Below the pieces are notes generated by a model, which was not told the origin of the DNA, ran no database searches, and saw only the letters and a program-made list of their open reading frames with translations. Position numbers and translations under genes: made by a program. This document shows positions 1 to 64,000 of a stretch of 64,000 nucleotides of DNA, one piece after another. The stretch is from Limnochordaceae bacterium (GTDB taxonomy: Bacteria > Bacillota > Limnochordia > Limnochordales > Geochordaceae): contig JADBKR010000008.1 of the NCBI GenBank assembly GCA_014896295.1, positions 248,001-312,000 of the forward strand, read 5' to 3'. Each line of letters opens with the position of its first letter. Positions within the stretch are counted from its first letter, which is position 1.

Positions 1-1407
1 GTCTGGGACGGAGAGCGCCTGCACGGCCTCAACGCCTCCGGGCCGGCGCCCGCCGCGCTCGACGCCGAAGCCCTGCGCCGCCGAGGCCTGACGCAGGTGC
101 CCACCGAAGGGTGGGAGTCCGTGACGGTCCCGGGGGTCGTAGCGGGCTGGGCTGCCCTGGCCAGGCGCTGGGGCAGCATGCCCCTCACGCGGGTGCTGGC
201 GCCGGCCATCGAGTACGCGGAGCGGGGCCACCCGGTGCCGGTGCGCACTGCGCTGTTGTGGCAGGCGGCTGCCGCCCGCTTCGGGCAGCGCCAGGACTTC
301 CGCGAGGCGTTCCTGCCGGGGGGACGGGCGCCCCGGGCCGGCGAGATCGTCCGCCAGCCGGACCAGGCGCGCACCTTGCGGCTCATCGCCGAGTCAGGCG
401 GCGAGGCGATGTACCGCGGGCCGCTCGCCCTGGAGATCGCCCGGTATGCTGCCCGCACTGGCGGCTACCTGACCCTGGAAGACCTGAGCGCCTACGAGGC
501 GGAGTGGGTCGACCCCCTCTCGATCCCATACCGGGACGTCGAGGTCTGGGAGCTCCCTCCCAACGGGCAGGGGGTGGCAGCCCTGCTGGCGCTCGGCATC
601 GCCTCGCGCTTCGACCCGGCTCCGGCCGGCCCCGCTGCCGGCGGCTCCCGTTTCCCGGATGCCCGCTGGAGCCACCTGCTGGCCGAATCGCTGCGCCTGG
701 CCCTGCACGAGACGTATCAGCACGTGGCCGATCCACGGCGGGCGCCGGTCCCGGTGGAGCGCTTCACGGACCCTGCCTTCGCCGCGGCGCTGGCCCTGCG
801 CATCGACCCCGGACGCGCCATCCCCGAGCCGATCCCCGACCGTTCGGCGGCGGGCGGCACCGTCTATCTCTGCACGGCCGACGAGCAGGGGCGGATGGTC
901 TCGTTCATCCAGTCCAACTTCTACGGTTTCGGCTCGGGGGTGGTCGTGCCGGGTACCGGCATCGCGCTGCAAAACCGGGGAGCCGGGTTCAACCTGATTC
1001 CCGGGCATCCCAACGAGCTTGCGCCCGGGAAGCGGCCGTTCCACACGATCATCCCGGGGTTCCTCACCCGGAAGGGCCGGCCGCTGGCCGCGTTCGGGGT
1101 GATGGGCGGCGACATGCAGGCGCAGGGCCACGTGCAGGTCGTCTCCGCCCTGGTCGACGGCGGGCTCGATCCCCAGGCGGCGCTCGACCTGCCGAGGTTT
1201 CGGGTCATGCCCGGAGGCCACCTGGCGCTGGAAGAGGGCTTCGACCCGGAGCTCGCCCGGGCGCTTGCCGGGATGGGCCATCCCATCTCGACCGGGCAGG
1301 CGCCGCTCGGCTTCGGAGGCGGCCAGATCGTCTGGCGAGACCCGGAGAGCGGCGTCTACGTGGGCGGCTCCGATCCGCGCAAGGACGGGCAAGCTGTGGG
1401 ATGGTAG
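1..1407 (+). CDS. ggt: Gamma-glutamyltransferase family protein, 5' end cut by window
   Basis: This Ntn-hydrolase family cleaves gamma-glutamyl bonds of glutathione and related peptides, usually outside the membrane. The frame is open from base 1, so the start lies upstream. The first residues (GLNASGPAP) match the conserved segment of the large subunit. The small-subunit start is at GGT-VYLCTADEQG, where the Thr codon at 859-861 is the expected self-cleavage and catalytic nucleophile. The downstream GSG, LNRGAGFNL-like and GVMGGDMQAQGHVQ blocks are typical of the family. The gene converges on the methyltransferase at 1424 with only 16 bp between stops. The exact substrate (glutathione, cephalosporin or other) cannot be told from sequence. 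Confidence 0.9.
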   Translation, partial: VWDGERLHGLNASGPAPAALDAEALRRRGLTQVPTEGWESVTVPGVVAGWAALARRWGSMPLTRVLAPAIEYAERGHPVPVRTALLWQAAAARFGQRQDFREAFLPGGRAPRAGEIVRQPDQARTLRLIAESGGEAMYRGPLALEIARYAARTGGYLTLEDLSAYEAEWVDPLSIPYRDVEVWELPPNGQGVAALLALGIASRFDPAPAGPAAGGSRFPDARWSHLLAESLRLALHETYQHVADPRRAPVPVERFTDPAFAAALALRIDPGRAIPEPIPDRSAAGGTVYLCTADEQGRMVSFIQSNFYGFGSGVVVPGTGIALQNRGAGFNLIPGHPNELAPGKRPFHTIIPGFLTRKGRPLAAFGVMGGDMQAQGHVQVVSALVDGGLDPQAALDLPRFRVMPGGHLALEEGFDPELARALAGMGHPISTGQAPLGFGGGQIVWRDPESGVYVGGSDPRKDGQAVGW

Positions 1408-1423
1408 CCACCGGAGGGGACCG

Positions 1424-2176
1424 CTACGGCCGCCTGAAGACTGCCACGAGCCTCCGGGACTCCAGGGTCAGCGGCTCTTCCCCGTTGAGCGTCCCGTACG
1501 CCCCCGCCAGCTCGAAACCGACCTCCCTCGCCATCCCGGCCAGCTCCACCAGGCTGTACTGGCGGATGGAGAAGCGGCGGCGCTCCACCCGGCCGCCGTC
1601 CAGGATGACGACCCGGTCCGTCTCGGTGCGGTCGGTGAGCACGTTGTACCGTACCCTCTCCAGCGTGAAGGCACCCGGTGTCTCCACCCAGACCTGCTCG
1701 CTCCCCGACCGGATCAGCCAGTACTTGTGGATCATCTCCATCACGAGCCGGCCGCCCGGCCGCAGGCTCTCGTAAAACGCCGCCATCACCCGGGCGTCCT
1801 CCGCCTCGTCTTCCAGGTACCCGAAAGAGCTGAACAGGTTGATGGCCACGTCGAACGCCTGCGGCCGCCGGAAGTCGCGCATGTCCTGGCGCACCCACTC
1901 GACGGCCCCCTCGCGCAGCCCCGCCTCCTCCGCCCGCCTGCGCGCCACGTCGAGCAGGTAGGCCGACAGATCGACCCCGGTCACCCGGTACCCGCGGCGG
2001 GCGAGCTCGATGGAGTGGCGCCCCTGCCCGCACGGCATGTCCAGGATGTCGGCCGGCGGGCTCAGCTCCAGCAGCCGCTCGAGGTCATCCACCTGCTGGG
2101 AGGTGTACTCCGCGGTCAGGAGCGGGTCATAGGTCGCGAGGTACGTCTCGTCGAAGAGTTCCTCGTACCAGGCCAT
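1424..2176 (-). CDS. Class I SAM-dependent methyltransferase
   Basis: A 250-residue Rossmann-fold methyltransferase of the Methyltransf_25/11 kind. Motif I is ILDMPCGQGRHS near residue 45, the acidic end of strand 2 is VTGVDLS near 66, and FDVAINLFSSFGY near 110 is the motif IV region. RPGGRLVMEMIH follows near 140. It is the last gene of a minus-strand operon behind ttuB and ttuA, starting 30 bp after the corrected ttuA stop. The association suggests a nucleic-acid or small-molecule methyl acceptor, but nothing in the sequence fixes the substrate. The ATG start is favoured because it lies right after the ttuA stop. Confidence 0.85.
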   Translation of the reverse strand: MAWYEELFDETYLATYDPLLTAEYTSQQVDDLERLLELSPPADILDMPCGQGRHSIELARRGYRVTGVDLSAYLLDVARRRAEEAGLREGAVEWVRQDMRDFRRPQAFDVAINLFSSFGYLEDEAEDARVMAAFYESLRPGGRLVMEMIHKYWLIRSGSEQVWVETPGAFTLERVRYNVLTDRTETDRVVILDGGRVERRRFSIRQYSLVELAGMAREVGFELAGAYGTLNGEEPLTLESRRLVAVFRRP

Positions 2177-2206
2177 GGCGCACCTGCTTTCGCTGGGGCT
2201 TTGCCG

Positions 2207-3140
2207 TCACCGGCCGTTCGCCGAGGAGGCGCTCCTCCCCGAGGCTGCCGCCCTGGCCCGCTCCGTCAACCGGCAAAAGGCGCATACCTCGCCGGGGGTT
2301 GGTTCGCCGCAGACACGGCACGCCTGCAGCCGCACCGGCTCCTTGGGGAAGTGGCGCCGGCCCCGCTCGTAGAAGCCGAAGACGAACTGCTGCTTGGTGC
2401 CCGGCGCCACCTGCTCCGAGGCGGTTGAGCACCTCCTTGTACAGGTGAGAGGTGGCACCGGCCGCCATGGGGCACTCGTCCACCTCGTAGTCGATCCCCT
2501 GAAGCACGGCGTAGGCGGCCACCTCCCGCTCGGCCAGGCGCACCAGCGGCTTCACCTTCTTCACCAGCCCCTCTTCGGTCGCCGGCATGACCGCCGACTG
2601 GCGGGCCATGTAGTCGAGCTGCCAGTGGAGGACGTTGCCGAGCAGCGTGGCGGCCTCGTCGTCCAGGTTGTGTCCCGTCGCCACCACGGTGTAGCCGTGC
2701 TCCCGGGCGAAGCGGTTGAACAGGTGCCGCTTGGTCGTACCGCACGCCGAGCAGGGGATGCGGCGGGTGCGCCGGGCGAGCTCCCCGATGCCGAACCCGA
2801 TCTCCTCGGCGACGGAGACCACGTGCAGGGTCAGCCCCCGCTCCTCGGCGAACGCCCGGGTCCTGGCCGCCGACTCCTCCGAGTACGCTCCGATCCCGAG
2901 CTGGACGTGCAACCCGTCGGGCCGGTATCCCAGGCGGTGGAGGATGTCCCACAGCGCCAGGCTGTCCTTACCGCCCGAGACGGCCACCAGGATCCGGTCG
3001 TCGGGGGCGAGCATCCCCTCGTCCTCGATGGCCCGCTGCACCTGGCGCAGCACGTGTTCCACGAAGTGGTCCCGGCAAAACGCGGCGTGATGGCGAGGCA
3101 CCTCGACCACCGCCGGACCGCGGCACTTGACGCACTTCAT
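2207..3140 (-). CDS. ttuA: tRNA 2-thiolation protein TtuA (TtcA/CTU1 family), frameshifted
   Basis: An ATP-dependent tRNA sulfurtransferase of the TtuA/NcsA family, which in thermophiles makes 2-thio-T54 using a thiocarboxylated TtuB carrier. It has an N-terminal zinc finger (CVKC at residues 3-6), the PP-loop SGGKDS near 55, the catalytic CSACG near 130 and TGHNLDDEA near 155. The C-terminal finger (CRVCGEP..CAFC) is in another frame. Around base 2416 the minus strand reads CTCGGAGCAG where CTCGAGCAG would restore VLNRLEQVAPGTK. Removing one G gives 310 residues, normal for the family. The unrepaired frame runs to 2127 with nonsense. The neighbour ttuB supports the assignment; a sequencing error is the likeliest cause of the shift. 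Confidence 0.9.
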
Positions 3141-3182
3141 CCGATGGCACCACCGCTCCTCACGACCCCTTTGGCGCCGGCT

Positions 3183-3383
3183 TCAGCGGCCGCCTGACAA
3201 GGCCGGCCGTACCTCGATCTCGTCGGCGTCTTCCACGACGCTGTCCCGGGTGAGGAGGCTCTGCCCCCGGATGACGATGACCGTCTCGGGGTTGATGCGC
3301 AGCTCTTCCAGGATGCTCTGGACCGTACGCGGTCCTCGCATCACGTGCTCCTGCCGTTTGGGAATGCGGATGAGCACTTTCAA
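3183..3383 (-). CDS. ttuB: MoaD/ThiS-like sulfur carrier, probable TtuB
   Basis: A 66-residue beta-grasp sulfur carrier. It starts at TTG 3383, eight bases after a strong AAGGAGGGAGG ribosome site. The body (VLIRIPKRQEHVM..ILEELRINPETVIVIRG) matches the ThiS/MoaD/TtuB fold, and [23 protein letters not shown] is the usual C-terminal segment. These carriers need a terminal Gly-Gly that is adenylated and thiocarboxylated. Here the reading ends Gly-Gly-Arg, with one residue after the di-glycine. The gene is 42 bp upstream of ttuA in the same operon, which supports a tRNA thiolation role rather than thiamine or molybdopterin synthesis. ThiS or MoaD remain alternatives. Confidence 0.8.
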   Translation of the reverse strand: MKVLIRIPKRQEHVMRGPRTVQSILEELRINPETVIVIRGQSLLTRDSVVEDADEIEVRPALSGGR

Positions 3384-3413
3384 GAGCCAGCCTCCCTCCT
3401 TCTGACGATTCAA

Positions 3414-3442
3414 ACAATAGCCTTCATCACCTGGCCCGTCAA
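3414..3442 (-). promoter_or_regulatory. Sigma-70-type promoter of the ttuB-ttuA operon
   Basis: On the minus strand TTGACG (3442-3437) and TATTGT (3419-3414) are separated by exactly 17 bases, and the ttuB ribosome site follows about 20 bases later. It overlaps the divergent folE promoter region. Confidence 0.6.
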
Positions 3443-3464
3443 ACGAGCCGTGGCGTGCTACAAT
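3436..3464 (+). promoter_or_regulatory. Possible folE promoter, overlapping the ttuB promoter
   Basis: A TACAAT -10 box lies at 3459-3464. The hexamer 17 bases upstream (CCGTCA, 3436-3441) is only a weak -35. Transcription from here would begin near 3471, after the first in-frame ATG at 3463, which argues for the later folE start. Confidence 0.4.
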
Positions 3465-3513
3465 GCCTTGTCCGGCCGAGACGAGAGGGCGGGTGGGAGG
3501 CGTCACGAGCACG

Positions 3514-4140
3514 ATGGACACCGCCATGGAGACGACCACCGGAGGCCGAGGGGCCGGCTCCGGGCAGCCGGCCGAGCTGAAACGGCGGCTCAGGCGGCTG
3601 GAGGAAGCCGTCAAAACCATCCTGGCCAACATCGGCGAGGATCCGGGCCGCCCGGGCCTGGCCCAGACGCCCGAACGGGTGGCCCGCATGTACCTGGAGC
3701 TCTTCTCCGGGCTCGGCTCCGATCCGGCCGAGCAACTCACCGTGCTCGAGGAGGAAGGAGCCGGGGATCTGGTGATCGTGCGCGACATCCCCCTCTACTC
3801 GATGTGCGAGCACCACCTGATCCCGTTCATCGGGCGCGCCCACGTGGCGTACCTGCCCGACCAGGGGCGCATCACCGGGCTATCCAAGATTGCACGCCTC
3901 GTGGAGGGTTATGCGCGCCGGCCGCAGGTACAGGAGCGCCTGACCCGCCAGCTCGCCGACGCCATCGAGGCGCGCCTTGCGCCGCGCGGCGTGGCGGTGG
4001 TCGTGGAGGCGGAGCACCTGTGCATGGTCATGCGCGGCGTGCGGGCTCACGGCTCTCGAGTCGTGACGGTGGCGGTGCGCGGGCTGTTCGCCTCGGATCC
4101 TGCCGAGCGGGAACAGGTCATCGCCCAGCTGCGCTCCTGA
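3514..4140 (+). CDS. folE: GTP cyclohydrolase I
   Basis: Converts GTP to 7,8-dihydroneopterin triphosphate, the first step to tetrahydrofolate and to queuosine precursors. The family core is clear: [19 protein letters not shown] near residue 50, [10 protein letters not shown] (zinc ligands Cys and His) near 93, [23 protein letters not shown] near 125, and EHLCMVMRG with the second zinc Cys near 170. The start is placed at ATG 3514 behind GGGAGG, giving 208 residues; an ATG at 3463 overlaps the presumed -10 box and would add a poorly conserved tail. The gene stands alone, with its stop 30 bp from the convergent heme operon end. Confidence 0.92.
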
Positions 4141-4170
4141 GGCGTGCTGTCCCGTACCGGCGCCCCCGGC

Positions 4171-5499
4171 TCAGCCTGCGGCTGCGGCGAACGCTTCCCG
4201 GGCAGCCTCCGTCACTTCGCCGGTGACCCGCTCGTCGTGGGCCGTGGACAGGAAGATGGCCTCCAGCATGGCCGGGGCCAGGTGCACCCCGCGCTCGAGC
4301 ATGGCGTGGAAAAAGCGCGCGTAAGCGCCGGCGTCGCCTTCCTGTGCCTCGCTGAAGTCCTGGGGCGCCTGGGCGCGAAACGATAATCCCAGCATCGCGC
4401 CGACCTGGACGACGGAGACGCAAGCCCCGGCCTCCTTCGCTGCCTGGCGCAGCCCGTCCGCCAGCCGCCGCGCACGGGCCTCCAGGCGCTCGTAGACCCC
4501 TTCCTCCCTCTGGAGCTCCCGGAGCGTCGCAAGTCCCGCCGCGACCGCGATGGGGTTGCCCGAGAGGGTGCCGGCCTGGTACACGGGGCCCTGCGGGGCG
4601 ACCAGCTCCATCAGCTCCCGGCGGCCTGCGTACGCGCCGGCGGGAAGCCCACCCCCCATGATCTTGCCGAGGCAGGTGAGATCCGGCTGGACGCCGAAGC
4701 GGCCCTGCGCTCCGCTCCATCCCACCCGGAAGCCCGTGATGACCTCGTCGAAGATCAGCAGGCTCCCGTTGCGGCGCGTGATCGCCCGCAGGCCCTCCAG
4801 GAACCCCGGCTTGGGCAGGACGACCCCCATGTTGGCGGCCACCGGCTCCACGATCACGGCAGCGATCTCCTGGCCCCAGCGGGAAAAGAGCGCCTCCACG
4901 TCTTCGAGGTGATTGTAACGCGCAAGCAGCGTCTCACCGGCCGCGCCGGGGCTCACCCCGGGGGAGGCCGGCGCGACAGCGGCTTCTCCCGCCCCGGTTG
5001 CGGCCGCCCCGCCGCCGGGCGAGTACAGGGCCGCCCCGGAGCCGGCCTTGACCAGCATCGCATCCGAGTGGCCGTGGTAGCACCCCTCGAACTTCACCAC
5101 GTAGCGGCGTCCGGTCGCCGCCCGGCTCAACCGCACGGCGCTCATGACGGCCTCGGTGCCGGAGTTGACCAGCCTCACCATCTCGACGGACGGTAGCGCC
5201 GAGGCGATCAGCTCGGCGAGCTCCACCTCGGCGGTGGTCGGCATCCCGAAGCTGGTGCCCGACGCGGCGGCCCGCTGCACCGCCTCCACGACGGCCGGGT
5301 GGGCGTGGCCCAGGATGAGGGCCCCCCACGACTGCACCAGGTCCACGTACCGGCGGCCGCTCACGTCCCAGACGTAAGGACCTTCACCCCGTGCGGCGAA
5401 CACCGGGGTACCCCCCACCGCCCGAAACGCCCGGACCGGGCTGTTGACGCCACCCGGCATGACCCTGCGGGCTCGTTCCCACCACTGTGCGGCCTCCAC
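4171..5499 (-). CDS. hemL: Glutamate-1-semialdehyde 2,1-aminomutase
   Basis: PLP enzyme that converts glutamate-1-semialdehyde to 5-aminolevulinate, pairing with HemA of the same operon in the C5 route. GGVNSPVRAF near residue 20, NSGTEAVMSA near 120, the DEVITGFRVG pyridoxal site near 255 and the Schiff-base Lys in LGKIMGGGLPAGAY near 280 are intact. Length is 442 residues, slightly long because of a Gly/Ala/Pro-rich insert near residue 160 (bases about 4960-5030). The start is GTG 5499 behind GGGGAGGGGG. It is the last gene of the heme operon, 50 bp after hemB. Confidence 0.95.
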   Translation of the reverse strand: MEAAQWWERARRVMPGGVNSPVRAFRAVGGTPVFAARGEGPYVWDVSGRRYVDLVQSWGALILGHAHPAVVEAVQRAAASGTSFGMPTTAEVELAELIASALPSVEMVRLVNSGTEAVMSAVRLSRAATGRRYVVKFEGCYHGHSDAMLVKAGSGAALYSPGGGAAATGAGEAAVAPASPGVSPGAAGETLLARYNHLEDVEALFSRWGQEIAAVIVEPVAANMGVVLPKPGFLEGLRAITRRNGSLLIFDEVITGFRVGWSGAQGRFGVQPDLTCLGKIMGGGLPAGAYAGRRELMELVAPQGPVYQAGTLSGNPIAVAAGLATLRELQREEGVYERLEARARRLADGLRQAAKEAGACVSVVQVGAMLGLSFRAQAPQDFSEAQEGDAGAYARFFHAMLERGVHLAPAMLEAIFLSTAHDERVTGEVTEAAREAFAAAAG

Positions 5500-5549
5500 G
5501 CGCGTCCCCCTCCCCGCCGTGCGGCGTCTCCCCCTCGGCGGCGCGGGCT

Positions 5550-6590
5550 TCAGCCTTCCCGCAGCCACCGCGCGGCCTGCGATGCGTAGTACGTGATGAT
5601 CAGGTCGGCGCCGGCCCGGGCCATGGAGGTCAGCATCTCGAGCACGATCGGGCGCCGGTCGATCCACCCCCGGGCAGCCGCCGCCTCGACCATCGCGTAC
5701 TCGCCGCTGACGTTGTAGGCCGCCAGCGGCACGGTCGTCCGGTCGCGAAGCTGCCGCAGCACGTCCAGATAGGCCAGAGCCGGCTTGACCATCACGATGT
5801 CGGCCCCCTGCGCCAGGTCCAGGTCGACCTCCCGCAGCGCCTCCCGGGCGTTGGGCGGGTCCATCTGGTAGGCCCTCCGGTCGCCGAAAGCGGGCGCGGA
5901 CCCCGCGGCCTCCCGGAACGGCCCGTAGAACGCCGAGGCGAACTTGGCCGAATAACCCATGATGGCGACGTCTTCGTACCCCTCGGCGTCCAGCGCCTCC
6001 CGGATGGCCGCCACCTGGCCGTCCATCATGGCGCTCGGCGCCACGACGTCGGCTCCCGCACGGGCGTGCGAGAGGGCGGTAGCCGCCAGGCGGGGCAGAG
6101 TCGCGTCGTTGTCCACCTCCACCTGGCCGCGGCGCTCCCGCAGGATGCCGCAGTGGCCGTGCTCCGTGTACTCGCAGAGGCAGACGTCGGTGATCACCAC
6201 CAGCTCCGGCAAGCGCTCCTTGAGGCGGCGCACCGCCTGCTGCACGACGCCCTCGGGGTCGTCCGCGCCGCTCCCGCGCGGGTCCTTGCTCGCAGGGATC
6301 CCGAAGAGCAGCACGGCCTGCACGCCCGCCTCGAGCGCCTCGGATGCCGCCTGCTCCACCCGGTCGACCGGCCAGCGCATCACGCCGGGCATCGACTCCA
6401 CCGGCTCCGGGGGGATGCCCGCCGGATGCACGAAATAGGGCTGGATCAACTGCTCCGGAGAAAGGCGCACCTCCCGCACCATCGACCTCAAGGCTGCCGT
6501 GCGGCGAAGCCGACGGGGGCGCGCCGCCGCGCCCCTGGCCCACGCCCCGTCGCCGGGCCGGTTGGCCGGGCTGCCCGTCCACACGCTCAT
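5550..6590 (-). CDS. hemB: Delta-aminolevulinic acid dehydratase (porphobilinogen synthase)
   Basis: Condenses two 5-aminolevulinate molecules to porphobilinogen. RPRRLRRTAALRSMVRE opens the conserved region at about residue 27. The metal-site segment DVCLCEYTEHGHCG lies near 135, and the two active-site lysines lie in MGYSAKFAS and MVKPALAYLD. Length is 346 residues. The ATG start overlaps the hemD stop (ATGA at 6587-6590), so the two are translationally coupled. The Cys-rich motif indicates a zinc-type enzyme. Confidence 0.95.
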   Translation of the reverse strand: MSVWTGSPANRPGDGAWARGAAARPRRLRRTAALRSMVREVRLSPEQLIQPYFVHPAGIPPEPVESMPGVMRWPVDRVEQAASEALEAGVQAVLLFGIPASKDPRGSGADDPEGVVQQAVRRLKERLPELVVITDVCLCEYTEHGHCGILRERRGQVEVDNDATLPRLAATALSHARAGADVVAPSAMMDGQVAAIREALDAEGYEDVAIMGYSAKFASAFYGPFREAAGSAPAFGDRRAYQMDPPNAREALREVDLDLAQGADIVMVKPALAYLDVLRQLRDRTTVPLAAYNVSGEYAMVEAAAARGWIDRRPIVLEMLTSMARAGADLIITYYASQAARWLREG

Positions 6591-7429
6591 CGCCCTTGAC
6601 CGTCCCCTTCCATCCGAAGCTCTTGCCAGGCCCGCGCACACGCTGCCGCCAGCGCCTCGGGCGAGGGCGACGTGGCCTGCTCGACCCGCCACCCCGCGCC
6701 GAGCGCGGCGTCCGCCGTCGTCGGCCCGATGGCGACCACCCGCACGCGCCCGGGCGGCGGGCCGTTGAGGTGGGCCGTGACGGCGTGGACGGCGCTCGGG
6801 GATGCCGCCACCAGCACGTCGACCCCGCCCGAGCGCACCAAGGCGGCGGCCCGGGCCGCGTTGGCCGGGACGTCCAGGGTGCGGTACGCTTCGACGCGCA
6901 CCACTGTGGCGCCGCCCGCGGCGAGCTCTCGCTGCAGCACCTCGTCCGCCCGGTCCCCGACGGCCAGCAGGATCCGGGCCCCCTGCAGGTGCCCGCACCG
7001 GGCCAGCGCGGCGGGTATGGCAGCCGCCCGGGGCTCGTCCGGCATGCAGTCGACCCGTACGTGCGCCGCTTCCAGCGCCCTGCGGGTCGCCGCCCCCACC
7101 GCGCAGACCCGAGCCGGCAGCTGCCCGAGGGCGCCTCCTGCGGGAGCCGCTTGCTCGCCCGCGGCGGCCGCTCCCCTGCCGCGAGCCACCGCCCGCAGGG
7201 CCTCGGCCAGGGCGTGAGCGCCGTTGGGGCTCGTGACCACTACCCAGTCGAAACGTCCCTCCCACGCTTCCCGGCTCGCCCGCCGCAACGCCTCCGGGTC
7301 ATCGGGAGGGGCGATCCGCAGCACCGGGACAGAGATCACCCGCGCCCCCTCCGCTTCCAGGGCCGCGACCGTCGGGCCGGCCTGGTGGGCGGGCCGCGTC
7401 ACCAGCACCCTACACCCCGAAAGGCGCAT
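6587..7429 (-). CDS. hemD: Uroporphyrinogen-III synthase
   Basis: Closes hydroxymethylbilane into uroporphyrinogen III with inversion of ring D. This is a fast-diverging family; recognition rests on VLVTRPAHQAGPTVAALEAEGARVISVPVLRI at the N-terminus, VVTSPNGAHAL near 65, VCAVGAATRRALE near 107, VEAYRT near 185 and AIGPTTADAAL near 240. Position between hemC and hemB confirms it. It has 280 residues including an Ala/Gly-rich stretch near residues 85-100. It overlaps hemC by 20 bp. Confidence 0.9.
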   Translation of the reverse strand: MRLSGCRVLVTRPAHQAGPTVAALEAEGARVISVPVLRIAPPDDPEALRRASREAWEGRFDWVVVTSPNGAHALAEALRAVARGRGAAAAGEQAAPAGGALGQLPARVCAVGAATRRALEAAHVRVDCMPDEPRAAAIPAALARCGHLQGARILLAVGDRADEVLQRELAAGGATVVRVEAYRTLDVPANAARAAALVRSGGVDVLVAASPSAVHAVTAHLNGPPPGRVRVVAIGPTTADAALGAGWRVEQATSPSPEALAAACARAWQELRMEGDGQGR

Positions 7430-8522
7430 CGACGGCCTCCCCCTGCCCTGCCTGCACCCGGGCGAGCAGTCGCTCGGCCAGCGCTTCTCCTGCCCGGGCG
7501 GCCGAGCCGACGAGCGCCTGGGGCTCTTCCCCCGGCGCCTCCACCTCGAGCGATCCCCGGGCCGCCGTCCAGCCCTGGGGGCGGCCCTCGCTTGCCGGCA
7601 GCGCCAGGAAGCCCGTGATGCGAATGCTCCGCCCGTGCACCGACGCCAGTGCCCCGACCGGCCACCGGCAGCCCGCGCCCGTGCGCGCCTGAAACGCCCG
7701 CTCCGCCTCGGCCTGCGCCCGCAGCTCGGGGCGGTCCAGGAGGCCCAGCACCGCCAGCACCTCGGGGTCGTCCCGGCGGCACTCCACCGCCAGGATGCCC
7801 TGCCCCGCTGCCGGCACCATCGCCTCCGGAGCGAAATAGGCGGTCACCCGCCCTGCGAGCCCCAGGCGATGCAGGCCGGCCGCCGCCAGCACCAGCGCGT
7901 CGGCGCGGCCCTCCTCCAGGCGGCGCAGCCGGGTCTCCACGTTGCCCCGCACCTCGACGGCGCGCACCTCCGGATGGAGCATGCGCACCTGCACCCACCG
8001 CCGCATGGACGACGTGCCGATCCTTGCCCCGGCTCCGAGCTCCCGCAGGCGTCCGGCCGCGTCATCGACCGGCGCACGCCCCGCCGCCGGCCACTGCTCG
8101 CCTTCCGCCACGGCCAGGACCAGCGCGTCGCGCGGGTCTTCCCGGGCGGGAAAGGCCGCGAGCACCAGGGCATCGGGGAGTTGCGTCGGTACGTCCTTCA
8201 GGCTGTGAACGGCGAGGTCGCAGCGCCCCTCCAGCAGCGCGTGCTCGAGTGCCTTGACGAACGCTCCCACCGTCCCCCCTGGCCCCACCGGCAGGTCGGC
8301 CGGCGCCCCCTCGCCGGGCCGCTCCTCCCCACCGCCTGCACCGGCCCCGGCCGGCCGGTCACCGGCCCACCGCGCCGAGGCCACGTCCCCGTGGGTCGTG
8401 ACGGGCACCACCTCGAACTCCAGGCCGCCCGCCTGGCGGCGCAGCATCTCCACCACCAGCGCCGTCTGCTGCATCGCCAGCCGGCTGCCACGGGTCGCCA
8501 CCCGAAGCGTGCGTCCCATCAT
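7410..8522 (-). CDS. hemC: Hydroxymethylbilane synthase (porphobilinogen deaminase)
   Basis: Polymerises four porphobilinogens on a dipyrromethane cofactor. RVATRGSRLAMQQT at the N-terminus, HSLKDVPTQLP near 130, GTSSMRRWVQVR near 185, GQGILAVECR near 265 and the cofactor Cys in GAGCRWPVGA near 300 are all present. The 370 residues exceed the usual ~310 mainly because of a Gly/Pro/Glu-rich insert near residues 50-80, right after THGD. Two adjacent ATGs (8522 and 8519) can start it; the first overlaps the hemA stop as TGATG. Confidence 0.95.
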   Translation of the reverse strand: MMGRTLRVATRGSRLAMQQTALVVEMLRRQAGGLEFEVVPVTTHGDVASARWAGDRPAGAGAGGGEERPGEGAPADLPVGPGGTVGAFVKALEHALLEGRCDLAVHSLKDVPTQLPDALVLAAFPAREDPRDALVLAVAEGEQWPAAGRAPVDDAAGRLRELGAGARIGTSSMRRWVQVRMLHPEVRAVEVRGNVETRLRRLEEGRADALVLAAAGLHRLGLAGRVTAYFAPEAMVPAAGQGILAVECRRDDPEVLAVLGLLDRPELRAQAEAERAFQARTGAGCRWPVGALASVHGRSIRITGFLALPASEGRPQGWTAARGSLEVEAPGEEPQALVGSAARAGEALAERLLARVQAGQGEAVDAPFGV

Positions 8523-9874
8523 CAGCCGGCCGCCCTCGCCGCACCGGCGCCGCCGCTTCCCTGCGCCTCCGTGCACGGCGGCCCGGCGACGAGCTCCTTG
8601 AGGTAGACGGTGGGGAGGTGCATGAGCTTGTTGGTGAGCCGGCGGGTGAGATGCTCCAGGACTTCCCTCGCCCGGGGCGAGAGCTCCCCGTCCAACCTGC
8701 CGAGCGCCCACTCGAGCTCGGCGAGGCGGACCTCCTCCGCCTGCCGGCGCATCGCTACCACCTCCGGAGCGGCCTGGCGCTGGCGCAGCCACTCCACGAA
8801 GTGGGCCACCTCCTGGCCGACGATGTGGTGGGCCGCCTCGAGGTCGGCCGCCCCCGGCGGCCCGGAGAAGGCCCCGGCGCCGGCCCCCAGGTCGTCGATG
8901 TGCAGCACGATCAACCCCGGCGGCATCGGGTCGGGCACCTCCACGTCCCGGGGCACGGCCAGGTCGATCACCCAGAGCGCGCCCTTTCCGTTCCGCCGCT
9001 GCGCCGCGCCCGCCAGGGAGGCCGCGTCGATCACGGCGCCCGGCGCCGCCGTCGCCGACACGACCAGGTCGGCCGCCCGCAGCACGGCGGGAAGGGCCTG
9101 CAGGCCCTCCGCCCTGAGCTCGACCTCCCGGTGGAGCCCCCGCCGCCCTTCGATCACCGCCTGTGCGGCATCCCGGGCCCGTTCGGGGCGTCTCGCGCAG
9201 ACGGTAAACCGGCGCACGCCCCGCTCGAGCGCCTCCTGCAGGGCCAGCATCGCCATGCTGCCGCTACCCACCACCGCAAGGTGGGCCTGGTCCCACTGCA
9301 CGCCGCCCTCTTCCGCCCGCCGCAGTGCCGCCCGGACCAGCGAAGGGCTCCCGCGGCCGAGGCCGGTCTCGGCCCGCACCCGCTTGCCGGCCCGTACGGC
9401 CCTCTCCCACAGTGCGCTGAGCACGCCGCCCACGGGCCTCACCCGCCGGGCCATCTCCATGGCGTCGCGCACCTGCCCCAGGATCTGGGGCTCCCCTACG
9501 ATGGCCGACTGCAGCCCCGCCGCCACCTCGGCGAGGTGGCGTGCGGCATCCTCGCCGGCCCGCTGCACGGCGTGTACCCGGATGGCGCGCTCGCTCATCC
9601 CGGAGCGGTGCGCCAGGCTCCGTACCACCCTGTCGAGCGCGCCCGCCTCTTCCACGTACACCTCGATCCGGTGGCAGGTGGAGAGCACCACGGATCCCGC
9701 TCCTTCGTTCCTCAGCCACTGCTCCACTTGCTCGGGGGTAGACAAACGCAGGCGCTCTCTCACCTCGAGGGGCGTCGTGCGGTAGTCGAATCCCACCATT
9801 GCCGGCCGGGTGCCCTCGCCCGCTCCCGGGGCACCACTCCGCCCGGCGGCAGCAAGCGGGTACGCAGCGCGCAT
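8522..9874 (-). CDS. hemA: Glutamyl-tRNA reductase
   Basis: Reduces glutamyl-tRNA to glutamate-1-semialdehyde, the committed and usually regulated step of heme synthesis. The catalytic Cys is in VVLSTCHRIEVYVE near residue 67, GEPQILGQVRDAM is near 130, the NADPH-binding GSGSMAMLALQ near 200, and the C-terminal dimerisation helix (LTNKLMHLPTVYLKEL) near 420. Length is 450 residues. The ATG overlaps the stop of the preceding HTH regulator (TGATG), an arrangement that ties hemA translation to the regulator. Confidence 0.95.
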   Translation of the reverse strand: MRAAYPLAAAGRSGAPGAGEGTRPAMVGFDYRTTPLEVRERLRLSTPEQVEQWLRNEGAGSVVLSTCHRIEVYVEEAGALDRVVRSLAHRSGMSERAIRVHAVQRAGEDAARHLAEVAAGLQSAIVGEPQILGQVRDAMEMARRVRPVGGVLSALWERAVRAGKRVRAETGLGRGSPSLVRAALRRAEEGGVQWDQAHLAVVGSGSMAMLALQEALERGVRRFTVCARRPERARDAAQAVIEGRRGLHREVELRAEGLQALPAVLRAADLVVSATAAPGAVIDAASLAGAAQRRNGKGALWVIDLAVPRDVEVPDPMPPGLIVLHIDDLGAGAGAFSGPPGAADLEAAHHIVGQEVAHFVEWLRQRQAAPEVVAMRRQAEEVRLAELEWALGRLDGELSPRAREVLEHLTRRLTNKLMHLPTVYLKELVAGPPCTEAQGSGGAGAARAAG

Positions 9875-10530
9875 CAGCCGGTCGCCTCCTTTTCGGGCAG
9901 CGCCGGGGCATGCCCGCCAGGGCCGTAACGCTCGAGCGTCGCGACCAGGAGCTCGTCGAAGAAGCGCCCCGCCCGCTGGAGGATCTGCCACCCTTCGGGG
10001 TCTCCGGCCGGCGGCCGGTCGAGGGACTGGGCGAGCGCCTGCATGATGCTCTGGCGGAAGACCAGGAAGGCCCGCGCCGTCTCCGCGGCCGACAGCCCCA
10101 TCTGCACGGCTTCCTCGCCGTAGCGCCGCATGATCTGCCGGGCGCTGTGCAGGTACGACTCCCCGTCGCCCGGTCGCGCCGCGAAGTGCACGAGCAGCCC
10201 CAGCAGCTGCCGGCCGCTCGCCCGCAGCGCCTCCTCCCGAGTGCGGTAGCGCGCTCTCCACGGTTCGCCCGGCAGCCTCCTCCCCAGCTCCTGCCGGGTC
10301 GCCGACAGCGCCAGGCGGGCCAGATGGTCCACTCCGCCTTCTGCCGGCACGTTCTGCCCCCTGGCCAAAAACGCCAGGAGATCCGCCCGCCGGTAGCGCC
10401 GGTGGCCGCCAGGGGTGCGGAAGGCGCTGATGCGCCCCTCGTCGGTCCACCGCCGAAGGGTCGTCTCGTGGACGCCCAGGATCTGGCAGGCCTCCTTGAC
10501 GCTCACCCAGTCCACGGCCAACCGGGTCAC
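9874..10530 (-). CDS. Helix-turn-helix (MerR/excisionase-like) regulator within the heme operon
   Basis: A 218-residue protein with an N-terminal winged helix of the MerR/HTH_17 type: VKEACQILGVHETTLRRWTDEGRISAFRTPGGHRRYRRADLLAFL at residues 9-54. A roughly 150-residue alpha-helical C-terminal domain follows (RTREEALRASGRQLLGLLVHFAARPGDGESYL..), resembling RsbR-type N-terminal or sensory helical domains. GTG 10530 overlaps the hemQ stop and its own stop overlaps hemA. Lying inside the heme operon, it may sense heme or an intermediate and control the operon, perhaps through the direct repeats at 14859-14887. Function is inferred from context only. Confidence 0.75.
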   Translation of the reverse strand: MTRLAVDWVSVKEACQILGVHETTLRRWTDEGRISAFRTPGGHRRYRRADLLAFLARGQNVPAEGGVDHLARLALSATRQELGRRLPGEPWRARYRTREEALRASGRQLLGLLVHFAARPGDGESYLHSARQIMRRYGEEAVQMGLSAAETARAFLVFRQSIMQALAQSLDRPPAGDPEGWQILQRAGRFFDELLVATLERYGPGGHAPALPEKEATG

Positions 10531-11228
10531 CCCATGTCCGCCACGGCGTCGCGCAGGCTCTTGCGCACGCCCGTCACGAACGGCGTCTCGACCTTGACGT
10601 AGCGCCGGGCCCCTGCGGCGCGCAGTGCCCGGATCATCTCCACCAGGCGCGGGAGATGGTCCGTCTCGAAGGCCAGGATCCACTCCCAATCCCCGAGCCC
10701 GAAGGCCATCACGGTGTTGGCCCGCACGTCCGGATAGGGCCGCGCCAGCTCTCCGTGCTCCCGCAAGAGCGCCGCCCGCTCGGCCGGCGTCAGCAGGTAC
10801 CACTCCGGCGTGCGGACGAACGGATAGACGCAGAGGAACCGGCGCGGCGGCTCCCCCTGCACGAAGGCCGGGATGTGCTCGGGGTTGAACTCGGCCGGCC
10901 GGTGCAGCCCGAGAAACGCCCACGTGAGCTCGAGGTGCCGGCCCAGGGGGCTGCGGCGGAAACGCACGAAGGCCTCCTGCAGCGCCTCGGCCGACGGCCC
11001 GGTCCACCACATCATGAGGTCCGCATCGGTCCGGAAGCCCGCCGTCGAGTAGACGCCCCGGACGCTCACCCCGCCAGGCGCCGGCTCGTGCTCGAGGCCC
11101 AGCAGCGGCTCGGCCGCCTCCACGGCCCGTTGCCGGTCCGCCTCTGTGAGCGCCCTCCAGCTCGGCGCTCCCTTCCAGACCGTGTAGTAAGCGAAGATGT
11201 CCGCCTGTTGCTCGGCCATCGCCAGCAC
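10527..11228 (-). CDS. hemQ: Coproheme decarboxylase (HemQ/ChdC, chlorite dismutase family)
   Basis: Oxidatively decarboxylates coproheme III to heme b, the last step of the coproporphyrin-dependent route of Firmicutes and Actinobacteria. The family pattern is visible: FAYYTVWKG near residue 12, GVYSTAGFRTDADLMMWW near 60, YPFVRTPEWYLL near 135 (with the conserved tyrosine), and FGLGDWEWILAFE near 180. Length is 233 residues. The GTG start at 11228 abuts the hemY stop; ATG 11219 is an alternative. True chlorite dismutase is excluded by the operon context. Confidence 0.93.
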   Translation of the reverse strand: MLAMAEQQADIFAYYTVWKGAPSWRALTEADRQRAVEAAEPLLGLEHEPAPGGVSVRGVYSTAGFRTDADLMMWWTGPSAEALQEAFVRFRRSPLGRHLELTWAFLGLHRPAEFNPEHIPAFVQGEPPRRFLCVYPFVRTPEWYLLTPAERAALLREHGELARPYPDVRANTVMAFGLGDWEWILAFETDHLPRLVEMIRALRAAGARRYVKVETPFVTGVRKSLRDAVADMG

Positions 11229-12743
11229 TCATGCCCCTTTCCTGACCGCTTGGCTCGCCCAGGCGAGGCAGCGCTGCGCCGCCTCCCGCCCCTGGCGCAC
11301 GCAGTCCGAGATCCCCATGCCCCTCCACGCGGCGCCCGTGACGAAGAGCCCGGGCCACCGCGAGACCTGGCGCTGCACCTGCTCCACCAGCCCCAGGTGC
11401 CCGACCCGGTACTGGGGCATGGCCTGGGGCCAGCGGAACAGCTGCCGCCAAAGCGGTGGCTGCTCGATCCCCGCGATCCTGGCAAGGTCCTCCTGGAGCG
11501 CCTCCAGGAGCCGCTCGTCGGGCAACTCGAGCGCCGCGTCGTCCCCGTGACGCCCCACGAAGCAGCGGATCACCACCAGGCCCCTTGGGCTGGTATGCGG
11601 CCACTTGGACGACGCCCACGTGCACGCGGTCAGGTGCAGGCCCATCCGCCGCGCCTCGACCGAGGGCACGAGCATCCCCGACGTGCGGCGCACCGGTGAA
11701 CCCTCTCCCACGGCGCCCGGCCGGTAGACCAAGGCGGCCACGGCCGTCGAGGCGAAGACGAACTGCTCGAGCCCCGCAGCCATGCCCGGATCCCACGTCC
11801 GCACCAGCCTGGCGGCCGCCGGGGGCGGCACGGTGACCACCACGGCGTCGAAGGGCCCCGAGGCCCGCCCGCCTGCCAGGAGCACCCGCCACCCGCCCTC
11901 GCTGCCCGGCGGCTCGAGCCCCGTCACCGCCGCGCCCGTGTGAAGGAGGACTCGCGGCCGCAGATACGCCTCCAGCGCCTGGACGAGCTGCGACAGCCCG
12001 CCGCGGAAAGTGGCGAACGGAGAGGAGAACCCCGCGCCGTTTGGGGAGGTGCCGTAGCCTGCCGCAGCGGGCCTGCCTCGCGCCGGGTGCCTTCCGTGGC
12101 GGCGGGCCAGCATGGCCCGCACCAGCCCGCCGTAGCGCAGTTCGTCCTGGCGCAACGACGGGTAGGTCGCGAGGAGGCTGAGCTCCCACGGATCGCCGGC
12201 ATGGATGCCGGCAAGCAGCGGTTCGGCCAGGTACCGGACCGCCTCGGCACCCAGGCGCCTGCGCACGAAGGCGCCGAGCGACTCGTCGGAATCGCCGGGA
12301 CGAGGCGGGATCACGACGTCCAGACCCATCCGCACCTTGCCCGCCCAGCTCACGATGGGGCTGCGCAAGAACGGCCCCACGCGGGTCGGCATCAGGGCGA
12401 ACAACCCGTCGGGCAGCTCCACCAGCCGGCCGCCGCGCACAACGAGGGTCCTGCGCCTGGCCGGGTCGGGGGTCACCACCTGGTCGCCCAGCCCGAGCAT
12501 CCGGGCCAGCTCGAGCGCCCAGGGCTTGAACGTGTAAAGCGAGTCGGGGCCGGCCTCCACCATCGCGCCCTCGAAGGCCGGGCCGGCCTCGTCCAGGGGC
12601 ACGGTGCGTACCTTGCCGCCCAGACGGCCGGACGCCTCGAAGAGCTCCACGCTGGCGGCGGGCCCTTCGGCCCGCCCCTGCCGCACCAGCTCATGGGCGG
12701 CCGCAAGGCCCGTGATCCCGCCGCCGATGACCGCCACCCTCAT
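11229..12743 (-). CDS. hemY: Coproporphyrinogen III / protoporphyrinogen oxidase
   Basis: FAD flavoenzyme of the HemY/CgoX family. VAVIGGGITGLAAAHELVR at the N-terminus binds FAD, GGKVRTV and EAGPDSLYTFKPWALELA follow near residues 42-70, and a C-terminal FVTGAAWRGMGISDCVRQGREAA completes the FAD site. Length is 504 residues. With hemQ and hemH beside it, the likely reaction is oxidation of coproporphyrinogen III to coproporphyrin III. It is 22 bp downstream of hemH. Confidence 0.93.
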   Translation of the reverse strand: MRVAVIGGGITGLAAAHELVRQGRAEGPAASVELFEASGRLGGKVRTVPLDEAGPAFEGAMVEAGPDSLYTFKPWALELARMLGLGDQVVTPDPARRRTLVVRGGRLVELPDGLFALMPTRVGPFLRSPIVSWAGKVRMGLDVVIPPRPGDSDESLGAFVRRRLGAEAVRYLAEPLLAGIHAGDPWELSLLATYPSLRQDELRYGGLVRAMLARRHGRHPARGRPAAAGYGTSPNGAGFSSPFATFRGGLSQLVQALEAYLRPRVLLHTGAAVTGLEPPGSEGGWRVLLAGGRASGPFDAVVVTVPPPAAARLVRTWDPGMAAGLEQFVFASTAVAALVYRPGAVGEGSPVRRTSGMLVPSVEARRMGLHLTACTWASSKWPHTSPRGLVVIRCFVGRHGDDAALELPDERLLEALQEDLARIAGIEQPPLWRQLFRWPQAMPQYRVGHLGLVEQVQRQVSRWPGLFVTGAAWRGMGISDCVRQGREAAQRCLAWASQAVRKGA

Positions 12744-12765
12744 ACGGGCCCGCCACCCCTGGCCG

Positions 12766-13771
12766 TCATGTCCACCCGCCGCCCTCCGGCCCGGCCTCGA
12801 TCACGAGCCGGGCCAGGGCCTCGATGAAGTCCTCGGCGTCGTTGAGCGAGGCGGTCCTCACCATGGCGATCCCGAGCCGGCGGGCCTGGGCGGCCGCCTC
12901 GACGTCGAGGTCGTAGAGCACCTCCAGGTGGTCGGCCACGAAACCCACGGGGCAGACCACCACGCGGCCCACACCTTCCCCGGCCAGGCGCTCGAGCGCC
13001 TCGCTCACGTCGGGCCCCAGCCAGGGCTCAGCACTGCGGCCCCGGCTCTGGTAGGCCAGCTCCCAGCGGCCGGCGGCCAGGCCGAGCGAAGCGGCCACCG
13101 CCTGGCACGTGCGCTCCAGCTCAGACGGGTAGGGATCGTTCCACGTCCGGATCCTCTCCGGCAGGCTGTGGGCCGTGAAGAGCACCCGGGTGTCCGGAGC
13201 GAGGGCCAGCGTGCCTTGGGCCGTCTGCTCCACGGCATCCCCGGGCAGCCGCCGCGCCGCCTCCCGCACGCGCCGGGCCACCGCCAGCACGAAGGGCTGC
13301 AGGGTCGCCCAGCTCTCGATCCACCGGAAGGAGGGCCGCCTCGGCGGCTCGATCGCCTGCAGCGCCTCCCGGGCCGCCTGCACGTAAGCCCCGCTGCTCA
13401 TGCGAGAGGCATGCGGCGCAAGCGCCAGGCCCACCGCTTCCCTGACGCCGTCCCGGGCCATGGCCTCCACGGCTTCGGCAATCCAGGGGTGCCAGTGCCG
13501 CATCCCGACGTAGCACCGGCCACCCGAGCCTGCGCTCCAGGGCCCGGGCCTGGCGCCGGGTGATCGCGGCCAGGGGCGAGACGCCCCCGATGGCGAGATA
13601 TCGTGCCTTCAGCTCCTCCAGGAGCTCGGGGGCCGGGGGCCGCCCGCCCCGGATGTGGGTATAGTACGCCTCGAGGTCCTCGAGGCGCTCGGGGCTGCCG
13701 TACGCCATGAGCAGTACCCCACGGCGCGCCGCCCTGCCGGCCGTACCGCCCGCCGGCGTCTCAAGAGGCAT
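12766..13771 (-). CDS. hemH: Ferrochelatase (coproporphyrin ferrochelatase), frameshifted
   Basis: Inserts Fe(II) into coproporphyrin III in this pathway. [29 protein letters not shown] at the N-terminus, [16 protein letters not shown] in the middle (catalytic His), [11 protein letters not shown] near 185 and [17 protein letters not shown] near 270 are diagnostic. Two frames are needed. At about 13523-13525 the minus strand reads CTCGGGTGGCCGGTGC, and removing one G gives [15 protein letters not shown]. The repaired product has 334 residues. The start is placed at ATG 13771, overlapping the hemE stop; ATG 13789 is possible. A homopolymer error is the most probable cause. Confidence 0.92.
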
Positions 13772-14822
13772 GGCCGTCGCCCCCCGCATCCCCGGTCCAG
13801 GCGTGCACCCGCTCGACCAGCCGCTCCAGGTGCGACGGGTCGGCGTCCGGCGGCACGCCGTGACCGAGGTTGAAGATGTGCCCCGGCCTGCCCGCGGCCG
13901 CCTCCACGACGGCCCGCGCCCTGGCCTCGACCAGCGGCCACGGCGCCCGCAGCAGAGCCGGGTCGAGGTTGCCCTGGATGCCGTGCCGCGCGGGGTCGAC
14001 GCGCCGCCAGGCCTCGGCCAGCTCGACCCGCCAGTCGACGCCGATGACGTCGGCGCCGAGTCCTGCCAGGCGATCGAGCAGCCCCGCCGTCTCCACCCCG
14101 AAGTAGACGACGGGCACGCCGAGAGCCTTGACGCGCCCCACGAGGCGCCTCAAAGACGGCGCCACCCGCTCGTCGAAGTCGGCCGGCGACAGCGCCCCCA
14201 CCCAGCTGTCAAAGATCTGCACGGCCGAGGCGCCGGCCCGCACCTGGGCCTCCAGGAGCGACGCGACCGCCTGCTCCAGGCGGTCCATGAGCGCGCTCCA
14301 CAGGCCCGGATCGGCGTGCATCAAGCGCTTGGTCTCCACGAACGTACGGGATGGGGCGCCCTCGATCAGGTACGAGGCCAGCGTGAAGGGGCCGCCCGCG
14401 AACCCGATGAGCGGCACGTCGAGCTCCCGGACCAGGAGCCGGATCGTCTCGCCGACGAACGGCAGGCGCTCGGCCACCTCCTCCGGCCTCAGCGCCTCGA
14501 TCTGCGCCGCCGAGCGCACCGGCTCGTCCACCACGGGGCCCCGGCGCTCCTCGAGCCGGAAGCCCACGCCCAGCCCCTCGAACAGCACGCTGATGTCGGA
14601 GAAGAGGATGGCGGCGTCCACGCCGAGGCGCCGTACCGGCTGCAGCGTCACCTCGGCGCACACGTCAGGGCGGTGCACGATGTCGAGCAGCGACAGGCGG
14701 GCGCGCACCGCCCGGTACTCCGGCAGGTAGCGCCCCGCCTGTCGCATGAACCACACGGGCGTGGGTCGCGCCGGCTCTCGCCGGCATGCCCGCACGAAGC
14801 GATCGTCCCGCACGCTCCGCAT
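13761..14822 (-). CDS. hemE: Uroporphyrinogen decarboxylase
   Basis: Decarboxylates uroporphyrinogen III to coproporphyrinogen [19 protein letters not shown] near residue 22 is the family signature, followed by [14 protein letters not shown] near 72, [16 protein letters not shown] near 140, and [21 protein letters not shown] near the C-terminus. Length is 353 residues. It is the first gene of the heme operon, 77 bases downstream of a TATAAT box. It overlaps hemH. Confidence 0.96.
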
Positions 14823-14858
14823 GAGCCCCTTCGTGCCACAAGGCGAGTGCCGAGGCCA

Positions 14859-14887
14859 CGCAAACCTGAGGAAAAGTGCGCAAACCT
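14859..14887. promoter_or_regulatory. Direct-repeat operator candidate in the heme operon leader
   Basis: The 9-mer CGCAAACCT occurs exactly at 14859-14867 and again at 14879-14887, a 20-bp period (two helical turns). Each copy continues into G/C-AG. The pair sits between the -10 box and the hemE start, where a bound protein would block transcription. The HTH protein of the operon is a natural candidate ligand, but this is inference. Confidence 0.5.
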
Positions 14888-14898
14888 CAGCCCACCGG

Positions 14899-14928
14899 AT
14901 TATAGGCCGCGGGGCTCCTGCGTGTCCA
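14899..14928 (-). promoter_or_regulatory. Promoter of the heme operon
   Basis: On the minus strand TGGACA (14928-14923) and a perfect TATAAT (14904-14899) are separated by 18 bases, 77 bases upstream of the hemE ATG. It is the only strong promoter seen for the ten-gene operon. Confidence 0.7.
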
Positions 14929-15010
14929 CCGCGCGTTCATCCCGAAATCGACCCGACGAACGTCCCGGAACGCATCCCCCTTCGGGGCGGGGCAGGTCCT
15001 CCCCTCCGGC

Positions 15011-15955
15011 TTACTCCGGTCGCATGATCGCCTCGATCTTCCGGCGTACGTCGTCGGTCAGCGTCCACCCGGCCACGCCCGCCGCCTCGGCGATCTGCCC
15101 CGGCCGCCGGGCGCCCCACAGCGCCACCGTGACGCCGGGCTGGTCGAGCACCCACCGCACGGCCAGCTGCGCCACCGTCTTGCCGAGCTCGGCGGCGAGG
15201 GACTTGAGCTGTTCGACCTTCCGCAGGTTGCGCCGGAACGCTTCCCCCTGGAACCGGGGCTCGTCCGCGCGGCTGTCGCCGGGCGGAAACGTGGTGGCCT
15301 CGGTGAACTTGCCCGTCAACAGTCCGCGGGCCAGCGGGCTGTAGGCGAGCACCCCGATCCCGTGTTGCCGGCAGTAGGGCAGCACGTCGGCCTCGATCCG
15401 CCGGTCGAAGAGGCTGTACGGCGGCTGGTTGGAGTGGAGCGGCGCCACCTTGCGCCACTCGTCCATCTGCTGCACGTCGTAGTTGCTCACGCCGAGCGCC
15501 CGGATCTTCCCCTCCCGCTGCAGCTGGACGAAGACCTCGGCCGTCTCGGCGATGGGTGTCTTCGGGTCCGGCCAGTGCACCTGGTAGATGTCGATGGTCT
15601 CCACCCGCAGCCGCCGCAGGCTCTCCTCCACCTCTTTGCGGATGCGCGAAGGAGAGGAGTTGCGCCAGACGTTTTCCTTGTCGTCCCACTCCATGCCGCA
15701 CTTGGTGGCGATGACGACCTGGTCGCGCGCCACCTTCTTCTCCGCCAGTGCCCGCGCGACGATCTCCTCCGACAGGCCAAACCCATAGACCGCTGCGGTG
15801 TCGATGGTGGTGATGCCCATGTCCAGCGCCTCGTGAATGGCCCTCACCGCGTCACCCACGTCGGTGCCGCCCCAGAGCCACCCGCCGATGGCCCACGTGC
15901 CGAGCGCCACCCGGGAGACGCGAATCCCCGTGCCGTCCAGGATCGTGTACTCCAA
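15011..15955 (-). CDS. Aldo/keto reductase
   Basis: NAD(P)H-dependent carbonyl reductase with a TIM barrel. The catalytic tetrad is recognisable: Asp in TTIDTAAVYG (near residue 52), Tyr of the same segment, Lys in VIATKCG (near 84) and His in YQVHWPD (near 126). GVSNYDVQQMDEW and AYSPLARGLLTGKF are standard family blocks. It has 314 residues and starts at TTG 15955 behind GGAGGT. Closest in type to general stress or methylglyoxal AKRs; the physiological substrate is unknown. It is divergent from the M16 genes, with 149 bp between. Confidence 0.9.
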   Translation of the reverse strand: MEYTILDGTGIRVSRVALGTWAIGGWLWGGTDVGDAVRAIHEALDMGITTIDTAAVYGFGLSEEIVARALAEKKVARDQVVIATKCGMEWDDKENVWRNSSPSRIRKEVEESLRRLRVETIDIYQVHWPDPKTPIAETAEVFVQLQREGKIRALGVSNYDVQQMDEWRKVAPLHSNQPPYSLFDRRIEADVLPYCRQHGIGVLAYSPLARGLLTGKFTEATTFPPGDSRADEPRFQGEAFRRNLRKVEQLKSLAAELGKTVAQLAVRWVLDQPGVTVALWGARRPGQIAEAAGVAGWTLTDDVRRKIEAIMRPE

Positions 15956-16104
15956 ATGCCTCTACCTCCACTCCCGTGCATGGTACCATCCAGCAATCGC
16001 CTCCGGCAGCTGCGTGCGGCAAACCCTTGCCCCGCCCAGAACCTTTCGCGACATTGGAGCTACTCACCGGCGAGGGAAAAACCTGTCGTGGACCGGGAGG
16101 TGTC

Positions 16105-17505
16105 GTGACCGCCATGCTGTGGGATCGCCGGACCAGGCGGGCCGGCAGGCTGCGGGGGGCTCTCGCCCTTGCGACGGGGGCGCTCCTCGCCGCTTTGCTC
16201 GTCCTGGCGGCCCTGCCCGCCCTGGCCCAGGAGCAGGCTCCGAAAGTCGAGCACAGCCGCCTGCCCAACGGCCTGGACATCTACGTGTACGAAGACCATA
16301 CCGCCCCCCTCGTCTCGGTCAACCTGTGGTACCGGGTAGGTTCCCGCGACGAGCCGGTGGGCTTGCGGGGCATGGCCCATCTCATGGAACACATGATGTT
16401 CAAGGGTTCGACCCGGGTGGGGCCGGAGCAGCACGCCCGGCTCATCCAGGCCGCCGGCGGGATCTCCAATGCGTTCACCACGACCGACGCCACGGTGTAC
16501 TGGGAGAAGGTGCCGTCGTCGCAGCTGGAGCTGGCGCTGGCGCTCGAGGCGGAGCGGATGGCGCACCTGGCCATCACCCCTGAGAAGCTCGCCTCCGAGC
16601 GGGAAGTCGTGAAAGAAGAGTACCGGGCCAAGCTCCAAAACGACCCCATCGGTGTCGCCTTCGACCGGTTCCACTCGTTCATGTTCGAGGGCACCCCGTA
16701 TGCGTGGACGCCCGCCGGCTTCCTGGACGACCTGGATCGCATCACCGTGAACGACCTCGACCGCTTCTATCGCACTCACTACGTCCCGTCCAACGCGGTG
16801 CTGGTCGTGGCGGGCGATACGACCCTCGCGGAGGTCGAGCGGCTCGCCCTCCTCCACTTCGGGCCCATCCCGCCCGGCGAGGCGCCCGAGCGGCAGGCCA
16901 TCCGCTTCGCCGCGCCGGCCCTGGGCCAGCCGCGCCGGGAGCAGCTCGCCCTGCCCGTCCAGGTGCCCGGCGTGCTCGCCGGCTTCGCGGTGCCCGGCGC
17001 CCGCAGCGAGGATCGGTACGCGCTGGCGGTGGCGTCGAGCATCCTGAGCGGCGGGGAGAGCGCCCGGCTCTACCAGCGGCTGGTGAAAGAGCGGCAGCTG
17101 GCGGTGTACGCGGGCGGCGCGCCGCTCGACTACGCACACGCCGGGGCTTTCCTCGGCATCAGCTTCTTCCTGCCGCCTCACACGCCCGAGCAGGAGGTGG
17201 AGGCGCTCCTGGCGGAGATCGGGCGGCTGGCCGACGAGCCGCCGACCCCGGAGGAGCTCGCCGCCGCTCGCAACCAGGTGGCGGCCGCCATGGCCTTCCA
17301 GATGGACTCCCTGGACGGCGTGGCGGAGCTGATCGGTGGGGCCGTGGTCGTCGAGGGGGACCTCGGAGCGTTCACCCGGGGCATCGAGCCCTACCTGCAG
17401 GTGAGCGCCCAGGACGTGCAGCGGGTGGCCCGGCGCTACCTGCAGCCGGCCCATGCGACCGTGGTGACCCTGGTACCCGCAGAAGGGGGTGCTGCTCGGC
17501 CATGA
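16105..17505 (+). CDS. M16 zinc peptidase, catalytic subunit, exported
   Basis: A pitrilysin/processing-protease homologue of 466 residues. A signal peptide precedes AQEQAPKVEHSRLPNGLDIYVYED. The inverted zinc motif HLMEH is in GMAHLMEHMMFKGS near residue 90, with the further Glu in ASEREVVKEEYRAKL about 75 residues on. The two M16 half-domains (peptidase and M16_C) follow. The start is taken at GTG 16105 behind GGGAGG; the frame is open further upstream. It is coupled to the next gene by an ATGA overlap, forming an active/inactive M16 pair that probably degrades peptides outside the cytoplasmic membrane. Confidence 0.9.
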   Translation: MTAMLWDRRTRRAGRLRGALALATGALLAALLVLAALPALAQEQAPKVEHSRLPNGLDIYVYEDHTAPLVSVNLWYRVGSRDEPVGLRGMAHLMEHMMFKGSTRVGPEQHARLIQAAGGISNAFTTTDATVYWEKVPSSQLELALALEAERMAHLAITPEKLASEREVVKEEYRAKLQNDPIGVAFDRFHSFMFEGTPYAWTPAGFLDDLDRITVNDLDRFYRTHYVPSNAVLVVAGDTTLAEVERLALLHFGPIPPGEAPERQAIRFAAPALGQPRREQLALPVQVPGVLAGFAVPGARSEDRYALAVASSILSGGESARLYQRLVKERQLAVYAGGAPLDYAHAGAFLGISFFLPPHTPEQEVEALLAEIGRLADEPPTPEELAAARNQVAAAMAFQMDSLDGVAELIGGAVVVEGDLGAFTRGIEPYLQVSAQDVQRVARRYLQPAHATVVTLVPAEGGAARP

Positions 17506-19065
17506 ACGAGCCCTGCCGTATCCGCGAGGCGCTCCGACGCCGGCCGCTATGGTTGGTGGCGGCCATTCTGACGTTGGGCGTGGCCCTCGAAGCAGCGGGG
17601 CAGCCCGCGGCCGCTCCTTCGGCGTCGGCCCCTGCCCCGGCCTCCGTGGAGCTGCCGCCCATCCCGCCCATCGTGCTTCCCGAGGCGATCGAGCCGGTCT
17701 CCCTGCCGCCCATCACCCGGGAGACGTTGCCCAACGGCCTCGAGGTCGTGGTGGTGGAGCGCCACGGGCGCCCTCTCGCCTATGCGCTGCTCTCCCTGCC
17801 GGTCGGCGACGTCGACAGTCCCGTATCCAACCCGGCCGTCGCCACCGTCACGGGGGACACGTTGACGAAGGGGAACCACGACCCGCACCGCTCTCGACAT
17901 CGCCCGTGCCATCGAGTCGGTCGGCGGCACACTCGGCTCCTCCGTGGGCCCGGAGCGCACCCAGGTGTACGCGGCCACGCTCGCCCGCCACCTGCCGCTC
18001 GCCCTGGAGCTGATGGCGGACGTGGTGCGCCACCCCGTCTTCCCGGAGGACGAGCTCGTCATCTACCGCCGCCAGGTCGAGGCGAGCATCAAGCAATCCT
18101 GGGACGACCCGGCGACGCTGGCCGGCCTTCACGCCGAGGAACTGCTCTACGGCAACCGCCACCCGCTGGGGCACTTCACGACCCCGGCGGAGGTCGACGC
18201 CGTCAGCCGCGAGCAACTGATCGCCTTCCACCGGGAGCACTACTCGCCGAAAGGTGCGCGCCTGCTCGTGTCGGGCGACGTCGAGCCCGCCGAGGTGCTG
18301 GAGCTGGCGCGCCGGTGGCTTGGCGACTGGGAGGCGACGGCACAGGCCGCCGGCAACGGCGCTTCCGCAGCCGCGGCCTCGGAGCCCCGGATGGCTCCGG
18401 TCCTCCCCGCCCTGGAGAAAAGCCGCATCCGGTTCGTCGAGTGGCCCGGGCAAACCCAGGTGCGCATCGAGTTGCGGCAGCCGGGGCCGCCGGCGACCGT
18501 CGACGACTGGATGGCCCTCAGCGCGTACAACTACGTCCTGGGCGGCGGGGGGTTCGCCTCTCGCCTGATGCGCACGGTACGCTCCGAGCTCGGCCAGACC
18601 TACGACATCCACACGTACTACGAGCGGCAACGCTTCCCGGCAGCGTTCGTCCTGTCGACCTACACCCGCAACGCCGAGGTGTGGAAGACTCTCGATGTCA
18701 TCCGCGCCGAGCTCGAGCGGTTCGCCCGGGAAGGCGTACGGCCGGAAGAGCTGGACGACGCCCGGCAGTTCATGATCCTGAGCTACCCGTCCGGCCTGGA
18801 GACACTGAGCTCTCTCACGGCGAGCGTGGACAGCGCGCTGTACCTGGGGCGCGGGCTCGAGTGGGTTTCGCAGTTCCCGGTCAAGGTCAGTCAGCTCACG
18901 CCCGAAGAGGTGAACGCGGCCATCCGCCGGTATTTCCATCCGGAGCGGTTCGCCATCGTGCTGCTCGGCGACCCGGAAGTCCTGCAGCACGCTCCCCCCA
19001 GCATCTGGGGAGTGCCGGCGAGCGCCATCGAGAAGGTGCCGAAGAGCTTCGTGCCGGACTCGTGA
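17502..19065 (+). CDS. M16 peptidase-like protein, catalytically dead partner, frameshifted
   Basis: Second M16-family protein with an N-terminal signal/anchor and a Pro-rich stretch (residues 30-65). The region corresponding to the HxxEH zinc site reads VATVTGDTLTKGT, so the metal ligands are missing and it should serve as the structural partner of the active subunit. The downstream domain (ALDIARAIESVGGTLGSSVGPERTQVYA..RLMRTVRSELGQTYDIHTYYE) is in another frame. Near 17874-17875 an extra A (GGGAACC for GGGACC) breaks TKGTTTRTALDIA. The repaired product has 520 residues. Confidence 0.88.
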
Positions 19066-19097
19066 GCCCGGCACCACGAAGGAAGGGGACGGAGCCC

Positions 19098-20207
19098 GTG
19101 AGAGATCCGAGAGTGTCCCGGATGGCCGAGGTCCTGGTCCGCTACAGCGTGGAGGTGAAGCCGGGGGACCTCGTGCTCGTGCAGGGCAGCGACCTGGCCT
19201 CACCTCTCATCGCCGAGGTGTACCGCGAGGTACTGCGGGCCGGTGGCCACCCCGACGTGGTGACGGGCGTGCCGGGGCTCAGCGAGATCTTCTACAAGGA
19301 AGCGTCGCAGGCGCAACTCGAGCACGTCTCGCCGCTGGCGCAGCTGAGCGTGGAGAAATACCAGGTGCACGTCAGCATCGGCGGCGCCCACAACGTCAAG
19401 CACCTCGCCGGCGTCGACCCCAAGCGCCAGGCGGTACGCAGCAAGGCGCTGGCGCCTCTCAACACCCTCTTCATGCAGCGGGCCGCCCGGGGCGAGCTCC
19501 GCTGGGTCTACACCGAGTTTCCGACCAACGCGCTCGCCCAGGAGGCGGGCATGTCGCTCGCCGACTTCGAGGAGTTCGTCTTTGCGGCGTGCAAGGTCGA
19601 CCGGCCCGACCCCATCGCCGCCTGGCGCTCGGTTCACGACGAGCAGGAGCGGATATGCCGCTTCCTGGAGCGGTTCGACGTGCTCCGGATCGTCGCCCGC
19701 GACACGGATCTGACGCTGCGGGTCGGCGGCCGCAAGTGGGAAAACGCCGATGGCAAGGCTAACTTCCCCGACGGCGAGGTGTTCACCGGGCCGGTGGAGG
19801 ACTCGGCCAACGGGTATATCCGCTTCAGCTTCCCCGGCATCTATGCGGGCAAGGAGATCGAGGACATCCGGCTCGAGTTCCAGGACGGAAAGGTCGTCAA
19901 GGCCACCGCCCGCCGGGGGGAGGAGCTGCTGCACGCCCTGCTCGACTCCGACCCCGGGGCCCGGTATCTGGGCGAGCTCGGCATCGGCACCAACTTCGAG
20001 ATCCAGCGCTTCACGCGGGAGATGCTGTTCGACGAGAAGATCGGGGGCACGGTGCACCTGGCGGTGGGTGCCGGCTACCCCGAGACGGGCAGCAAGAACG
20101 AGTCCGGCGTTCACTGGGACATGCTGTGCGACATGCGGGACGGCGGCGAGATCTACGGCGACGGCCGGCTCATCTACCGGTCGGGAAAGTTCCTGCTCGA
20201 GGCCTGA
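19098..20207 (+). CDS. Aminopeptidase, M29 family (AmpS/aminopeptidase T-like)
   Basis: A 369-residue metallo-aminopeptidase of the thermophilic M29 family. VEVKPGDLVLVQGSDLASPLIAEVYREVLRAGGHPDVV opens the typical N-terminal domain. The catalytic part carries EFPTNALAQEAGMSLADFEEFVF near residue 135, NFPDGEVFTGPVEDSANGYIRFS near 220 (metal-binding Glu), and NESGVHWDMLCDMRDGGEIYGDG near the end (His, Asp ligands). The start is GTG 19098 behind AAGGGGACGGAG. It lies 32 bp after the M16 pair, suggesting a shared peptide-breakdown operon. Confidence 0.9.
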   Translation: MRDPRVSRMAEVLVRYSVEVKPGDLVLVQGSDLASPLIAEVYREVLRAGGHPDVVTGVPGLSEIFYKEASQAQLEHVSPLAQLSVEKYQVHVSIGGAHNVKHLAGVDPKRQAVRSKALAPLNTLFMQRAARGELRWVYTEFPTNALAQEAGMSLADFEEFVFAACKVDRPDPIAAWRSVHDEQERICRFLERFDVLRIVARDTDLTLRVGGRKWENADGKANFPDGEVFTGPVEDSANGYIRFSFPGIYAGKEIEDIRLEFQDGKVVKATARRGEELLHALLDSDPGARYLGELGIGTNFEIQRFTREMLFDEKIGGTVHLAVGAGYPETGSKNESGVHWDMLCDMRDGGEIYGDGRLIYRSGKFLLEA

Positions 20208-20210
20208 CGC

Positions 20211-20277
20211 GCCGGCCGTCGACCCGTGGCAGCCGGCCGCGCTCGACGAGCGGCGCCGGTCGCCCTCGACGGCCGGC
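20211..20277. terminator. Long inverted repeat after the aminopeptidase gene
   Basis: GCCGGCCGTCGA (20211-20222) is exactly complementary to TCGACGGCCGGC (20266-20277), with a further GC-rich hairpin possible in the 43-base loop. It starts three bases after the stop codon. There is no following T-run, so it may be a factor-dependent terminator or an mRNA-stabilising hairpin. Confidence 0.45.
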
Positions 20278-20397
20278 CGTAAGCCGCCGATGAAATAGAA
20301 CGGAAGGTCCGGGTTTGCCGCCGGGAGCAGGACGAGGCTCTCCCCGGCGGCGAACCCTCCTGCGAAGCAGCGTCCCGGAAGCGTGGCGACGAGCGGG

Positions 20398-21054
20398 ATG
20401 GACAGGCGCACGTCGCACGACGAGTCGGGCCCGAGGGCCATCGCAATCCTGCTGGTGCTCCTGGCCGTGCTGGGCGCAGGAGCCTCCGCCCACGCCCGGG
20501 TAGGCTACGACTGGGCCGCGCTGCTCCGCGCGGCCGGCTCACGGCAGGACCCCGAGAGCCTGTTGATGCAGGCGACGGCCTACCTCAACCTCGGGCGCGT
20601 GGTCCAGGCGGTCACCATCATCGACGAGCTCGGCCGTATGGGCGGCCGGGAGATGGTACCGCCGGTGCTCGCCTCGTGCGCCGAACGCCTGCGCGCCGAC
20701 CCCACGGACCTGCCCGCTCTCTACTGCCTGGCCGCCGGCCACTTCACGCTGCAGGAGACGGGGCCGGCCCTGGCCCATCTGCGGCGGGTCATCGAGCTGG
20801 ATCCGGCCAACCCGTGGCCGCTCGTGCTGATGTCGCTGGCCCAGCTCAGCGGCGGCGACGAGGCCGGGGCGCGCGCGAGCGCCGAGCGGGCGCTGGCGGT
20901 CGATCGGGGCAACCAGTACGCGCACCTGATCCTGAGCCAGATCGACCTGCGGCAGCACAACTACTGGGGGTTCGTGGTGCACTACCTCGCAGCACCGGAC
21001 GCAAGCCGCGAGATGCTCGACTACCTGCGCCGCAAGCAGCAGGCCTCCCGCTGA
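20398..21054 (+). CDS. Exported TPR-repeat protein
   Basis: About 218 residues. An N-terminal hydrophobic segment (AIAILLVLLAVLGAGASAHA) looks like a signal peptide or anchor. Tetratricopeptide-type helices follow: ESLLMQATAYLNLGRVVQAVTIIDELGRM near 55, LPALYCLAAGHFTLQETGPALAHLRRVIELDPANPWPLVLMSLAQL near 110, and GARASAERALAVDRGNQYAHLILSQI near 160. TPR arrays are protein-interaction scaffolds; no partner can be named. ATG 20398 is preferred to GTG 20383. It converges on the Crp-type regulator with 9 bp between stops. Confidence 0.7.
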   Translation: MDRRTSHDESGPRAIAILLVLLAVLGAGASAHARVGYDWAALLRAAGSRQDPESLLMQATAYLNLGRVVQAVTIIDELGRMGGREMVPPVLASCAERLRADPTDLPALYCLAAGHFTLQETGPALAHLRRVIELDPANPWPLVLMSLAQLSGGDEAGARASAERALAVDRGNQYAHLILSQIDLRQHNYWGFVVHYLAAPDASREMLDYLRRKQQASR

Positions 21055-21063
21055 GTACCGGCC

Positions 21064-21810
21064 TCACCCCGCCCACGGGTCGCCCGGCAGGGCGGCGGCG
21101 AGCCGCCCCCGATCCACCCAGAGCCGGCCACGGCCCCGCCGTACCACGATGCCCTGGCGCTGCAAGCGCTGCAAGCCCCGGTTGACGGATTCGCGGGTGG
21201 TACCCGCCAGGTTGGCGAGCTCCTGCTGGGTGAGGCGAAGGGAGACGACGGCCGCCGGGGCGGGTGGCTCGCCGGACATACGCTGCAGGAGGCGGGCAAG
21301 ACGCACCACCACCGGGCCGCCTGCTGCCTCCTCGAGGTGCCGGTTGGCCTCCCGGAGCCGGCGCGCCAGCAGCTCCAGGAGCTCCACGGCAAGCCGCGGG
21401 TCCTCCTGCAGCACCCGGGTGAACGCCTGCCGGTCGAGCCGCCACAGGCGCGAGGGCTCGAGGGCCTGTACCGAGGCAGAACGCTCCAGCCCGTCCAGAA
21501 GGGCCATCTCCCCGATGATGTCCCCCGCGGACAGGTGGGCGAGGCTCACCTCCCGCCCGTCGGGGGTCGTGCGGAAGACCCGCAGCCGGCCCCGCTCGAC
21601 CAGGTACAGGGAGTCTCCGGGCTCTTCCTGCAAAAAGAGGTACGCCTCGGACTCGAGGTCGACGGGCCGCATCTCGGACGCCAGCTCCAGCAGGCGCTCG
21701 TAAGGCAGCACGCGCAGGATGCCGGATCGGCGCAGCATCGTCGCGACCTCCCGGGCGCCGGCCCTCCCCGGCGGCTGCGTACCAGGAGCTGCTTGCGGCG
21801 TGGTAGCCAC
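21064..21810 (-). CDS. Crp/Fnr-family transcriptional regulator
   Basis: 248 residues. A cyclic-nucleotide-binding-type beta barrel lies at residues 30-140 (YLFLQEEPGDSLYLVERGRLRVFRTTPDGREVSL..GDIIGEMALLDGLERSASVQA), then a long dimer helix and a Crp-type winged helix (LRLTQQELANLAGTTRESVNRGLQRLQRQGIVVRRGRG) near 190-225. No Fnr-type cysteine cluster is seen, and the effector is unknown. It lies beside peroxiredoxin on the same strand, 62 bp downstream of it, so a stress-related regulon is possible. Confidence 0.88.
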   Translation of the reverse strand: MATTPQAAPGTQPPGRAGAREVATMLRRSGILRVLPYERLLELASEMRPVDLESEAYLFLQEEPGDSLYLVERGRLRVFRTTPDGREVSLAHLSAGDIIGEMALLDGLERSASVQALEPSRLWRLDRQAFTRVLQEDPRLAVELLELLARRLREANRHLEEAAGGPVVVRLARLLQRMSGEPPAPAAVVSLRLTQQELANLAGTTRESVNRGLQRLQRQGIVVRRGRGRLWVDRGRLAAALPGDPWAG

Positions 21811-21872
21811 GGGCCCGCCCCCCGGGCTCAGGGTTGGCGGCGGGCCCGCGCTCTTCCTTTTAGCGGATCCCG

Positions 21873-22484
21873 TCAGTCGACGCGCTTTTTGAGGATGTAC
21901 CAGGTGGAGGCGCCCTCCTGCAGCCGCCGGTCGGCCTCCTCCAGCGTCTTGGGCGCGCCCACGACGACCTCCTCCCCCGGCTGCCAGTTGGCCGGGGTGG
22001 CCACGCCGTACTTGTCCGAGGTCTGCAGCGCCTTGATGATGCGCAGAAACTCGGGGATGTAGCGCCCGAGCTCGATGGGGTAGTAGGCGGCGAAGCGGAG
22101 GATGCCCTCGGGGTCGATGACGAAGACGCCCCGGATGGTCTGGCCGGTCCGCTCGTCCACGAGGTCGTACAGGCGCGCCACGACTTTGTCCGGATCGGCG
22201 ATCACCGGGAACGGGATCTTGATGCCGCTCGTCTGCTCGATGTCACGCAGCCACGCGATATGGGAGAAGATGGTGTCGATGCTGAGCCCGATCAGCTTGG
22301 TGTTGAGCTTGACGAACTCGTCGTGCTTGCGGGCGAAGTCCATGAATTCGGTCGTGCACACCGGGGTGAAGTCCCCGGGATGCGCGAACAACAGCACCCA
22401 TTGTCCCCTCAGCTGCGACAGCTGCACAGGGCCCTGGGTCGTCTGGGCCGTGAAGTCCGGTGCCGGGGTACCGACCTTGACCAC
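21873..22484 (-). CDS. 1-Cys-type peroxiredoxin (Prx6 family)
   Basis: Thiol peroxidase reducing H2O2 and organic peroxides. VGTPAPDFTAQTTQGPVQLSQLRGQWVLLFAHPGDFTPVCTTEFMDFAR carries the peroxidatic Cys in PVCTTE (near residue 43). FPVIADPDKVVARLYDL near 110 and RGVFVIDPEGILRFAAYYP near 135 are Prx6-type blocks, and the long C-terminal arm (NWQPGEEVVVG) is present. The family is common in archaea and thermophiles. Length is 203 residues. The start is GTG 22484 behind AAGGAGG. The upstream region holds a 12-bp inverted repeat. Confidence 0.93.
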   Translation of the reverse strand: MVKVGTPAPDFTAQTTQGPVQLSQLRGQWVLLFAHPGDFTPVCTTEFMDFARKHDEFVKLNTKLIGLSIDTIFSHIAWLRDIEQTSGIKIPFPVIADPDKVVARLYDLVDERTGQTIRGVFVIDPEGILRFAAYYPIELGRYIPEFLRIIKALQTSDKYGVATPANWQPGEEVVVGAPKTLEEADRRLQEGASTWYILKKRVD

Positions 22485-22520
22485 TCTGCCGAACCTCCTT
22501 CGAGTAGGGAGCCTGTCTGG

Positions 22521-22596
22521 CCGGAGGCGTTCACCGGTCCTTCGTCGCGTGAGCCGTACCGGGCGGAAACCAGTTCTGTGTTAGGAACGCCTCCGG
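22521..22596 (-). repeat. 12-bp inverted repeat in the peroxiredoxin leader
   Basis: CCGGAGGCGTTC at 22521-22532 is exactly complementary to GAACGCCTCCGG at 22585-22596, 52 bases apart. Both lie within the presumed 5' UTR of the peroxiredoxin mRNA, so they could form a stem or bind a dimeric regulator. Confidence 0.5.
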
Positions 22597-22639
22597 TTAT
22601 TGTCGATCGCATTGTAGCGGAGCCGGCCGCAAGGCGAGT

Positions 22640-22649
22640 AGGTATACCT
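22640..22649. promoter_or_regulatory. 10-bp palindrome AGGTATACCT
   Basis: A perfect palindrome upstream of the presumed peroxiredoxin -10 box, at a place suited to an operator. No cognate regulator can be assigned. Confidence 0.3.
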
Positions 22650-22938
22650 GTCATTTTCCCTAGTGGACATTCGTACCACGCGAGCCGCCCACGCGGGCCG
22701 CCGCCCGCCCCAAAGGTCTCGCCCGGGCGGCCGGCTGTCCGGGAGGGACGGCGCCACCGGCGCTTCCTTGGGAGCACCGGCGCACCCGCCGGCGGAAGGT
22801 CCTGCCGTGGTTTCGGCGTACGTGAGACTGCTCGAGTGTCTCTCCAACAGCCCGGACTCTGAACGGCCCCGGAGCCTGCGCAAAGGGCCGTGGAGCCGCG
22901 CAAGCGGGCAGGCGAGACGAGGGGGAGGATCGAGGAGT

Positions 22939-23703
22939 ATGGATCTCCAGGGGCACAGCGCCATCGTCACGGGGGGCGCCTCGGGTCTGGGGGAGGCGAC
23001 CGTGCGGCGGCTCATCCGCATGGGCGCCCGGGTGGTCATCGCCGACGTCAACGCAGCCGCCGGAGAGGCGCTGGCCGAGCGGCTGGGCCACGGCGCGGCC
23101 TTCGTGCCCACGGACGTGACCGACGAGGCTTCCGTGCAGCGCGCCGTCGACCGCGCGGCGGGCATGGGGCCGCTTTCGGCGCTGGTCAACTGCGCGGGGG
23201 TGGCCATCGCCAGACGGGTGCTCGGCCGGCAGGGACCGCACGATCTGGAGTCGTTCGTACGGGTCATCCAGGTCAACCTGATCGGGACGTTCAACAGCGT
23301 CCGGTTGGCCGCCGCCGCGATGGCGCAAAACTCGCCCGACGACGAGGGGCAGCGGGGTGTCATCGTCAACACGGCGTCCGTGGCGGCGTTCGAGGGGCAG
23401 GTCGGGCAGGCGGCCTACTCGGCATCCAAAGGCGCCGTGGCCGCCATGACGCTGCCGCTCGCCAGGGAGCTGGCCGAGCACGGGATCCGGGTGGTGGCCA
23501 TCGCCCCCGGCATCTTCGACACGCCGATGATGGCCGGCCTGCCGGAGAAAGCCCGGGCCTCGCTGTCGCAGCAGGTGCCGTTCCCGCCCCGCTTGGGGCG
23601 GCCGGACGAATACGCGGCGCTCGTCCAGCACGTCATCGAGAACCCCATGATCAACGGGGCGGTCATCCGCCTGGACGGGGCCCTGCGGATGGGGCCTCGG
23701 TGA
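22939..23703 (+). CDS. Short-chain dehydrogenase (3-hydroxyacyl-CoA dehydrogenase type-2-like)
   Basis: A 254-residue classical SDR. The cofactor motif TGGASGLG (near residue 12) and DVNAAA (near 36, suggesting NAD preference) are followed by NCAG near 90, catalytic Ser in [11 protein letters not shown] near 145, and YSASK (Tyr-x3-Lys) near 160. The [60 protein letters not shown] tail is typical of type-2 3-hydroxyacyl-CoA dehydrogenases (HSD17B10-like) of fatty-acid or isoleucine breakdown. It starts at ATG 22939 behind GAGGAG. No other beta-oxidation genes are nearby. Confidence 0.88.
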
Positions 23704-23894
23704 GGATGGAGGCCCGCACCGGCGGCAGGTCGATCGAGGCTACGAGGCGGTGCCGGGTCGCCTCGTGCTCCCTGCCGGCCACTTCCCTCCGGGAATCGAC
23801 TCGTCGGTGACGAAGATCTCTCGGCGGTGAAGAAGGAGAGTCGAGGACTGTCTCTTCTGCTCCAGCCCTGCGGAAGGGAGAGGGGTATGCGGTG

Positions 23895-24659
23895 ATGGGA
23901 GCCGTGGCATCGAAGGCGGCGGGAAAGAGCCCGGTCTGGCTCGCCGCGACCGTGGCGACGGTCGCGGTGATCGGGGTGTTGGGATGGCCGGCCATGGCGC
24001 AGGACAAGCCGTTCACCCTGACCCAGACCGTTCCCAGGGATGGTGCACGTCAGGCCTACGTGCGGCTCGACATGGGAGCCGGAGAGTTGCGCGTCAGCGG
24101 GGGCGCGGCCGGGCTGCTCGAGGGCCGCTTCGAGTACCGCCCGGAGCACTGGCGGCCGGAGGTGACCCACCGGACGTACGGTTCCCGGGCAGACGTGCGC
24201 ATCACCCAGCCGCCGCTGTGGCGGTGGCCGTGGACGCTCGACGTTCACAACGTGTGGGCCATCCGGCTCAACGACGACGTGCCGACCGAGCTCGACGTGC
24301 GGCTGGGAGCCGGCGGGAGCCGCCTCCACCTCGGTAACGTGACACTATCCCGGCTGGACGTGCGGGTCGGGGCCGGCGAGGTGACTCTGGATCTGCGGGG
24401 CCCGTGGCGCCAGGATCTGTCCGGCTACGTCCACGGCGGGGTCGGCCGCCTGACGGTGCGCCTGCCCGATCAGGTCGGGGTGAGGGTGGACGTGTCGAAG
24501 GGCCTGGGGAGGGTGGAGGCCAGGGGGCTGCGCCAGGAAGGCGACCACTCGTTCCTCAACGAGTGGTTCGGCAAAGCGCCCGTCAACATCCACCTCCAGG
24601 TCGACGCGGGCGTGGGCGAGATCGTCCTGGAGAGCGGCTCAGACGGCGCGACCGCCTGA
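23895..24659 (+). CDS. Exported toast-rack (LiaF/DUF2154-like) protein
   Basis: About 254 residues with an N-terminal signal peptide ending near GWPAMAQDK. The mature part matches the toast-rack N-terminal domain seen in LiaF-type and putative adhesin proteins: VRLDMGAGELRVSGGAAGLLEGRFEYRPEHWRPEV near residue 55. Gly-rich beta repeats follow (LDVRLGAGGSRLHLGNVTLSRLDVRVGAGEVTLDLRG..VHGGVGRLTVRLPDQVGVRVDVSKGLG..VDAGVGEIVLESG). Such domains bind envelope partners or carry stress signals; the role here is unknown. GTG 23892 directly precedes ATG 23895. The next gene is a TetR regulator on the same strand. Confidence 0.75.
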   Translation: MGAVASKAAGKSPVWLAATVATVAVIGVLGWPAMAQDKPFTLTQTVPRDGARQAYVRLDMGAGELRVSGGAAGLLEGRFEYRPEHWRPEVTHRTYGSRADVRITQPPLWRWPWTLDVHNVWAIRLNDDVPTELDVRLGAGGSRLHLGNVTLSRLDVRVGAGEVTLDLRGPWRQDLSGYVHGGVGRLTVRLPDQVGVRVDVSKGLGRVEARGLRQEGDHSFLNEWFGKAPVNIHLQVDAGVGEIVLESGSDGATA

Positions 24660-24691
24660 GCCCGGCGGAGCCGTGCCGCTAACCCCGAGCC

Positions 24692-24720
24692 TTGACTGCG
24701 CTCCGAGGCAACCGTATCAT
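24692..24720 (+). promoter_or_regulatory. Promoter of the tetR gene
   Basis: TTGACT (24692-24697), a 17-bp spacer and TATCAT (24715-24720), giving a start near 24727, immediately before the palindromic operator. Confidence 0.65.
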
Positions 24721-24727
24721 GCCCCCA

Positions 24728-24745
24728 AGACCGACCGGTTGGTCT
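24728..24745. promoter_or_regulatory. TetR-type operator (near-perfect 18-bp palindrome)
   Basis: AGACCGACCGGTTGGTCT is palindromic apart from one mismatched pair and has the ACCGACCGGTNGGT look of many TetR-family sites. It sits at the predicted transcription start of the adjacent tetR gene, which fits autorepression. Confidence 0.6.
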
Positions 24746-24753
24746 GTCGTCCT

Positions 24754-25394
24754 ATGCCACCTGCGATGTCGTCGCGACACAACGGCGAGGCCACCCGCCG
24801 GCGGCTGATCGACGCCGCTATCCGGGTCATCGCGCGCAAGGGTTACCACCAGGCCACGGTGGACGAGATCGTGGCCGAGTGCGGCAGCTCCAAGGGCGCG
24901 TTTTACTTTCACTTCGAGAGTAAGGACGCCCTTTTCGTCAACCTCCTGGAGGAGTTCGCCGGCCGGCTCGCCTCCGCCGTGGAGCAGGCCGTTCGCTCGT
25001 CGCCGGTGCCGGGGGCAGGGCGTGTCGAGGCCGCGGTGAAGGCGGCGCTCGAGCTCTTCGCCGCCCACGAGGAGCTCGCCCGGGTCTTCCTGGTGGAGGC
25101 CGTGGGGGTGAGTCCCGAACTCGAGGCCAGGCGCCGGGCCCTGGTCGACCGGTTCACGACGCTCATCCAGCTCTACCTCGAACAGGCCGCCCGCCGGCAC
25201 CCGCTGGCGGTCGTCGATACCCGCGTGGCCGCCAGCGCGGCACTCGGCGCCATCAACGAGGTGGTCGTCCAGTGGCTGAGCGCCCCCGCGGCCGGCCGCT
25301 CGCCGAGCTTGCGCCCGAGCTCGCACGCTTCGTCCTGCGGGGCGTGGGATGGCCCGAAGAACCCGTTTCCGTAACGGAGGTTCCCGGGCCATAG
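24754..25394 (+). CDS. TetR/AcrR-family transcriptional regulator, C-terminus frameshifted
   Basis: The N-terminal helix-turn-helix (TRRRLIDAAIRVIARKGYHQATVDEIVAECGSSKGAFYFHFESKDALF, residues ~15-62) is classical TetR. A ligand-binding helical domain follows. Near 25290-25300 the frame changes: unrepaired, it ends at 25374 with RSPSLRPSSHASSCG. Restoring one missing base in GCGGCCGGCCG gives PLAELAPELARFVLRGVGWPEEPVS, a normal TetR C-terminus, ending at TAG 25392-25394 (213 residues). The start could be ATG 24754 or 24766. The ligand is unknown; with the SDR nearby, acyl-CoA is one guess. Confidence 0.85.
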
Positions 25395-25546
25395 CACTCT
25401 TACCTCGGACCTGATGAGGGAACTCATCGCCGTCACGAGGCAACCGTTATGGCAGTCGTCCTAGCCAATAAGTAAACCCCGGCACCCCGCTATGCGGGGT
25501 CGGCCGGCGCTCCGCAGCTTGAACTCTGGCAACGCACATCCTTCCC
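25395..25546. other. Intergenic region after tetR with two hairpins
   Basis: GATGAG/CTCATC forms a small hairpin near 25413-25429, and ACCCCGC-TAT-GCGGGGT forms one at 25484-25500. On the minus strand the second is followed by GCCGGGGTTTACTTATT, so it could terminate leftward transcription as well. No gene is seen. Confidence 0.4.
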
Positions 25547-25575
25547 TTGACCGCCGCGCGGCAGGCGGATAGCAT
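25547..25575 (+). promoter_or_regulatory. Promoter of the purine operon
   Basis: TTGACC (25547-25552) and TAGCAT (25570-25575) with a 17-bp spacer. The start would be near 25582, shortly upstream of the riboswitch. Confidence 0.6.
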
Positions 25576-25604
25576 GGGGATGTCTGGACATAGCTCAGGT
25601 TGCT

Positions 25605-25790
25605 GAGCGAGGGAAAGCGTGCCTAGGGTTCCGCGGGCGACAACGGCCCGGAGCTCGGCTCCGGCCGGCGGGCCTGCCCGGTCAGGTCCAAGCGGCACGG
25701 GCGCCCCATGGACGGGGCGGCTCTCCTCGGAGTCCACGGGAGCCGCCGGGCCCGTGAGGGCGCTACACCGGTGGGACAAAAGCCCAGGTG
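25605..25790 (+). ncRNA. ykkC-family riboswitch, probable PRPP class, before purE
   Basis: The leader carries the conserved ykkC-type blocks in order: GCCTAGGGTTCCGCG at 25621-25635, GGTCAGGTCCAAGCGGCACGG at about 25680-25700, and GGTGGGACAAAAGCCCAGG at about 25770-25788. Variable GC-rich arms lie between. Subtypes of this fold bind guanidine, ppGpp or PRPP. The PRPP class is the one found before de novo purine operons, so PRPP is inferred. The 3' block overlaps the left arm of the terminator, so ligand binding should prevent terminator formation and switch the operon on when PRPP is plentiful. Confidence 0.75.
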
Positions 25791-25840
25791 GGTAGGTTTC
25801 ACCTCGCCGTGGTGAAGCACCCGCCTGGGCTCTGCTTTTT
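25781..25840 (+). terminator. Intrinsic terminator (expression platform) between riboswitch and purE
   Basis: AGCCCAGG-TGGGT-AGGTTTCACC pairs with GGTGAAGCACCC-GCCTGGGCT around a short loop, followed by CTGCTTTTT. The left arm shares AAAAGCCC with the riboswitch 3' end, the usual mutually exclusive layout. Confidence 0.85.
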
Positions 25841-25882
25841 GGAGCAGGGCCCGGGCGGCTTCGGGCGGGGGAGAGACGAGCG

Positions 25883-26416
25883 ATGCAGGGCGAGCCGCGC
25901 CGCACGGCGCGCGTCGGGCTCATCATGGGCAGCGACTCCGACTGGCCCGTGATGAAGGCGGCCTGGGACCAGCTCCACGCACTGGGGATCGAGGTGGAGC
26001 TGGCCGTGGCCTCCGCGCACCGTACTCCCGAGCGGGCCATGACCTGGGCCCGCACCGCCGCGGAGCGCGGCCTCCGGGTGATCATCGCGGCGGCTGGCGG
26101 CGCCGCCCATCTTCCCGGCGTCATGGCAGCCTGGACGACCCTTCCGGTCATCGGCGTGCCCATCGCCGCCTCCCTCGAGGGGCTCGACGCCCTGCTGAGC
26201 ATCGCCCAGATGCCGCCCGGCGTGCCCGTCGCCGCGGTGGGCATCAACGGCGCCCGCAACGCCGCCCTGCTCGCCGCCGAGATCCTGGCCCTCTCCGACC
26301 CGGAGTTGACCGGCCGCCTGCACGAGCTGCGCCGCCGCCAGGCCGACCAGGTAGCCGAGCGGGAACAGCGCTTGCTCCAGACCGTCGAGCACTCTCCGGA
26401 GGGGGAACGTCCATGA
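25883..26416 (+). CDS. purE: N5-carboxyaminoimidazole ribonucleotide mutase
   Basis: Moves the carboxyl of N5-CAIR to give [46 protein letters not shown] holds the signature GSDSDW and [33 protein letters not shown] and [32 protein letters not shown] complete the fold. It has 177 residues and starts at ATG 25883 behind GGGGGAGAG. It opens the purine operon. The partner purK, normally required by this class of PurE, is not in the operon. It overlaps purB as ATGA. Confidence 0.96.
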
Positions 26417-27819
26417 TCGCCCGCTACACCCGGCCGGCCATGGCCGCCTTGTGGTCCCAGGAGAACCAGTACCGCCGGTGGCTCGAGGTCGAGCTCCTGG
26501 CCGCCGAAGCCTGGGCCGAACTGGGCCGCGTCCCCCGCGACGCCGCCCGCCGTCTGCGGGAGCGAGCCACGTTCCGCGTCGAGCGCATCCGAGAGCTCGA
26601 GCAGGTCAACGACCACGAACTCATCGCGTTCTTGTCGGCGGTCTCCGAGACGGTGGGCGACGACGCCCGCTACCTGCACCTGGGGCTCACGTCGTCCGAC
26701 GTGATGGACACCGCCCTGGCCTCGCTCGCCGCCGAAGCGATGGGGCACGTCATCGCCGGCGTCGAGGAGCTCCGCCAGGCCCTGGCCTCGGAGGCGATCC
26801 GTTACCGTCGCACCCCCATGATCGGCCGCACCCACGGGGTGCACGCCGAGCCGATCACCTTCGGCCTCAAGCTGGCCCGCTGGTGGGACCAGCTCGGGCG
26901 CGACCTGGAACGCCTGCTCCGAGCTCGTGACGCGATCGCTGTCGGCAAGCTGTCCGGCGCGGTCGGCACCTTCGCCCACGTCGACCCCTTCGTCGAGGCG
27001 TACGTTTGCCAGCGGCTCGGGCTGCGCCCCGCCCCCATCTCGAGCCAGGTCGTCTCCCGGGACCGCCACGCGGAGGCGGCCGCCGCCCTGGCCATCCTCG
27101 GGGCGAGCCTGGAGGAGTTTGCCACCGAGATCCGGCTGATGCAGCAGACCGAGGTCGGGGAGCTCGAAGAGCCGTTCCCTCCGGGCCAGAGGGGCTCGTC
27201 GGCGATGCCCCACAAGCGCAACCCCATGCGCAGCGAGCGCATCGCGGGCCTCGCCCGGGTGCTGCGGGGCTACGCCCTGGTCGCCATGGAAAACGTGGCG
27301 CTGTGGCACGAGCGGGACATCTCGCACAGCTCTACCGAGCGGATCTGGGTCGTGGACGCCACCACCCTCGCCGACTACGTGGTGGCGCTGTTGACCCGCG
27401 TCGTGAGGGGGTGGCGGGTGTACGAGGCCCGCATGAAGGCCAACCTCGAGGCCACCGGGGGGCTCGTCTTCTCCGAACGGGTGCTGCTGGCGCTGGTCGA
27501 CGCCGGCATGAGCCGGGAGGAGGCGTACCGCCGGGTGCAGGCTCACGCCATGGCCGCCCGGGACGAGGCCGCAGCGGGCGTGCTGGGCGCCACCTCCTTC
27601 AAGGCACGCGTGCTTTCCGACCCGGATCTGGCCGCGGTCGCCGGCCGGGAGCGGCTGGAGCGGGCCTTCGAACTGGAGCCTTTCCTCAGCAAGGTCGACG
27701 CCATCTTCGAGCGGCTCGAAATCGAGCGCCTCACGCAAGAGAACCCCGCACGAGCCCGGCAGAGCCAGGGGGCCGTGCAGGGCATCCAGGACGCCGGGAG
27801 CGGCGCGCCCGGGCGGTGA
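26413..27819 (+). CDS. purB: Adenylosuccinate lyase
   Basis: Splits SAICAR and adenylosuccinate, releasing fumarate. Of the fumarase/aspartase superfamily, with HLGLTSSDVMDTA near residue 92, GRTHGVHAEPITFG near 137 (catalytic His) and the signature loop GSSAMPHKRNPMRSE near 260, which supplies the catalytic Ser. Length is 468 residues with the usual N-terminal [27 protein letters not shown]. Translationally coupled to purE. Confidence 0.96.
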   Translation: MIARYTRPAMAALWSQENQYRRWLEVELLAAEAWAELGRVPRDAARRLRERATFRVERIRELEQVNDHELIAFLSAVSETVGDDARYLHLGLTSSDVMDTALASLAAEAMGHVIAGVEELRQALASEAIRYRRTPMIGRTHGVHAEPITFGLKLARWWDQLGRDLERLLRARDAIAVGKLSGAVGTFAHVDPFVEAYVCQRLGLRPAPISSQVVSRDRHAEAAAALAILGASLEEFATEIRLMQQTEVGELEEPFPPGQRGSSAMPHKRNPMRSERIAGLARVLRGYALVAMENVALWHERDISHSSTERIWVVDATTLADYVVALLTRVVRGWRVYEARMKANLEATGGLVFSERVLLALVDAGMSREEAYRRVQAHAMAARDEAAAGVLGATSFKARVLSDPDLAAVAGRERLERAFELEPFLSKVDAIFERLEIERLTQENPARARQSQGAVQGIQDAGSGAPGR

Positions 27820-27947
27820 CGGCGCCGGACGGGGGGATGAGGCCGTGAGCATCTCATCGTTGGGGCAGGGACACGGGTCGGGCCAGGGGCACCCCTCTGG
27901 CCCGGGCCACGGCGGGACAGGCATGAGGAGCGCCCACCGCCGGGTGG

Positions 27948-28733
27948 ATGATCCCGCCGGGGCCGGCGGTGCGGGGAGAGCGGCTGCACCGCGGCAAGGT
28001 GAAGGGGGTCTACGCGGTCGCCGGGTACCCCGCGCTGCGCCTGATCGACTTCACCGACGAGGCGACCGCTTTCGACGGCACCAAGCGGGCGGTCATCGCC
28101 GGCAAGGGAGAGGCCAACGCCCGCATCTCGGCGGCATTCTTCCAGGCCCTCGAACGCTCCGGTGTCCCCACCCACTTCGTACGCCTCGAGTCGCCGGCGG
28201 TCATGCTGGTGCGGGCCGTCGAGATCATCCCGCTCGAGGTGGTGGTACGAAACCGCGTGGCGGGCAGCCTCGCCAAACGCCTCGGCCTCGCCGAGGGCAC
28301 GCCGCTTCGCCGCCCCGTGTGGGAGCTCTTTTACAAGAGCGACCCGCTGCACGACCCGTGGGTCAACGCTCACCACGCCGAGGCCCTGGGATGGGCCAGC
28401 GCCGACGAACTGGCCGAGATGGAGCGGCTCGCCTTCGCCGCCAACCAGGCCATGCGGGACCTGGCCCTCCGGGCGGGCCTGGAACTCATCGACTTCAAGC
28501 TGGAGATGGGCCGGCCACTGGGGCCTCAGGGCGAACGCACCGGCGAAGGGCTGCTCGTCGCCGACGAGATCTCGCCGGACACGTGCCGGTTTTGGGACGT
28601 CGAGACCGGCGAGCGCAAGGACAAGGATCGCTTCCGCCGGGACCTGGGGCAGGTGGAGGAGACCTACGCCGAGGTGCTCCGGCGCATAGAGGAGGCCTTC
28701 CGGTGGCTCGATATACCGTCTTCGTCCACGTGA
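27948..28733 (+). CDS. purC: SAICAR synthetase
   Basis: Couples CAIR with aspartate using ATP. HRGKVKGVYAV at residue 14 is the nucleotide-binding start, then FTDEATAFDGTKRAVIAGKG, IIPLEVVVRNRVAGSLAKRLG near 95 and LIDFKLEMG near 180, with DEISPDTCRFWDVETGERKDKDRFRRDLG near 205. It has 261 residues. The 128 bp between purB and purC hold only Gly/Pro-rich low-complexity sequence and are probably untranslated. purS begins inside the purC end. Confidence 0.95.
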   Translation: MIPPGPAVRGERLHRGKVKGVYAVAGYPALRLIDFTDEATAFDGTKRAVIAGKGEANARISAAFFQALERSGVPTHFVRLESPAVMLVRAVEIIPLEVVVRNRVAGSLAKRLGLAEGTPLRRPVWELFYKSDPLHDPWVNAHHAEALGWASADELAEMERLAFAANQAMRDLALRAGLELIDFKLEMGRPLGPQGERTGEGLLVADEISPDTCRFWDVETGERKDKDRFRRDLGQVEETYAEVLRRIEEAFRWLDIPSSST

Positions 28734-28987
28734 TGCCGCGCCGGGGCGTGCTGGACCCGCCCGGGGAGGCCGCCAGGGCGGCTCTCTCCGCCCTCGGCTT
28801 CGAGGAGGTGCGGGAGGTGCGCATCGGGCGGCGCATCGCGGTCGAGGTGGAGGCCGCCGACCCGTCGGAAGCCGAGGCCCGGGTGCGCCAGATGGCCGAG
28901 CGGCTCCTGGCCAACCCGGTCATCGAAGAGTTCGAGCTGGCGGCGGGCGAGAGCCCGGAGAGAGCCAACGGGAGCGCCCGGCGATGA
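28703..28987 (+). CDS. purS: FGAM synthase subunit PurS
   Basis: Small structural subunit of the three-part phosphoribosylformylglycinamidine synthase (PurS/PurQ/PurL). The 94 residues begin at GTG 28703 behind AGGAGG with ARYTVFVHVMPRRGVLDPPGEAARAALSALGFEEVREVRIGRRIAVEVEA, matching the family. It overlaps purC by 31 bp and purQ by ATGA. Confidence 0.93.
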   Translation: MARYTVFVHVMPRRGVLDPPGEAARAALSALGFEEVREVRIGRRIAVEVEAADPSEAEARVRQMAERLLANPVIEEFELAAGESPERANGSARR

Positions 28988-29766
28988 GCGCCGCCGTCGT
29001 GGGCGTGGTGACGTTCCCCGGGACCAACTGCGACCGCGACGTCGTCCACGCCATCAACCGGGCCGCCGGGGAGCGGGCGGGCTTGCGGGCGGTGCCGGTC
29101 TGGTACGAGGAGACGGACTTGAGCGGCATCGACGCCGTCGTACTGCCGGGGGGCTTTTCGTACGGGGATTACCTGCGCTCCGGCGCCATCGCCGCCCTGG
29201 CGCCGGTGATGCGGGCGGTGGCCGGGCGAGCCCGGCAGGGGATGCCGGTGCTCGGGATCTGCAACGGCTTCCAGATCCTGCTGGAGGCCGGGCTGCTGCC
29301 GGGGGCCATGCGGCGCAACCGCACCCTCTCTTTCATCTGCCGGGCGGTGCCCGTGCGGGTCGAGTCGGTGGAAACGCCCTTTACCCGGGCGTACCGTAAA
29401 GGCCAGGTGCTGTGGCTGCCCATCGCCCACTACGAGGGTAACTACTTCGCCTGGCCGGAGGAGCTCGGGGCCATCGAGGCAGGCGACGAGGCGGCGCCCG
29501 GCCGGGTGGTGCTCCGCTACTCGGGGCCCGACGGACAGGACGCTCGGATCTTCTCGGAATACAACCCCAATGGGGCGGCGGGGGCCATTGCGGCGCTCGC
29601 CAACCCGGCGGGCAACGTGGTCGGGATGATGCCCCACCCGGAGCGGGCATCGGAGGAGTGGCTCGGGAGCACCGACGGGCTCGGGGTGTGGCTGTCGCTG
29701 GGTCGGTGGCTCGCGGAGCGCCGGGCTGCGGCCGGCGTCCCTGCCGGGAGAGGAGGCGCGCCGTGA
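28984..29766 (+). CDS. purQ: FGAM synthase subunit PurQ (glutaminase)
   Basis: Class I glutamine amidotransferase supplying ammonia to Pur[21 protein letters not shown] at the N-terminus, [19 protein letters not shown] near 58, catalytic Cys in [19 protein letters not shown] near 92, and His-x-Glu in [19 protein letters not shown] near 230. It has 260 residues and sits between purS and purL with overlapping stops and starts. Confidence 0.96.
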
Positions 29767-32125
29767 GCGTCGAGACCGTCGTCCCGGTGGACTGGCCTTC
29801 CGACCCGCCCGCCCCGGCCATCGAGGCGGAGAGCCGGTGGAGGGCGCTCGGGCTGACCGACGGCGAGTGGCGTCTCATCCGGGAGACCCTCGGCCGCGCC
29901 CCCACGTGGACCGAGCTCGGCATGTTTTCGGTGGCGTGGTCGGAGCACTGCGCTTACAAGCACTCTCGAAGGGCTCTCGCCCGGCTGCCTGCGGAGGGCG
30001 AGCGGTTGCTGATGGGACCCGGCGAGAGCGCCGGCGTGCTCGACATCGGCGGCGGCTGGGCGCTGGCGGTACGCCTCGAGTCCCACAACCATCCCTCTTA
30101 CGTGGAGCCGTACCAGGGAGCTGCCACGGGGGTGGGCGGCATCGTGCGGGACGTGCTGGCGGCGGGGGCGCGGCCCGTGGCCCTGCTCGACTCGCTGCGC
30201 TTCGGGCTGCCCGGCAAGCCTCGCAACCGCTACCTCTTCCGGGAGGTGGTGGCCGGCATCGCCGGGTACGGCAACGCCATCGGCGTGCCGACCGTGGGCG
30301 GCGAGGTGGCCTTCCACGAAAGCTACGACACCAACCCGCTGGTCAACGTGATGTGCGTGGGGCTGGTGCGGGCCGACCGGATCGCCCGGGCGCGGGCCGA
30401 TGGCCCCGGCAACCGGGTCTACCTCGTCGGTGCCCGCACCGGGCGCGACGGCATCCACGGCGCGGGGCTGCTGGCATCGCGGACGTTCCGGGCCGGCGAA
30501 GGGGGCGAGCAGCGGCCCCGGGTCCAGGTGGGCGACCCGTTCACCGAGAAGCTCCTCATCGAGGCGTGCCTGGAGGCGCTGGAGACGGGCGCCGTCGTGG
30601 GCATCCAGGACCTCGGCGCCGCCGGCATCACGGCTGCCTCGTCGGAGCTCGCGGCTCGGGCGGGCACGGGCATCGATCTGGACCTCGACCGGGTGCCCCG
30701 GCGGGAAGAGGGCATGACCCCGTTCGAGCTCATGTTGTCGGAGTCTCAGGAACGCATGATGCTGGTCGTCCAGGCCGGGCGGGAAGCCGAGGTCGAACGG
30801 ATCTTCCGGCGCTACCGGCTGGAGGCGGCCCCGATCGGGGTGGTCGACGCCTCGGGCCGGCTGCGGGTGCGCTGCGAAGGCCGGCTCGTCGCCGACCTGC
30901 CGGCCCGCTTCCTCGCCGACGGAGCACCTCGCTACGACGTGCCGCAGCCTGTGCGCCCGCCGGGAACGCCAACGCCCTCCTCCGCTTCCCTGCCTCCCGG
31001 CGATGCGCCGTCGACCCAACCGCCGTCGACCAGACCGCCGGTGGCAACCGCCGCCGGCACGGCAGGACGCGTGCTCGGCCGGCGCCTGCGAGAGGCGGCG
31101 GCGTCGGTCGCCGGGGGCGCCCGGGCATGGATTTACGAGCAGTTCGACCACATGGTGGGGCTCAGGACGGTGCTGCCGCCGGGCCATGACGCCGCGGTGC
31201 TACGGGTGCTGCCCGACGAGGCGGTGCCCGGAGGGCCGCCGGCCGGGCCCGCCGGGATGGTCGCGCTGAGCCTGGACGGGGCGGAGTGGCTCGCCGGGTG
31301 GAGCCCGTATGCAGCCGGGTGCGAGGCGGTGCTGGAGGGGGCCCGCAACGTGGCGGCGGTGGGCGCCCGGCCCGCCGGCATCACCAACGGCCTCAACCTG
31401 GGCAGCCCGGAGCGCCCCGAGGTCATGCAGGCGCTGGCCGACGTCGTGCAGGGCATGGCCGACGCCTGCAGGGCGCTCGGCATCCCCGTCACGGGCGGCA
31501 ACGTGTCGCTTTACAACGAGACGCAGGATCCCGCCGGCACGGCGGGGGCCCGGGCCATCCTCCCCACTCCCATCGTCGGGATGGTGGGGCTGGTCGAGGC
31601 CCCCCGGCCCGTGCCTTCCTTCTTCCAACGCCCGGGGGACGTGGTGGTGCTCGTCGGACGCCCGGCCTTCCTCGAGGCCCCCGAACAGTGGAGCGTCGAC
31701 TTCGACCTGGAGCGGCGGGCCATCGAGCTGGTGGTGCGAGCGGCCCGGCAAGGGCTCATGCGGTCGTGCCACGACCTGGGGCAGGGCGGATCGCCGAGGC
31801 GCTGGCCGAGGCGGCCCTGGGCGGGAAGCCCGGAGCCGACGGGTGCGAGGTGACGCTGCCCTTGCTTGCGCCCTCCCTCGAAGCGCTCCTCTTCGGCAGG
31901 GGCGGCCCGGCCTGGGTGGCGAGCGTCGCGCCCGGCGACGTGCAGCCCCTGCTGGCCCTGGCCGAGGAGCTCGGGCCTCCTCGCGTCCCCGTCCGCGTCC
32001 TCGGAACGGTGGTGCCGCAGCGCCTTCGCCTGGCGGTCGAGGGAGCCGGTACCGTGCTGGACGAACCGGTCGAGCCCCTTCGCCGCGCGTGGAGACAGGC
32101 CCTGGAGGAGGCAGCCCGTCCATGA
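29763..32125 (+). CDS. purL: FGAM synthase subunit PurL, frameshifted near the end
   Basis: ATP-dependent amidation of FGAR to [17 protein letters not shown] near residue 58, [26 protein letters not shown] near 105, [22 protein letters not shown] near 180, [17 protein letters not shown] near 280 and NVSLYNETQ near 580 identify the short (Gram-positive type) PurL. A Pro/Ser/Thr-rich linker at about residues 400-435 separates the halves. At about 31788 the frame shifts: GGGCAGGGCGGATCGCC lacks one base before [12 protein letters not shown]. The repaired product has 787 residues and ends at 32125, overlapping purF. Confidence 0.94.
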
Positions 32126-33727
32126 GGGTTACGGCGGCGGCTCCAGAGCGTAAGGCGATGGCGGCATCTTCGCACCAGGCGGGTGCATACCGCGAGGCCC
32201 ACGACGAGTGCGGCGTGGTGGGGGTTTACGGGCACCCCGAGGCGGCCTCCGTGGTGCGCTGGGCGCTTCTCGCCCTGCAGCACCGCGGCCAGGAGAGTGC
32301 CGGGATCGCCTCCCTCGACCGCCACGGCCGCGTAGGCATCCACCGGGGCATGGGGCTCGTGGCCGACGTGATCCAGCCCGAGCACCTGGCCCGGCTCGCA
32401 GGGCACGCGGCCATCGGCCACGTGCGCTACTCGACCACCGGTGCGTCGCGCCTCGAAAACGCGCAGCCCATCCTCACCCGCTTTCGCGGGCGGTTCCTGG
32501 CGGTGGCCCACAACGGCAACTTCGTCAACGCGGTGGCGCTGCGCGGCCGCCTCGAGGAAGAGGGCTCCATCTTCCAGACCACCACCGACACCGAGGTCGT
32601 CGCCCACCTGGTGGCCCGCCACGGCGGCACCACCCGGCAGGCGCTCCCCTGGGTGTTGCGGCAGATCGCCGGAGCGTGGGCCCTGGTCTTCCTCGACCCC
32701 GACGGCGTCATCGCCGCCCGGGATCCCCTGGGCATCCGCCCGTTGAGCCTGGGCCTCGTCCCGTACTCCGACGAGCAGGCGCCCGCCTGGATCGTGGCTT
32801 CGGAGACGTGCGCGCTCGATTCGGTCGGGGCCACGGTCGTGCGGGAGGTCGAGCCGGGGGAGGTCGTGCACCTGGGGCCGGACGGCGTGCGCACCGTAGC
32901 CCGCATGGAGCTGCCGCCCGGCGCCCGGGGCACTCAGGCCGGCGGGGGGCTGTGCGCGTTCGAGGCCATCTATCTGGCCCGCCCCGACTCGGTGCTGTTC
33001 GACCAGAGCGTGCACGGGCTTCGCAAGGAGATGGGGCGGGCGCTCGCCCTGCGCCACCCGGCCGAGGCCGACCTGGTCACGGGCGTGCCCGACTCGAGCC
33101 TCTCGGCGGCGATGGGGTACGCCGGAGCAGCTGGGGCTCCCCTTCGAGATGGGGCTGATCCGCAACCGCTACATCGGCAGGACGTTCATCCAGCCCGGGC
33201 AGAGCGAACGGCGCCTGGCGGTGCACGCCAAGCTCAACGCGGTTCGCAAGGTGGTGGAAGGGCGGCGGGTGGTGCTGGTCGACGACTCCATCGTGCGCGG
33301 CACGACGGCCCGCCGTATCGTGGAACTGCTGCGCCGGGCGGGAGCGGCTCAGGTCCACGTGCGCATCGCCTCGCCGCCGTACCGGTTCCCGTGCCATTAC
33401 GGGGTCGACACCGCGCACAGGGGCGAACTCATCGCGGCAGAGCGCGACGTAGAGGCCGTCCGGGCGGCCATCGGGGCCGATAGCCTGGCGTTCTTGCCGC
33501 TGGAGACGATGCTCGAGGTCCTGAAAGGGCCGGCGTGCGTGGCCTGCTTCACGGGTGTCTACCCCGTGCCGGTGGAGGATCCGGCCGACAAGCTGGCGCT
33601 GGAGGCGCCGCTGGAGCGGGTGGAAGCGGGCGAGGAGACGGGCCTCGGGAAGGCAGGCTCCGCAACGGCCTGCGGAAAGGAGAGTGCCCGTGGGGCCGGA
33701 GGACGGGGCCATGGAGCGGCCTGCTGA
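32122..33727 (+). CDS. purF: Amidophosphoribosyltransferase, frameshifted
   Basis: Commits PRPP to purines by making phosphoribosylamine. A short propeptide precedes the Ntn-hydrolase Cys of DECGVVGVYG (near residue 31). HRGQESAGIAS, GHVRYSTTGASRLENAQP, AHNGNFVNA and GVPDSSLSAAMGYA follow. The PRPP loop VVLVDDSIVRGTTARR is in another frame. At 33124-33125 the reading GCCGGAGCAG for GCCGAGCAG adds one G; removal restores [26 protein letters not shown]. The repaired product has 534 residues. ATG 32122 overlaps the purL stop; ATG 32158 is possible. Confidence 0.94.
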
Positions 33728-34946
33728 GGGCGCTCCACACGAGGCGGCCGGGGGGCGCGAAGCGCCGGGCTACCGCGCCGCCGGTGTCGACCTCGAAGGG
33801 AAGCGGGCGCTCGTGCAGCGGCTCGCCCGGATCGCCCGAACCACACCGCAGGCCGGAGTGCTGCAGGGCATCGGCGGGTTTGCGGGGGCGCTGGCGCTGG
33901 GAGATGCGGCCGGCGCTTTCGAGGACCCGGTGCTGGTCGCCGGCGCCGACGGGGTGGGCACCAAGCTGGAGCTTCTGGTGAGGCTGGGCCGCCACCGGGT
34001 GGCCGGGGTCGACTGCGTGGCGATGTGCGTCAACGACGTGGTGGCGGCGGGCGGGCGTCCCCTCTTCTTTCTCGACTACCTCGCCATGGGCCGGCTCGAC
34101 CCGGAGGTGGCCTCGGAGGTCGTGGAGGGCGTCGCCGAAGGGTGCCGGGAAGCGGGGTGCACGTTGCTCGGCGGCGAGACGGCGGAGATGCCCGGGTTTT
34201 ACGGGCCGGGCATGTACGAGCTCGCCGGCTTTTGCGTGGGGGTGGCGGATCGGGCGGCCATCGAGCGGGGCATGATGGCCCGGCCCGGCGACGTGCTGGT
34301 GGGGCTGGGCTCGTCGGGCCTGCACTCCAACGGCTTCTCGCTCGTGCGCCGGATCCTGGAGCAAGCCGGGGCCGATCTGGGGGCGCCGGCGCCGTTCGGG
34401 CAGGGGCCGGGCGCGCCCCCGGGCACCAGCACGCTCCGGGAGCATGGCTCTCTCGGAGAGCGGAGCGTCCCACCCTCACCCGGCATCCCGCTGGGAGAGG
34501 CGTTGACCCAGCCCACCCGGATCTACGCCCGGGCAGCGCTCGCCATGGGGGCCGCCGTCGAGGTGCACGCGCTCGCCCACATCACGGGCGGGGGCCTGCC
34601 CGACAACCTGGCCCGGGTGTTGCCGGCCGGGACACGGGCGGTCGTGGAACGGGGGTCATGGCCGGAACCGGAGGTCTTCGGGTGGCTGGAAGAGACGGGG
34701 CGGCTCTCGGAGGCGGAGATGTTCCGGGTCTTCAACATGGGGCTCGGCATGGTGGCCGCGGTGGCGCCGGCCGACGCAGAGGCCGCCGTGGCGCTGGCGA
34801 CGGCGGCCGGGTATGCCGCCTGGGTCGTCGGGAGAGTCGAGGGGCCGGGGCTCGACCCGGCCACGACGCCGGCCAGGGGCATCCGGTTCACGGCCTCGGC
34901 CAAGCAGGCCCAAACCGGCGGGTGGGTCGAGATTGTCGACCGGTGA
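33690..34946 (+). CDS. purM: Phosphoribosylformylglycinamidine cyclo-ligase (AIR synthetase)
   Basis: Closes the imidazole ring. DGVGTKLELLVRLGRHRVAGVDCVAMCVNDVVAAGGRPLFFLDYLA (near residue 85) and GGETAEMPGFYGPGMYELAGFCVG near 165 are diagnostic, and ALAHITGGGLPDNLARVLP is near 290. Start GTG 33690 is chosen for its AAGGAGAG site 6 bases upstream; it overlaps the purF end by 38 bp. A Pro/Ser/Gly-rich insert of about 30 residues near residue 230-265 makes it longer (418) than the usual ~345. Confidence 0.94.
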   Translation: MGPEDGAMERPAEGAPHEAAGGREAPGYRAAGVDLEGKRALVQRLARIARTTPQAGVLQGIGGFAGALALGDAAGAFEDPVLVAGADGVGTKLELLVRLGRHRVAGVDCVAMCVNDVVAAGGRPLFFLDYLAMGRLDPEVASEVVEGVAEGCREAGCTLLGGETAEMPGFYGPGMYELAGFCVGVADRAAIERGMMARPGDVLVGLGSSGLHSNGFSLVRRILEQAGADLGAPAPFGQGPGAPPGTSTLREHGSLGERSVPPSPGIPLGEALTQPTRIYARAALAMGAAVEVHALAHITGGGLPDNLARVLPAGTRAVVERGSWPEPEVFGWLEETGRLSEAEMFRVFNMGLGMVAAVAPADAEAAVALATAAGYAAWVVGRVEGPGLDPATTPARGIRFTASAKQAQTGGWVEIVDR

Positions 34947-34956
34947 CGGGCCTGAC

Positions 34957-35658
34957 GTGACCGAGCACGTACCGGCACGGCCGGAGCCGCTGCAGCCGGT
35001 GGCGCTGGGGCGCAGGGCCACCGGGGCATCGCCGTTGCGGCTGGGCGTGCTCGCCTCCGGCCGGGGCACCAACCTGCAGGCCATCCTGGACGCGTGCGTC
35101 AACCGGGAGGTGCCGGCGCGGGTCGTCCTGGTCATCTCGGACAAGCCGCAGGCGCAGGCGCTCGAGCGGGCCCGGGCGGCAGGGGTGCTCGCCGAGTACC
35201 ACGACCCGCGGATCCACCCCGGCCGGGCCTCGTACGACCGCCACCTGGCCGACCGCCTCGAGGAGGCGGGCGTCGAGCTGGTCTGCCTGGCCGGCTTCAT
35301 GCGCATCCTGGGGAGTGCCTTCGTGGAGCGCTTCCGGCACCGCATCCTCAACATCCACCCGTCGCTGTTGCCGGCGTTCCCGGGCAAGGATGCCCAGCGC
35401 CAGGCGCTCGAGCACGGGGTGAAGGTGAGCGGCTGCACCGTGCACCTGGTGGACGAGGGGGTCGACACGGGCCCCATCGTACTGCAGGCGGCCGTGCCGG
35501 TGCTCGAAGGCGACACCGAGGAGAGCCTCGCCGAGCGTATCTTGCAGCACGAACACCGGCTCTACGTCGAAGCCATCCGGCTCTATGCCGCCGGGCGGCT
35601 GCAGCTCGAGGGGCGGCGGGTGCGCATCGTGCCCGGCGGCGCGGGTCAGGGCACTTAG
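34957..35658 (+). CDS. purN: Phosphoribosylglycinamide formyltransferase
   Basis: Formyl-THF-dependent third step of purine synthesis. LGVLASGRGTNLQAILDACVNREVPARVVLVISDKPQAQALERAR, VELVCLAGFMRILGSAFVERFRHRILNIHPSLLPAFPGKDAQRQALEHGVKVSGCTVHLVDEGVDTGPIVLQAAVPV contains the catalytic Asn-His-Asp set (NIHPSLLP, DTGPI). The first ~28 residues before LRLGVLAS are extra; GTG 34957 is used, and a later start is possible. 233 residues. Confidence 0.94.
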   Translation: MTEHVPARPEPLQPVALGRRATGASPLRLGVLASGRGTNLQAILDACVNREVPARVVLVISDKPQAQALERARAAGVLAEYHDPRIHPGRASYDRHLADRLEEAGVELVCLAGFMRILGSAFVERFRHRILNIHPSLLPAFPGKDAQRQALEHGVKVSGCTVHLVDEGVDTGPIVLQAAVPVLEGDTEESLAERILQHEHRLYVEAIRLYAAGRLQLEGRRVRIVPGGAGQGT

Positions 35659-35683
35659 GGGACGCAGGTCACGGAGCCCGGCG

Positions 35684-37012
35684 ATGGGGGCATCGGTCGT
35701 GAAAGGCACGGCGGTCGTGGTCGGCGGGGGCGGGCGCGAGCACGCGTTGGCCTGGGCGCTCGAGCGAAGCGGGCAGTTTGCCAGGGTCTACGCGGCGCCG
35801 GGCAACGCCGGCACGCCTCACCCGGTGCCGCTGCCGGCGGGGGCGGCCGAGGCCGCAGAGGCGCTCGTGACCTTCGCCCGGGAGCACGACACCAGGCTCG
35901 TGGTCGTCGGGCCCGAGGCGCCGCTGGCGGCGGGCCTGGCCGACCGTCTGCGGGAGGCCGGCGTGCCGGTGGTGGGGCCGTCGAGGTCGGCCGCCCGCAT
36001 CGAGTCGTCGAAGGCGTTCGCCAAGACGGTCATGGCACGGGCGGGCGTGCCCACGGCTCCTTTTCGCATCTTCTCCGACCCCGAGCGGGCCGTCGCGTAC
36101 GTGCGCAAAGCCGGGCGGCCGCTGGTGGTGAAGGCCGACGGGCTGGCGGCCGGCAAAGGGGCCATCGTCTGCGACACGCCCCGCGAGGCCGAACAGGCCG
36201 TGCGATCCCTCATGGTCCAACGAACCCTCGGAGACGCCGGCGGCGTCGTGGTCGTCGAGGAGCGCCTCGAGGGCCGGGAACTCTCCGTGATGATCCTGAC
36301 CGACGGCGAGCGGGCGCTGCTGCTCCCGCCGGCCCGGGACCACAAGCGCCTGCTCGACGGCGACCGAGGCCCCAACACGGGTGGGATGGGAGCAGTCGCT
36401 CCCGTCGAAGGAGAAACCGGCCTGCAGGACGTCCTGCAGCGCATCTTCTACCCGGTGCTCCGCGAGCTGGCCGCGGCCGGGTCTCCCTTCCGGGGTGTGC
36501 TGTACGCGGGATTGATGTTGACCCCCGAGGGGCCGCAGGTGCTGGAGTTCAACTGCCGGGCAGGTGACCCGGAAACCCAGGCGCAGCTGCCGCTCCTGGA
36601 CGCGCAGCGGCTCACCGAGGCCCTGCTGGCCGTCGCCGGCGTCCCCGGCGCCACCCTACCGGACGACCCGGGCTGGCTGTGGCGGGGCCCGCTCGCCGGT
36701 CGCGAGCGCCGCCACGCCGTGTGCGTCGTGGCAGCGTCGGCGGGCTATCCGGAGCGGCCACGAACCGGAGACCTCGTGGAAGGGTTGGAAGAGGCCGCCG
36801 GAGAGTTCGAAGCCGCAGATGACGGCACCCTCGTCTTCCACGCGGCCACCCGCCGGAGGGCCGGCGGGCGGGTAGAGACGGCCGGCGGGCGGGTCTTGAA
36901 CGTCGTCGGGCTCGGCGCGACGTGGGACGAGGCGCGCCGGCGCGCCTACGACCGGCTGAGCCGCATCTCGTTCGATGGAATGCAGTACCGGTCGGACATC
37001 GGCCTGCTATGA
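35684..37012 (+). CDS. purD: Phosphoribosylamine-glycine ligase
   Basis: ATP-grasp enzyme joining glycine to phosphoribosylamine. VVVGGGGREHALAWALERS at the N-terminus, VVGPEAPLAAGLADRLREAG near 70, the ATP-grasp lysines in PLVVKADGLAAGKGAIVC near 145, RDHKRLLDGDRGPNTGGMGAVAPV near 220 and LEFNCRAGDPETQAQLPLL near 290. It has 442 residues and closes the operon. The stem CTGCCG..CGGCAG at 37064-37092 lies about 50 bases downstream but has no T-run. Confidence 0.95.
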   Translation: MGASVVKGTAVVVGGGGREHALAWALERSGQFARVYAAPGNAGTPHPVPLPAGAAEAAEALVTFAREHDTRLVVVGPEAPLAAGLADRLREAGVPVVGPSRSAARIESSKAFAKTVMARAGVPTAPFRIFSDPERAVAYVRKAGRPLVVKADGLAAGKGAIVCDTPREAEQAVRSLMVQRTLGDAGGVVVVEERLEGRELSVMILTDGERALLLPPARDHKRLLDGDRGPNTGGMGAVAPVEGETGLQDVLQRIFYPVLRELAAAGSPFRGVLYAGLMLTPEGPQVLEFNCRAGDPETQAQLPLLDAQRLTEALLAVAGVPGATLPDDPGWLWRGPLAGRERRHAVCVVAASAGYPERPRTGDLVEGLEEAAGEFEAADDGTLVFHAATRRRAGGRVETAGGRVLNVVGLGATWDEARRRAYDRLSRISFDGMQYRSDIGLL

Positions 37013-37069
37013 CGAGTGGACGCAGGTTCCGATAGCCTCCTTCGTCGCGCACTTGCGGACGGCGCTGCC

Positions 37070-37086
37070 GTGTATACACCCGGGTG
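37070..37086. promoter_or_regulatory. Two overlapping perfect palindromes upstream of the symporter gene
   Basis: GTGTATACAC (37070-37079) and CACCCGGGTG (37077-37086) share three bases. They lie in the 206-bp gap between purD and the symporter and are flanked by CTGCCG / CGGCAG. An operator or hairpin is possible; no regulator can be named. Confidence 0.3.
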
Positions 37087-37218
37087 CGGCAGGGGTGGGA
37101 GGTTGGGCCTCGAATCCCGCCCGACAAAACCTCGCGCAGGTGTGGGGTCTTGGGGAGAGGTCTCGCATGATTCCAACCTTGCCAACCGGCGCGCCTGCGC
37201 GTGAAGGAGGCGAGGACG

Positions 37219-38484
37219 GTGCGGCTCGTCAACCGGATCCTGCTCGGCCTCGTCGTCGGCGTCATCGTGGGGTTGGTGCTCAACGGGGTCGCACAGGCCG
37301 GATGGGTCAAGGGGCTCGATGCGTACGTCCTCAACCCGTTGGGCCAGATCTTCCTGCGGCTCATCAAGATGCTCGTGGCGCCGCTCGTGCTGCTGTCGCT
37401 CATCGTGGGCACGGCCGGGATGGGCAACGCGCGTAAAGTGGGGCGGGTCGGCGCCAAGATCATCGCCATCTACATGATCACGACCGCCCTGGCCGTCATC
37501 CTCGGGCTCGTGCTGGCGGGGGTGTTCGCACCGGGCCGGGGCTATCAGGTGCCTGCCAGCTTCACGTTCGAGCCCAAGCCGGCTCCTTCCGTCGTCGACA
37601 CGCTGCTCAACGTCATTCCAACCAACCCGTTCGAGGCGCTCATGAAAGGCGAGATGCTCCAGATCATCGTCTTCGCCATCCTGTTCGGGCTGGCGCTGAC
37701 GGCACTCGGCGAACGGGCGAAAGGGCTCCTGCAGTTGTTGGAAGTGGCCAACGAAGCGGTCATGAAGCTCATCATGTGGGTCATGGAACTGGCCCCTTAC
37801 GCGGTGTTCGCCCTGATGGCCCGCATGGTCATGGCGCAGGGCGCGGGCGTGCTCTTGCCGCTCGGGAAGTACATCGTCATCGTCTACGTGGGGTGCATCC
37901 TGCACGCCGCCTGGCTCTACTCGCTCATCGTCGGGTGGCTCGGGCGCATCAGCCCCATCGAGTTCTTCAAGCGGGCGGCGCCGGCCATGGTGGTGGCGTT
38001 CACGACGGCGTCGAGCAATGCCACGCTCCCGGTCACGATGCAGGTCAGCGAGCGCAACTTCGGGATCCGGCGGGAGATCGGGAGCTTCACATTGCCGCTC
38101 GGGGCGACCGTCAACATGGACGGCACAGCGCTTTACCAGGGCGTGTCGGCGCTCTTCCTGGCACAGATCCTGGGAATCCCCCTCACGCTGTCGCAGATGG
38201 CCATCATCGTGCTCTCGGCCACGCTGGCGTCCATCGGGACGGCGGGCGTACCGGGAGCAGGGGTCATCATGCTGGCGATGGTCCTGCAGTCGGTGGGGAT
38301 CCCGGTGGAGGCCATCGGTATCATCATCGGCGTCGACCGGGTGGTCGACATGATCCGCACCATGATGAACGTCACGGGCGACCTGGCTTGCACGACGGCC
38401 GTAGCCCGGAGCGAGGGGGCCATGGAGTTTCCGGCGACCATCGAGGTGACGACCGCCGGCGCACGGCAGGCCGTGGCGGGGTGA
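37219..38484 (+). CDS. Dicarboxylate/amino acid:cation symporter (DAACS family)
   Basis: Sodium- or proton-coupled uptake of glutamate, aspartate or C4-dicarboxylates (GltP/DctA/SdcS-like). Eight transmembrane helices and two re-entrant loops are implied by hydrophobic segments. Loop HP1 has FTTASSNATLPVTM near residue 270, NMDGTALYQGVSALFLAQ near 305 is the substrate/sodium motif, and TAGVPGAGVIMLAMVLQSVGIP is HP2. The start is GTG 37219, which has AAGGAGG eight bases upstream; GTG 37201 is also in frame. 421 residues. Substrate not resolvable between dicarboxylates and acidic amino acids. Confidence 0.92.
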   Translation: MRLVNRILLGLVVGVIVGLVLNGVAQAGWVKGLDAYVLNPLGQIFLRLIKMLVAPLVLLSLIVGTAGMGNARKVGRVGAKIIAIYMITTALAVILGLVLAGVFAPGRGYQVPASFTFEPKPAPSVVDTLLNVIPTNPFEALMKGEMLQIIVFAILFGLALTALGERAKGLLQLLEVANEAVMKLIMWVMELAPYAVFALMARMVMAQGAGVLLPLGKYIVIVYVGCILHAAWLYSLIVGWLGRISPIEFFKRAAPAMVVAFTTASSNATLPVTMQVSERNFGIRREIGSFTLPLGATVNMDGTALYQGVSALFLAQILGIPLTLSQMAIIVLSATLASIGTAGVPGAGVIMLAMVLQSVGIPVEAIGIIIGVDRVVDMIRTMMNVTGDLACTTAVARSEGAMEFPATIEVTTAGARQAVAG

Positions 38485-39029
38485 GCGAGCAAGAGGGGCT
38501 ACGCAACTGGCCGGTTTGGATTTGACGAATGCGATCCAGGCCACCCGCCAAAAGCGGAGTCCAAAGGGGACGGCTCCGTCAAGTCAAGGAGCTGAGGACT
38601 TCGTCCACTGAGGAGTTCCGGGCGAAGGCAGCGCCGGCTGGACAGAGCGAAGGCCATGACGCTATTGCCCAACGTCATGTTTTCACTGGCGTGGGTGGGC
38701 TCGTAGACGTCCTTGTTTCACGCACCGTGTACGACGCCCTGAGCCCAATGAGTACCATGAGTCAGGCTGGCAAAGGGCTGCGCCTTTCCGCCGCGGGGTG
38801 GCGCAACGGTTCACCCTCGCAGATGGGCGTTTGCCGACTGGCAGCTCAACGAGCTCGGATGGCGGTTGTATCTTCGGCGCCAGCGTTGATGCCTTCGCAA
38901 AGGTCCTCGCCACAAGTGCGTTCAACGTGAATCGACTCTCCCCACACCGCGCATCTCGGGGCTGTATTTGCGCGCGTTGTCGAGACGTACGACGCGTTCT
39001 TCCCCGCGGCGCGCAAGCCCCCCAAGTGA
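38485..39029 (+). pseudogene. Degenerate region ending in a gene remnant upstream of the lipoyl gene
   Basis: No intact gene is visible in 545 bp. The last stretch reads in one frame HLGAVFARVVETYDAFFPAARKPPK and stops at TGA 39027-39029. This overlaps an in-frame GTG (39026) of the following lipoyl gene in the GTGA manner seen throughout the window. That suggests a former upstream gene of the same operon whose body has decayed or been deleted. Its family was not recognised, and base composition here is less GC-rich than in the flanking genes. Confidence 0.4.
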
Positions 39030-39040
39030 CCCTGACGCGT

Positions 39041-39286
39041 ATGGCAACGGTGTCGGCCATCATGGTTCAGTGGGGTCCCAACATGGTGAGCGGCGTGCTG
39101 GTCGAGTGGCTGCGCAAGGTGGGCGATACAGTGCGCGAGGGCGAACCCCTGTGCCGGGTGGAGACCGAGAAGGTGACCTCCGAAGTACGGGCGCCGGTTT
39201 CAGGCGTGGTCGCGGAGATCCTGGCCCGGCCGGACGACGAGCTAGAGGTGGGAGCTGTCCTGTGCCGGATCCGCAAGGCGGTGTGA
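39041..39286 (+). CDS. Lipoyl (biotinyl/lipoyl attachment) domain protein
   Basis: An 81-residue stand-alone lipoyl domain: SAIMVQWGPNMVSGVLVEWLRKVGDTVREGEPLCRVETEKVTSEVRAPVSGVVAEILARPDDELEVGAVLCRI. The lipoylated Lys is in ETEKVTSEV near residue 40. Such domains swing acyl groups between E1, E2 and E3 of 2-oxoacid or acetoin dehydrogenases, but normally form the N-terminus of E2. Here it is a separate protein whose TGA overlaps the GTG of the catalytic-domain gene. GTG 39026 is an alternative start. Confidence 0.85.
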   Translation: MATVSAIMVQWGPNMVSGVLVEWLRKVGDTVREGEPLCRVETEKVTSEVRAPVSGVVAEILARPDDELEVGAVLCRIRKAV

Positions 39287-39966
39287 GGCTCACCCCGGTC
39301 CGCACCATCCTCCTCAAAGGCATGCGGAGCACGATCGCCCGCAAGCTTCGGCAGAGTGTAGCCACCCAGCCCCTGGTGACGCTCCACGTCACCTGCGACG
39401 CCTCGGCCCTTATCTCCTTGCACCAGGGCCGGCGGGCTCGCTGGGAGCAGGAAGCCGGCTGCTCGGTCACGCTTACGGCGGTAGTGGCTTTTCTCGTCGT
39501 GCAGGCACTGCGGCGGGACGGTCGGCTCAACGGCTGGGTGCAGCAAGACGCGGTGGAGCTTTACGGCGAGGTGCACCTCGGCGTCGCCGTCGCGCTGGAA
39601 GACGGGCTCATCGTGCCGGTCGTGCACGATGCCCACACCCTGTCGCTACCTGGGCTGGCCAGGCGCGTCACCGACCTGGCGGCCCGGGCGAAAGAGGGGC
39701 GGCTGCTGCCGGAGGAGGTGCTGGGCAGCACGTTTACCATCACCAACCTCGGTGCTTACGGCATTGACTTCTTCACCCCCATCCTCAACCCGCCCCAGAT
39801 CGGCATTCTCGGCGTGGGGCGCACGCGGCCGAGCGGGCCGGGCACGGCGCGCGGCCTCAGCCTCACCTTCGACCACGGCGCCGTGGATGGGGCCAGGGCG
39901 GCGCAATGGCTGCAGAACCTCATCGGCCTGGTCGAGCGCCCGGAGGAATCCTTCCGGGACACGTGA
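39283..39966 (+). CDS. 2-oxoacid dehydrogenase E2, catalytic domain only
   Basis: A 227-residue acyltransferase core. ILLKGMRSTIARKLRQSVATQPLVTLHVTCDASAL opens the catalytic domain, AVALEDGLIVPVVHDAH and GSTFTITNLGAYGIDFFTPILNPPQIGILGVG follow, and the active-site motif is FDHGAVDGARAAQWL (His-x3-Asp). There is no peripheral-subunit binding domain, and no E1 or E3 gene is near. It is coupled to the lipoyl protein by GTGTGA. It may work with dispersed subunits or be a remnant of a larger operon. Confidence 0.85.
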   Translation: MRLTPVRTILLKGMRSTIARKLRQSVATQPLVTLHVTCDASALISLHQGRRARWEQEAGCSVTLTAVVAFLVVQALRRDGRLNGWVQQDAVELYGEVHLGVAVALEDGLIVPVVHDAHTLSLPGLARRVTDLAARAKEGRLLPEEVLGSTFTITNLGAYGIDFFTPILNPPQIGILGVGRTRPSGPGTARGLSLTFDHGAVDGARAAQWLQNLIGLVERPEESFRDT

Positions 39967-41107
39967 ACTCGTTTCTCCCACACAGGATCGGTAGGAGGCG
40001 GCGGCCTTGCTGCTGCTCGCGTACGTACCGGAAATCACGTTGTGGCTGCCGCGGCTCGTGCTGGGGTAAGACGAAGGATCTATCTGTGAGTGCGCGACGC
40101 CGCATGGCTGCTGTTGCCATCCTCGCCACCACCGCCGCCAGAGGTTCCTGCACGATGAACGCCACCGTGGGCGCAAGCGGGGCCGGGGCCGGCAGGTAGA
40201 GCGCGGCGAGGGTAATGGCGAGCGCGGTGTTACGCGTGGTGGCCACGTAGGCCAGGGCAACGCCGTCTTCGGCGCCTGTGCGCTCGATCCACCGGCTCCA
40301 CGCGAAGGCGGATGAGTACCCTACCACCTGCGCCCCGACGACGAGGGCCGCCATGACGGCGGCCTCGGTGAGCGCGCCGCCCAGGTACGGCCGGACGCCG
40401 GCCGTGTTGATGAAGACGATGCTGAGCATCCCGGCCTTCGCAGCGAGGCCGAGATAGGGCCTCGCACGGGCGACACGTTGGGGCCAGAGGTGACCCGCCA
40501 GCAGGCCCCCTGCCGCCGGCAGGAGCACGAAGGCCGCGACGGTGGCGGTCATGTGCCATAGGAGCCCTGCTGCCTCGGGCGCGGTCGTCCCTGCCCCGCC
40601 CCCGTCCCCCGCGGTGACGAGGAGCCGGAAGACGGGCGTGATCCAGGCCGAGGTCACCGCCACGCTCAGCGTGGTCAACACCACGGCGAGCGCCACGTTG
40701 CCCCCGGCGATCTGCGTCCACAGGGATGAGACCGCTGCGGCCGGACCAAACCAGAGCAGACCGAAGGAGCGAGACCACACCGCCTCCATCCCGAAGGCAG
40801 CCGCCGCGCCCGCCATTCCCAGTAGCCCGGTCACCCCGTAGCCGGTGACGAGAAGCCCGAGCGCAAGCGACGGCCGCCGGGAGAGGATCCGCAGCTCCTC
40901 CCAGCGGCACCGCGTGGTCGCCGCCGCCATAGTGACGCCAAGCAGATACGGCGAGAGCCCCTTGTACCGGTAAATCGCCTCCCCTGCCGCGATCCCCGCG
41001 CCAATGGCCCCCACGACGAACACCAGCAGCCACCGCTGCAGCCATGCATCCAGGCGGGCTGCTCGCCGGTCCACGACCAACTCTCGCCTCCGTCTCCTCC
41101 GGGCCAT
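39920..41107 (-). CDS. BASS-family transporter (bile acid:sodium symporter-like)
   Basis: A ten-helix membrane protein of 395 residues. Hydrophobic segments cover most of residues 25-325. GPAAAVSSLWTQIAGGNVALAVVLTTLSVAVTSAWITPV near 120 corresponds to the BASS substrate/sodium crossover region, and the second-half counterpart ends in YVATTRNTALAITLAALYL near 280. Arsenite (ACR3) and organic-anion carriers belong to the same superfamily, and the substrate is open. The last ~50 residues are hydrophilic and antisense to the E2 gene end (47 bp overlap), so the true C-terminus may be shorter. Confidence 0.75.
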   Translation of the reverse strand: MARRRRRRELVVDRRAARLDAWLQRWLLVFVVGAIGAGIAAGEAIYRYKGLSPYLLGVTMAAATTRCRWEELRILSRRPSLALGLLVTGYGVTGLLGMAGAAAAFGMEAVWSRSFGLLWFGPAAAVSSLWTQIAGGNVALAVVLTTLSVAVTSAWITPVFRLLVTAGDGGGAGTTAPEAAGLLWHMTATVAAFVLLPAAGGLLAGHLWPQRVARARPYLGLAAKAGMLSIVFINTAGVRPYLGGALTEAAVMAALVVGAQVVGYSSAFAWSRWIERTGAEDGVALAYVATTRNTALAITLAALYLPAPAPLAPTVAFIVQEPLAAVVARMATAAMRRRALTDRSFVLPQHEPRQPQRDFRYVREQQQGRRLLPILCGRNEFTCPGRIPPGARPGR

Positions 41108-41158
41108 TGCCGAGCGGTGGCCTTTGCGGACAGAGTTCGGGGCGTTGCCGCCTTTCCC

Positions 41159-42151
41159 TCAGCCCGCGTGATAGAGCGCAGCTGCAGCCCGGTACTCGGC
41201 GCCGAGCTGCTCCCGAAGCGGTGCCGGCTCCAGTACCTCACAGGATCGGCCCCAGGAACGTATCCAAGGAACGAGTTCGAGAATGTGCCCGACCCGCAGG
41301 GTGAGGATGCACCCCCCGTCCGGAGTGTCCTCGATGTGCTGCGAAGGGTGCCAGTGGCTTTCCTTGACCCGACGGGTCACGTCAGGGGTGAAGCGCAGCC
41401 TCACGGTCACCGGATCGGGCGACCCCATAATCCCCCACGCGTTCTGCAAGACGTCAGCGGGATCGAAGTTGGCGGGCTCCTCGAAGCGCTCGTCCAAGAG
41501 CCGTGCCCCGGTCATGCGCTCGATCTTCAGGGTGACGATGGATCGGAAATAGGTCTCCTCGTACCCCAGCACATAGGCGGCCAATCCAGGGGCTATCGGT
41601 TCGAGGAAATACGGGTGTAGTACATAGGGGTGGGCCGCACGTCCTTTAGCTGACCGGTACAGCACCCGCACCTTTCGGCGCTCAATCCAGCCAAGCGTCA
41701 AGCTCTCCAACGCCTGAACGAACTCTCGATTACGCGGGCTTCCTTCCATCTGGCGCGCGGCCTGGCGAGCCTGCGTACGAACCGGCTCCGGAAAGCGAAG
41801 CGAAAGCTTTTCCAGAGCGCTCACTGCGTGGGGGTTGAACTCGTCGGCCATACGAACCAGTAGCCGTGCGGCGAAGAACAGCGCAACCGCCTCGTGGATC
41901 GTCAGTCGCACCGTACCGACGTATTGGTCCTGCAGCACGGCCCATCGACCCCGGCCCGGGTTCCATAGAGGGACGTGCGCGTTGGACAGCGCTCGAAGGT
42001 CTCGGTAGACGGTTTGCCGTCTAACCCCAAGACGCCGTGCAATCTCCGAGGGGCGGACCCCCTTGTCTCCGGCCCCGATCAGGGCCTGCTCGAGAATGCG
42101 CAGTCGCTCGGCTTTGCTGGTGACACGATCAAGCGTAGTAGTGGCCCCCAT
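41159..42151 (-). CDS. WYL-domain transcriptional regulator divergent from the cas genes
   Basis: 330 residues. An N-terminal HTH_11-type winged helix (KAERLRILEQALIGAGDKGVRPSEIARRLGVRRQTVYRDLRAL, residues ~12-54) is followed by a helical linker. The WYL domain comes next (GWIERRKVRVLYRSAKGRAAHPYVLHPYFLEPIAPGLAAYVLGYEETYFRSIVTLKIERMTGARL, near 155-215), and a WCX-like C-terminal extension follows. WYL regulators bind nucleic-acid ligands and are often found beside CRISPR and phage-defence loci. Its position facing cas3 across 613 bp suggests control of the cas operon; direct proof is absent. Confidence 0.85.
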   Translation of the reverse strand: MGATTTLDRVTSKAERLRILEQALIGAGDKGVRPSEIARRLGVRRQTVYRDLRALSNAHVPLWNPGRGRWAVLQDQYVGTVRLTIHEAVALFFAARLLVRMADEFNPHAVSALEKLSLRFPEPVRTQARQAARQMEGSPRNREFVQALESLTLGWIERRKVRVLYRSAKGRAAHPYVLHPYFLEPIAPGLAAYVLGYEETYFRSIVTLKIERMTGARLLDERFEEPANFDPADVLQNAWGIMGSPDPVTVRLRFTPDVTRRVKESHWHPSQHIEDTPDGGCILTLRVGHILELVPWIRSWGRSCEVLEPAPLREQLGAEYRAAAALYHAG

Positions 42152-42764
42152 CTGGGCTTCCAGACGCCCGACGTTCTCCCGGTAGTCGTACCCGTCCTCT
42201 TAGTGCCGTTACCCGAAACGACAACGGGGCCGCGGCCACAGGCCGCGGATGCAGCTAACGACGCAGACGATCGTCTGCTAAGGCTACGCTTCAATGGAGC
42301 CACGTGCCACCGCGCCGCGTGCCGAGACGACACCATAGCTGCTTCCCGGCATACGGGGTAGCCGGGGTTAGGGCAAGGCGATTGTACCACGCGTGCATGA
42401 CTGTTGGAGAGGGCCAGATCCCGTGGACAGTCGGAGCCAACGTACCAAGGTTGCCGGGGGCGCTGGTACGATACGTCTCACACGGTACATCTTGCCAGGA
42501 GGCAGGCAGATCGATATGATCTTCGTAGCTTTAGCAACTAACAACCGGAGGTGACGCCTATCCCCGCCCGCTCATTCGCCGCTGCGGCCCCACACCCGCT
42601 CGTTGTGCATGCCAACGACTTGCTCGTCACTCGGGTAACAAGACGCCTTTCCCTCCCCGTTTGTCACCGTTCTTGAGACATTGGGCTGCTACCTTTCCGG
42701 TGGGCCACGCAACCGAACGGATCCCAGACCACTGCCTTGACCGGCGAGAAGAGGTGAGGGCAGC
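42152..42764. other. Divergent regulatory region between WYL regulator and cas3
   Basis: 613 bp with lower GC than the flanks. It contains a perfect hairpin CCGCGGCC-ACA-GGCCGCGG at 42230-42248 and a good promoter at 42492-42520 reading towards cas3, leaving a 5' UTR of about 240 bases. A 41-codon open frame from GTG 42552 has no separate ribosome site and no recognisable product. Confidence 0.5.
42492..42520 (+). promoter_or_regulatory. Promoter of the cas operon
   Basis: TTGCCA (42492-42497), a 17-bp spacer and TATGAT (42515-42520). It is the best sigma-70-like match before cas3. Confidence 0.55.
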
Positions 42765-45305
42765 TTGGCGACGTGGAAAGCGTATGACTCGTTGTTTCGG
42801 CAAGCAATGACAGACGATGGCTCCTTCGACCCCTTCCCATATCAGCGGCAACTGGCTCAGCAGGTGGACCTGCCCGCCGTCCTTCGCGTGCCGACAGGCG
42901 CCGGCAAGACTGCAGCAGTCATCACAGCATGGCTATGGCGCCGGCATACGGCTCCGGAGATCACTCCCCGCCGCCTCGTGTACACGTTGCCCATGCGCGT
43001 CCTCGTCGAACAGACCGCGGATACGGCTCGATCCATCCTCAGGAGGTTGGGCCTGCTCTACGAAGGCCCCCCTGACCCAGCTTTTCCCGGAGTACGGGTA
43101 GCCGTTCTCATGGGAGGCGAGATAGACGAGGATTGGTGGGTCGAACCCGAGCGGGAGACCATCCTGGTCGGCACGCTCGACATGCTCCTATCGCGGGCTC
43201 TCAACCGGGGTTACGCCCTTAGCCGCTATCGGTGGCCGGTCGACTTCGGGTTGCTGAACTCGGACGCCCTGTGGGTGTTCGATGAGGTGCAGCTCCTCGG
43301 GGTTGGCCTCTACACAGGCCTTCAGCTCCAGGCGTTGAGGCGGCGTCTGGGAACGTTCGGCCGTACTCATACCCTGTGGTGTTCCGCCACTGTAGACCCA
43401 GCGGAACTTCACAGCGTCGACCACCCTGCCCCAGCAGCAGCGGACGTCTTGGCGCTCGGCGACGCGGATCGGCAGCACCAACAGCTCCGTGTACGGCTCA
43501 CCGCCCGCAAGACCATCCACGAGCTGGTCGCCCCGGAATTCCAGGAGAACCGGGCCCCGCCTGGCAGAGGCCGACGTGGCCCGGGGCGTGCTCGATGCAC
43601 ACCGGCCTGGAACGCGGACGTTGGTCGTGGTCAACACCGTGGAGCGGGCCCAAAGATTGCACGCGGAACTCAGGCGGCTGCTGTCTCCCCGTAAGCAGGC
43701 CCCCGAGCTGGGGCTCATTCACTCCCGATTTCGGCCGCAAGAGCGTATGAGGCTCCAGCAATGGCTCTTGAGTGACGTCGCCGCCGAGACACCCGGCCGT
43801 ATCGTCGTTGCAACGCAGGTGATAGAAGCTGGCGTCGACGTCTCGGCCGCTACGCTATTCACCGAGGTGGCCCCCTGGTCGAGCATAGTGCAGCGCTTGG
43901 GGCGATGTAACCGCTATGGCGAGGTGCAGGAAGGCGCGCGGGTCTTCTGGATTGACGTGGGAGAAAAGGAGACCGCTCCTTACGAATCCGAGGCGATTGA
44001 CGAGGCTCGCCGGCTGCTGGCATCCCTCGAAGGGGCCGACGTGTCGCCCGCGTCCCTCGAGAGAGTAGCATCTTCGGCGCCCACGCACGAGCGCCCCATT
44101 ATGGCGCATGTTGTCCGCAGGCGCGATCTCCTGGGATTGTTCGACACGACTCCGGACCTGTCCGGCCAGCACCTGGACGTCTCGCGGTTCATCCGAGAAG
44201 GTGCCGACCTCGACGTCCTGGTGTATTGGCGTTCATGGGGGGAGGGGGACCCCCCAACCGCGCTTCGGCCCCCCTCCAAACAAGAGCTATGCCCTGTCCC
44301 GGTGCAGGAGGTAAGGCGCTTCGTTGAAGATCCCCGGAGGGCAGCGTGGCTGTGGGATCCGCTGGCCCGCGCCGGAGCAGGCGGGTGGGTGCGCGTCCGC
44401 CCGAACGAGCTGCGCCCCGGCTACGTAGTGCTGCTCAGGGCATCAGATGGCGGGTATTCGTCCGAGACAGGCTGGGCTCGAGACGTTCGAAGCGCCGTTC
44501 CAGTCGCAGACAACCAGGCATCCAGCCAGGCGGACCGACCCCAAGACTCGCACGACGACGACCACTACACCACTGCCCCGGAGCGGTGGGTGACCCTCGA
44601 GACGCATACCCTCGATGTGATGACCGAGCTGGAGAGGTCGCTGGCACGACTGGTCGACTTGGATCTCGGGATGGACGCCGTCCAAGCGCTACGCCAGGCG
44701 GCCGCTCACCACGACGTGGGGAAGTCCCATCCCGAGTTCCAGGCTCCGATGATGGAAGCGCTGCCCGACGGTGAACAGGCCCTGCGCCGGCGGTGCCTGT
44801 GGGCAAAGGCACCGAGACTCGGGAATCGGTCACGAAGGCCTTTTCGCCACGAGCTCGCAAGTGCTCTTGCGTTCTTGCAGGCGGTGGCCAACGATAGCGC
44901 TGAAGACGAACAGGCTGACCTCGTCGCGTTCCTCATCGCTGGCCATCATGGGAAGGTGCGACTGGCCATCCGTTCCTTGCCGGCCGAAAAGCCCCCTGAT
45001 CGCGAGGGAGTTCGCTTCGCTCAGGGCATCTGGGACGGGGACGTGCTGCCACGTGTCACCATCGACGGGCTCGTACAGCTCCCGGCCCTGGCATTGAGCC
45101 TCTCTTTGATGGAGCTGGGGCTCTCGGAGGCCGGTAGCGCGGCTTTCCGTTCCTGGTCGGACCGAATGCTTGCTCTTCGCGACTCACCTCGCTGGGGACC
45201 TTTTCGGTTGGGCTTTCTGGAGGCGTTGCTCCGAGCGGCGGACGTCCGAGCCAGCATGAGAGAGAAAGCCTCCTCACAGGAGGGGAAAGAAGGAGGGGAG
45301 GAAGG

Positions 45306-45324
<19 letters not shown>
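42765..45324 (+). CDS. cas3: CRISPR-associated Cas3 helicase-nuclease, type I-G, C-terminal HD; frameshifted
   Basis: Unwinds and degrades target DNA after Cascade recognition. Helicase motifs: RVPTGAGKTAA (Walker A, residues 41-51), VFDEVQ (172-177), CSAT (206-209), IEAGVDVSA and QRLGRCNRYGE. The HD nuclease is at the C-terminus: AAAHHDVGKSHPEFQ near residue 645, RHELASALAFL and AGHHGKVR, the order typical of I-G (I-U). At 43555-43558 a CCCC run has one C too many; removing it joins PEFQENRAR to LAEADVARGV. The repaired protein has 852 residues. It overlaps csx17 by 19 bp. Confidence 0.92.
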
Positions 45325-48658
<3,334 letters not shown>

Positions 48659-48674
48659 GAAGGGGACGAGAGCG

Positions 48675-50115
48675 ATGGTAGCGATCGCCTTTCATTTCCT
48701 CTCCGGTCGTTACCATGCGACGCCCTGGGGTCGCCACGTCAACGAAGGGATTACGGAGTGGCCCCCCTCCCCCTGGAGGCTGTTGCGGGCGCTCGCCGCC
48801 ACGTGGTTGCAGCGAGCGCCTGAACTGCCGCGGCCAGAGGTGGAGGAGCTCCTCAATCGGCTCGCCTTGCCGCCCGTCTTCTACCTTCCGGATTCCCGAG
48901 AAGGGCACACTCGGCATTACATGCCAACCAGGAACCCGTCCTCGCCCAACCTGGTCTTCGATACGTTCCAGGTGATCCCGCGTGAGCAGCTGGTATGGGT
49001 CGGTTGGCCTGGGATCGACCTGTCACAACGACAGAAGGAGCTCCTGGCTCTCCTGCTCGCGCGAATGGGATACCTGGGGCGGGCCGAGAGCTGGACCGAG
49101 GCAAGGCTAGCCGATGACATGCCCGAGCCCAACTGCGTACCTGAAGAAGGAGCCGCAGCCATGGGCGAAGACGTCGGTATCACCGTGCGCGTCATGGTAG
49201 CCAGCAGGCCGCTCGACCTCGACAAGCTCATCGTCGAGACCGGAGACTTGAGGAAGGCTCGACTCACTTGTGCCACCGGGGAGCCAATGGGTACGCTACC
49301 GGCTTCCGCGCTTCAAGAGGAAGGTAGCGACGAGAGAAAGGCAGGATTTGGTGGTCCCCGGCATCGCCACCGTTGCGGTAGCAAGGTTTCTCTTGCATGG
49401 CAAGGTATTGCCGCCCGTGACGGAGATCCTTTCACTCGGCGACGCAGCACGCCGGGCGGCCATGTCCTGGTTTGGGCGGCTCAACGGAAAAAGGCCGTCC
49501 CCTGTGTTGTCGGGGAAGGATACTACGGGATCTCCTCTACAGGGCCATCGGCACGCCTTCTATCTTCCCACGGACGAGGACAAGGACGGCTACCTCGATC
49601 ACCTGACCATCTGGGTAAAAGATGGTTTGCCCAGGGCGGAAGTGGAGGCCCTGGCTTCTGTCCCCGAGATCCAATGGGGAAAGGCAGACGAGAGCACCGT
49701 CCGGCTTACCCTCCTCGGGTTCGCAGACGAAGAACTGGCAGAGCGCATGGCGCCTGCACTCTTCGCCCGATCGAGGCGGTGGGTTTCCTTCTCCCCGTTC
49801 GTGCTGGTGCGCCATAGCAAGCTCAGGAAACAGAGCATGCCGGGCGGACAGGGGGTACGGGTCGTAGACGGGCCCATCGACCAATTGAGGCGCGAGTTGC
49901 GGAATCATGGATTTGAAGGCAGTGACGTGGAAGTACGCGAACGCCCGCCCGTACGCGGGCATTGGGCTGAGTTCAGGCGCCGGCGCAGGACGGGCCCTCC
50001 ACCGGCGGGAGGGGGTTACGGCTTCGAGCTGACGTTCCCGTCGGCAGTCAAGGGGCCGATCGCGTTGGGCTATGGCTGCCACTTCGGGCTCGGCCTTTTC
50101 CTGGCCGTGCCATAA
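48675..50115 (+). CDS. csb2: Csb2 (GSU0054 family), Cas5-Cas6 fusion; frameshifted
   Basis: In type I-G this protein combines the Cas5 cap and the Cas6 endonuclease that cuts repeat hairpins. VAIAFHFLSGRYHATPWGRHVNEGITEWPPSPWRLLRALAATWL at the start is diagnostic. The Cas6-like half (HRHAFYLPTDEDKDGYLDHLTIWVKDGLP near 300, FSPFVLVRHSKLR near 365, GYGCHFGLGLF at the end) is in another frame. At 49268-49269 ACTTGTGCC has one T too many; removal gives RLTVPPGSQWVRYRLPRFK. The repaired length is 479 residues. Start ATG 48675 is chosen on homology; an in-frame GTG at 48639 lies inside csb1. Confidence 0.92.
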
Positions 50116-50190
50116 TTAGCTGCGCGTTTCGTCAGCCATCATGGTATACGCCCTGCACCTTGACAACCCAATCTCGGGGGGAGTGGCTCA

Positions 50191-51934
50191 GTGGAGAACA
50201 ATGCCGTAACAGAGGCCTCCGTGCCTGACCTCTTGCCCGCTCGCATGCTCAACGAATTCGCCTACTGCCCGTCGGCTGTTCTACCTGGAGTGGGTTCAGG
50301 GGGAATGGGAGGAGTCGTTGGATACCGTCGAGGGCCGCTTTCAACATCGTCGGGTCGACCGCGAGTTAGGGGCGGCCCCGACTCCTCCGACTGGCGATGG
50401 GGAGGCAGAGGAGCCAGAGTCAACGATTATCCATGCCCGATCCGTCCTCGTCTCGTCGCCGGAGTTGAGGTTGATCGCTCGGATCGATCTCCTCGAGGGC
50501 GACGGCACGGACGTGACCCCGGTCGATTACAAGCGAGGACAGGTACCCGAAACCCCAGAGCAATCCTGGGAGCCGGACCGGGTACAGTTATGTGCTCAGG
50601 GCCTCATCCTCCGGGAGAACGGGTTTCGATGCGATCGAGGCGTCCTCTATTACGCCGCCTCACGGCGCCGTGTGGAGGTGCCTTTCACACCGGAGCTCGA
50701 GACCCGGACCCGTTTGCTCATCACGGAGGCCCTTGAGGTTGCACGACAGGGTCAGATTCCGCCTCCGTTGACCGACAGCCCCAAGTGCCCGAGGTGCTCC
50801 CTGGTAGGCATTTGCCTGCCCGACGAGATTACAGCGCTCCAGGAGCCTGAGGCGGGCACAAGGCATGGAGGAGACAGTGACCGAGAGGTCGAGGCTCAAT
50901 CGCCGGTACGACGTCTCTTTCCTGCCCGTCATGACGCGTTACCTATGTATGTCCAGGAACAAGGGGCATACGTGCGGCGGTCCGGAGACCGGCTCGTGGT
51001 CACCCGGGAGAACGAGACGAAGGCTGACGTACGGGTCATCGACGTATCTCAGCTCTGCTTGTTGGGAAACGTACAGATCTCGTCCCAGGCGCTCAGAGAC
51101 CTGGCCAGCCGGGGCGTCCCGATCTGTCACTTTTCATATGGCGGGTGGTTTACGGCCATCACGACCGGCCACTGGCATAAGAACATCGAGCTCAGGCTCG
51201 CCCAATTCCGTGCGGCGTCCGAGCCGACGTGTTCACTGAAGCTTGCCCGCTCGCTCGTCGCCGCGAAGGTTCTGAACGGAAGGACGTTGCTCCGGAGGAA
51301 CCACCCGGAGAAGCCGGGGGATGCCCTCGAGTTACTTGCGAGGATGGCCGACCAGGCTAAAGAGGCCGATGGCCTGGACATCCTGCTCGGCATCGAGGGT
51401 GTAGCCGCCCGTACCTATTTCGCCCATTTCGCGGGCATGCTCAGACCTCCTCGCGGGCCCGTGACTTTCGACTTCGAAGGGCGTAACCGTCGCCCGCCGC
51501 GGGATCCGGTCAACGCATTGCTATCGTACACCTATTCGCTGTTGGTCAAGGACATGACGGTCACCCTACTGGCGGTGGGGTTCGACCCGTACCTGGGGTT
51601 CTACCACCAGCCACGGTATGGGCGGCCTGCATTGGCATTGGATTTGATGGAGGAGTTCAGACCGATTGTTGCCGATTCGGTGGTCATAACAGTCATCAAC
51701 AATGGAGAGATCGGACCGGACGACTTCTGGACCCGCGCCGGTAGCAGTGTCCTACGCGAACCCGGTCGCAAGAGACTCATCCAGGCCTACGAGCGCCGGA
51801 TGGAAACGCTGGTCAGGCATCCGGTGTTCGGATACACCATCAGCTACCGCCGGGTGCTCGAGGTTCAGGCACGTTTGCTCGCAAGGTTCATCCTCGGCGA
51901 GATTCCGGAGTACCCACCTTTCATGACGAGGTGA
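50191..51934 (+). CDS. cas4-cas1: Cas4-Cas1 fusion, adaptation integrase; frameshifted
   Basis: Acquires new spacers. The Cas4 domain (residues 1-220) trims prespacers and helps choose the PAM: LLPARMLNEFAYCP near 15 holds the first iron-sulfur Cys, IDLLEGDGTDVTPVDYKRGQVP near 95 is the RecB-type nuclease core, and CPRCSLVGICLP near 200 gives the other Cys ligands. Cas1 begins near 250 (MYVQEQGAYVRRSGDRLVVTRE), with catalytic Glu in LLGIEGVAARTYF and His/Asp in GFYHQPRYGRPALALDLMEEFRP. Near 50271-50273 an extra T splits the frame; removing it restores FAYCPRLFYLEWVQGEWEE. 580 residues after repair; GTG start behind GGGGGGAG. Confidence 0.93.
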
Positions 51935-51940
51935 GTCAAC

Positions 51941-52234
51941 GTGCGCCGTTGTTACCTCGTTTGCTACGATGTCGGGGACGAGAAGAGGCTCCGGAAGACT
52001 CATACGGTCATGCTGGGCTATGGCGATCCTCTCCAGTATTCGGTCTTTCGATGTATCCTCTCGCAGCAAGAGAAAGCCCTCATGATGGTCCGCCTGCTCG
52101 AAGTCATTCACCCGAAACAGGATAGGGTGCTGGTAGTGGATCTGGGAGCCGCCAACGAGTGCGTGTCGGACCGGATGGAGTTCATCGGGCGGCCGTTGGC
52201 GGATCCGGACCTGCCGGAGGCGGTGGTAGTATGA
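51941..52234 (+). CDS. cas2: Cas2
   Basis: A 97-residue dimeric partner of Cas1. RRCYLVCYDVGDEKRLRKTHTVMLGYGDPLQYSVFRCILSQQEKALMMVRLLEVIHPKQDRVLVVDLG shows the Cas2 ferredoxin-like fold with the conserved Asp in YDVGD. It starts at GTG 51941, 6 bp after cas4-cas1, and is followed directly by the leader and array. Confidence 0.95.
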   Translation: MRRCYLVCYDVGDEKRLRKTHTVMLGYGDPLQYSVFRCILSQQEKALMMVRLLEVIHPKQDRVLVVDLGAANECVSDRMEFIGRPLADPDLPEAVVV

Positions 52235-52467
52235 CCTTGATGCTCGCCGGGACCCAGTCGGCCATCCCATCGCGGGGCAAACGGAACACTACCCGGATCG
52301 AGGGGCTCGGTGCAGCGAAGCAGGACGGAGGCGCTCGCAACCCAGACGCCACCTGGGCTAGACTCGAACGTGGACGCTCTCCGTATCGTCCCTGTACAGT
52401 ATGCCCAAAGGGGGTGCTCGAAAGGCAGCGCCTGACCCCTTGGCGCTCAAGGCCCCGCAGCCGAGCT
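52235..52467 (+). promoter_or_regulatory. CRISPR leader
   Basis: 233 bp between cas2 and the first repeat. The array polarity (last repeat at the far end is degenerate) and the 3' repeat end ATTGAAGC, typical of a crRNA 5' handle, place the leader here. It contains a possible promoter TGGACG (52371-52376), 18 bp, TACAGT (52395-52400), which would start the precursor RNA near 52407. Confidence 0.65.
52371..52400 (+). promoter_or_regulatory. Putative pre-crRNA promoter in the leader
   Basis: TGGACG, an 18-bp spacer and TACAGT; the start would lie about 60 bp upstream of repeat 1. It has the same TGGAC- type -35 and 18-bp spacing as the heme operon promoter. Confidence 0.4.
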
Positions 52468-52732
52468 GTCACCGCCGGTCCACACCGGCGGCCCCATTGA
52501 AGCTGACTTCCGGGGCTCCGGCGACTCCGAGTCGAGAATCTCGAGCAGTCAGCGCCGGTCCACACCGGCGGCCCCATTGAAGCTTACATCGGCCACTGGA
52601 CCGCCTTGCCCGCGAGTGTCTCGGTCAGCGCCGGTCCACACCGGCGGCCCCGTTGGGCGTCTGCAAACACAAAGGCCGCCGGCCGGCAGCGCTATCGTCA
52701 GCGCCGGTCCACACCGGCGGCCCCGTTGAAGC

Positions 52733-53082
52733 GCACGTAGCTGATGGCGAGTCCCGACCTGCTGGGCTGGTCACCGCCGGTCCACACCGGCGGCCCCATT
52801 GAAGCATCCTGACGGCGCGGTCTCATCGAAGGTGAAGCTACCGACGTCACCGCCGGTCCGCACACCGGCGGCCCCCATTGAAGCGACGTGGCGACGGGGG
52901 TAACGGTGGCGGCCATCAAGCGTCAGCGCCGGTCCACACCGGCGGCCCCATTGAAGCGCGCCGTACAGTTGATGGCGAGCCCGACCCGCTGCAGGCCTGG
53001 TCACCGCCGGTCCCACACCGGCGGCCCCAGTGTAAGAAGCATCCTACTGACGGCGCGGCTCATCGAGGGAAGCTACCCGCAC
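52733..53082 (+). repeat. Noisy duplicated spacer pair within the array (first instance)
   Basis: The spacers at 52733-52769 and 52806-52845 recur, altered by many small indels, at 52958-52999 and 53041-53082, with one unrelated spacer between. Shared cores include TGATGGCGAG and GACGGCGCGG. Exact spacer duplication happens biologically, but this many indels in so short a span suggests uncorrected reads. Confidence 0.75.
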
Positions 53083-53421
53083 GTCACCGCCGGTCCCACA
53101 CCGGCGGCCCCGTGAAAGCGTTTTCCCGAACCATACTGCGTCCCGCCACCACTTCGTCACCGCCGGTCCGCACCGGCGGCCGGCCCCGTGAAAGCGTCTA
53201 CATCGCCACCCTGGATCCCGGGGACGACTGGGTCACCGCCGGTCACGCACCGGCGGCCCCCCATTCGAAAGCGGTATCGGCTGATGCTGTACAAGAACGG
53301 CGCGCACATTAGTCACCGCCGGGTCCGCACCGGCGGCCCCGTTGAAGCATCTGGCGGCCTGATCACGACCGGCTGCCCGGGTACGTCACCGCCGGTCCAC
53401 ACCGGCGGCCCCGTTGAAAGC

Positions 53422-53769
53422 GTCGGCGGCGGCACTTTGAGTTCTATCTGGAGCCCCCCGCGTCACCGCCGGTCGCACCGGCGGCCCCCGATGAAAGCGT
53501 CCCCGCTGCCGGACGGTGGCCTGCGCCATGAGCCGGGTCTGCGCTCGGTCCACGCACCGGCGGCCCGACCCGAGCTGGCCTGCCGAGGTGACTGGTACGC
53601 TGACTATCATGTAGTCTGCCGCCGGTCCTCTCCGGCGGCCCCATTGAAGCGTCCGAAAGCGGCCTTCGCTGAGTTCTATCTGGAGCCCCCGCGTCACCGC
53701 CGGTCCACTCCACGGCCCGGCCCCGTGAAGCGTCCCCGCTGCCGGACGATGGCCTGCGCCATGAGCCGG
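53422..53769 (+). repeat. Noisy duplicated spacer pair within the array (second instance)
   Basis: The spacer at 53422-53461 recurs at 53651-53692 (shared GAGTTCTATCTGGAGCCCCC), and the next, at 53499-53536, recurs at 53732-53769 with a single base change (shared GCCTGCGCCATGAGCCGG). One unrelated spacer separates the pairs, repeating the A-B-C-A-B layout of the first instance. Confidence 0.85.
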
Positions 53770-56384
53770 GTCACCGCCGGTCAAACACCGGCGGCCCCCA
53801 TTGAAGCATGAAGTCAATCCCCGGTACGCCGAGTGTGCGTGGTGCGCTGTCACCGCCGGTCCACACCGGCGGCCCCATTCGAAGCGACCGTCGTTGTACC
53901 CGCCCCGCCCCGTCGTCGACCCGCTCGTCACCGCCGGTCTTACGCCACCGGCGGCCCCGTTAGGCCAGCCGGCGCTTCCGGGCCAGGTTGCTGCAGATGA
54001 TAGTCACCGCCGGTCCACACCGGCGGCCCCGATGAAGCAGTTCCCGGTCACCGATAGCTGGACGGGCGAAACGGGTCACCGCCGGTCCGCACCGGCGGCC
54101 CCATTGAAGCACCACCAGATCCGTCGCGCCCGACCGGCTGGGCGGCCGTCACCGCCGGTCCACACCGGCGGCCCCGATAAGCATGCGTATCAACTACGCA
54201 TCCGGCGGCCATATCCGGAGTCACCGCCGGTCCACACGGCGGCCCCCATTGAAGCATCCGGGCCGCCCGATACCTGTCGGTAGAATCGCGACGTCACCGC
54301 CGGTCCACCCGGCGGCCCCCATTGAAGCGGAGCAAGTGCTCGCGGAACTGGCACGCCTATTGACGTCACCGCCGGTCCACACCGGCGGCCCCATTGAAGC
54401 AACCGCATGGCGGGCCAATGCCTACGCCATTGAACAGGGGTCACCGCCGGTCCACACCGGCGGCCCCATTGAAGCAGGGCTTCGGACTCGGCCGCACGGA
54501 GCTGTTCAACGACCTCGTCACCGCCGGTCAACACCGGCGGCCCCATTGAAGCCTGAGGGGTACTCCAGCATGCCCCGGAACAGGGTTGTCGTCACCGCCG
54601 GTCACACCGGCGGCCCCGTTGAAGCCCAGCTCATGGCCGGACAGAGCCAGGTCAATTTTCTCCTGGTCACCGCCGGTCCACACCGGCGGCCCCATTGAAG
54701 CGACTCCCTCGCCCAGCGTCTGGGCCTCGACGGTCCGAAGCGGTCACCGCCTGGTCCACACCGGCGGCCCCCAGTTGAAGCCAGATGCCCGACGCCCAGT
54801 CCGCCAAGCCATCCCAGCGTCACCGCCGGTCCACACCGGCGGCCCCGTATTGAAGCATCGGACATGGGGCGTCTTAATGTGAGTGCAGTCGATGGTCACC
54901 GCCGGTCCACACCGGCGGCCCCATTGAAGCTTGGCGCTGGGCCTGCGATGGCGCTGGCGCTTCTGTGGCCACTTTCGTCACCGCCGGGTCCACACCGGCG
55001 GCCCCATTGAAGCGATGCCCAAAGGCAGCCGGCCAAGGTAAACAGCTCCGCCGTCACCGCCGGTCCACACCGGCGGCCCCATTGAAGCGCATCGCGTCAG
55101 CATGCGGCTGCAACATCGGCCCATGGTCACCGCCGGTCCACACCGGCGGCCCCATTGAAGCGGGTGTCGGATCGCGTGGGGTCGAGCGACCCACCGCGCG
55201 GCGTCACCGCCGGTCCACACCGGCGGCCCCATTGAATCAGCCGACACGTACGCCGCGTCCGCAGGCGTCTCACGGTCACCGCCGGTCCACACCGGCGGCC
55301 CCATTGAAGCTTGTCATGCGCCGCTTGACGGGCGAGCGCCATCCTCAGTCACCGCCGGTCCACACCGGCGGCCCCATTGAAGCGTGACCAGCGGCTTGTT
55401 GTTTTTGCACGATATGGAGGTCACCGCCGGTCCACACCGGCGGCCCCATTGAAGCGCGACGTGCAGGTCCTCGAGCCGCTGCAGCTGCCGCGTCGAGTCA
55501 CCGCCGGTCCACACCGGCGGCCCCATTGAAGCCGCGGTGCGGATGTCCGCAACCTGCGCGGCAATCGTGGCGTCACCGCCGGTCCACACCGGCGGCCCCA
55601 TTGAAGCAGATTCGGGACGTCACACGGACGAAAGCGGCCTGCACCTGCGTCACCGCCGGTCCACACCGGCGGCCCCATTGAAGCATCCGCCAGCGAGTGC
55701 CAGGCTTGCACGATGACGGCTTCTGGTCACCGCCGGTCCACACCGGCGGCCCCATTGAAGCCGACCTTCTACCGGTGCGGCCGTGTCCCGAGCAGGACTG
55801 ACGTCACCGCCGGTCCACACCGGCGGCCCCATTGAAGCTCGTCCGTCGAGTGAACATCGACGAGCGCTCGCATCGGCGTGACCAGTCACCGCCGGTCCAC
55901 ACCGGCGGCCCCATTGAAGCGCAGCAGGCGTGCGCCAAGAATGCGTATCGGCGACTGGCAGTCACCGCCGGTCCACACCGGCGGCCCCATTGAAGCTCGA
56001 CTGCGCACTGGTCCGGCATGGTCGTCAGCAGACGCACGTCACCGCTTGGTCCACACCGGCGGCCCCATTGAAGCCAGTGTCCACCGACGCTGGAGTGATC
56101 CGCTGCCGGCGTGCGCAGTCACCGCCGGTCCACACCGGCGGCCCCATTGAAGCTCGGCACCGCAGCGCCAGAACTCGCGCAGTCACTTGGTCAGTCACCG
56201 CCGGTCCACACCGGCGGCCCCATTGAAGCTGGTGCGGGCCGTCATCCGCCATGCCTGGCGGCCCTCGAGGCGTCACCGCCGGTCCACACCGGCGGCCCCA
56301 TTGAAGCGCCTGGACGGGGCTGGAAGCATCGCTGGCGCGCGCACGGCGTGCACCGCCGGTCCACACCGACGGCCCCATGGAAGC

Positions 56385-56959
56385 GGTGTCCGCGTCGTGC
56401 ATTGGGTCAGGGCCACCATGAAGTTACCTCCGTTCCAAGCCGCAGCGGGGTACCCGTAGAACCGCACGATAACTCCAACGAAGTACCTTCGCGGACAAGA
56501 ACGTCGGCCGTGCAGAAAGCAGGCGGTACAGGATCGGGGTATGTGAGATCCCCCGCCCCGCTATGTCCGATTAGCCGAGGTTTCAGACGAGCGTTACGTA
56601 TGCTGGAATGAGGTAATGCAGGCTATTGCGCTCCGGTTCACCCGACGCTGCCCCCGAGGCTTACGAAGTCGTCGCGGCGACATGCCTCGTGGCGGCCGAC
56701 GTGAACGCCTCACGGCTCGTAGCACGGCCCGCCGGGGCGCAGCACCCAGTGTACCTCCCGGATCGCCGTCCGCCAGTCGGCTTCAGGGGTCGCTGCGTCT
56801 TCCTATGGTGGCTGAACAGCATCTCGCCTCGGCTCGCGTGTGAATCACCTCGTTCTCCATCGGGCGCCTGGCCCATCCTCATGGCAAGAGGACAGCCCGG
56901 CGCGCTCACGAGAACGACAACGGAACCACCAGCACCCCGGTGGAATTGCCGGAGTATGA
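56385..56959. other. Region between array end and barrel-like gene
   Basis: 575 bp. The first ~300 bp hold nothing recognisable. The rest contains a minus-strand methyltransferase relic described separately. No repeat, tRNA or insertion-sequence end is visible. Confidence 0.4.
56716..56850 (-). pseudogene. Relic of a SAM-dependent methyltransferase
   Basis: On the minus strand one frame reads EADWRTAIREVHWVLRPGGPCYEP and stops at about 56716. The WRTAIREVHWVLRPGG part matches the motif around strand 5 of class I methyltransferases. A preceding fragment, LFSHHRKTQRPL in another frame, resembles the motif IV region. No start or SAM-binding GxGxG remains, so only a frameshifted scrap survives. 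Confidence 0.45.
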
Positions 56960-57601
56960 CTACCAGGAAAACTGAGCTCCGATGTTGACATGCAGGGCCA
57001 CGTTGGGGACGTCGGCGTACCCGTCCGCGATGGGGACCCGCGCCCATGCCGCCGTACCCTTGGTCTCGGCGACGAGCTGAAACCAGGACGTGAGAGGCAG
57101 CACGTAGGCTATTGCCCACGAGCCTGCAATGCCGGATAGGTAGTAACCCTCGAAGCTGAGTTCGGCATGCGGGGGGTCGGCCAGCGTCTTGCCCCTGACG
57201 GTCGTTTCGGGATGCGTCAGTACCGGACCCAACCCGGCGCTGTACATCCATCGCCCGGCACGCCAGTATCGCTCGGCGAGAATCAGGTTGTATCCGTGGC
57301 TGACCCAAAAGGACTGCACCTCGGGGTGGCTCGTCAACAGGTAGAGCTTGTGATGGATGACCGAAAGGCCCCAAGTCTGTCCCGCCATGCGGATGGCGTA
57401 GTACGGAGCCTCATACAGTGGCCTGGTTTCCCACTCGGCACGTGCGATTCGGATGTCCTGCTCGCCCTTCTGGACAATGGTCAGTGGCATGGGTAGGTTC
57501 CAAGCGGTTCCGCCGGCCAGGGTCAACGAAGCGGCGGCCACCGGCCATGCGGCCAACAGCACCACGACAATTGCGGCAAGCGTGAGGGCGAAATGACGCA
57601 T
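56960..57601 (-). CDS. Exported protein with barrel-like C-terminus, function unknown
   Basis: 213 residues. A clear signal peptide (RHFALTLAAIVVVLLAAWPVAAAS) is followed by alternating hydrophobic/polar segments rich in Tyr, Trp and Phe: YYAIRMAGQTWGLSVIHHKLYLL, VQSFWVSHGYNLILAERYW, AGRWMYSAGLGPVLTHPET, AELSFEGYYLSGIAGSWAIAYVLPL, WFQLVAETKGTAAWARVPIADG. It ends VNIGAQFSW. Amphipathic strands and a terminal aromatic residue are hallmarks of outer-membrane beta-barrels recognised by BamA. I do not recognise a family. It starts at ATG 57601 behind GGAGGT and is divergent from the MscS gene. Confidence 0.65.
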   Translation of the reverse strand: MRHFALTLAAIVVVLLAAWPVAAASLTLAGGTAWNLPMPLTIVQKGEQDIRIARAEWETRPLYEAPYYAIRMAGQTWGLSVIHHKLYLLTSHPEVQSFWVSHGYNLILAERYWRAGRWMYSAGLGPVLTHPETTVRGKTLADPPHAELSFEGYYLSGIAGSWAIAYVLPLTSWFQLVAETKGTAAWARVPIADGYADVPNVALHVNIGAQFSW

Positions 57602-57810
57602 CGGCAAACACCTCCGGTAGTTGCTTTCTCGGCCTTGTGAAAGCGGTATCCGACCGGTCCATGCATCGGAGCGGTGTCCACCGGCTTGAGTGCGTCCAGG
57701 GGTCTTTCGAGCCCAGGTGCACCAAAGGCCTACGCAAGCGCTCGGCGAACTGGTTTCCTGCGGCCGGCTCCAGGTCCGCATTGCCGAAGAGACAATGGGA
57801 GGGCTCGTGC

Positions 57811-58960
57811 ATGTCGCTGTCTACCGTCGAGGCGTGGTTCGATGGGTCGCTGTCATGGCTGAGCGGGTGGATGCGAGAGGCCGTCATCACGGCCGCTCTC
57901 GTGGGGCTGGCGCTGGCGGCCGTGCCGGCGGTGCGCTGGTGGTGGCACCGGGTCATGCTGCCCATCGCCCGGCGCACGCCGACCACCCTGGACGTGACGC
58001 TCCTGTCGGCCACCGAGCGCCACGCCGCCCGGGCTGCCGCCTTTCTCGTCCTGTACGCCGCCGTCAACCGCCTGGCCGGCCTGCCCGCCCTCGAGGGCAC
58101 GACGGGCGGGCGTATCCTCGACGGGGTCTTCTACGCGCTCATGGTGGTGGCGGTCACCCGCCTCCTGGTGGCGGCGACCGACGGGCTGGCCCGGTGGTAC
58201 CTCACCGAGATGGCCCACCGCACCAGCACGCAGCTCGACGAACACTTCGTCCCTGTCGTGACCAGGGTCGCCGCCGTGACGGCCTACTTCATCGCGGCCA
58301 CGGTGGTGCTGGCCCGGTTCAACATCAACGTGACGGCCCTGGTGACGACGGCAGGCGTGGCGTCGCTGGCGCTGGCGCTGGCGGCGCAGGAGACGCTGGC
58401 CAACATGTTCGCCGGGTTTACCATCATGCTCGACCGCTCGTACCGGGTCGGGGATCGGATTCGCCTCTCCGACGGCACCATGGGCGACGTGGTCGAAATC
58501 GGCCTTCGGGCCACCAAGATCCTCAACTTCGACAACGAACTGGTCATCATCCCCAACAAGGAGATGGCCGCCGCCCGCATCGTCAACCAGAACTACCCCG
58601 ACCTGCGGGTCAAGGTGCGCCCCAAGGTGGGCGTGTCGTACGCGACCGACGTCGAACGGGCCAAGCAGGTCATGCTCGAGGTGTGCATGAGCCACCCCAA
58701 GGTGCTGAAGGATCCACCGCCGGGGGTGTACTTCACGGACTTCGGCCCGTCATCGCTCAACTTGCTGGGGCTGTGCTGGGTGGGGGACTATCGAGACGCC
58801 TTCCAGGTGCTCGACGAGCTCAACGTCGCCATCAAGAAGCGGTTCGACCGGGAGGGGATCGAGATCCCGTTCCCGCAGCACGACGTCCACCTGCGCAGCG
58901 CCGCTGCGGCTCGAGGGTGGCGCACCGGCGCGAGGCAGCGGGCCTGCGGCCCCGGGTTGA
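57811..58960 (+). CDS. MscS-family mechanosensitive channel
   Basis: Small-conductance osmotic safety valve. Three or four N-terminal hydrophobic helices lie in residues 15-160, then the pore helix and beta domain: GVASLALALAAQETLANMFAGFTIMLDRSYRVGDRIRLSDGTMGDVVEIGLRATKILNFDNELVIIPNKEM near residues 185-260. The alpha/beta C-terminal domain ends at EGIEIPFPQHDVHLR near 365. The start is ATG 57811 behind GGGAGGG. The frame stays open to 59412, overlapping the next gene by ~400 bp, which is implausible. A one-base shift after HDVHLR gives APLRLEGG.. and a TGA at 58958-58960, inside the next promoter, so that end is used. Confidence 0.85.
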
Positions 58961-58985
58961 CGCTCCGACCATGTGTTCGTATAAT
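58957..58985 (+). promoter_or_regulatory. Strong sigma-70-type promoter of the nucleotidyltransferase gene
   Basis: TTGACG (58957-58962), exactly 17 bp, and a perfect TATAAT (58980-58985). The start would be near 58992, which makes ATG 58994 leaderless and favours ATG 59021 as translation start. Confidence 0.7.
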
Positions 58986-59020
58986 CCAGCCAGATGCCGG
59001 ACAGGGGCGGGCCGTTTCGT

Positions 59021-59401
59021 ATGGGTCGCACAGCCGGAGAGCTCACGGACGAAGAAAGGAGAGCCTACCGCCGGGGGCTGCTCCGCCTGAGCGCATCGAA
59101 GCAGGCGGACGCAAAGCGGAGGGCCGAGGAGGCCCTGGCGGTCGCTCGACAGTGTGCCGCCATCTTGCGCCGGGAGTTCGGGGTGCGCCGGGTCTGGCTT
59201 TTCGGCTCGCTCGCCAGGGGCACGTTTGGGCCTGGCTCCGACGTCGACCTTGCCGTGGACGCGATCGACGAAGGAGTGTTCCTGCGGGCGCTCGGCCGGC
59301 TCCTGAGCTTACGTCCCGACTTGCCCGTGGATCTGGTCGACCTGCGCCATGCGCGTGCGGGGCTGCGTGCCGCCGTCGAAAAGGAGGGTATCCCCCTGTG
59401 A
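59021..59401 (+). CDS. Minimal nucleotidyltransferase (MNT-type antitoxin-like)
   Basis: 126 residues. A basic N-terminal helix region (SKQADAKRRAEEALAVARQCAAILRREFG) precedes the polymerase-beta fold: RRVWLFGSLARGTFGPGSDVDLAVDAI near residues 50-75 with the GSxxRG and Asp-x-Asp catalytic motif. Proteins of this kind pair with HEPN-domain (HepT) RNases as type VII toxin-antitoxin systems, and some AMPylate the toxin. The following gene is HepT-like. The start is ATG 59021; an upstream ATG 58994 lies at the predicted transcription start. Confidence 0.85.
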   Translation: MGRTAGELTDEERRAYRRGLLRLSASKQADAKRRAEEALAVARQCAAILRREFGVRRVWLFGSLARGTFGPGSDVDLAVDAIDEGVFLRALGRLLSLRPDLPVDLVDLRHARAGLRAAVEKEGIPL

Positions 59402-59420
59402 CATCGGATTAGACGGGTCC

Positions 59421-59717
59421 GTGCCGACCGGCCCCCACTCGCATCGTGACCTTCTCATGCAAATGAGCGCCGAGTTTCCCGGCCACCGACCGGCCGTACT
59501 CTCCCGTGCTACCCGCGAGTGTCTGGAAGAGTATCGGGCGTTTCGGCATCTGGTTCGTAGCGTTTACGCATCCTCGCTGCGGCCCCAGCGCCTGGAGGAG
59601 CTCGCCGAAGCTCTACCCGGCTGTTTCGAGCGGGTGACGCGGGATCTGGCCACCTTCTCCGCCTTTCTGACCGGCGACGTCTCGAGCCAGGAGGGGCCTT
59701 CGACCCTCCCCGGGTAA
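59421..59717 (+). CDS. HepT-like (HEPN) protein, N-terminally truncated
   Basis: About 98 residues: PHSHRDLLMQMSAEFPGHRPAVLSRATRECLEEYRAFRHLVRSVYASSLRPQRLEELAEALPGCFERVTRDLATFSAFLTG. This corresponds to the second half of HepT-like ribonuclease toxins, which usually have ~60 further residues before it. The catalytic R-x4-H-x-Y motif reads RHLVRSVY, with Ser in place of His, so RNase activity is doubtful. It follows the nucleotidyltransferase by 19 bp. It is likely a decayed or repurposed toxin. The start codon is uncertain. Confidence 0.65.
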   Translation: MPTGPHSHRDLLMQMSAEFPGHRPAVLSRATRECLEEYRAFRHLVRSVYASSLRPQRLEELAEALPGCFERVTRDLATFSAFLTGDVSSQEGPSTLPG

Positions 59718-59749
59718 CCCGGGGCGCCGCCCGGCTGGCCGGCGCAAGA

Positions 59750-60825
59750 CTACAGCGCCACCTCGGCGTCGTCGCCGATCATGAGGCGCAGTGCCCGGTG
59801 GTTGTCGCCCGCCCGGCGCACCACGGTGTTGCGCCCGATGAGGCTGTCTTCCAGGCGTTCGACGTCCTCGACGACCGAGCCGTCGAGGATGACGCAGTGC
59901 TCCACCTGGCTGCGTTCCACGCGGCAGTGGTCGCCGACGCTGGTGTACGGCCCGATGAAGCTGTCCCGGACCACCGCGTTGGCGCCGATGACGGCCGGGC
60001 CCCGCACGACGCTGCGTTCCACGATGGCGCCCGGGCCGAGCTGCACCCGGCCGTCGACCCGGCTGCCCTCGCCCACGCTGCCGATGATCTCCCGGCGGCC
60101 CCACTCGTCGAGCACGACCCGGTTGGCCTCGAGCAGGTCGTCTTTCTTCCCGGTGTCGAGCCACCAGCCGGTGAGCTCCACCGCCCGCACCGGGCGCCCC
60201 GCCTCGACCAGGCGCTGGACGGCGTCGGTGATCTCGAGCTCGCCGCGCCACGAGGGCGCCAGGGTCGCAATCACGTCGTGGATGGCCGGGGAAAAGCAGT
60301 ACACCCCGACCAGCGCCAGGCTCGAGGGCGGATCCTTCGGCTTTTCGACCAGGCGGCGCACCCGCCCGTCGCCGTCCACCACGGCCACCCCGAACTGCCT
60401 CGGGTTGGCCACCTCCTTGAGCAGGATGAGGGCGTCGGGCCGCTCCGCCTCGAAGGCCGCCACCACATCGCGTACCGGCTGGCCGATGAGGTTGTCGCCG
60501 AGGTACATCAAGAAAGGGGTATTTCCGAGGAAATCCCGGGCCACCTTGACCGCGTGCGCCAGGCCCCCCGGCCGGTCCTGCTCGATCCACTCGAAGTGCA
60601 GCCGCCACGGGTTGAGCGCCAGCGCCTCCTTGACCTGTTCCCCGTCTCGGGCGACAGGATGACGCCCACCTCGCCGATGCCGCAGTCGGCCACCTGGTCC
60701 ATCACGTAGTGCAGGATGGGCCGGTTGGCCACCGGCACCAGCTGCTTGGCCATCGTGTAGGTCAGCGGGCGCAACCTCGTCCCCTTGCCGCCCGCCAGCA
60801 CCAGCGCTTTCAGGTGCGAGCTCAT
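59750..60825 (-). CDS. rmlA: Glucose-1-phosphate thymidylyltransferase (long RmlA type), frameshifted
   Basis: Makes dTDP-glucose, the entry to dTDP-rhamnose and other deoxysugars of the cell surface. [40 protein letters not shown] at the start is the nucleotide-binding signature. [30 protein letters not shown] and [21 protein letters not shown] follow, and a left-handed beta-helix fills the last ~100 residues ([25 protein letters not shown]). At 60640-60643 a G is missing from a GGGG run (minus strand); restoring it gives [16 protein letters not shown]. The repaired length is 358 residues. It lies downstream of the rmlC-like gene. Confidence 0.92.
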
Positions 60826-60892
60826 GTCGTCCTCAACGCCTCTTTCGGGTCACCGCTCCGCAGGCCCGGGTGCCCGACGCGCCGGCTCCGCC

Positions 60893-61348
60893 TCACCGCA
60901 TCTTGGTGCGCCAGTCGAACCCGATGGACGGGTCGTCGTACGGGATGCGCTTCTCGTCGGGGTGGTCGGGGTCGTACGACTCCGTGGTGACGTACACGAT
61001 GACGGCCGGCTTCTCCCCGAGCGTGCGGTAGCCGTGGGCCACCCCCGCCGGGATGAGCAGCAGCATGGGATTGTCCTCGCCCATGTAAAAGACGTTGGTC
61101 TCTCCCTTGGTGGGCGAGCCCTCCCGCAGGTCGTGCAGCACCACCTGGGCGTTGCCGGCCGGGAAAAACCACAGATCGTCCTGGCGCTCGTGCCAGTGGA
61201 ACGCCTTGATGACCCCCGGGTACGTCTTCGACATCGAAAGCTGCCCGAAGCGCCGCAACAGCCCCTCGTCGTCGCGCAGGATCTCCTGGAAAAAGCCCCG
61301 GTCGTCGCAGTGGCGCACCAGGTGCTTGATCTTGACCCCTTCGATCAC
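60893..61348 (-). CDS. dTDP-4-dehydrorhamnose 3,5-epimerase-like cupin
   Basis: A 151-residue RmlC-family cupin. IEGVKIKHLVRHCDDRGFFQEILRDDEGLLRRFGQLSMSKTYPGVIKAFHWHERQDDLWFFPAGNAQVVLHDLREGSPTKG holds the family blocks (DDRGFF, FGQ, PGVIKAFHWH with the catalytic His). IPAGVAHGYRTLGEKPAVIVYVTTESYDPDHPDEKRIPYDDPSIGFDW completes it. It is shorter than typical RmlC (~180). GTG 61348 overlaps the ogt stop as GTGA. Together with rmlA it points to a dTDP-sugar route, though rmlB and rmlD are not in the window. Confidence 0.88.
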   Translation of the reverse strand: MIEGVKIKHLVRHCDDRGFFQEILRDDEGLLRRFGQLSMSKTYPGVIKAFHWHERQDDLWFFPAGNAQVVLHDLREGSPTKGETNVFYMGEDNPMLLLIPAGVAHGYRTLGEKPAVIVYVTTESYDPDHPDEKRIPYDDPSIGFDWRTKMR

Positions 61349-61914
61349 GCCGGTTCGCCGGCCCCTTTCCGTCGTGCCGCCACGGACGCGACCCGCCCGG
61401 ACGGCCTCGCCCCCTCCATCGCCAGCAGCCGCGCCTTGACTCCCGGGCCCCCGCCCGAGTACTCCCCGAGCGCGCCGTCGGAGCGCACCACCCGGTGACA
61501 GGGTACGAACAGCGGCACCGGGTTGCGCGCCATCACCTGTCCCACGGCCCGGGCCGCCTGCGGCCGCCCCACCGCCCGGGCCACCTCCCCGTACGAACGG
61601 ACCGACCCCCGGGGAATGGCCTGTACCGCCCGCATGACCTCGCGCTCGAACGGCGTCACCCACCGCCAGTCGATCGAGGGCGCCGTCCCGGCGTCGAACC
61701 ACTCGGCCACCGCCTGCCGCCACGCCCTCTCCAGCTCCGCCGAACGCGCCGGGCGCACCCGGGCCGCCACCGCCGCTCCGTAGCGGTCCCGCACCTCCGC
61801 CAAGAGCTCGTCGCTCGACCCGGCCGTAAGCGACACGAAGGCGACGCCCTGTTCGCTCACCACCAGGTAGATCGGCCCCATGGGGCTGTCCACCTCGAGG
61901 TACTCGAGCGCCAC
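61345..61914 (-). CDS. ogt: Methylated-DNA-protein-cysteine methyltransferase
   Basis: Direct repair of O6-alkylguanine by transfer to its own Cys. The active site is VPCHRVVRSDGALGEYSGGGPGVKARLLAMEG near residue 140; the helix-turn-helix region FEREVMRAVQAIPRGSVRSYGEVARAVGRPQAARAVGQVMARNP precedes it. The N-terminal domain (MALEYLEVDSPMGPIYLVVSEQGVAFVSL) is of the Ogt/AdaC type. Length is 189 residues. It is coupled to the rmlC-like gene by overlap despite unrelated function. Confidence 0.93.
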   Translation of the reverse strand: MALEYLEVDSPMGPIYLVVSEQGVAFVSLTAGSSDELLAEVRDRYGAAVAARVRPARSAELERAWRQAVAEWFDAGTAPSIDWRWVTPFEREVMRAVQAIPRGSVRSYGEVARAVGRPQAARAVGQVMARNPVPLFVPCHRVVRSDGALGEYSGGGPGVKARLLAMEGARPSGRVASVAARRKGAGEPA

Positions 61915-61994
61915 GGCGGCCCCCTCCTTCCCGCGGCCTACGCCACGGCCTCAGCGCACCCGCCCGGGCCGGGCCCCGCTCGCGGCCCTTCCCC

Positions 61995-64000
61995 TCAGCG
62001 AGCCGGCACTGCCTCGAGAACGGCCAGCACGGCGGAGAGCAGCTGCGCCCCATCGGCCCGGGTCAGGCCGACGTCGGCCACCTCCAGCCCCGGTAATTGC
62101 ACGACCCCCGCGAGGCTCTCCACCGCCTGGCGCCCCGTCACGACCGCCTCCGGCGCGCTGACCGGGAGCCGCACGTCGAGCGCCCGCTCCACCATCTCGG
62201 CCCACGCGGACTGCGTGAGCGCCTCGTCGAGGTCGAGTTGGCCGAGCCGCTGCCCGTCCGTGGCCACCCCCAAGAAGACGCCGCGGTCCACCAGGTCGTA
62301 CACGGGTCCGGCCTGCGGGTGGTCGAGGTAGTTGTGCACCAGGTGCCAGTTGCCGTCCGGATGCGGCGCGATGGTGCGGGCCTCCACCACGGAGTCGATC
62401 AGGAGCTGGCGGCTTTCGACGAGCGGGTCGAGTACGACCCGGGCGTCCTTACCCGTCGCCGGGAAGCCGCCCCCACCGTCGGCCCGGTAGTTGTTGGTCG
62501 CCAGGATGAACCACTCGTCCGGCTTCACCGGCCGCCCCTCGAAGGTGAGCTCCACGATGCGCTGCCCCGGTGGCCGGGTCACGTCGATGGCGTACCGGAC
62601 CCCGTCGATCTGGTCGAAGTTGTACGACGGCCAGCGGGCGCTCACCAGCGGCTGCTGCCCGCTGCCCGGGGTGACCTGCTCGAAGTTGAGCGCCGCCCGC
62701 TCGAGCCACGCCTTGAGCTCGGCGCCGGTGATGCGGATGGCCTTGACGGTATTGTCGTAGACGTACGCGGAGGCCACGTCCGCGATGGTGATGGGCCCCG
62801 GCCGGATGTCGGTGTAGTCCTGCTCGCCGCCGCGCCCGGCCTTGAAGGGGGCCGCGGCCGAGAGCACCGGTACGCCCTCCCACTGCGTGCCCTCCAGGGC
62901 CCGCTCCACGTACCGGCGCTGCACGTCGTTGATCCACTGAATGAGGGCCGTGTCGGCCCACCGCGAGGCTCGGCTGTCGATGCGCACCAGCGTCTCGCCG
63001 ATGGGGCTCGTGACGTACGCCACGGTGGTCTCGTGCGCCTGCCTGGCCCACTCCATGACCCGCGCGGACGGCGCCACGCCCTTGGTCGGCAGGAGCTGCG
63101 CCTTCCTGCCCACCACCCGCCAGCCGCCCTCGGCCCGCGGCTCGAGCTCCAGGGTCACCATCCCGAGCTCGTGGCCCCAGAAGCCGGGCTGCACGATGAC
63201 CGTCTTGCCCACGACGCCGTCCGGCGCGTCCGGCAAGCCCTTGCCGGGGATGGAAACGTGAGAGTGCCCGGCCACCACGACGTCGATCCCCGGCACCTCG
63301 GTCGCCAGGGAGTACGCGGCGTTTTCCTGCAGGCTGCCGGGTGCCCACCGCGACGCCGGGCTCGCCCCGGTGTGCGCCAGCGCCACCACGACGTCCGCCC
63401 CCTGCGCCCGCATCTCGGGCACGAAACGGCGCGCCGCCTCCACGATGTCGCCGGCCTCGACCCGCCCCTGCAAGTTGCTGCGGTCCCAAACCAGGATCTG
63501 CGGCGGCGTGAAGCCGATGACGCCCACGGTGAGCGGGCGCCCCTCCAGCTCCCGTCTCAGGAGGACGTACGGCGTGAAGTACGGCTGGTTGGTGCCGGGC
63601 CGGTACACGTTGGCCAGTACCACGGGGAACCTGGCCCCCGCCAGCACCTGCTCCAGGAAGGGCAGCCCGTAGTTGAACTCGTGGTTGCCGATGGTCGCCG
63701 CGTCGTATCCCATGCGGTTGAGCACGTCGATGACCGGGTGGACCTTCCCCGGCTGCAGGGGCCGCACCCGGGCGACGAAGTACCCGAGCGGCGTGCCCTG
63801 GATGGTGTCGCCGTTATCGAAGAGGAGCGCCTGCGGATGCTCGCTGCGGATGCGCTGCACCAGCGTGTCGATCAGGGCCAGCCCCACGTCGTCGTCCGCC
63901 CGGTTGGCGTAGTAGTCCCACGGGTAGATGTTGGCGTGGACGTCGGTGGTGGCCAGGATGACGAGCTGCGACGAGGCGAACGAGGGGGCGGCCGCGACCA
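61995..64000 (-). CDS. 2',3'-cyclic-nucleotide phosphodiesterase / 3'(5')-nucleotidase, exported; 5' end cut
   Basis: Metallophosphatase of the CpdB/UshA family releasing phosphate from extracellular nucleotides. The frame is open to the window end, where VAAAPSFASSQLVILATTDVHANIYPWDYYANRADDDVGL shows the signal-peptide end and the first metal motif. GDTIQG, GNHEFNYGLPF, ALAHTG and VAGHSHVSIPGK are the remaining metal ligands. The C-terminal nucleotide-binding domain contains SAAAPFKAGRGGEQDYTDIRPGPITIADV and NNYRADGGGGFPATG. The last ~90 residues (VYDLVDRGVFLGVATDGQRLGQLD..) resemble a surface-attachment or SLH-like segment, which is uncertain. Confidence 0.92.
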   Translation of the reverse strand, partial: VAAAPSFASSQLVILATTDVHANIYPWDYYANRADDDVGLALIDTLVQRIRSEHPQALLFDNGDTIQGTPLGYFVARVRPLQPGKVHPVIDVLNRMGYDAATIGNHEFNYGLPFLEQVLAGARFPVVLANVYRPGTNQPYFTPYVLLRRELEGRPLTVGVIGFTPPQILVWDRSNLQGRVEAGDIVEAARRFVPEMRAQGADVVVALAHTGASPASRWAPGSLQENAAYSLATEVPGIDVVVAGHSHVSIPGKGLPDAPDGVVGKTVIVQPGFWGHELGMVTLELEPRAEGGWRVVGRKAQLLPTKGVAPSARVMEWARQAHETTVAYVTSPIGETLVRIDSRASRWADTALIQWINDVQRRYVERALEGTQWEGVPVLSAAAPFKAGRGGEQDYTDIRPGPITIADVASAYVYDNTVKAIRITGAELKAWLERAALNFEQVTPGSGQQPLVSARWPSYNFDQIDGVRYAIDVTRPPGQRIVELTFEGRPVKPDEWFILATNNYRADGGGGFPATGKDARVVLDPLVESRQLLIDSVVEARTIAPHPDGNWHLVHNYLDHPQAGPVYDLVDRGVFLGVATDGQRLGQLDLDEALTQSAWAEMVERALDVRLPVSAPEAVVTGRQAVESLAGVVQLPGLEVADVGLTRADGAQLLSAVLAVLEAVPAR

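Follow-up and report, generated by a model that had tools for sequence, protein, structure and literature searches.

Which ligand is sensed by the leader RNA that precedes the purine operon of this Limnochordaceae bacterium, and in which direction would it act on the genes behind it? The DNA analyzed here (the window) is a stretch of 64,000 nucleotides, and the leader occupies positions 25547–25882 of its forward strand. We conclude from sequence comparison that the leader is very probably a singlet PRPP (ykkC 2b) ON riboswitch acting by transcription antitermination, a known kind of element (Sherlock et al. 2018; Knappenberger et al. 2018).

Read 5' to 3', the leader is composed of a promoter, a 16-nt hairpin, an aptamer, a terminator, and a ribosome-binding site, in that order, followed by the start of purE at 25883. 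The promoter is sigma-70-like (25547–25575), with a -35 element TTGACC (25547–25552) and a -10 element TAGCAT (25570–25575) separated by a 17-nt spacer; a promoter-like pair of this kind is found once, compared with an expectation of 0.1 in shuffled sequences. The hairpin, which has a perfect stem (GCTCAG-GTTG-CTGAGC, 25593–25608), lies directly 5' of helix P0 of the ykkC-type aptamer, and the aptamer itself (25609–25805), recognized by a covariance-model match, comprises P0, P1, P1a/P1b, P2, and P3. It runs into an intrinsic terminator (25782–25840) that was identified by folding and has a hairpin of about -34 kcal/mol. A ribosome-binding site read from the sequence (GGGGGAGAG, 25867–25875) precedes purE, the first gene of the operon (25883–26416; TIGR01162, 203 bits). 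This layout agrees with the sequence-only reading of the locus that we followed up, which had placed three conserved blocks in order behind a promoter and had the terminator share the last of them: TAGGGTTCCG (25624–25633), GGTCCAAGCG (25685–25694), and GGGACAAAAGCCC (25773–25785) follow one another downstream of the promoter on the forward strand, and the 5' arm of the terminator begins inside GGGACAAAAGCCC, at its GCCC.

Rfam gives no match in the window at gathering thresholds. At a relaxed threshold, RF00442 (guanidine-I) is the only significant family, with 35.8 bits (E 7.6e-5) against a cut-off of 63; microRNA, RAGATH-10, and Proteo-phage-1 matches with E-values of 2 or more were taken as chance, as was a weak RF00442 match elsewhere in the genome (E 3.6). 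Separate models for PRPP and ppGpp switches seem to be missing from Rfam, as even PRPP-type relatives drew no such match. The leader, to which we assign a ligand here, goes unreported at the curated Rfam threshold and would at best be called guanidine-I there.

Relatives were gathered from 60 related genomes, from a pattern scan of named genomes in which position 96 was left free, and from the 25 genomes behind those matches. Model R1 (PRPP-type) comprises 23 loci preceding purine genes or purine-type permeases and does not include any member of the window's family; model R2 (ppGpp-type) comprises eight loci preceding ilvE, natA, or leuA-type genes, one of them without a gene assignment; and model R3 (guanidine-I-type) comprises seven loci that have the guanidine-I marker A at position 49 and lack P0; two of these, L149 and L150, lie ahead of proteins that by eye resemble small multidrug-resistance (SMR) transporters. 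One doubtful locus returned by the pattern search for ppGpp-type sequences was left out. Gene names among the relatives come from BLAST against references chosen for this analysis, and the reference labels for the permease, purC, purK, ilvE, natA, leuA, and some purL genes reflect a reading of the sequences rather than HMM results.

R1 matches positions 25609–25800 over its full length with 75.9 bits (E 1.5e-19 in the window), and across the 2.9-Mb genome this is its only match, with no second copy of the switch. Given that a model free of the window's family returns this score and a single match genome-wide, we do not regard the leader as a chance resemblance. The covariance scan that the sequence-only reading had proposed places the PRPP-type model first, with 75.9 bits for R1, 55.3 for R2, and 22.7 for R3; with models this small and E-values only approximate, the ranking, in which R1 leads R2 by 20.6, is based on bit scores. 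The seven held-out PRPP-type controls (L016, L018, L116, L120, L153, L158, and L160) all favor R1 over R2, the nine ppGpp-type loci, of which eight served for training, all favor R2 over R1, and guanidine-type loci score best with R3.

The fold behind this match is strongly supported by covariation among relatives. In the 23 relatives, 94.2% of the cells of a 31-pair structure that includes P0 are paired, compared with 78.9% after shuffling and no more than 50% in slid controls, and 122 cells are changed on both sides, compared with 36.6 in shuffles. In the window, the 5' strand of P0 (GAGGGAAA, 25609–25616) pairs with UUUC (25797–25800) and, past a bulged A, with CCUC (25802–25805). P1, P1a, and an enlarged P1b occupy 25618–25699, with P1 formed by 25618–25623 and 25694–25699, and the enlarged P2 arm, placed from the sequence and the R1 alignment, occupies 25700–25764. 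The ligand-pocket strand and P3 follow (25766–25787), with C75, A76, C77, and C78 at 25766–25769 and P3 formed by 25773–25775 and 25783–25785, and the 3' pocket strand and the 3' strand of P0 complete the aptamer (25788–25805), with G101 at 25792 and A103, G104, and G105 at 25794–25796. The residue numbers are those of the Thermoanaerobacter mathranii aptamer (PMC6031431), transferred through the conserved blocks rather than from that sequence itself and consistent at every residue named there. The window departs from its relatives in having a bulged A in P0 and in its P1b and P2, both of which carry long inserts; we ascribe its lower R1 score compared with relatives in its own family (75.9 versus 100 and 92.5 bits) to the long inserts. 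The folding energy of the leader region lies 3.1 SD below that of shuffles. Thermodynamic folding alone does not return the aptamer, since in the full-length optimum the terminator forms and P1 is mispaired. Such an optimum may be what is expected of a GC-rich riboswitch folded without ligand, and minimum-free-energy folding, uninformative at 74% GC, was dropped as proof of the aptamer.

Two positions distinguish the ykkC classes. Position 49 is an A in guanidine-I riboswitches and a pyrimidine in PRPP and ppGpp riboswitches, and position 96 is a G in >97% of PRPP switches and a non-G in ppGpp switches; in T. mathranii, the G96A change alone shifts PRPP/ppGpp specificity about 40,000-fold (PMC6031431; PMC5912903 for the two positions, PMC6031431 for the change). 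The window has C49 (25693, next to G48 at 25692) and G96 (25787), the latter in a long-range pair with C75 (25766), a combination that fits the PRPP class and neither of the other two. Among the relatives, position 96 is a G in loci preceding purB, purE, purC, purK, purL, or a purine-type permease, and an A or a gap in the six rows that precede ilvE; some position-49 letters in the table of relatives are wrong, where the pattern started at an upstream TAGG. Preference for PRPP over guanidine or ppGpp, which had been argued from the purine context, is supported by the top R1 score and, apart from gene context, by C49, G96, and P0.

A ppGpp riboswitch (ykkC 2a) would share the fold and the antitermination mechanism and would instead sense the alarmone of the stringent response. 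P0, C49, and most pocket residues are common to both classes, and R2 still gives 55.3 bits; however, G96 is present where the ilvE-linked relatives have an A or nothing, R1 scores well above R2, and the genes downstream serve purine synthesis rather than branched-chain amino acids, and we consider a ppGpp ligand very unlikely. If anything slightly less probable is that the leader binds another ykkC subtype 2 ligand (2c or 2d) or is a degenerate, nonbinding aptamer that leaves a constitutive attenuator. The subclass model comparison covered the PRPP, ppGpp, and guanidine-I types, and loss of function is compatible with a sequence taken alone, but the residues of the PRPP pocket are intact (A5, G6, C75, A76, C77, C78, A103, G104, and G105), and the core is kept in other genomes of the family despite diverged loops and flanks. 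Position 101, a G in the window and an A in T. mathranii, is conserved merely as a purine. A guanidine-I riboswitch, the name given by the only Rfam match, is extremely improbable given that this match falls under its cut-off and is nondiscriminating, since purine-linked relatives also match RF00442, and given that position 49 is C rather than A, that P0, absent from guanidine-I-type relatives, is present in the window as in the PRPP-type alignment, that R3 scores lowest, and that no guanidine-related gene lies downstream.

How a PRPP riboswitch at this site would act is suggested by the way in which its 3' end is shared. The 5' arm of the terminator (25782–25803), separated by a loop (25804–25810) from the 3' arm (25811–25830), forms a 20-bp stem followed by a U-rich tail that extends to 25840. 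This 5' arm overlaps the 3' strands of both P3 and P0, which makes the aptamer and the terminator mutually exclusive. A simple terminator scan of the region missed the 25782–25840 terminator, probably because its rules disallow a 2-nt bulge or the distance from the stem to the T run. We propose that, at low PRPP, 25782–25803 would pair with 25811–25830 and transcription would stop near 25840, at the U-rich tail. Accumulating PRPP would bind the pocket made by P3, P1a, and P0 and keep 25782–25803 in P3 and P0, so that the terminator would be blocked and RNA polymerase would read on into purE-B-C-S-Q-L-F-M-N-D. The leader itself shows the parts in this order and their conservation, the nucleotides specific to the class, and two structures that overlap; that PRPP binds, and that it turns the genes on, is inferred from characterized relatives. 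In one of these, the singlet PRPP switch that precedes purB of Heliobacterium modesticaldum, PRPP raises readthrough (T50 of 40–90 uM) and the switch works in vivo (PMC5912903).

Downstream of purE, the genes purB, purC, purS, purQ, purL, purF, purM, purN, and purD follow on the forward strand (26413–37012). The ten purine genes that had been expected behind the leader are thus all present, but they are not the whole pathway, with purH missing from the operon and located on another contig of the genome. From gene order and tight spacing, we infer that the ten genes share one transcript. A first reading of the open frames suggested a PurC–PurS fusion at 27845–28987, but purC proved to be in a different frame (27948–28733), and the fusion was discarded. 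Compared with another genome from its species (L198), in which purF is one open frame, both purL (29658–31853) and purF (32209–33727) have a one-base length difference that breaks the frame. These breaks are likely sequencing errors; if real, the strain would be unable to make purines de novo. Two one-base differences of the same kind from L198 occur in an upstream TetR-type gene (24673–25374). A search of the genome for the N-terminal domain of PurR found none at the cut-off (best 12.6 versus 24.6 bits), and given that no PurR-type repressor domain scores above it, the leader RNA may be a main regulator of the de novo synthesis of purines in this lineage.

The leader is conserved within the family. 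Over the region, L198 and the window are about 97% identical, and the leader itself contains no indel; two genomes of another genus of the family (L199 and L200) keep TAGCATGGG with a TTGAC-type -35 element, a hairpin of the form GCTCAGG(T/C)TGCTGAGC, the aptamer core, and the terminator 3' arm with its T run, whereas loops and flanks differ from those of the window. An R1 search of ten other genomes of the order gave no match. In three relatives at the level of the class (L014, L015, and L025), a guanine aptamer lies directly upstream of the PRPP-type aptamer, as in published tandems; the guanine aptamer model (RF00167) has no match in the window or the whole genome. The 25593–25608 hairpin occupies the place of the guanine aptamer in these tandem relatives, occurs once per genome in four genomes of the family, and always abuts the PRPP-type aptamer. 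Its 3' arm has two bases in common with a possible extension of P0, and it could therefore tune P0 formation. We consider it unlikely that the hairpin has become a third functional part of the switch in place of the guanine aptamer, whether by tuning P0 or by docking a second regulator.

Some further observations concern loci gathered with the relatives. Two Desulfosporosinus genomes (L167 and L186) have ppGpp-type ykkC RNAs without G96 upstream of a leuA/citramalate-synthase-like gene. Judged by the chosen references, PRPP-type aptamers with G96 at L068/L172, L175, and L181 precede genes outside purine synthesis, encoding lipoproteins that resemble substrate-binding proteins (L068 and L175) and an amidohydrolase-like protein (L181). 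PRPP-type aptamers are also present at L090/L180 and L092/L182, in a MAG labelled Chloroflexi, and L180 has a guanine-aptamer-like sequence upstream. The published PRPP set, of 257 examples, is described as Firmicutes, and the Chloroflexi-labelled aptamers mean either that the class ranges more widely or that the bin is mislabelled.

The window's lineage is not named in the accessible literature on PRPP riboswitches, and the leader can be placed among known systems as follows. Guanidine-I riboswitches (RF00442) share P1, P2, P3, and most conserved blocks with the window but have an A at position 49, no P0, and other gene contexts. ppGpp riboswitches (ykkC 2a) share the overall fold, P0, and the pyrimidine at 49 but lack the G at 96 and lie upstream of ilvE, natA, or leuA-type genes. 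The tandem guanine–PRPP riboswitch, an IMPLY gate, has the same PRPP aptamer and a shared terminator, with a guanine aptamer where the window has a short hairpin. The T. mathranii PRPP aptamer, known from a crystal structure (Knappenberger et al. 2018, PMC6031431), agrees with the window at A5, G6, G48, C49, C75, A76, C77, C78, G96, A103, G104, and G105; the window differs in having G rather than A at 101 and longer arms. The H. modesticaldum purB singlet (Sherlock et al. 2018, PMC5912903) shares the core with P0, the pyrimidine at 49, G96, a P3 strand shared with the terminator, and, by analogy for the window, a role as an ON switch ahead of purine genes, whereas the window's leader precedes purE of a ten-gene operon and has long P1b/P2 inserts and the invariant 16-nt hairpin. 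The new points are minor (the long P1b and P2 arms, the invariant hairpin at the place of the guanine aptamer, and a genome in which no PurR-type repressor was found); the long arms indicate that the PRPP aptamer can accommodate extended GC-rich inserts there. Set beside these systems, the leader leaves the understanding of the class unchanged and represents ordinary biology in a new GC-rich host.
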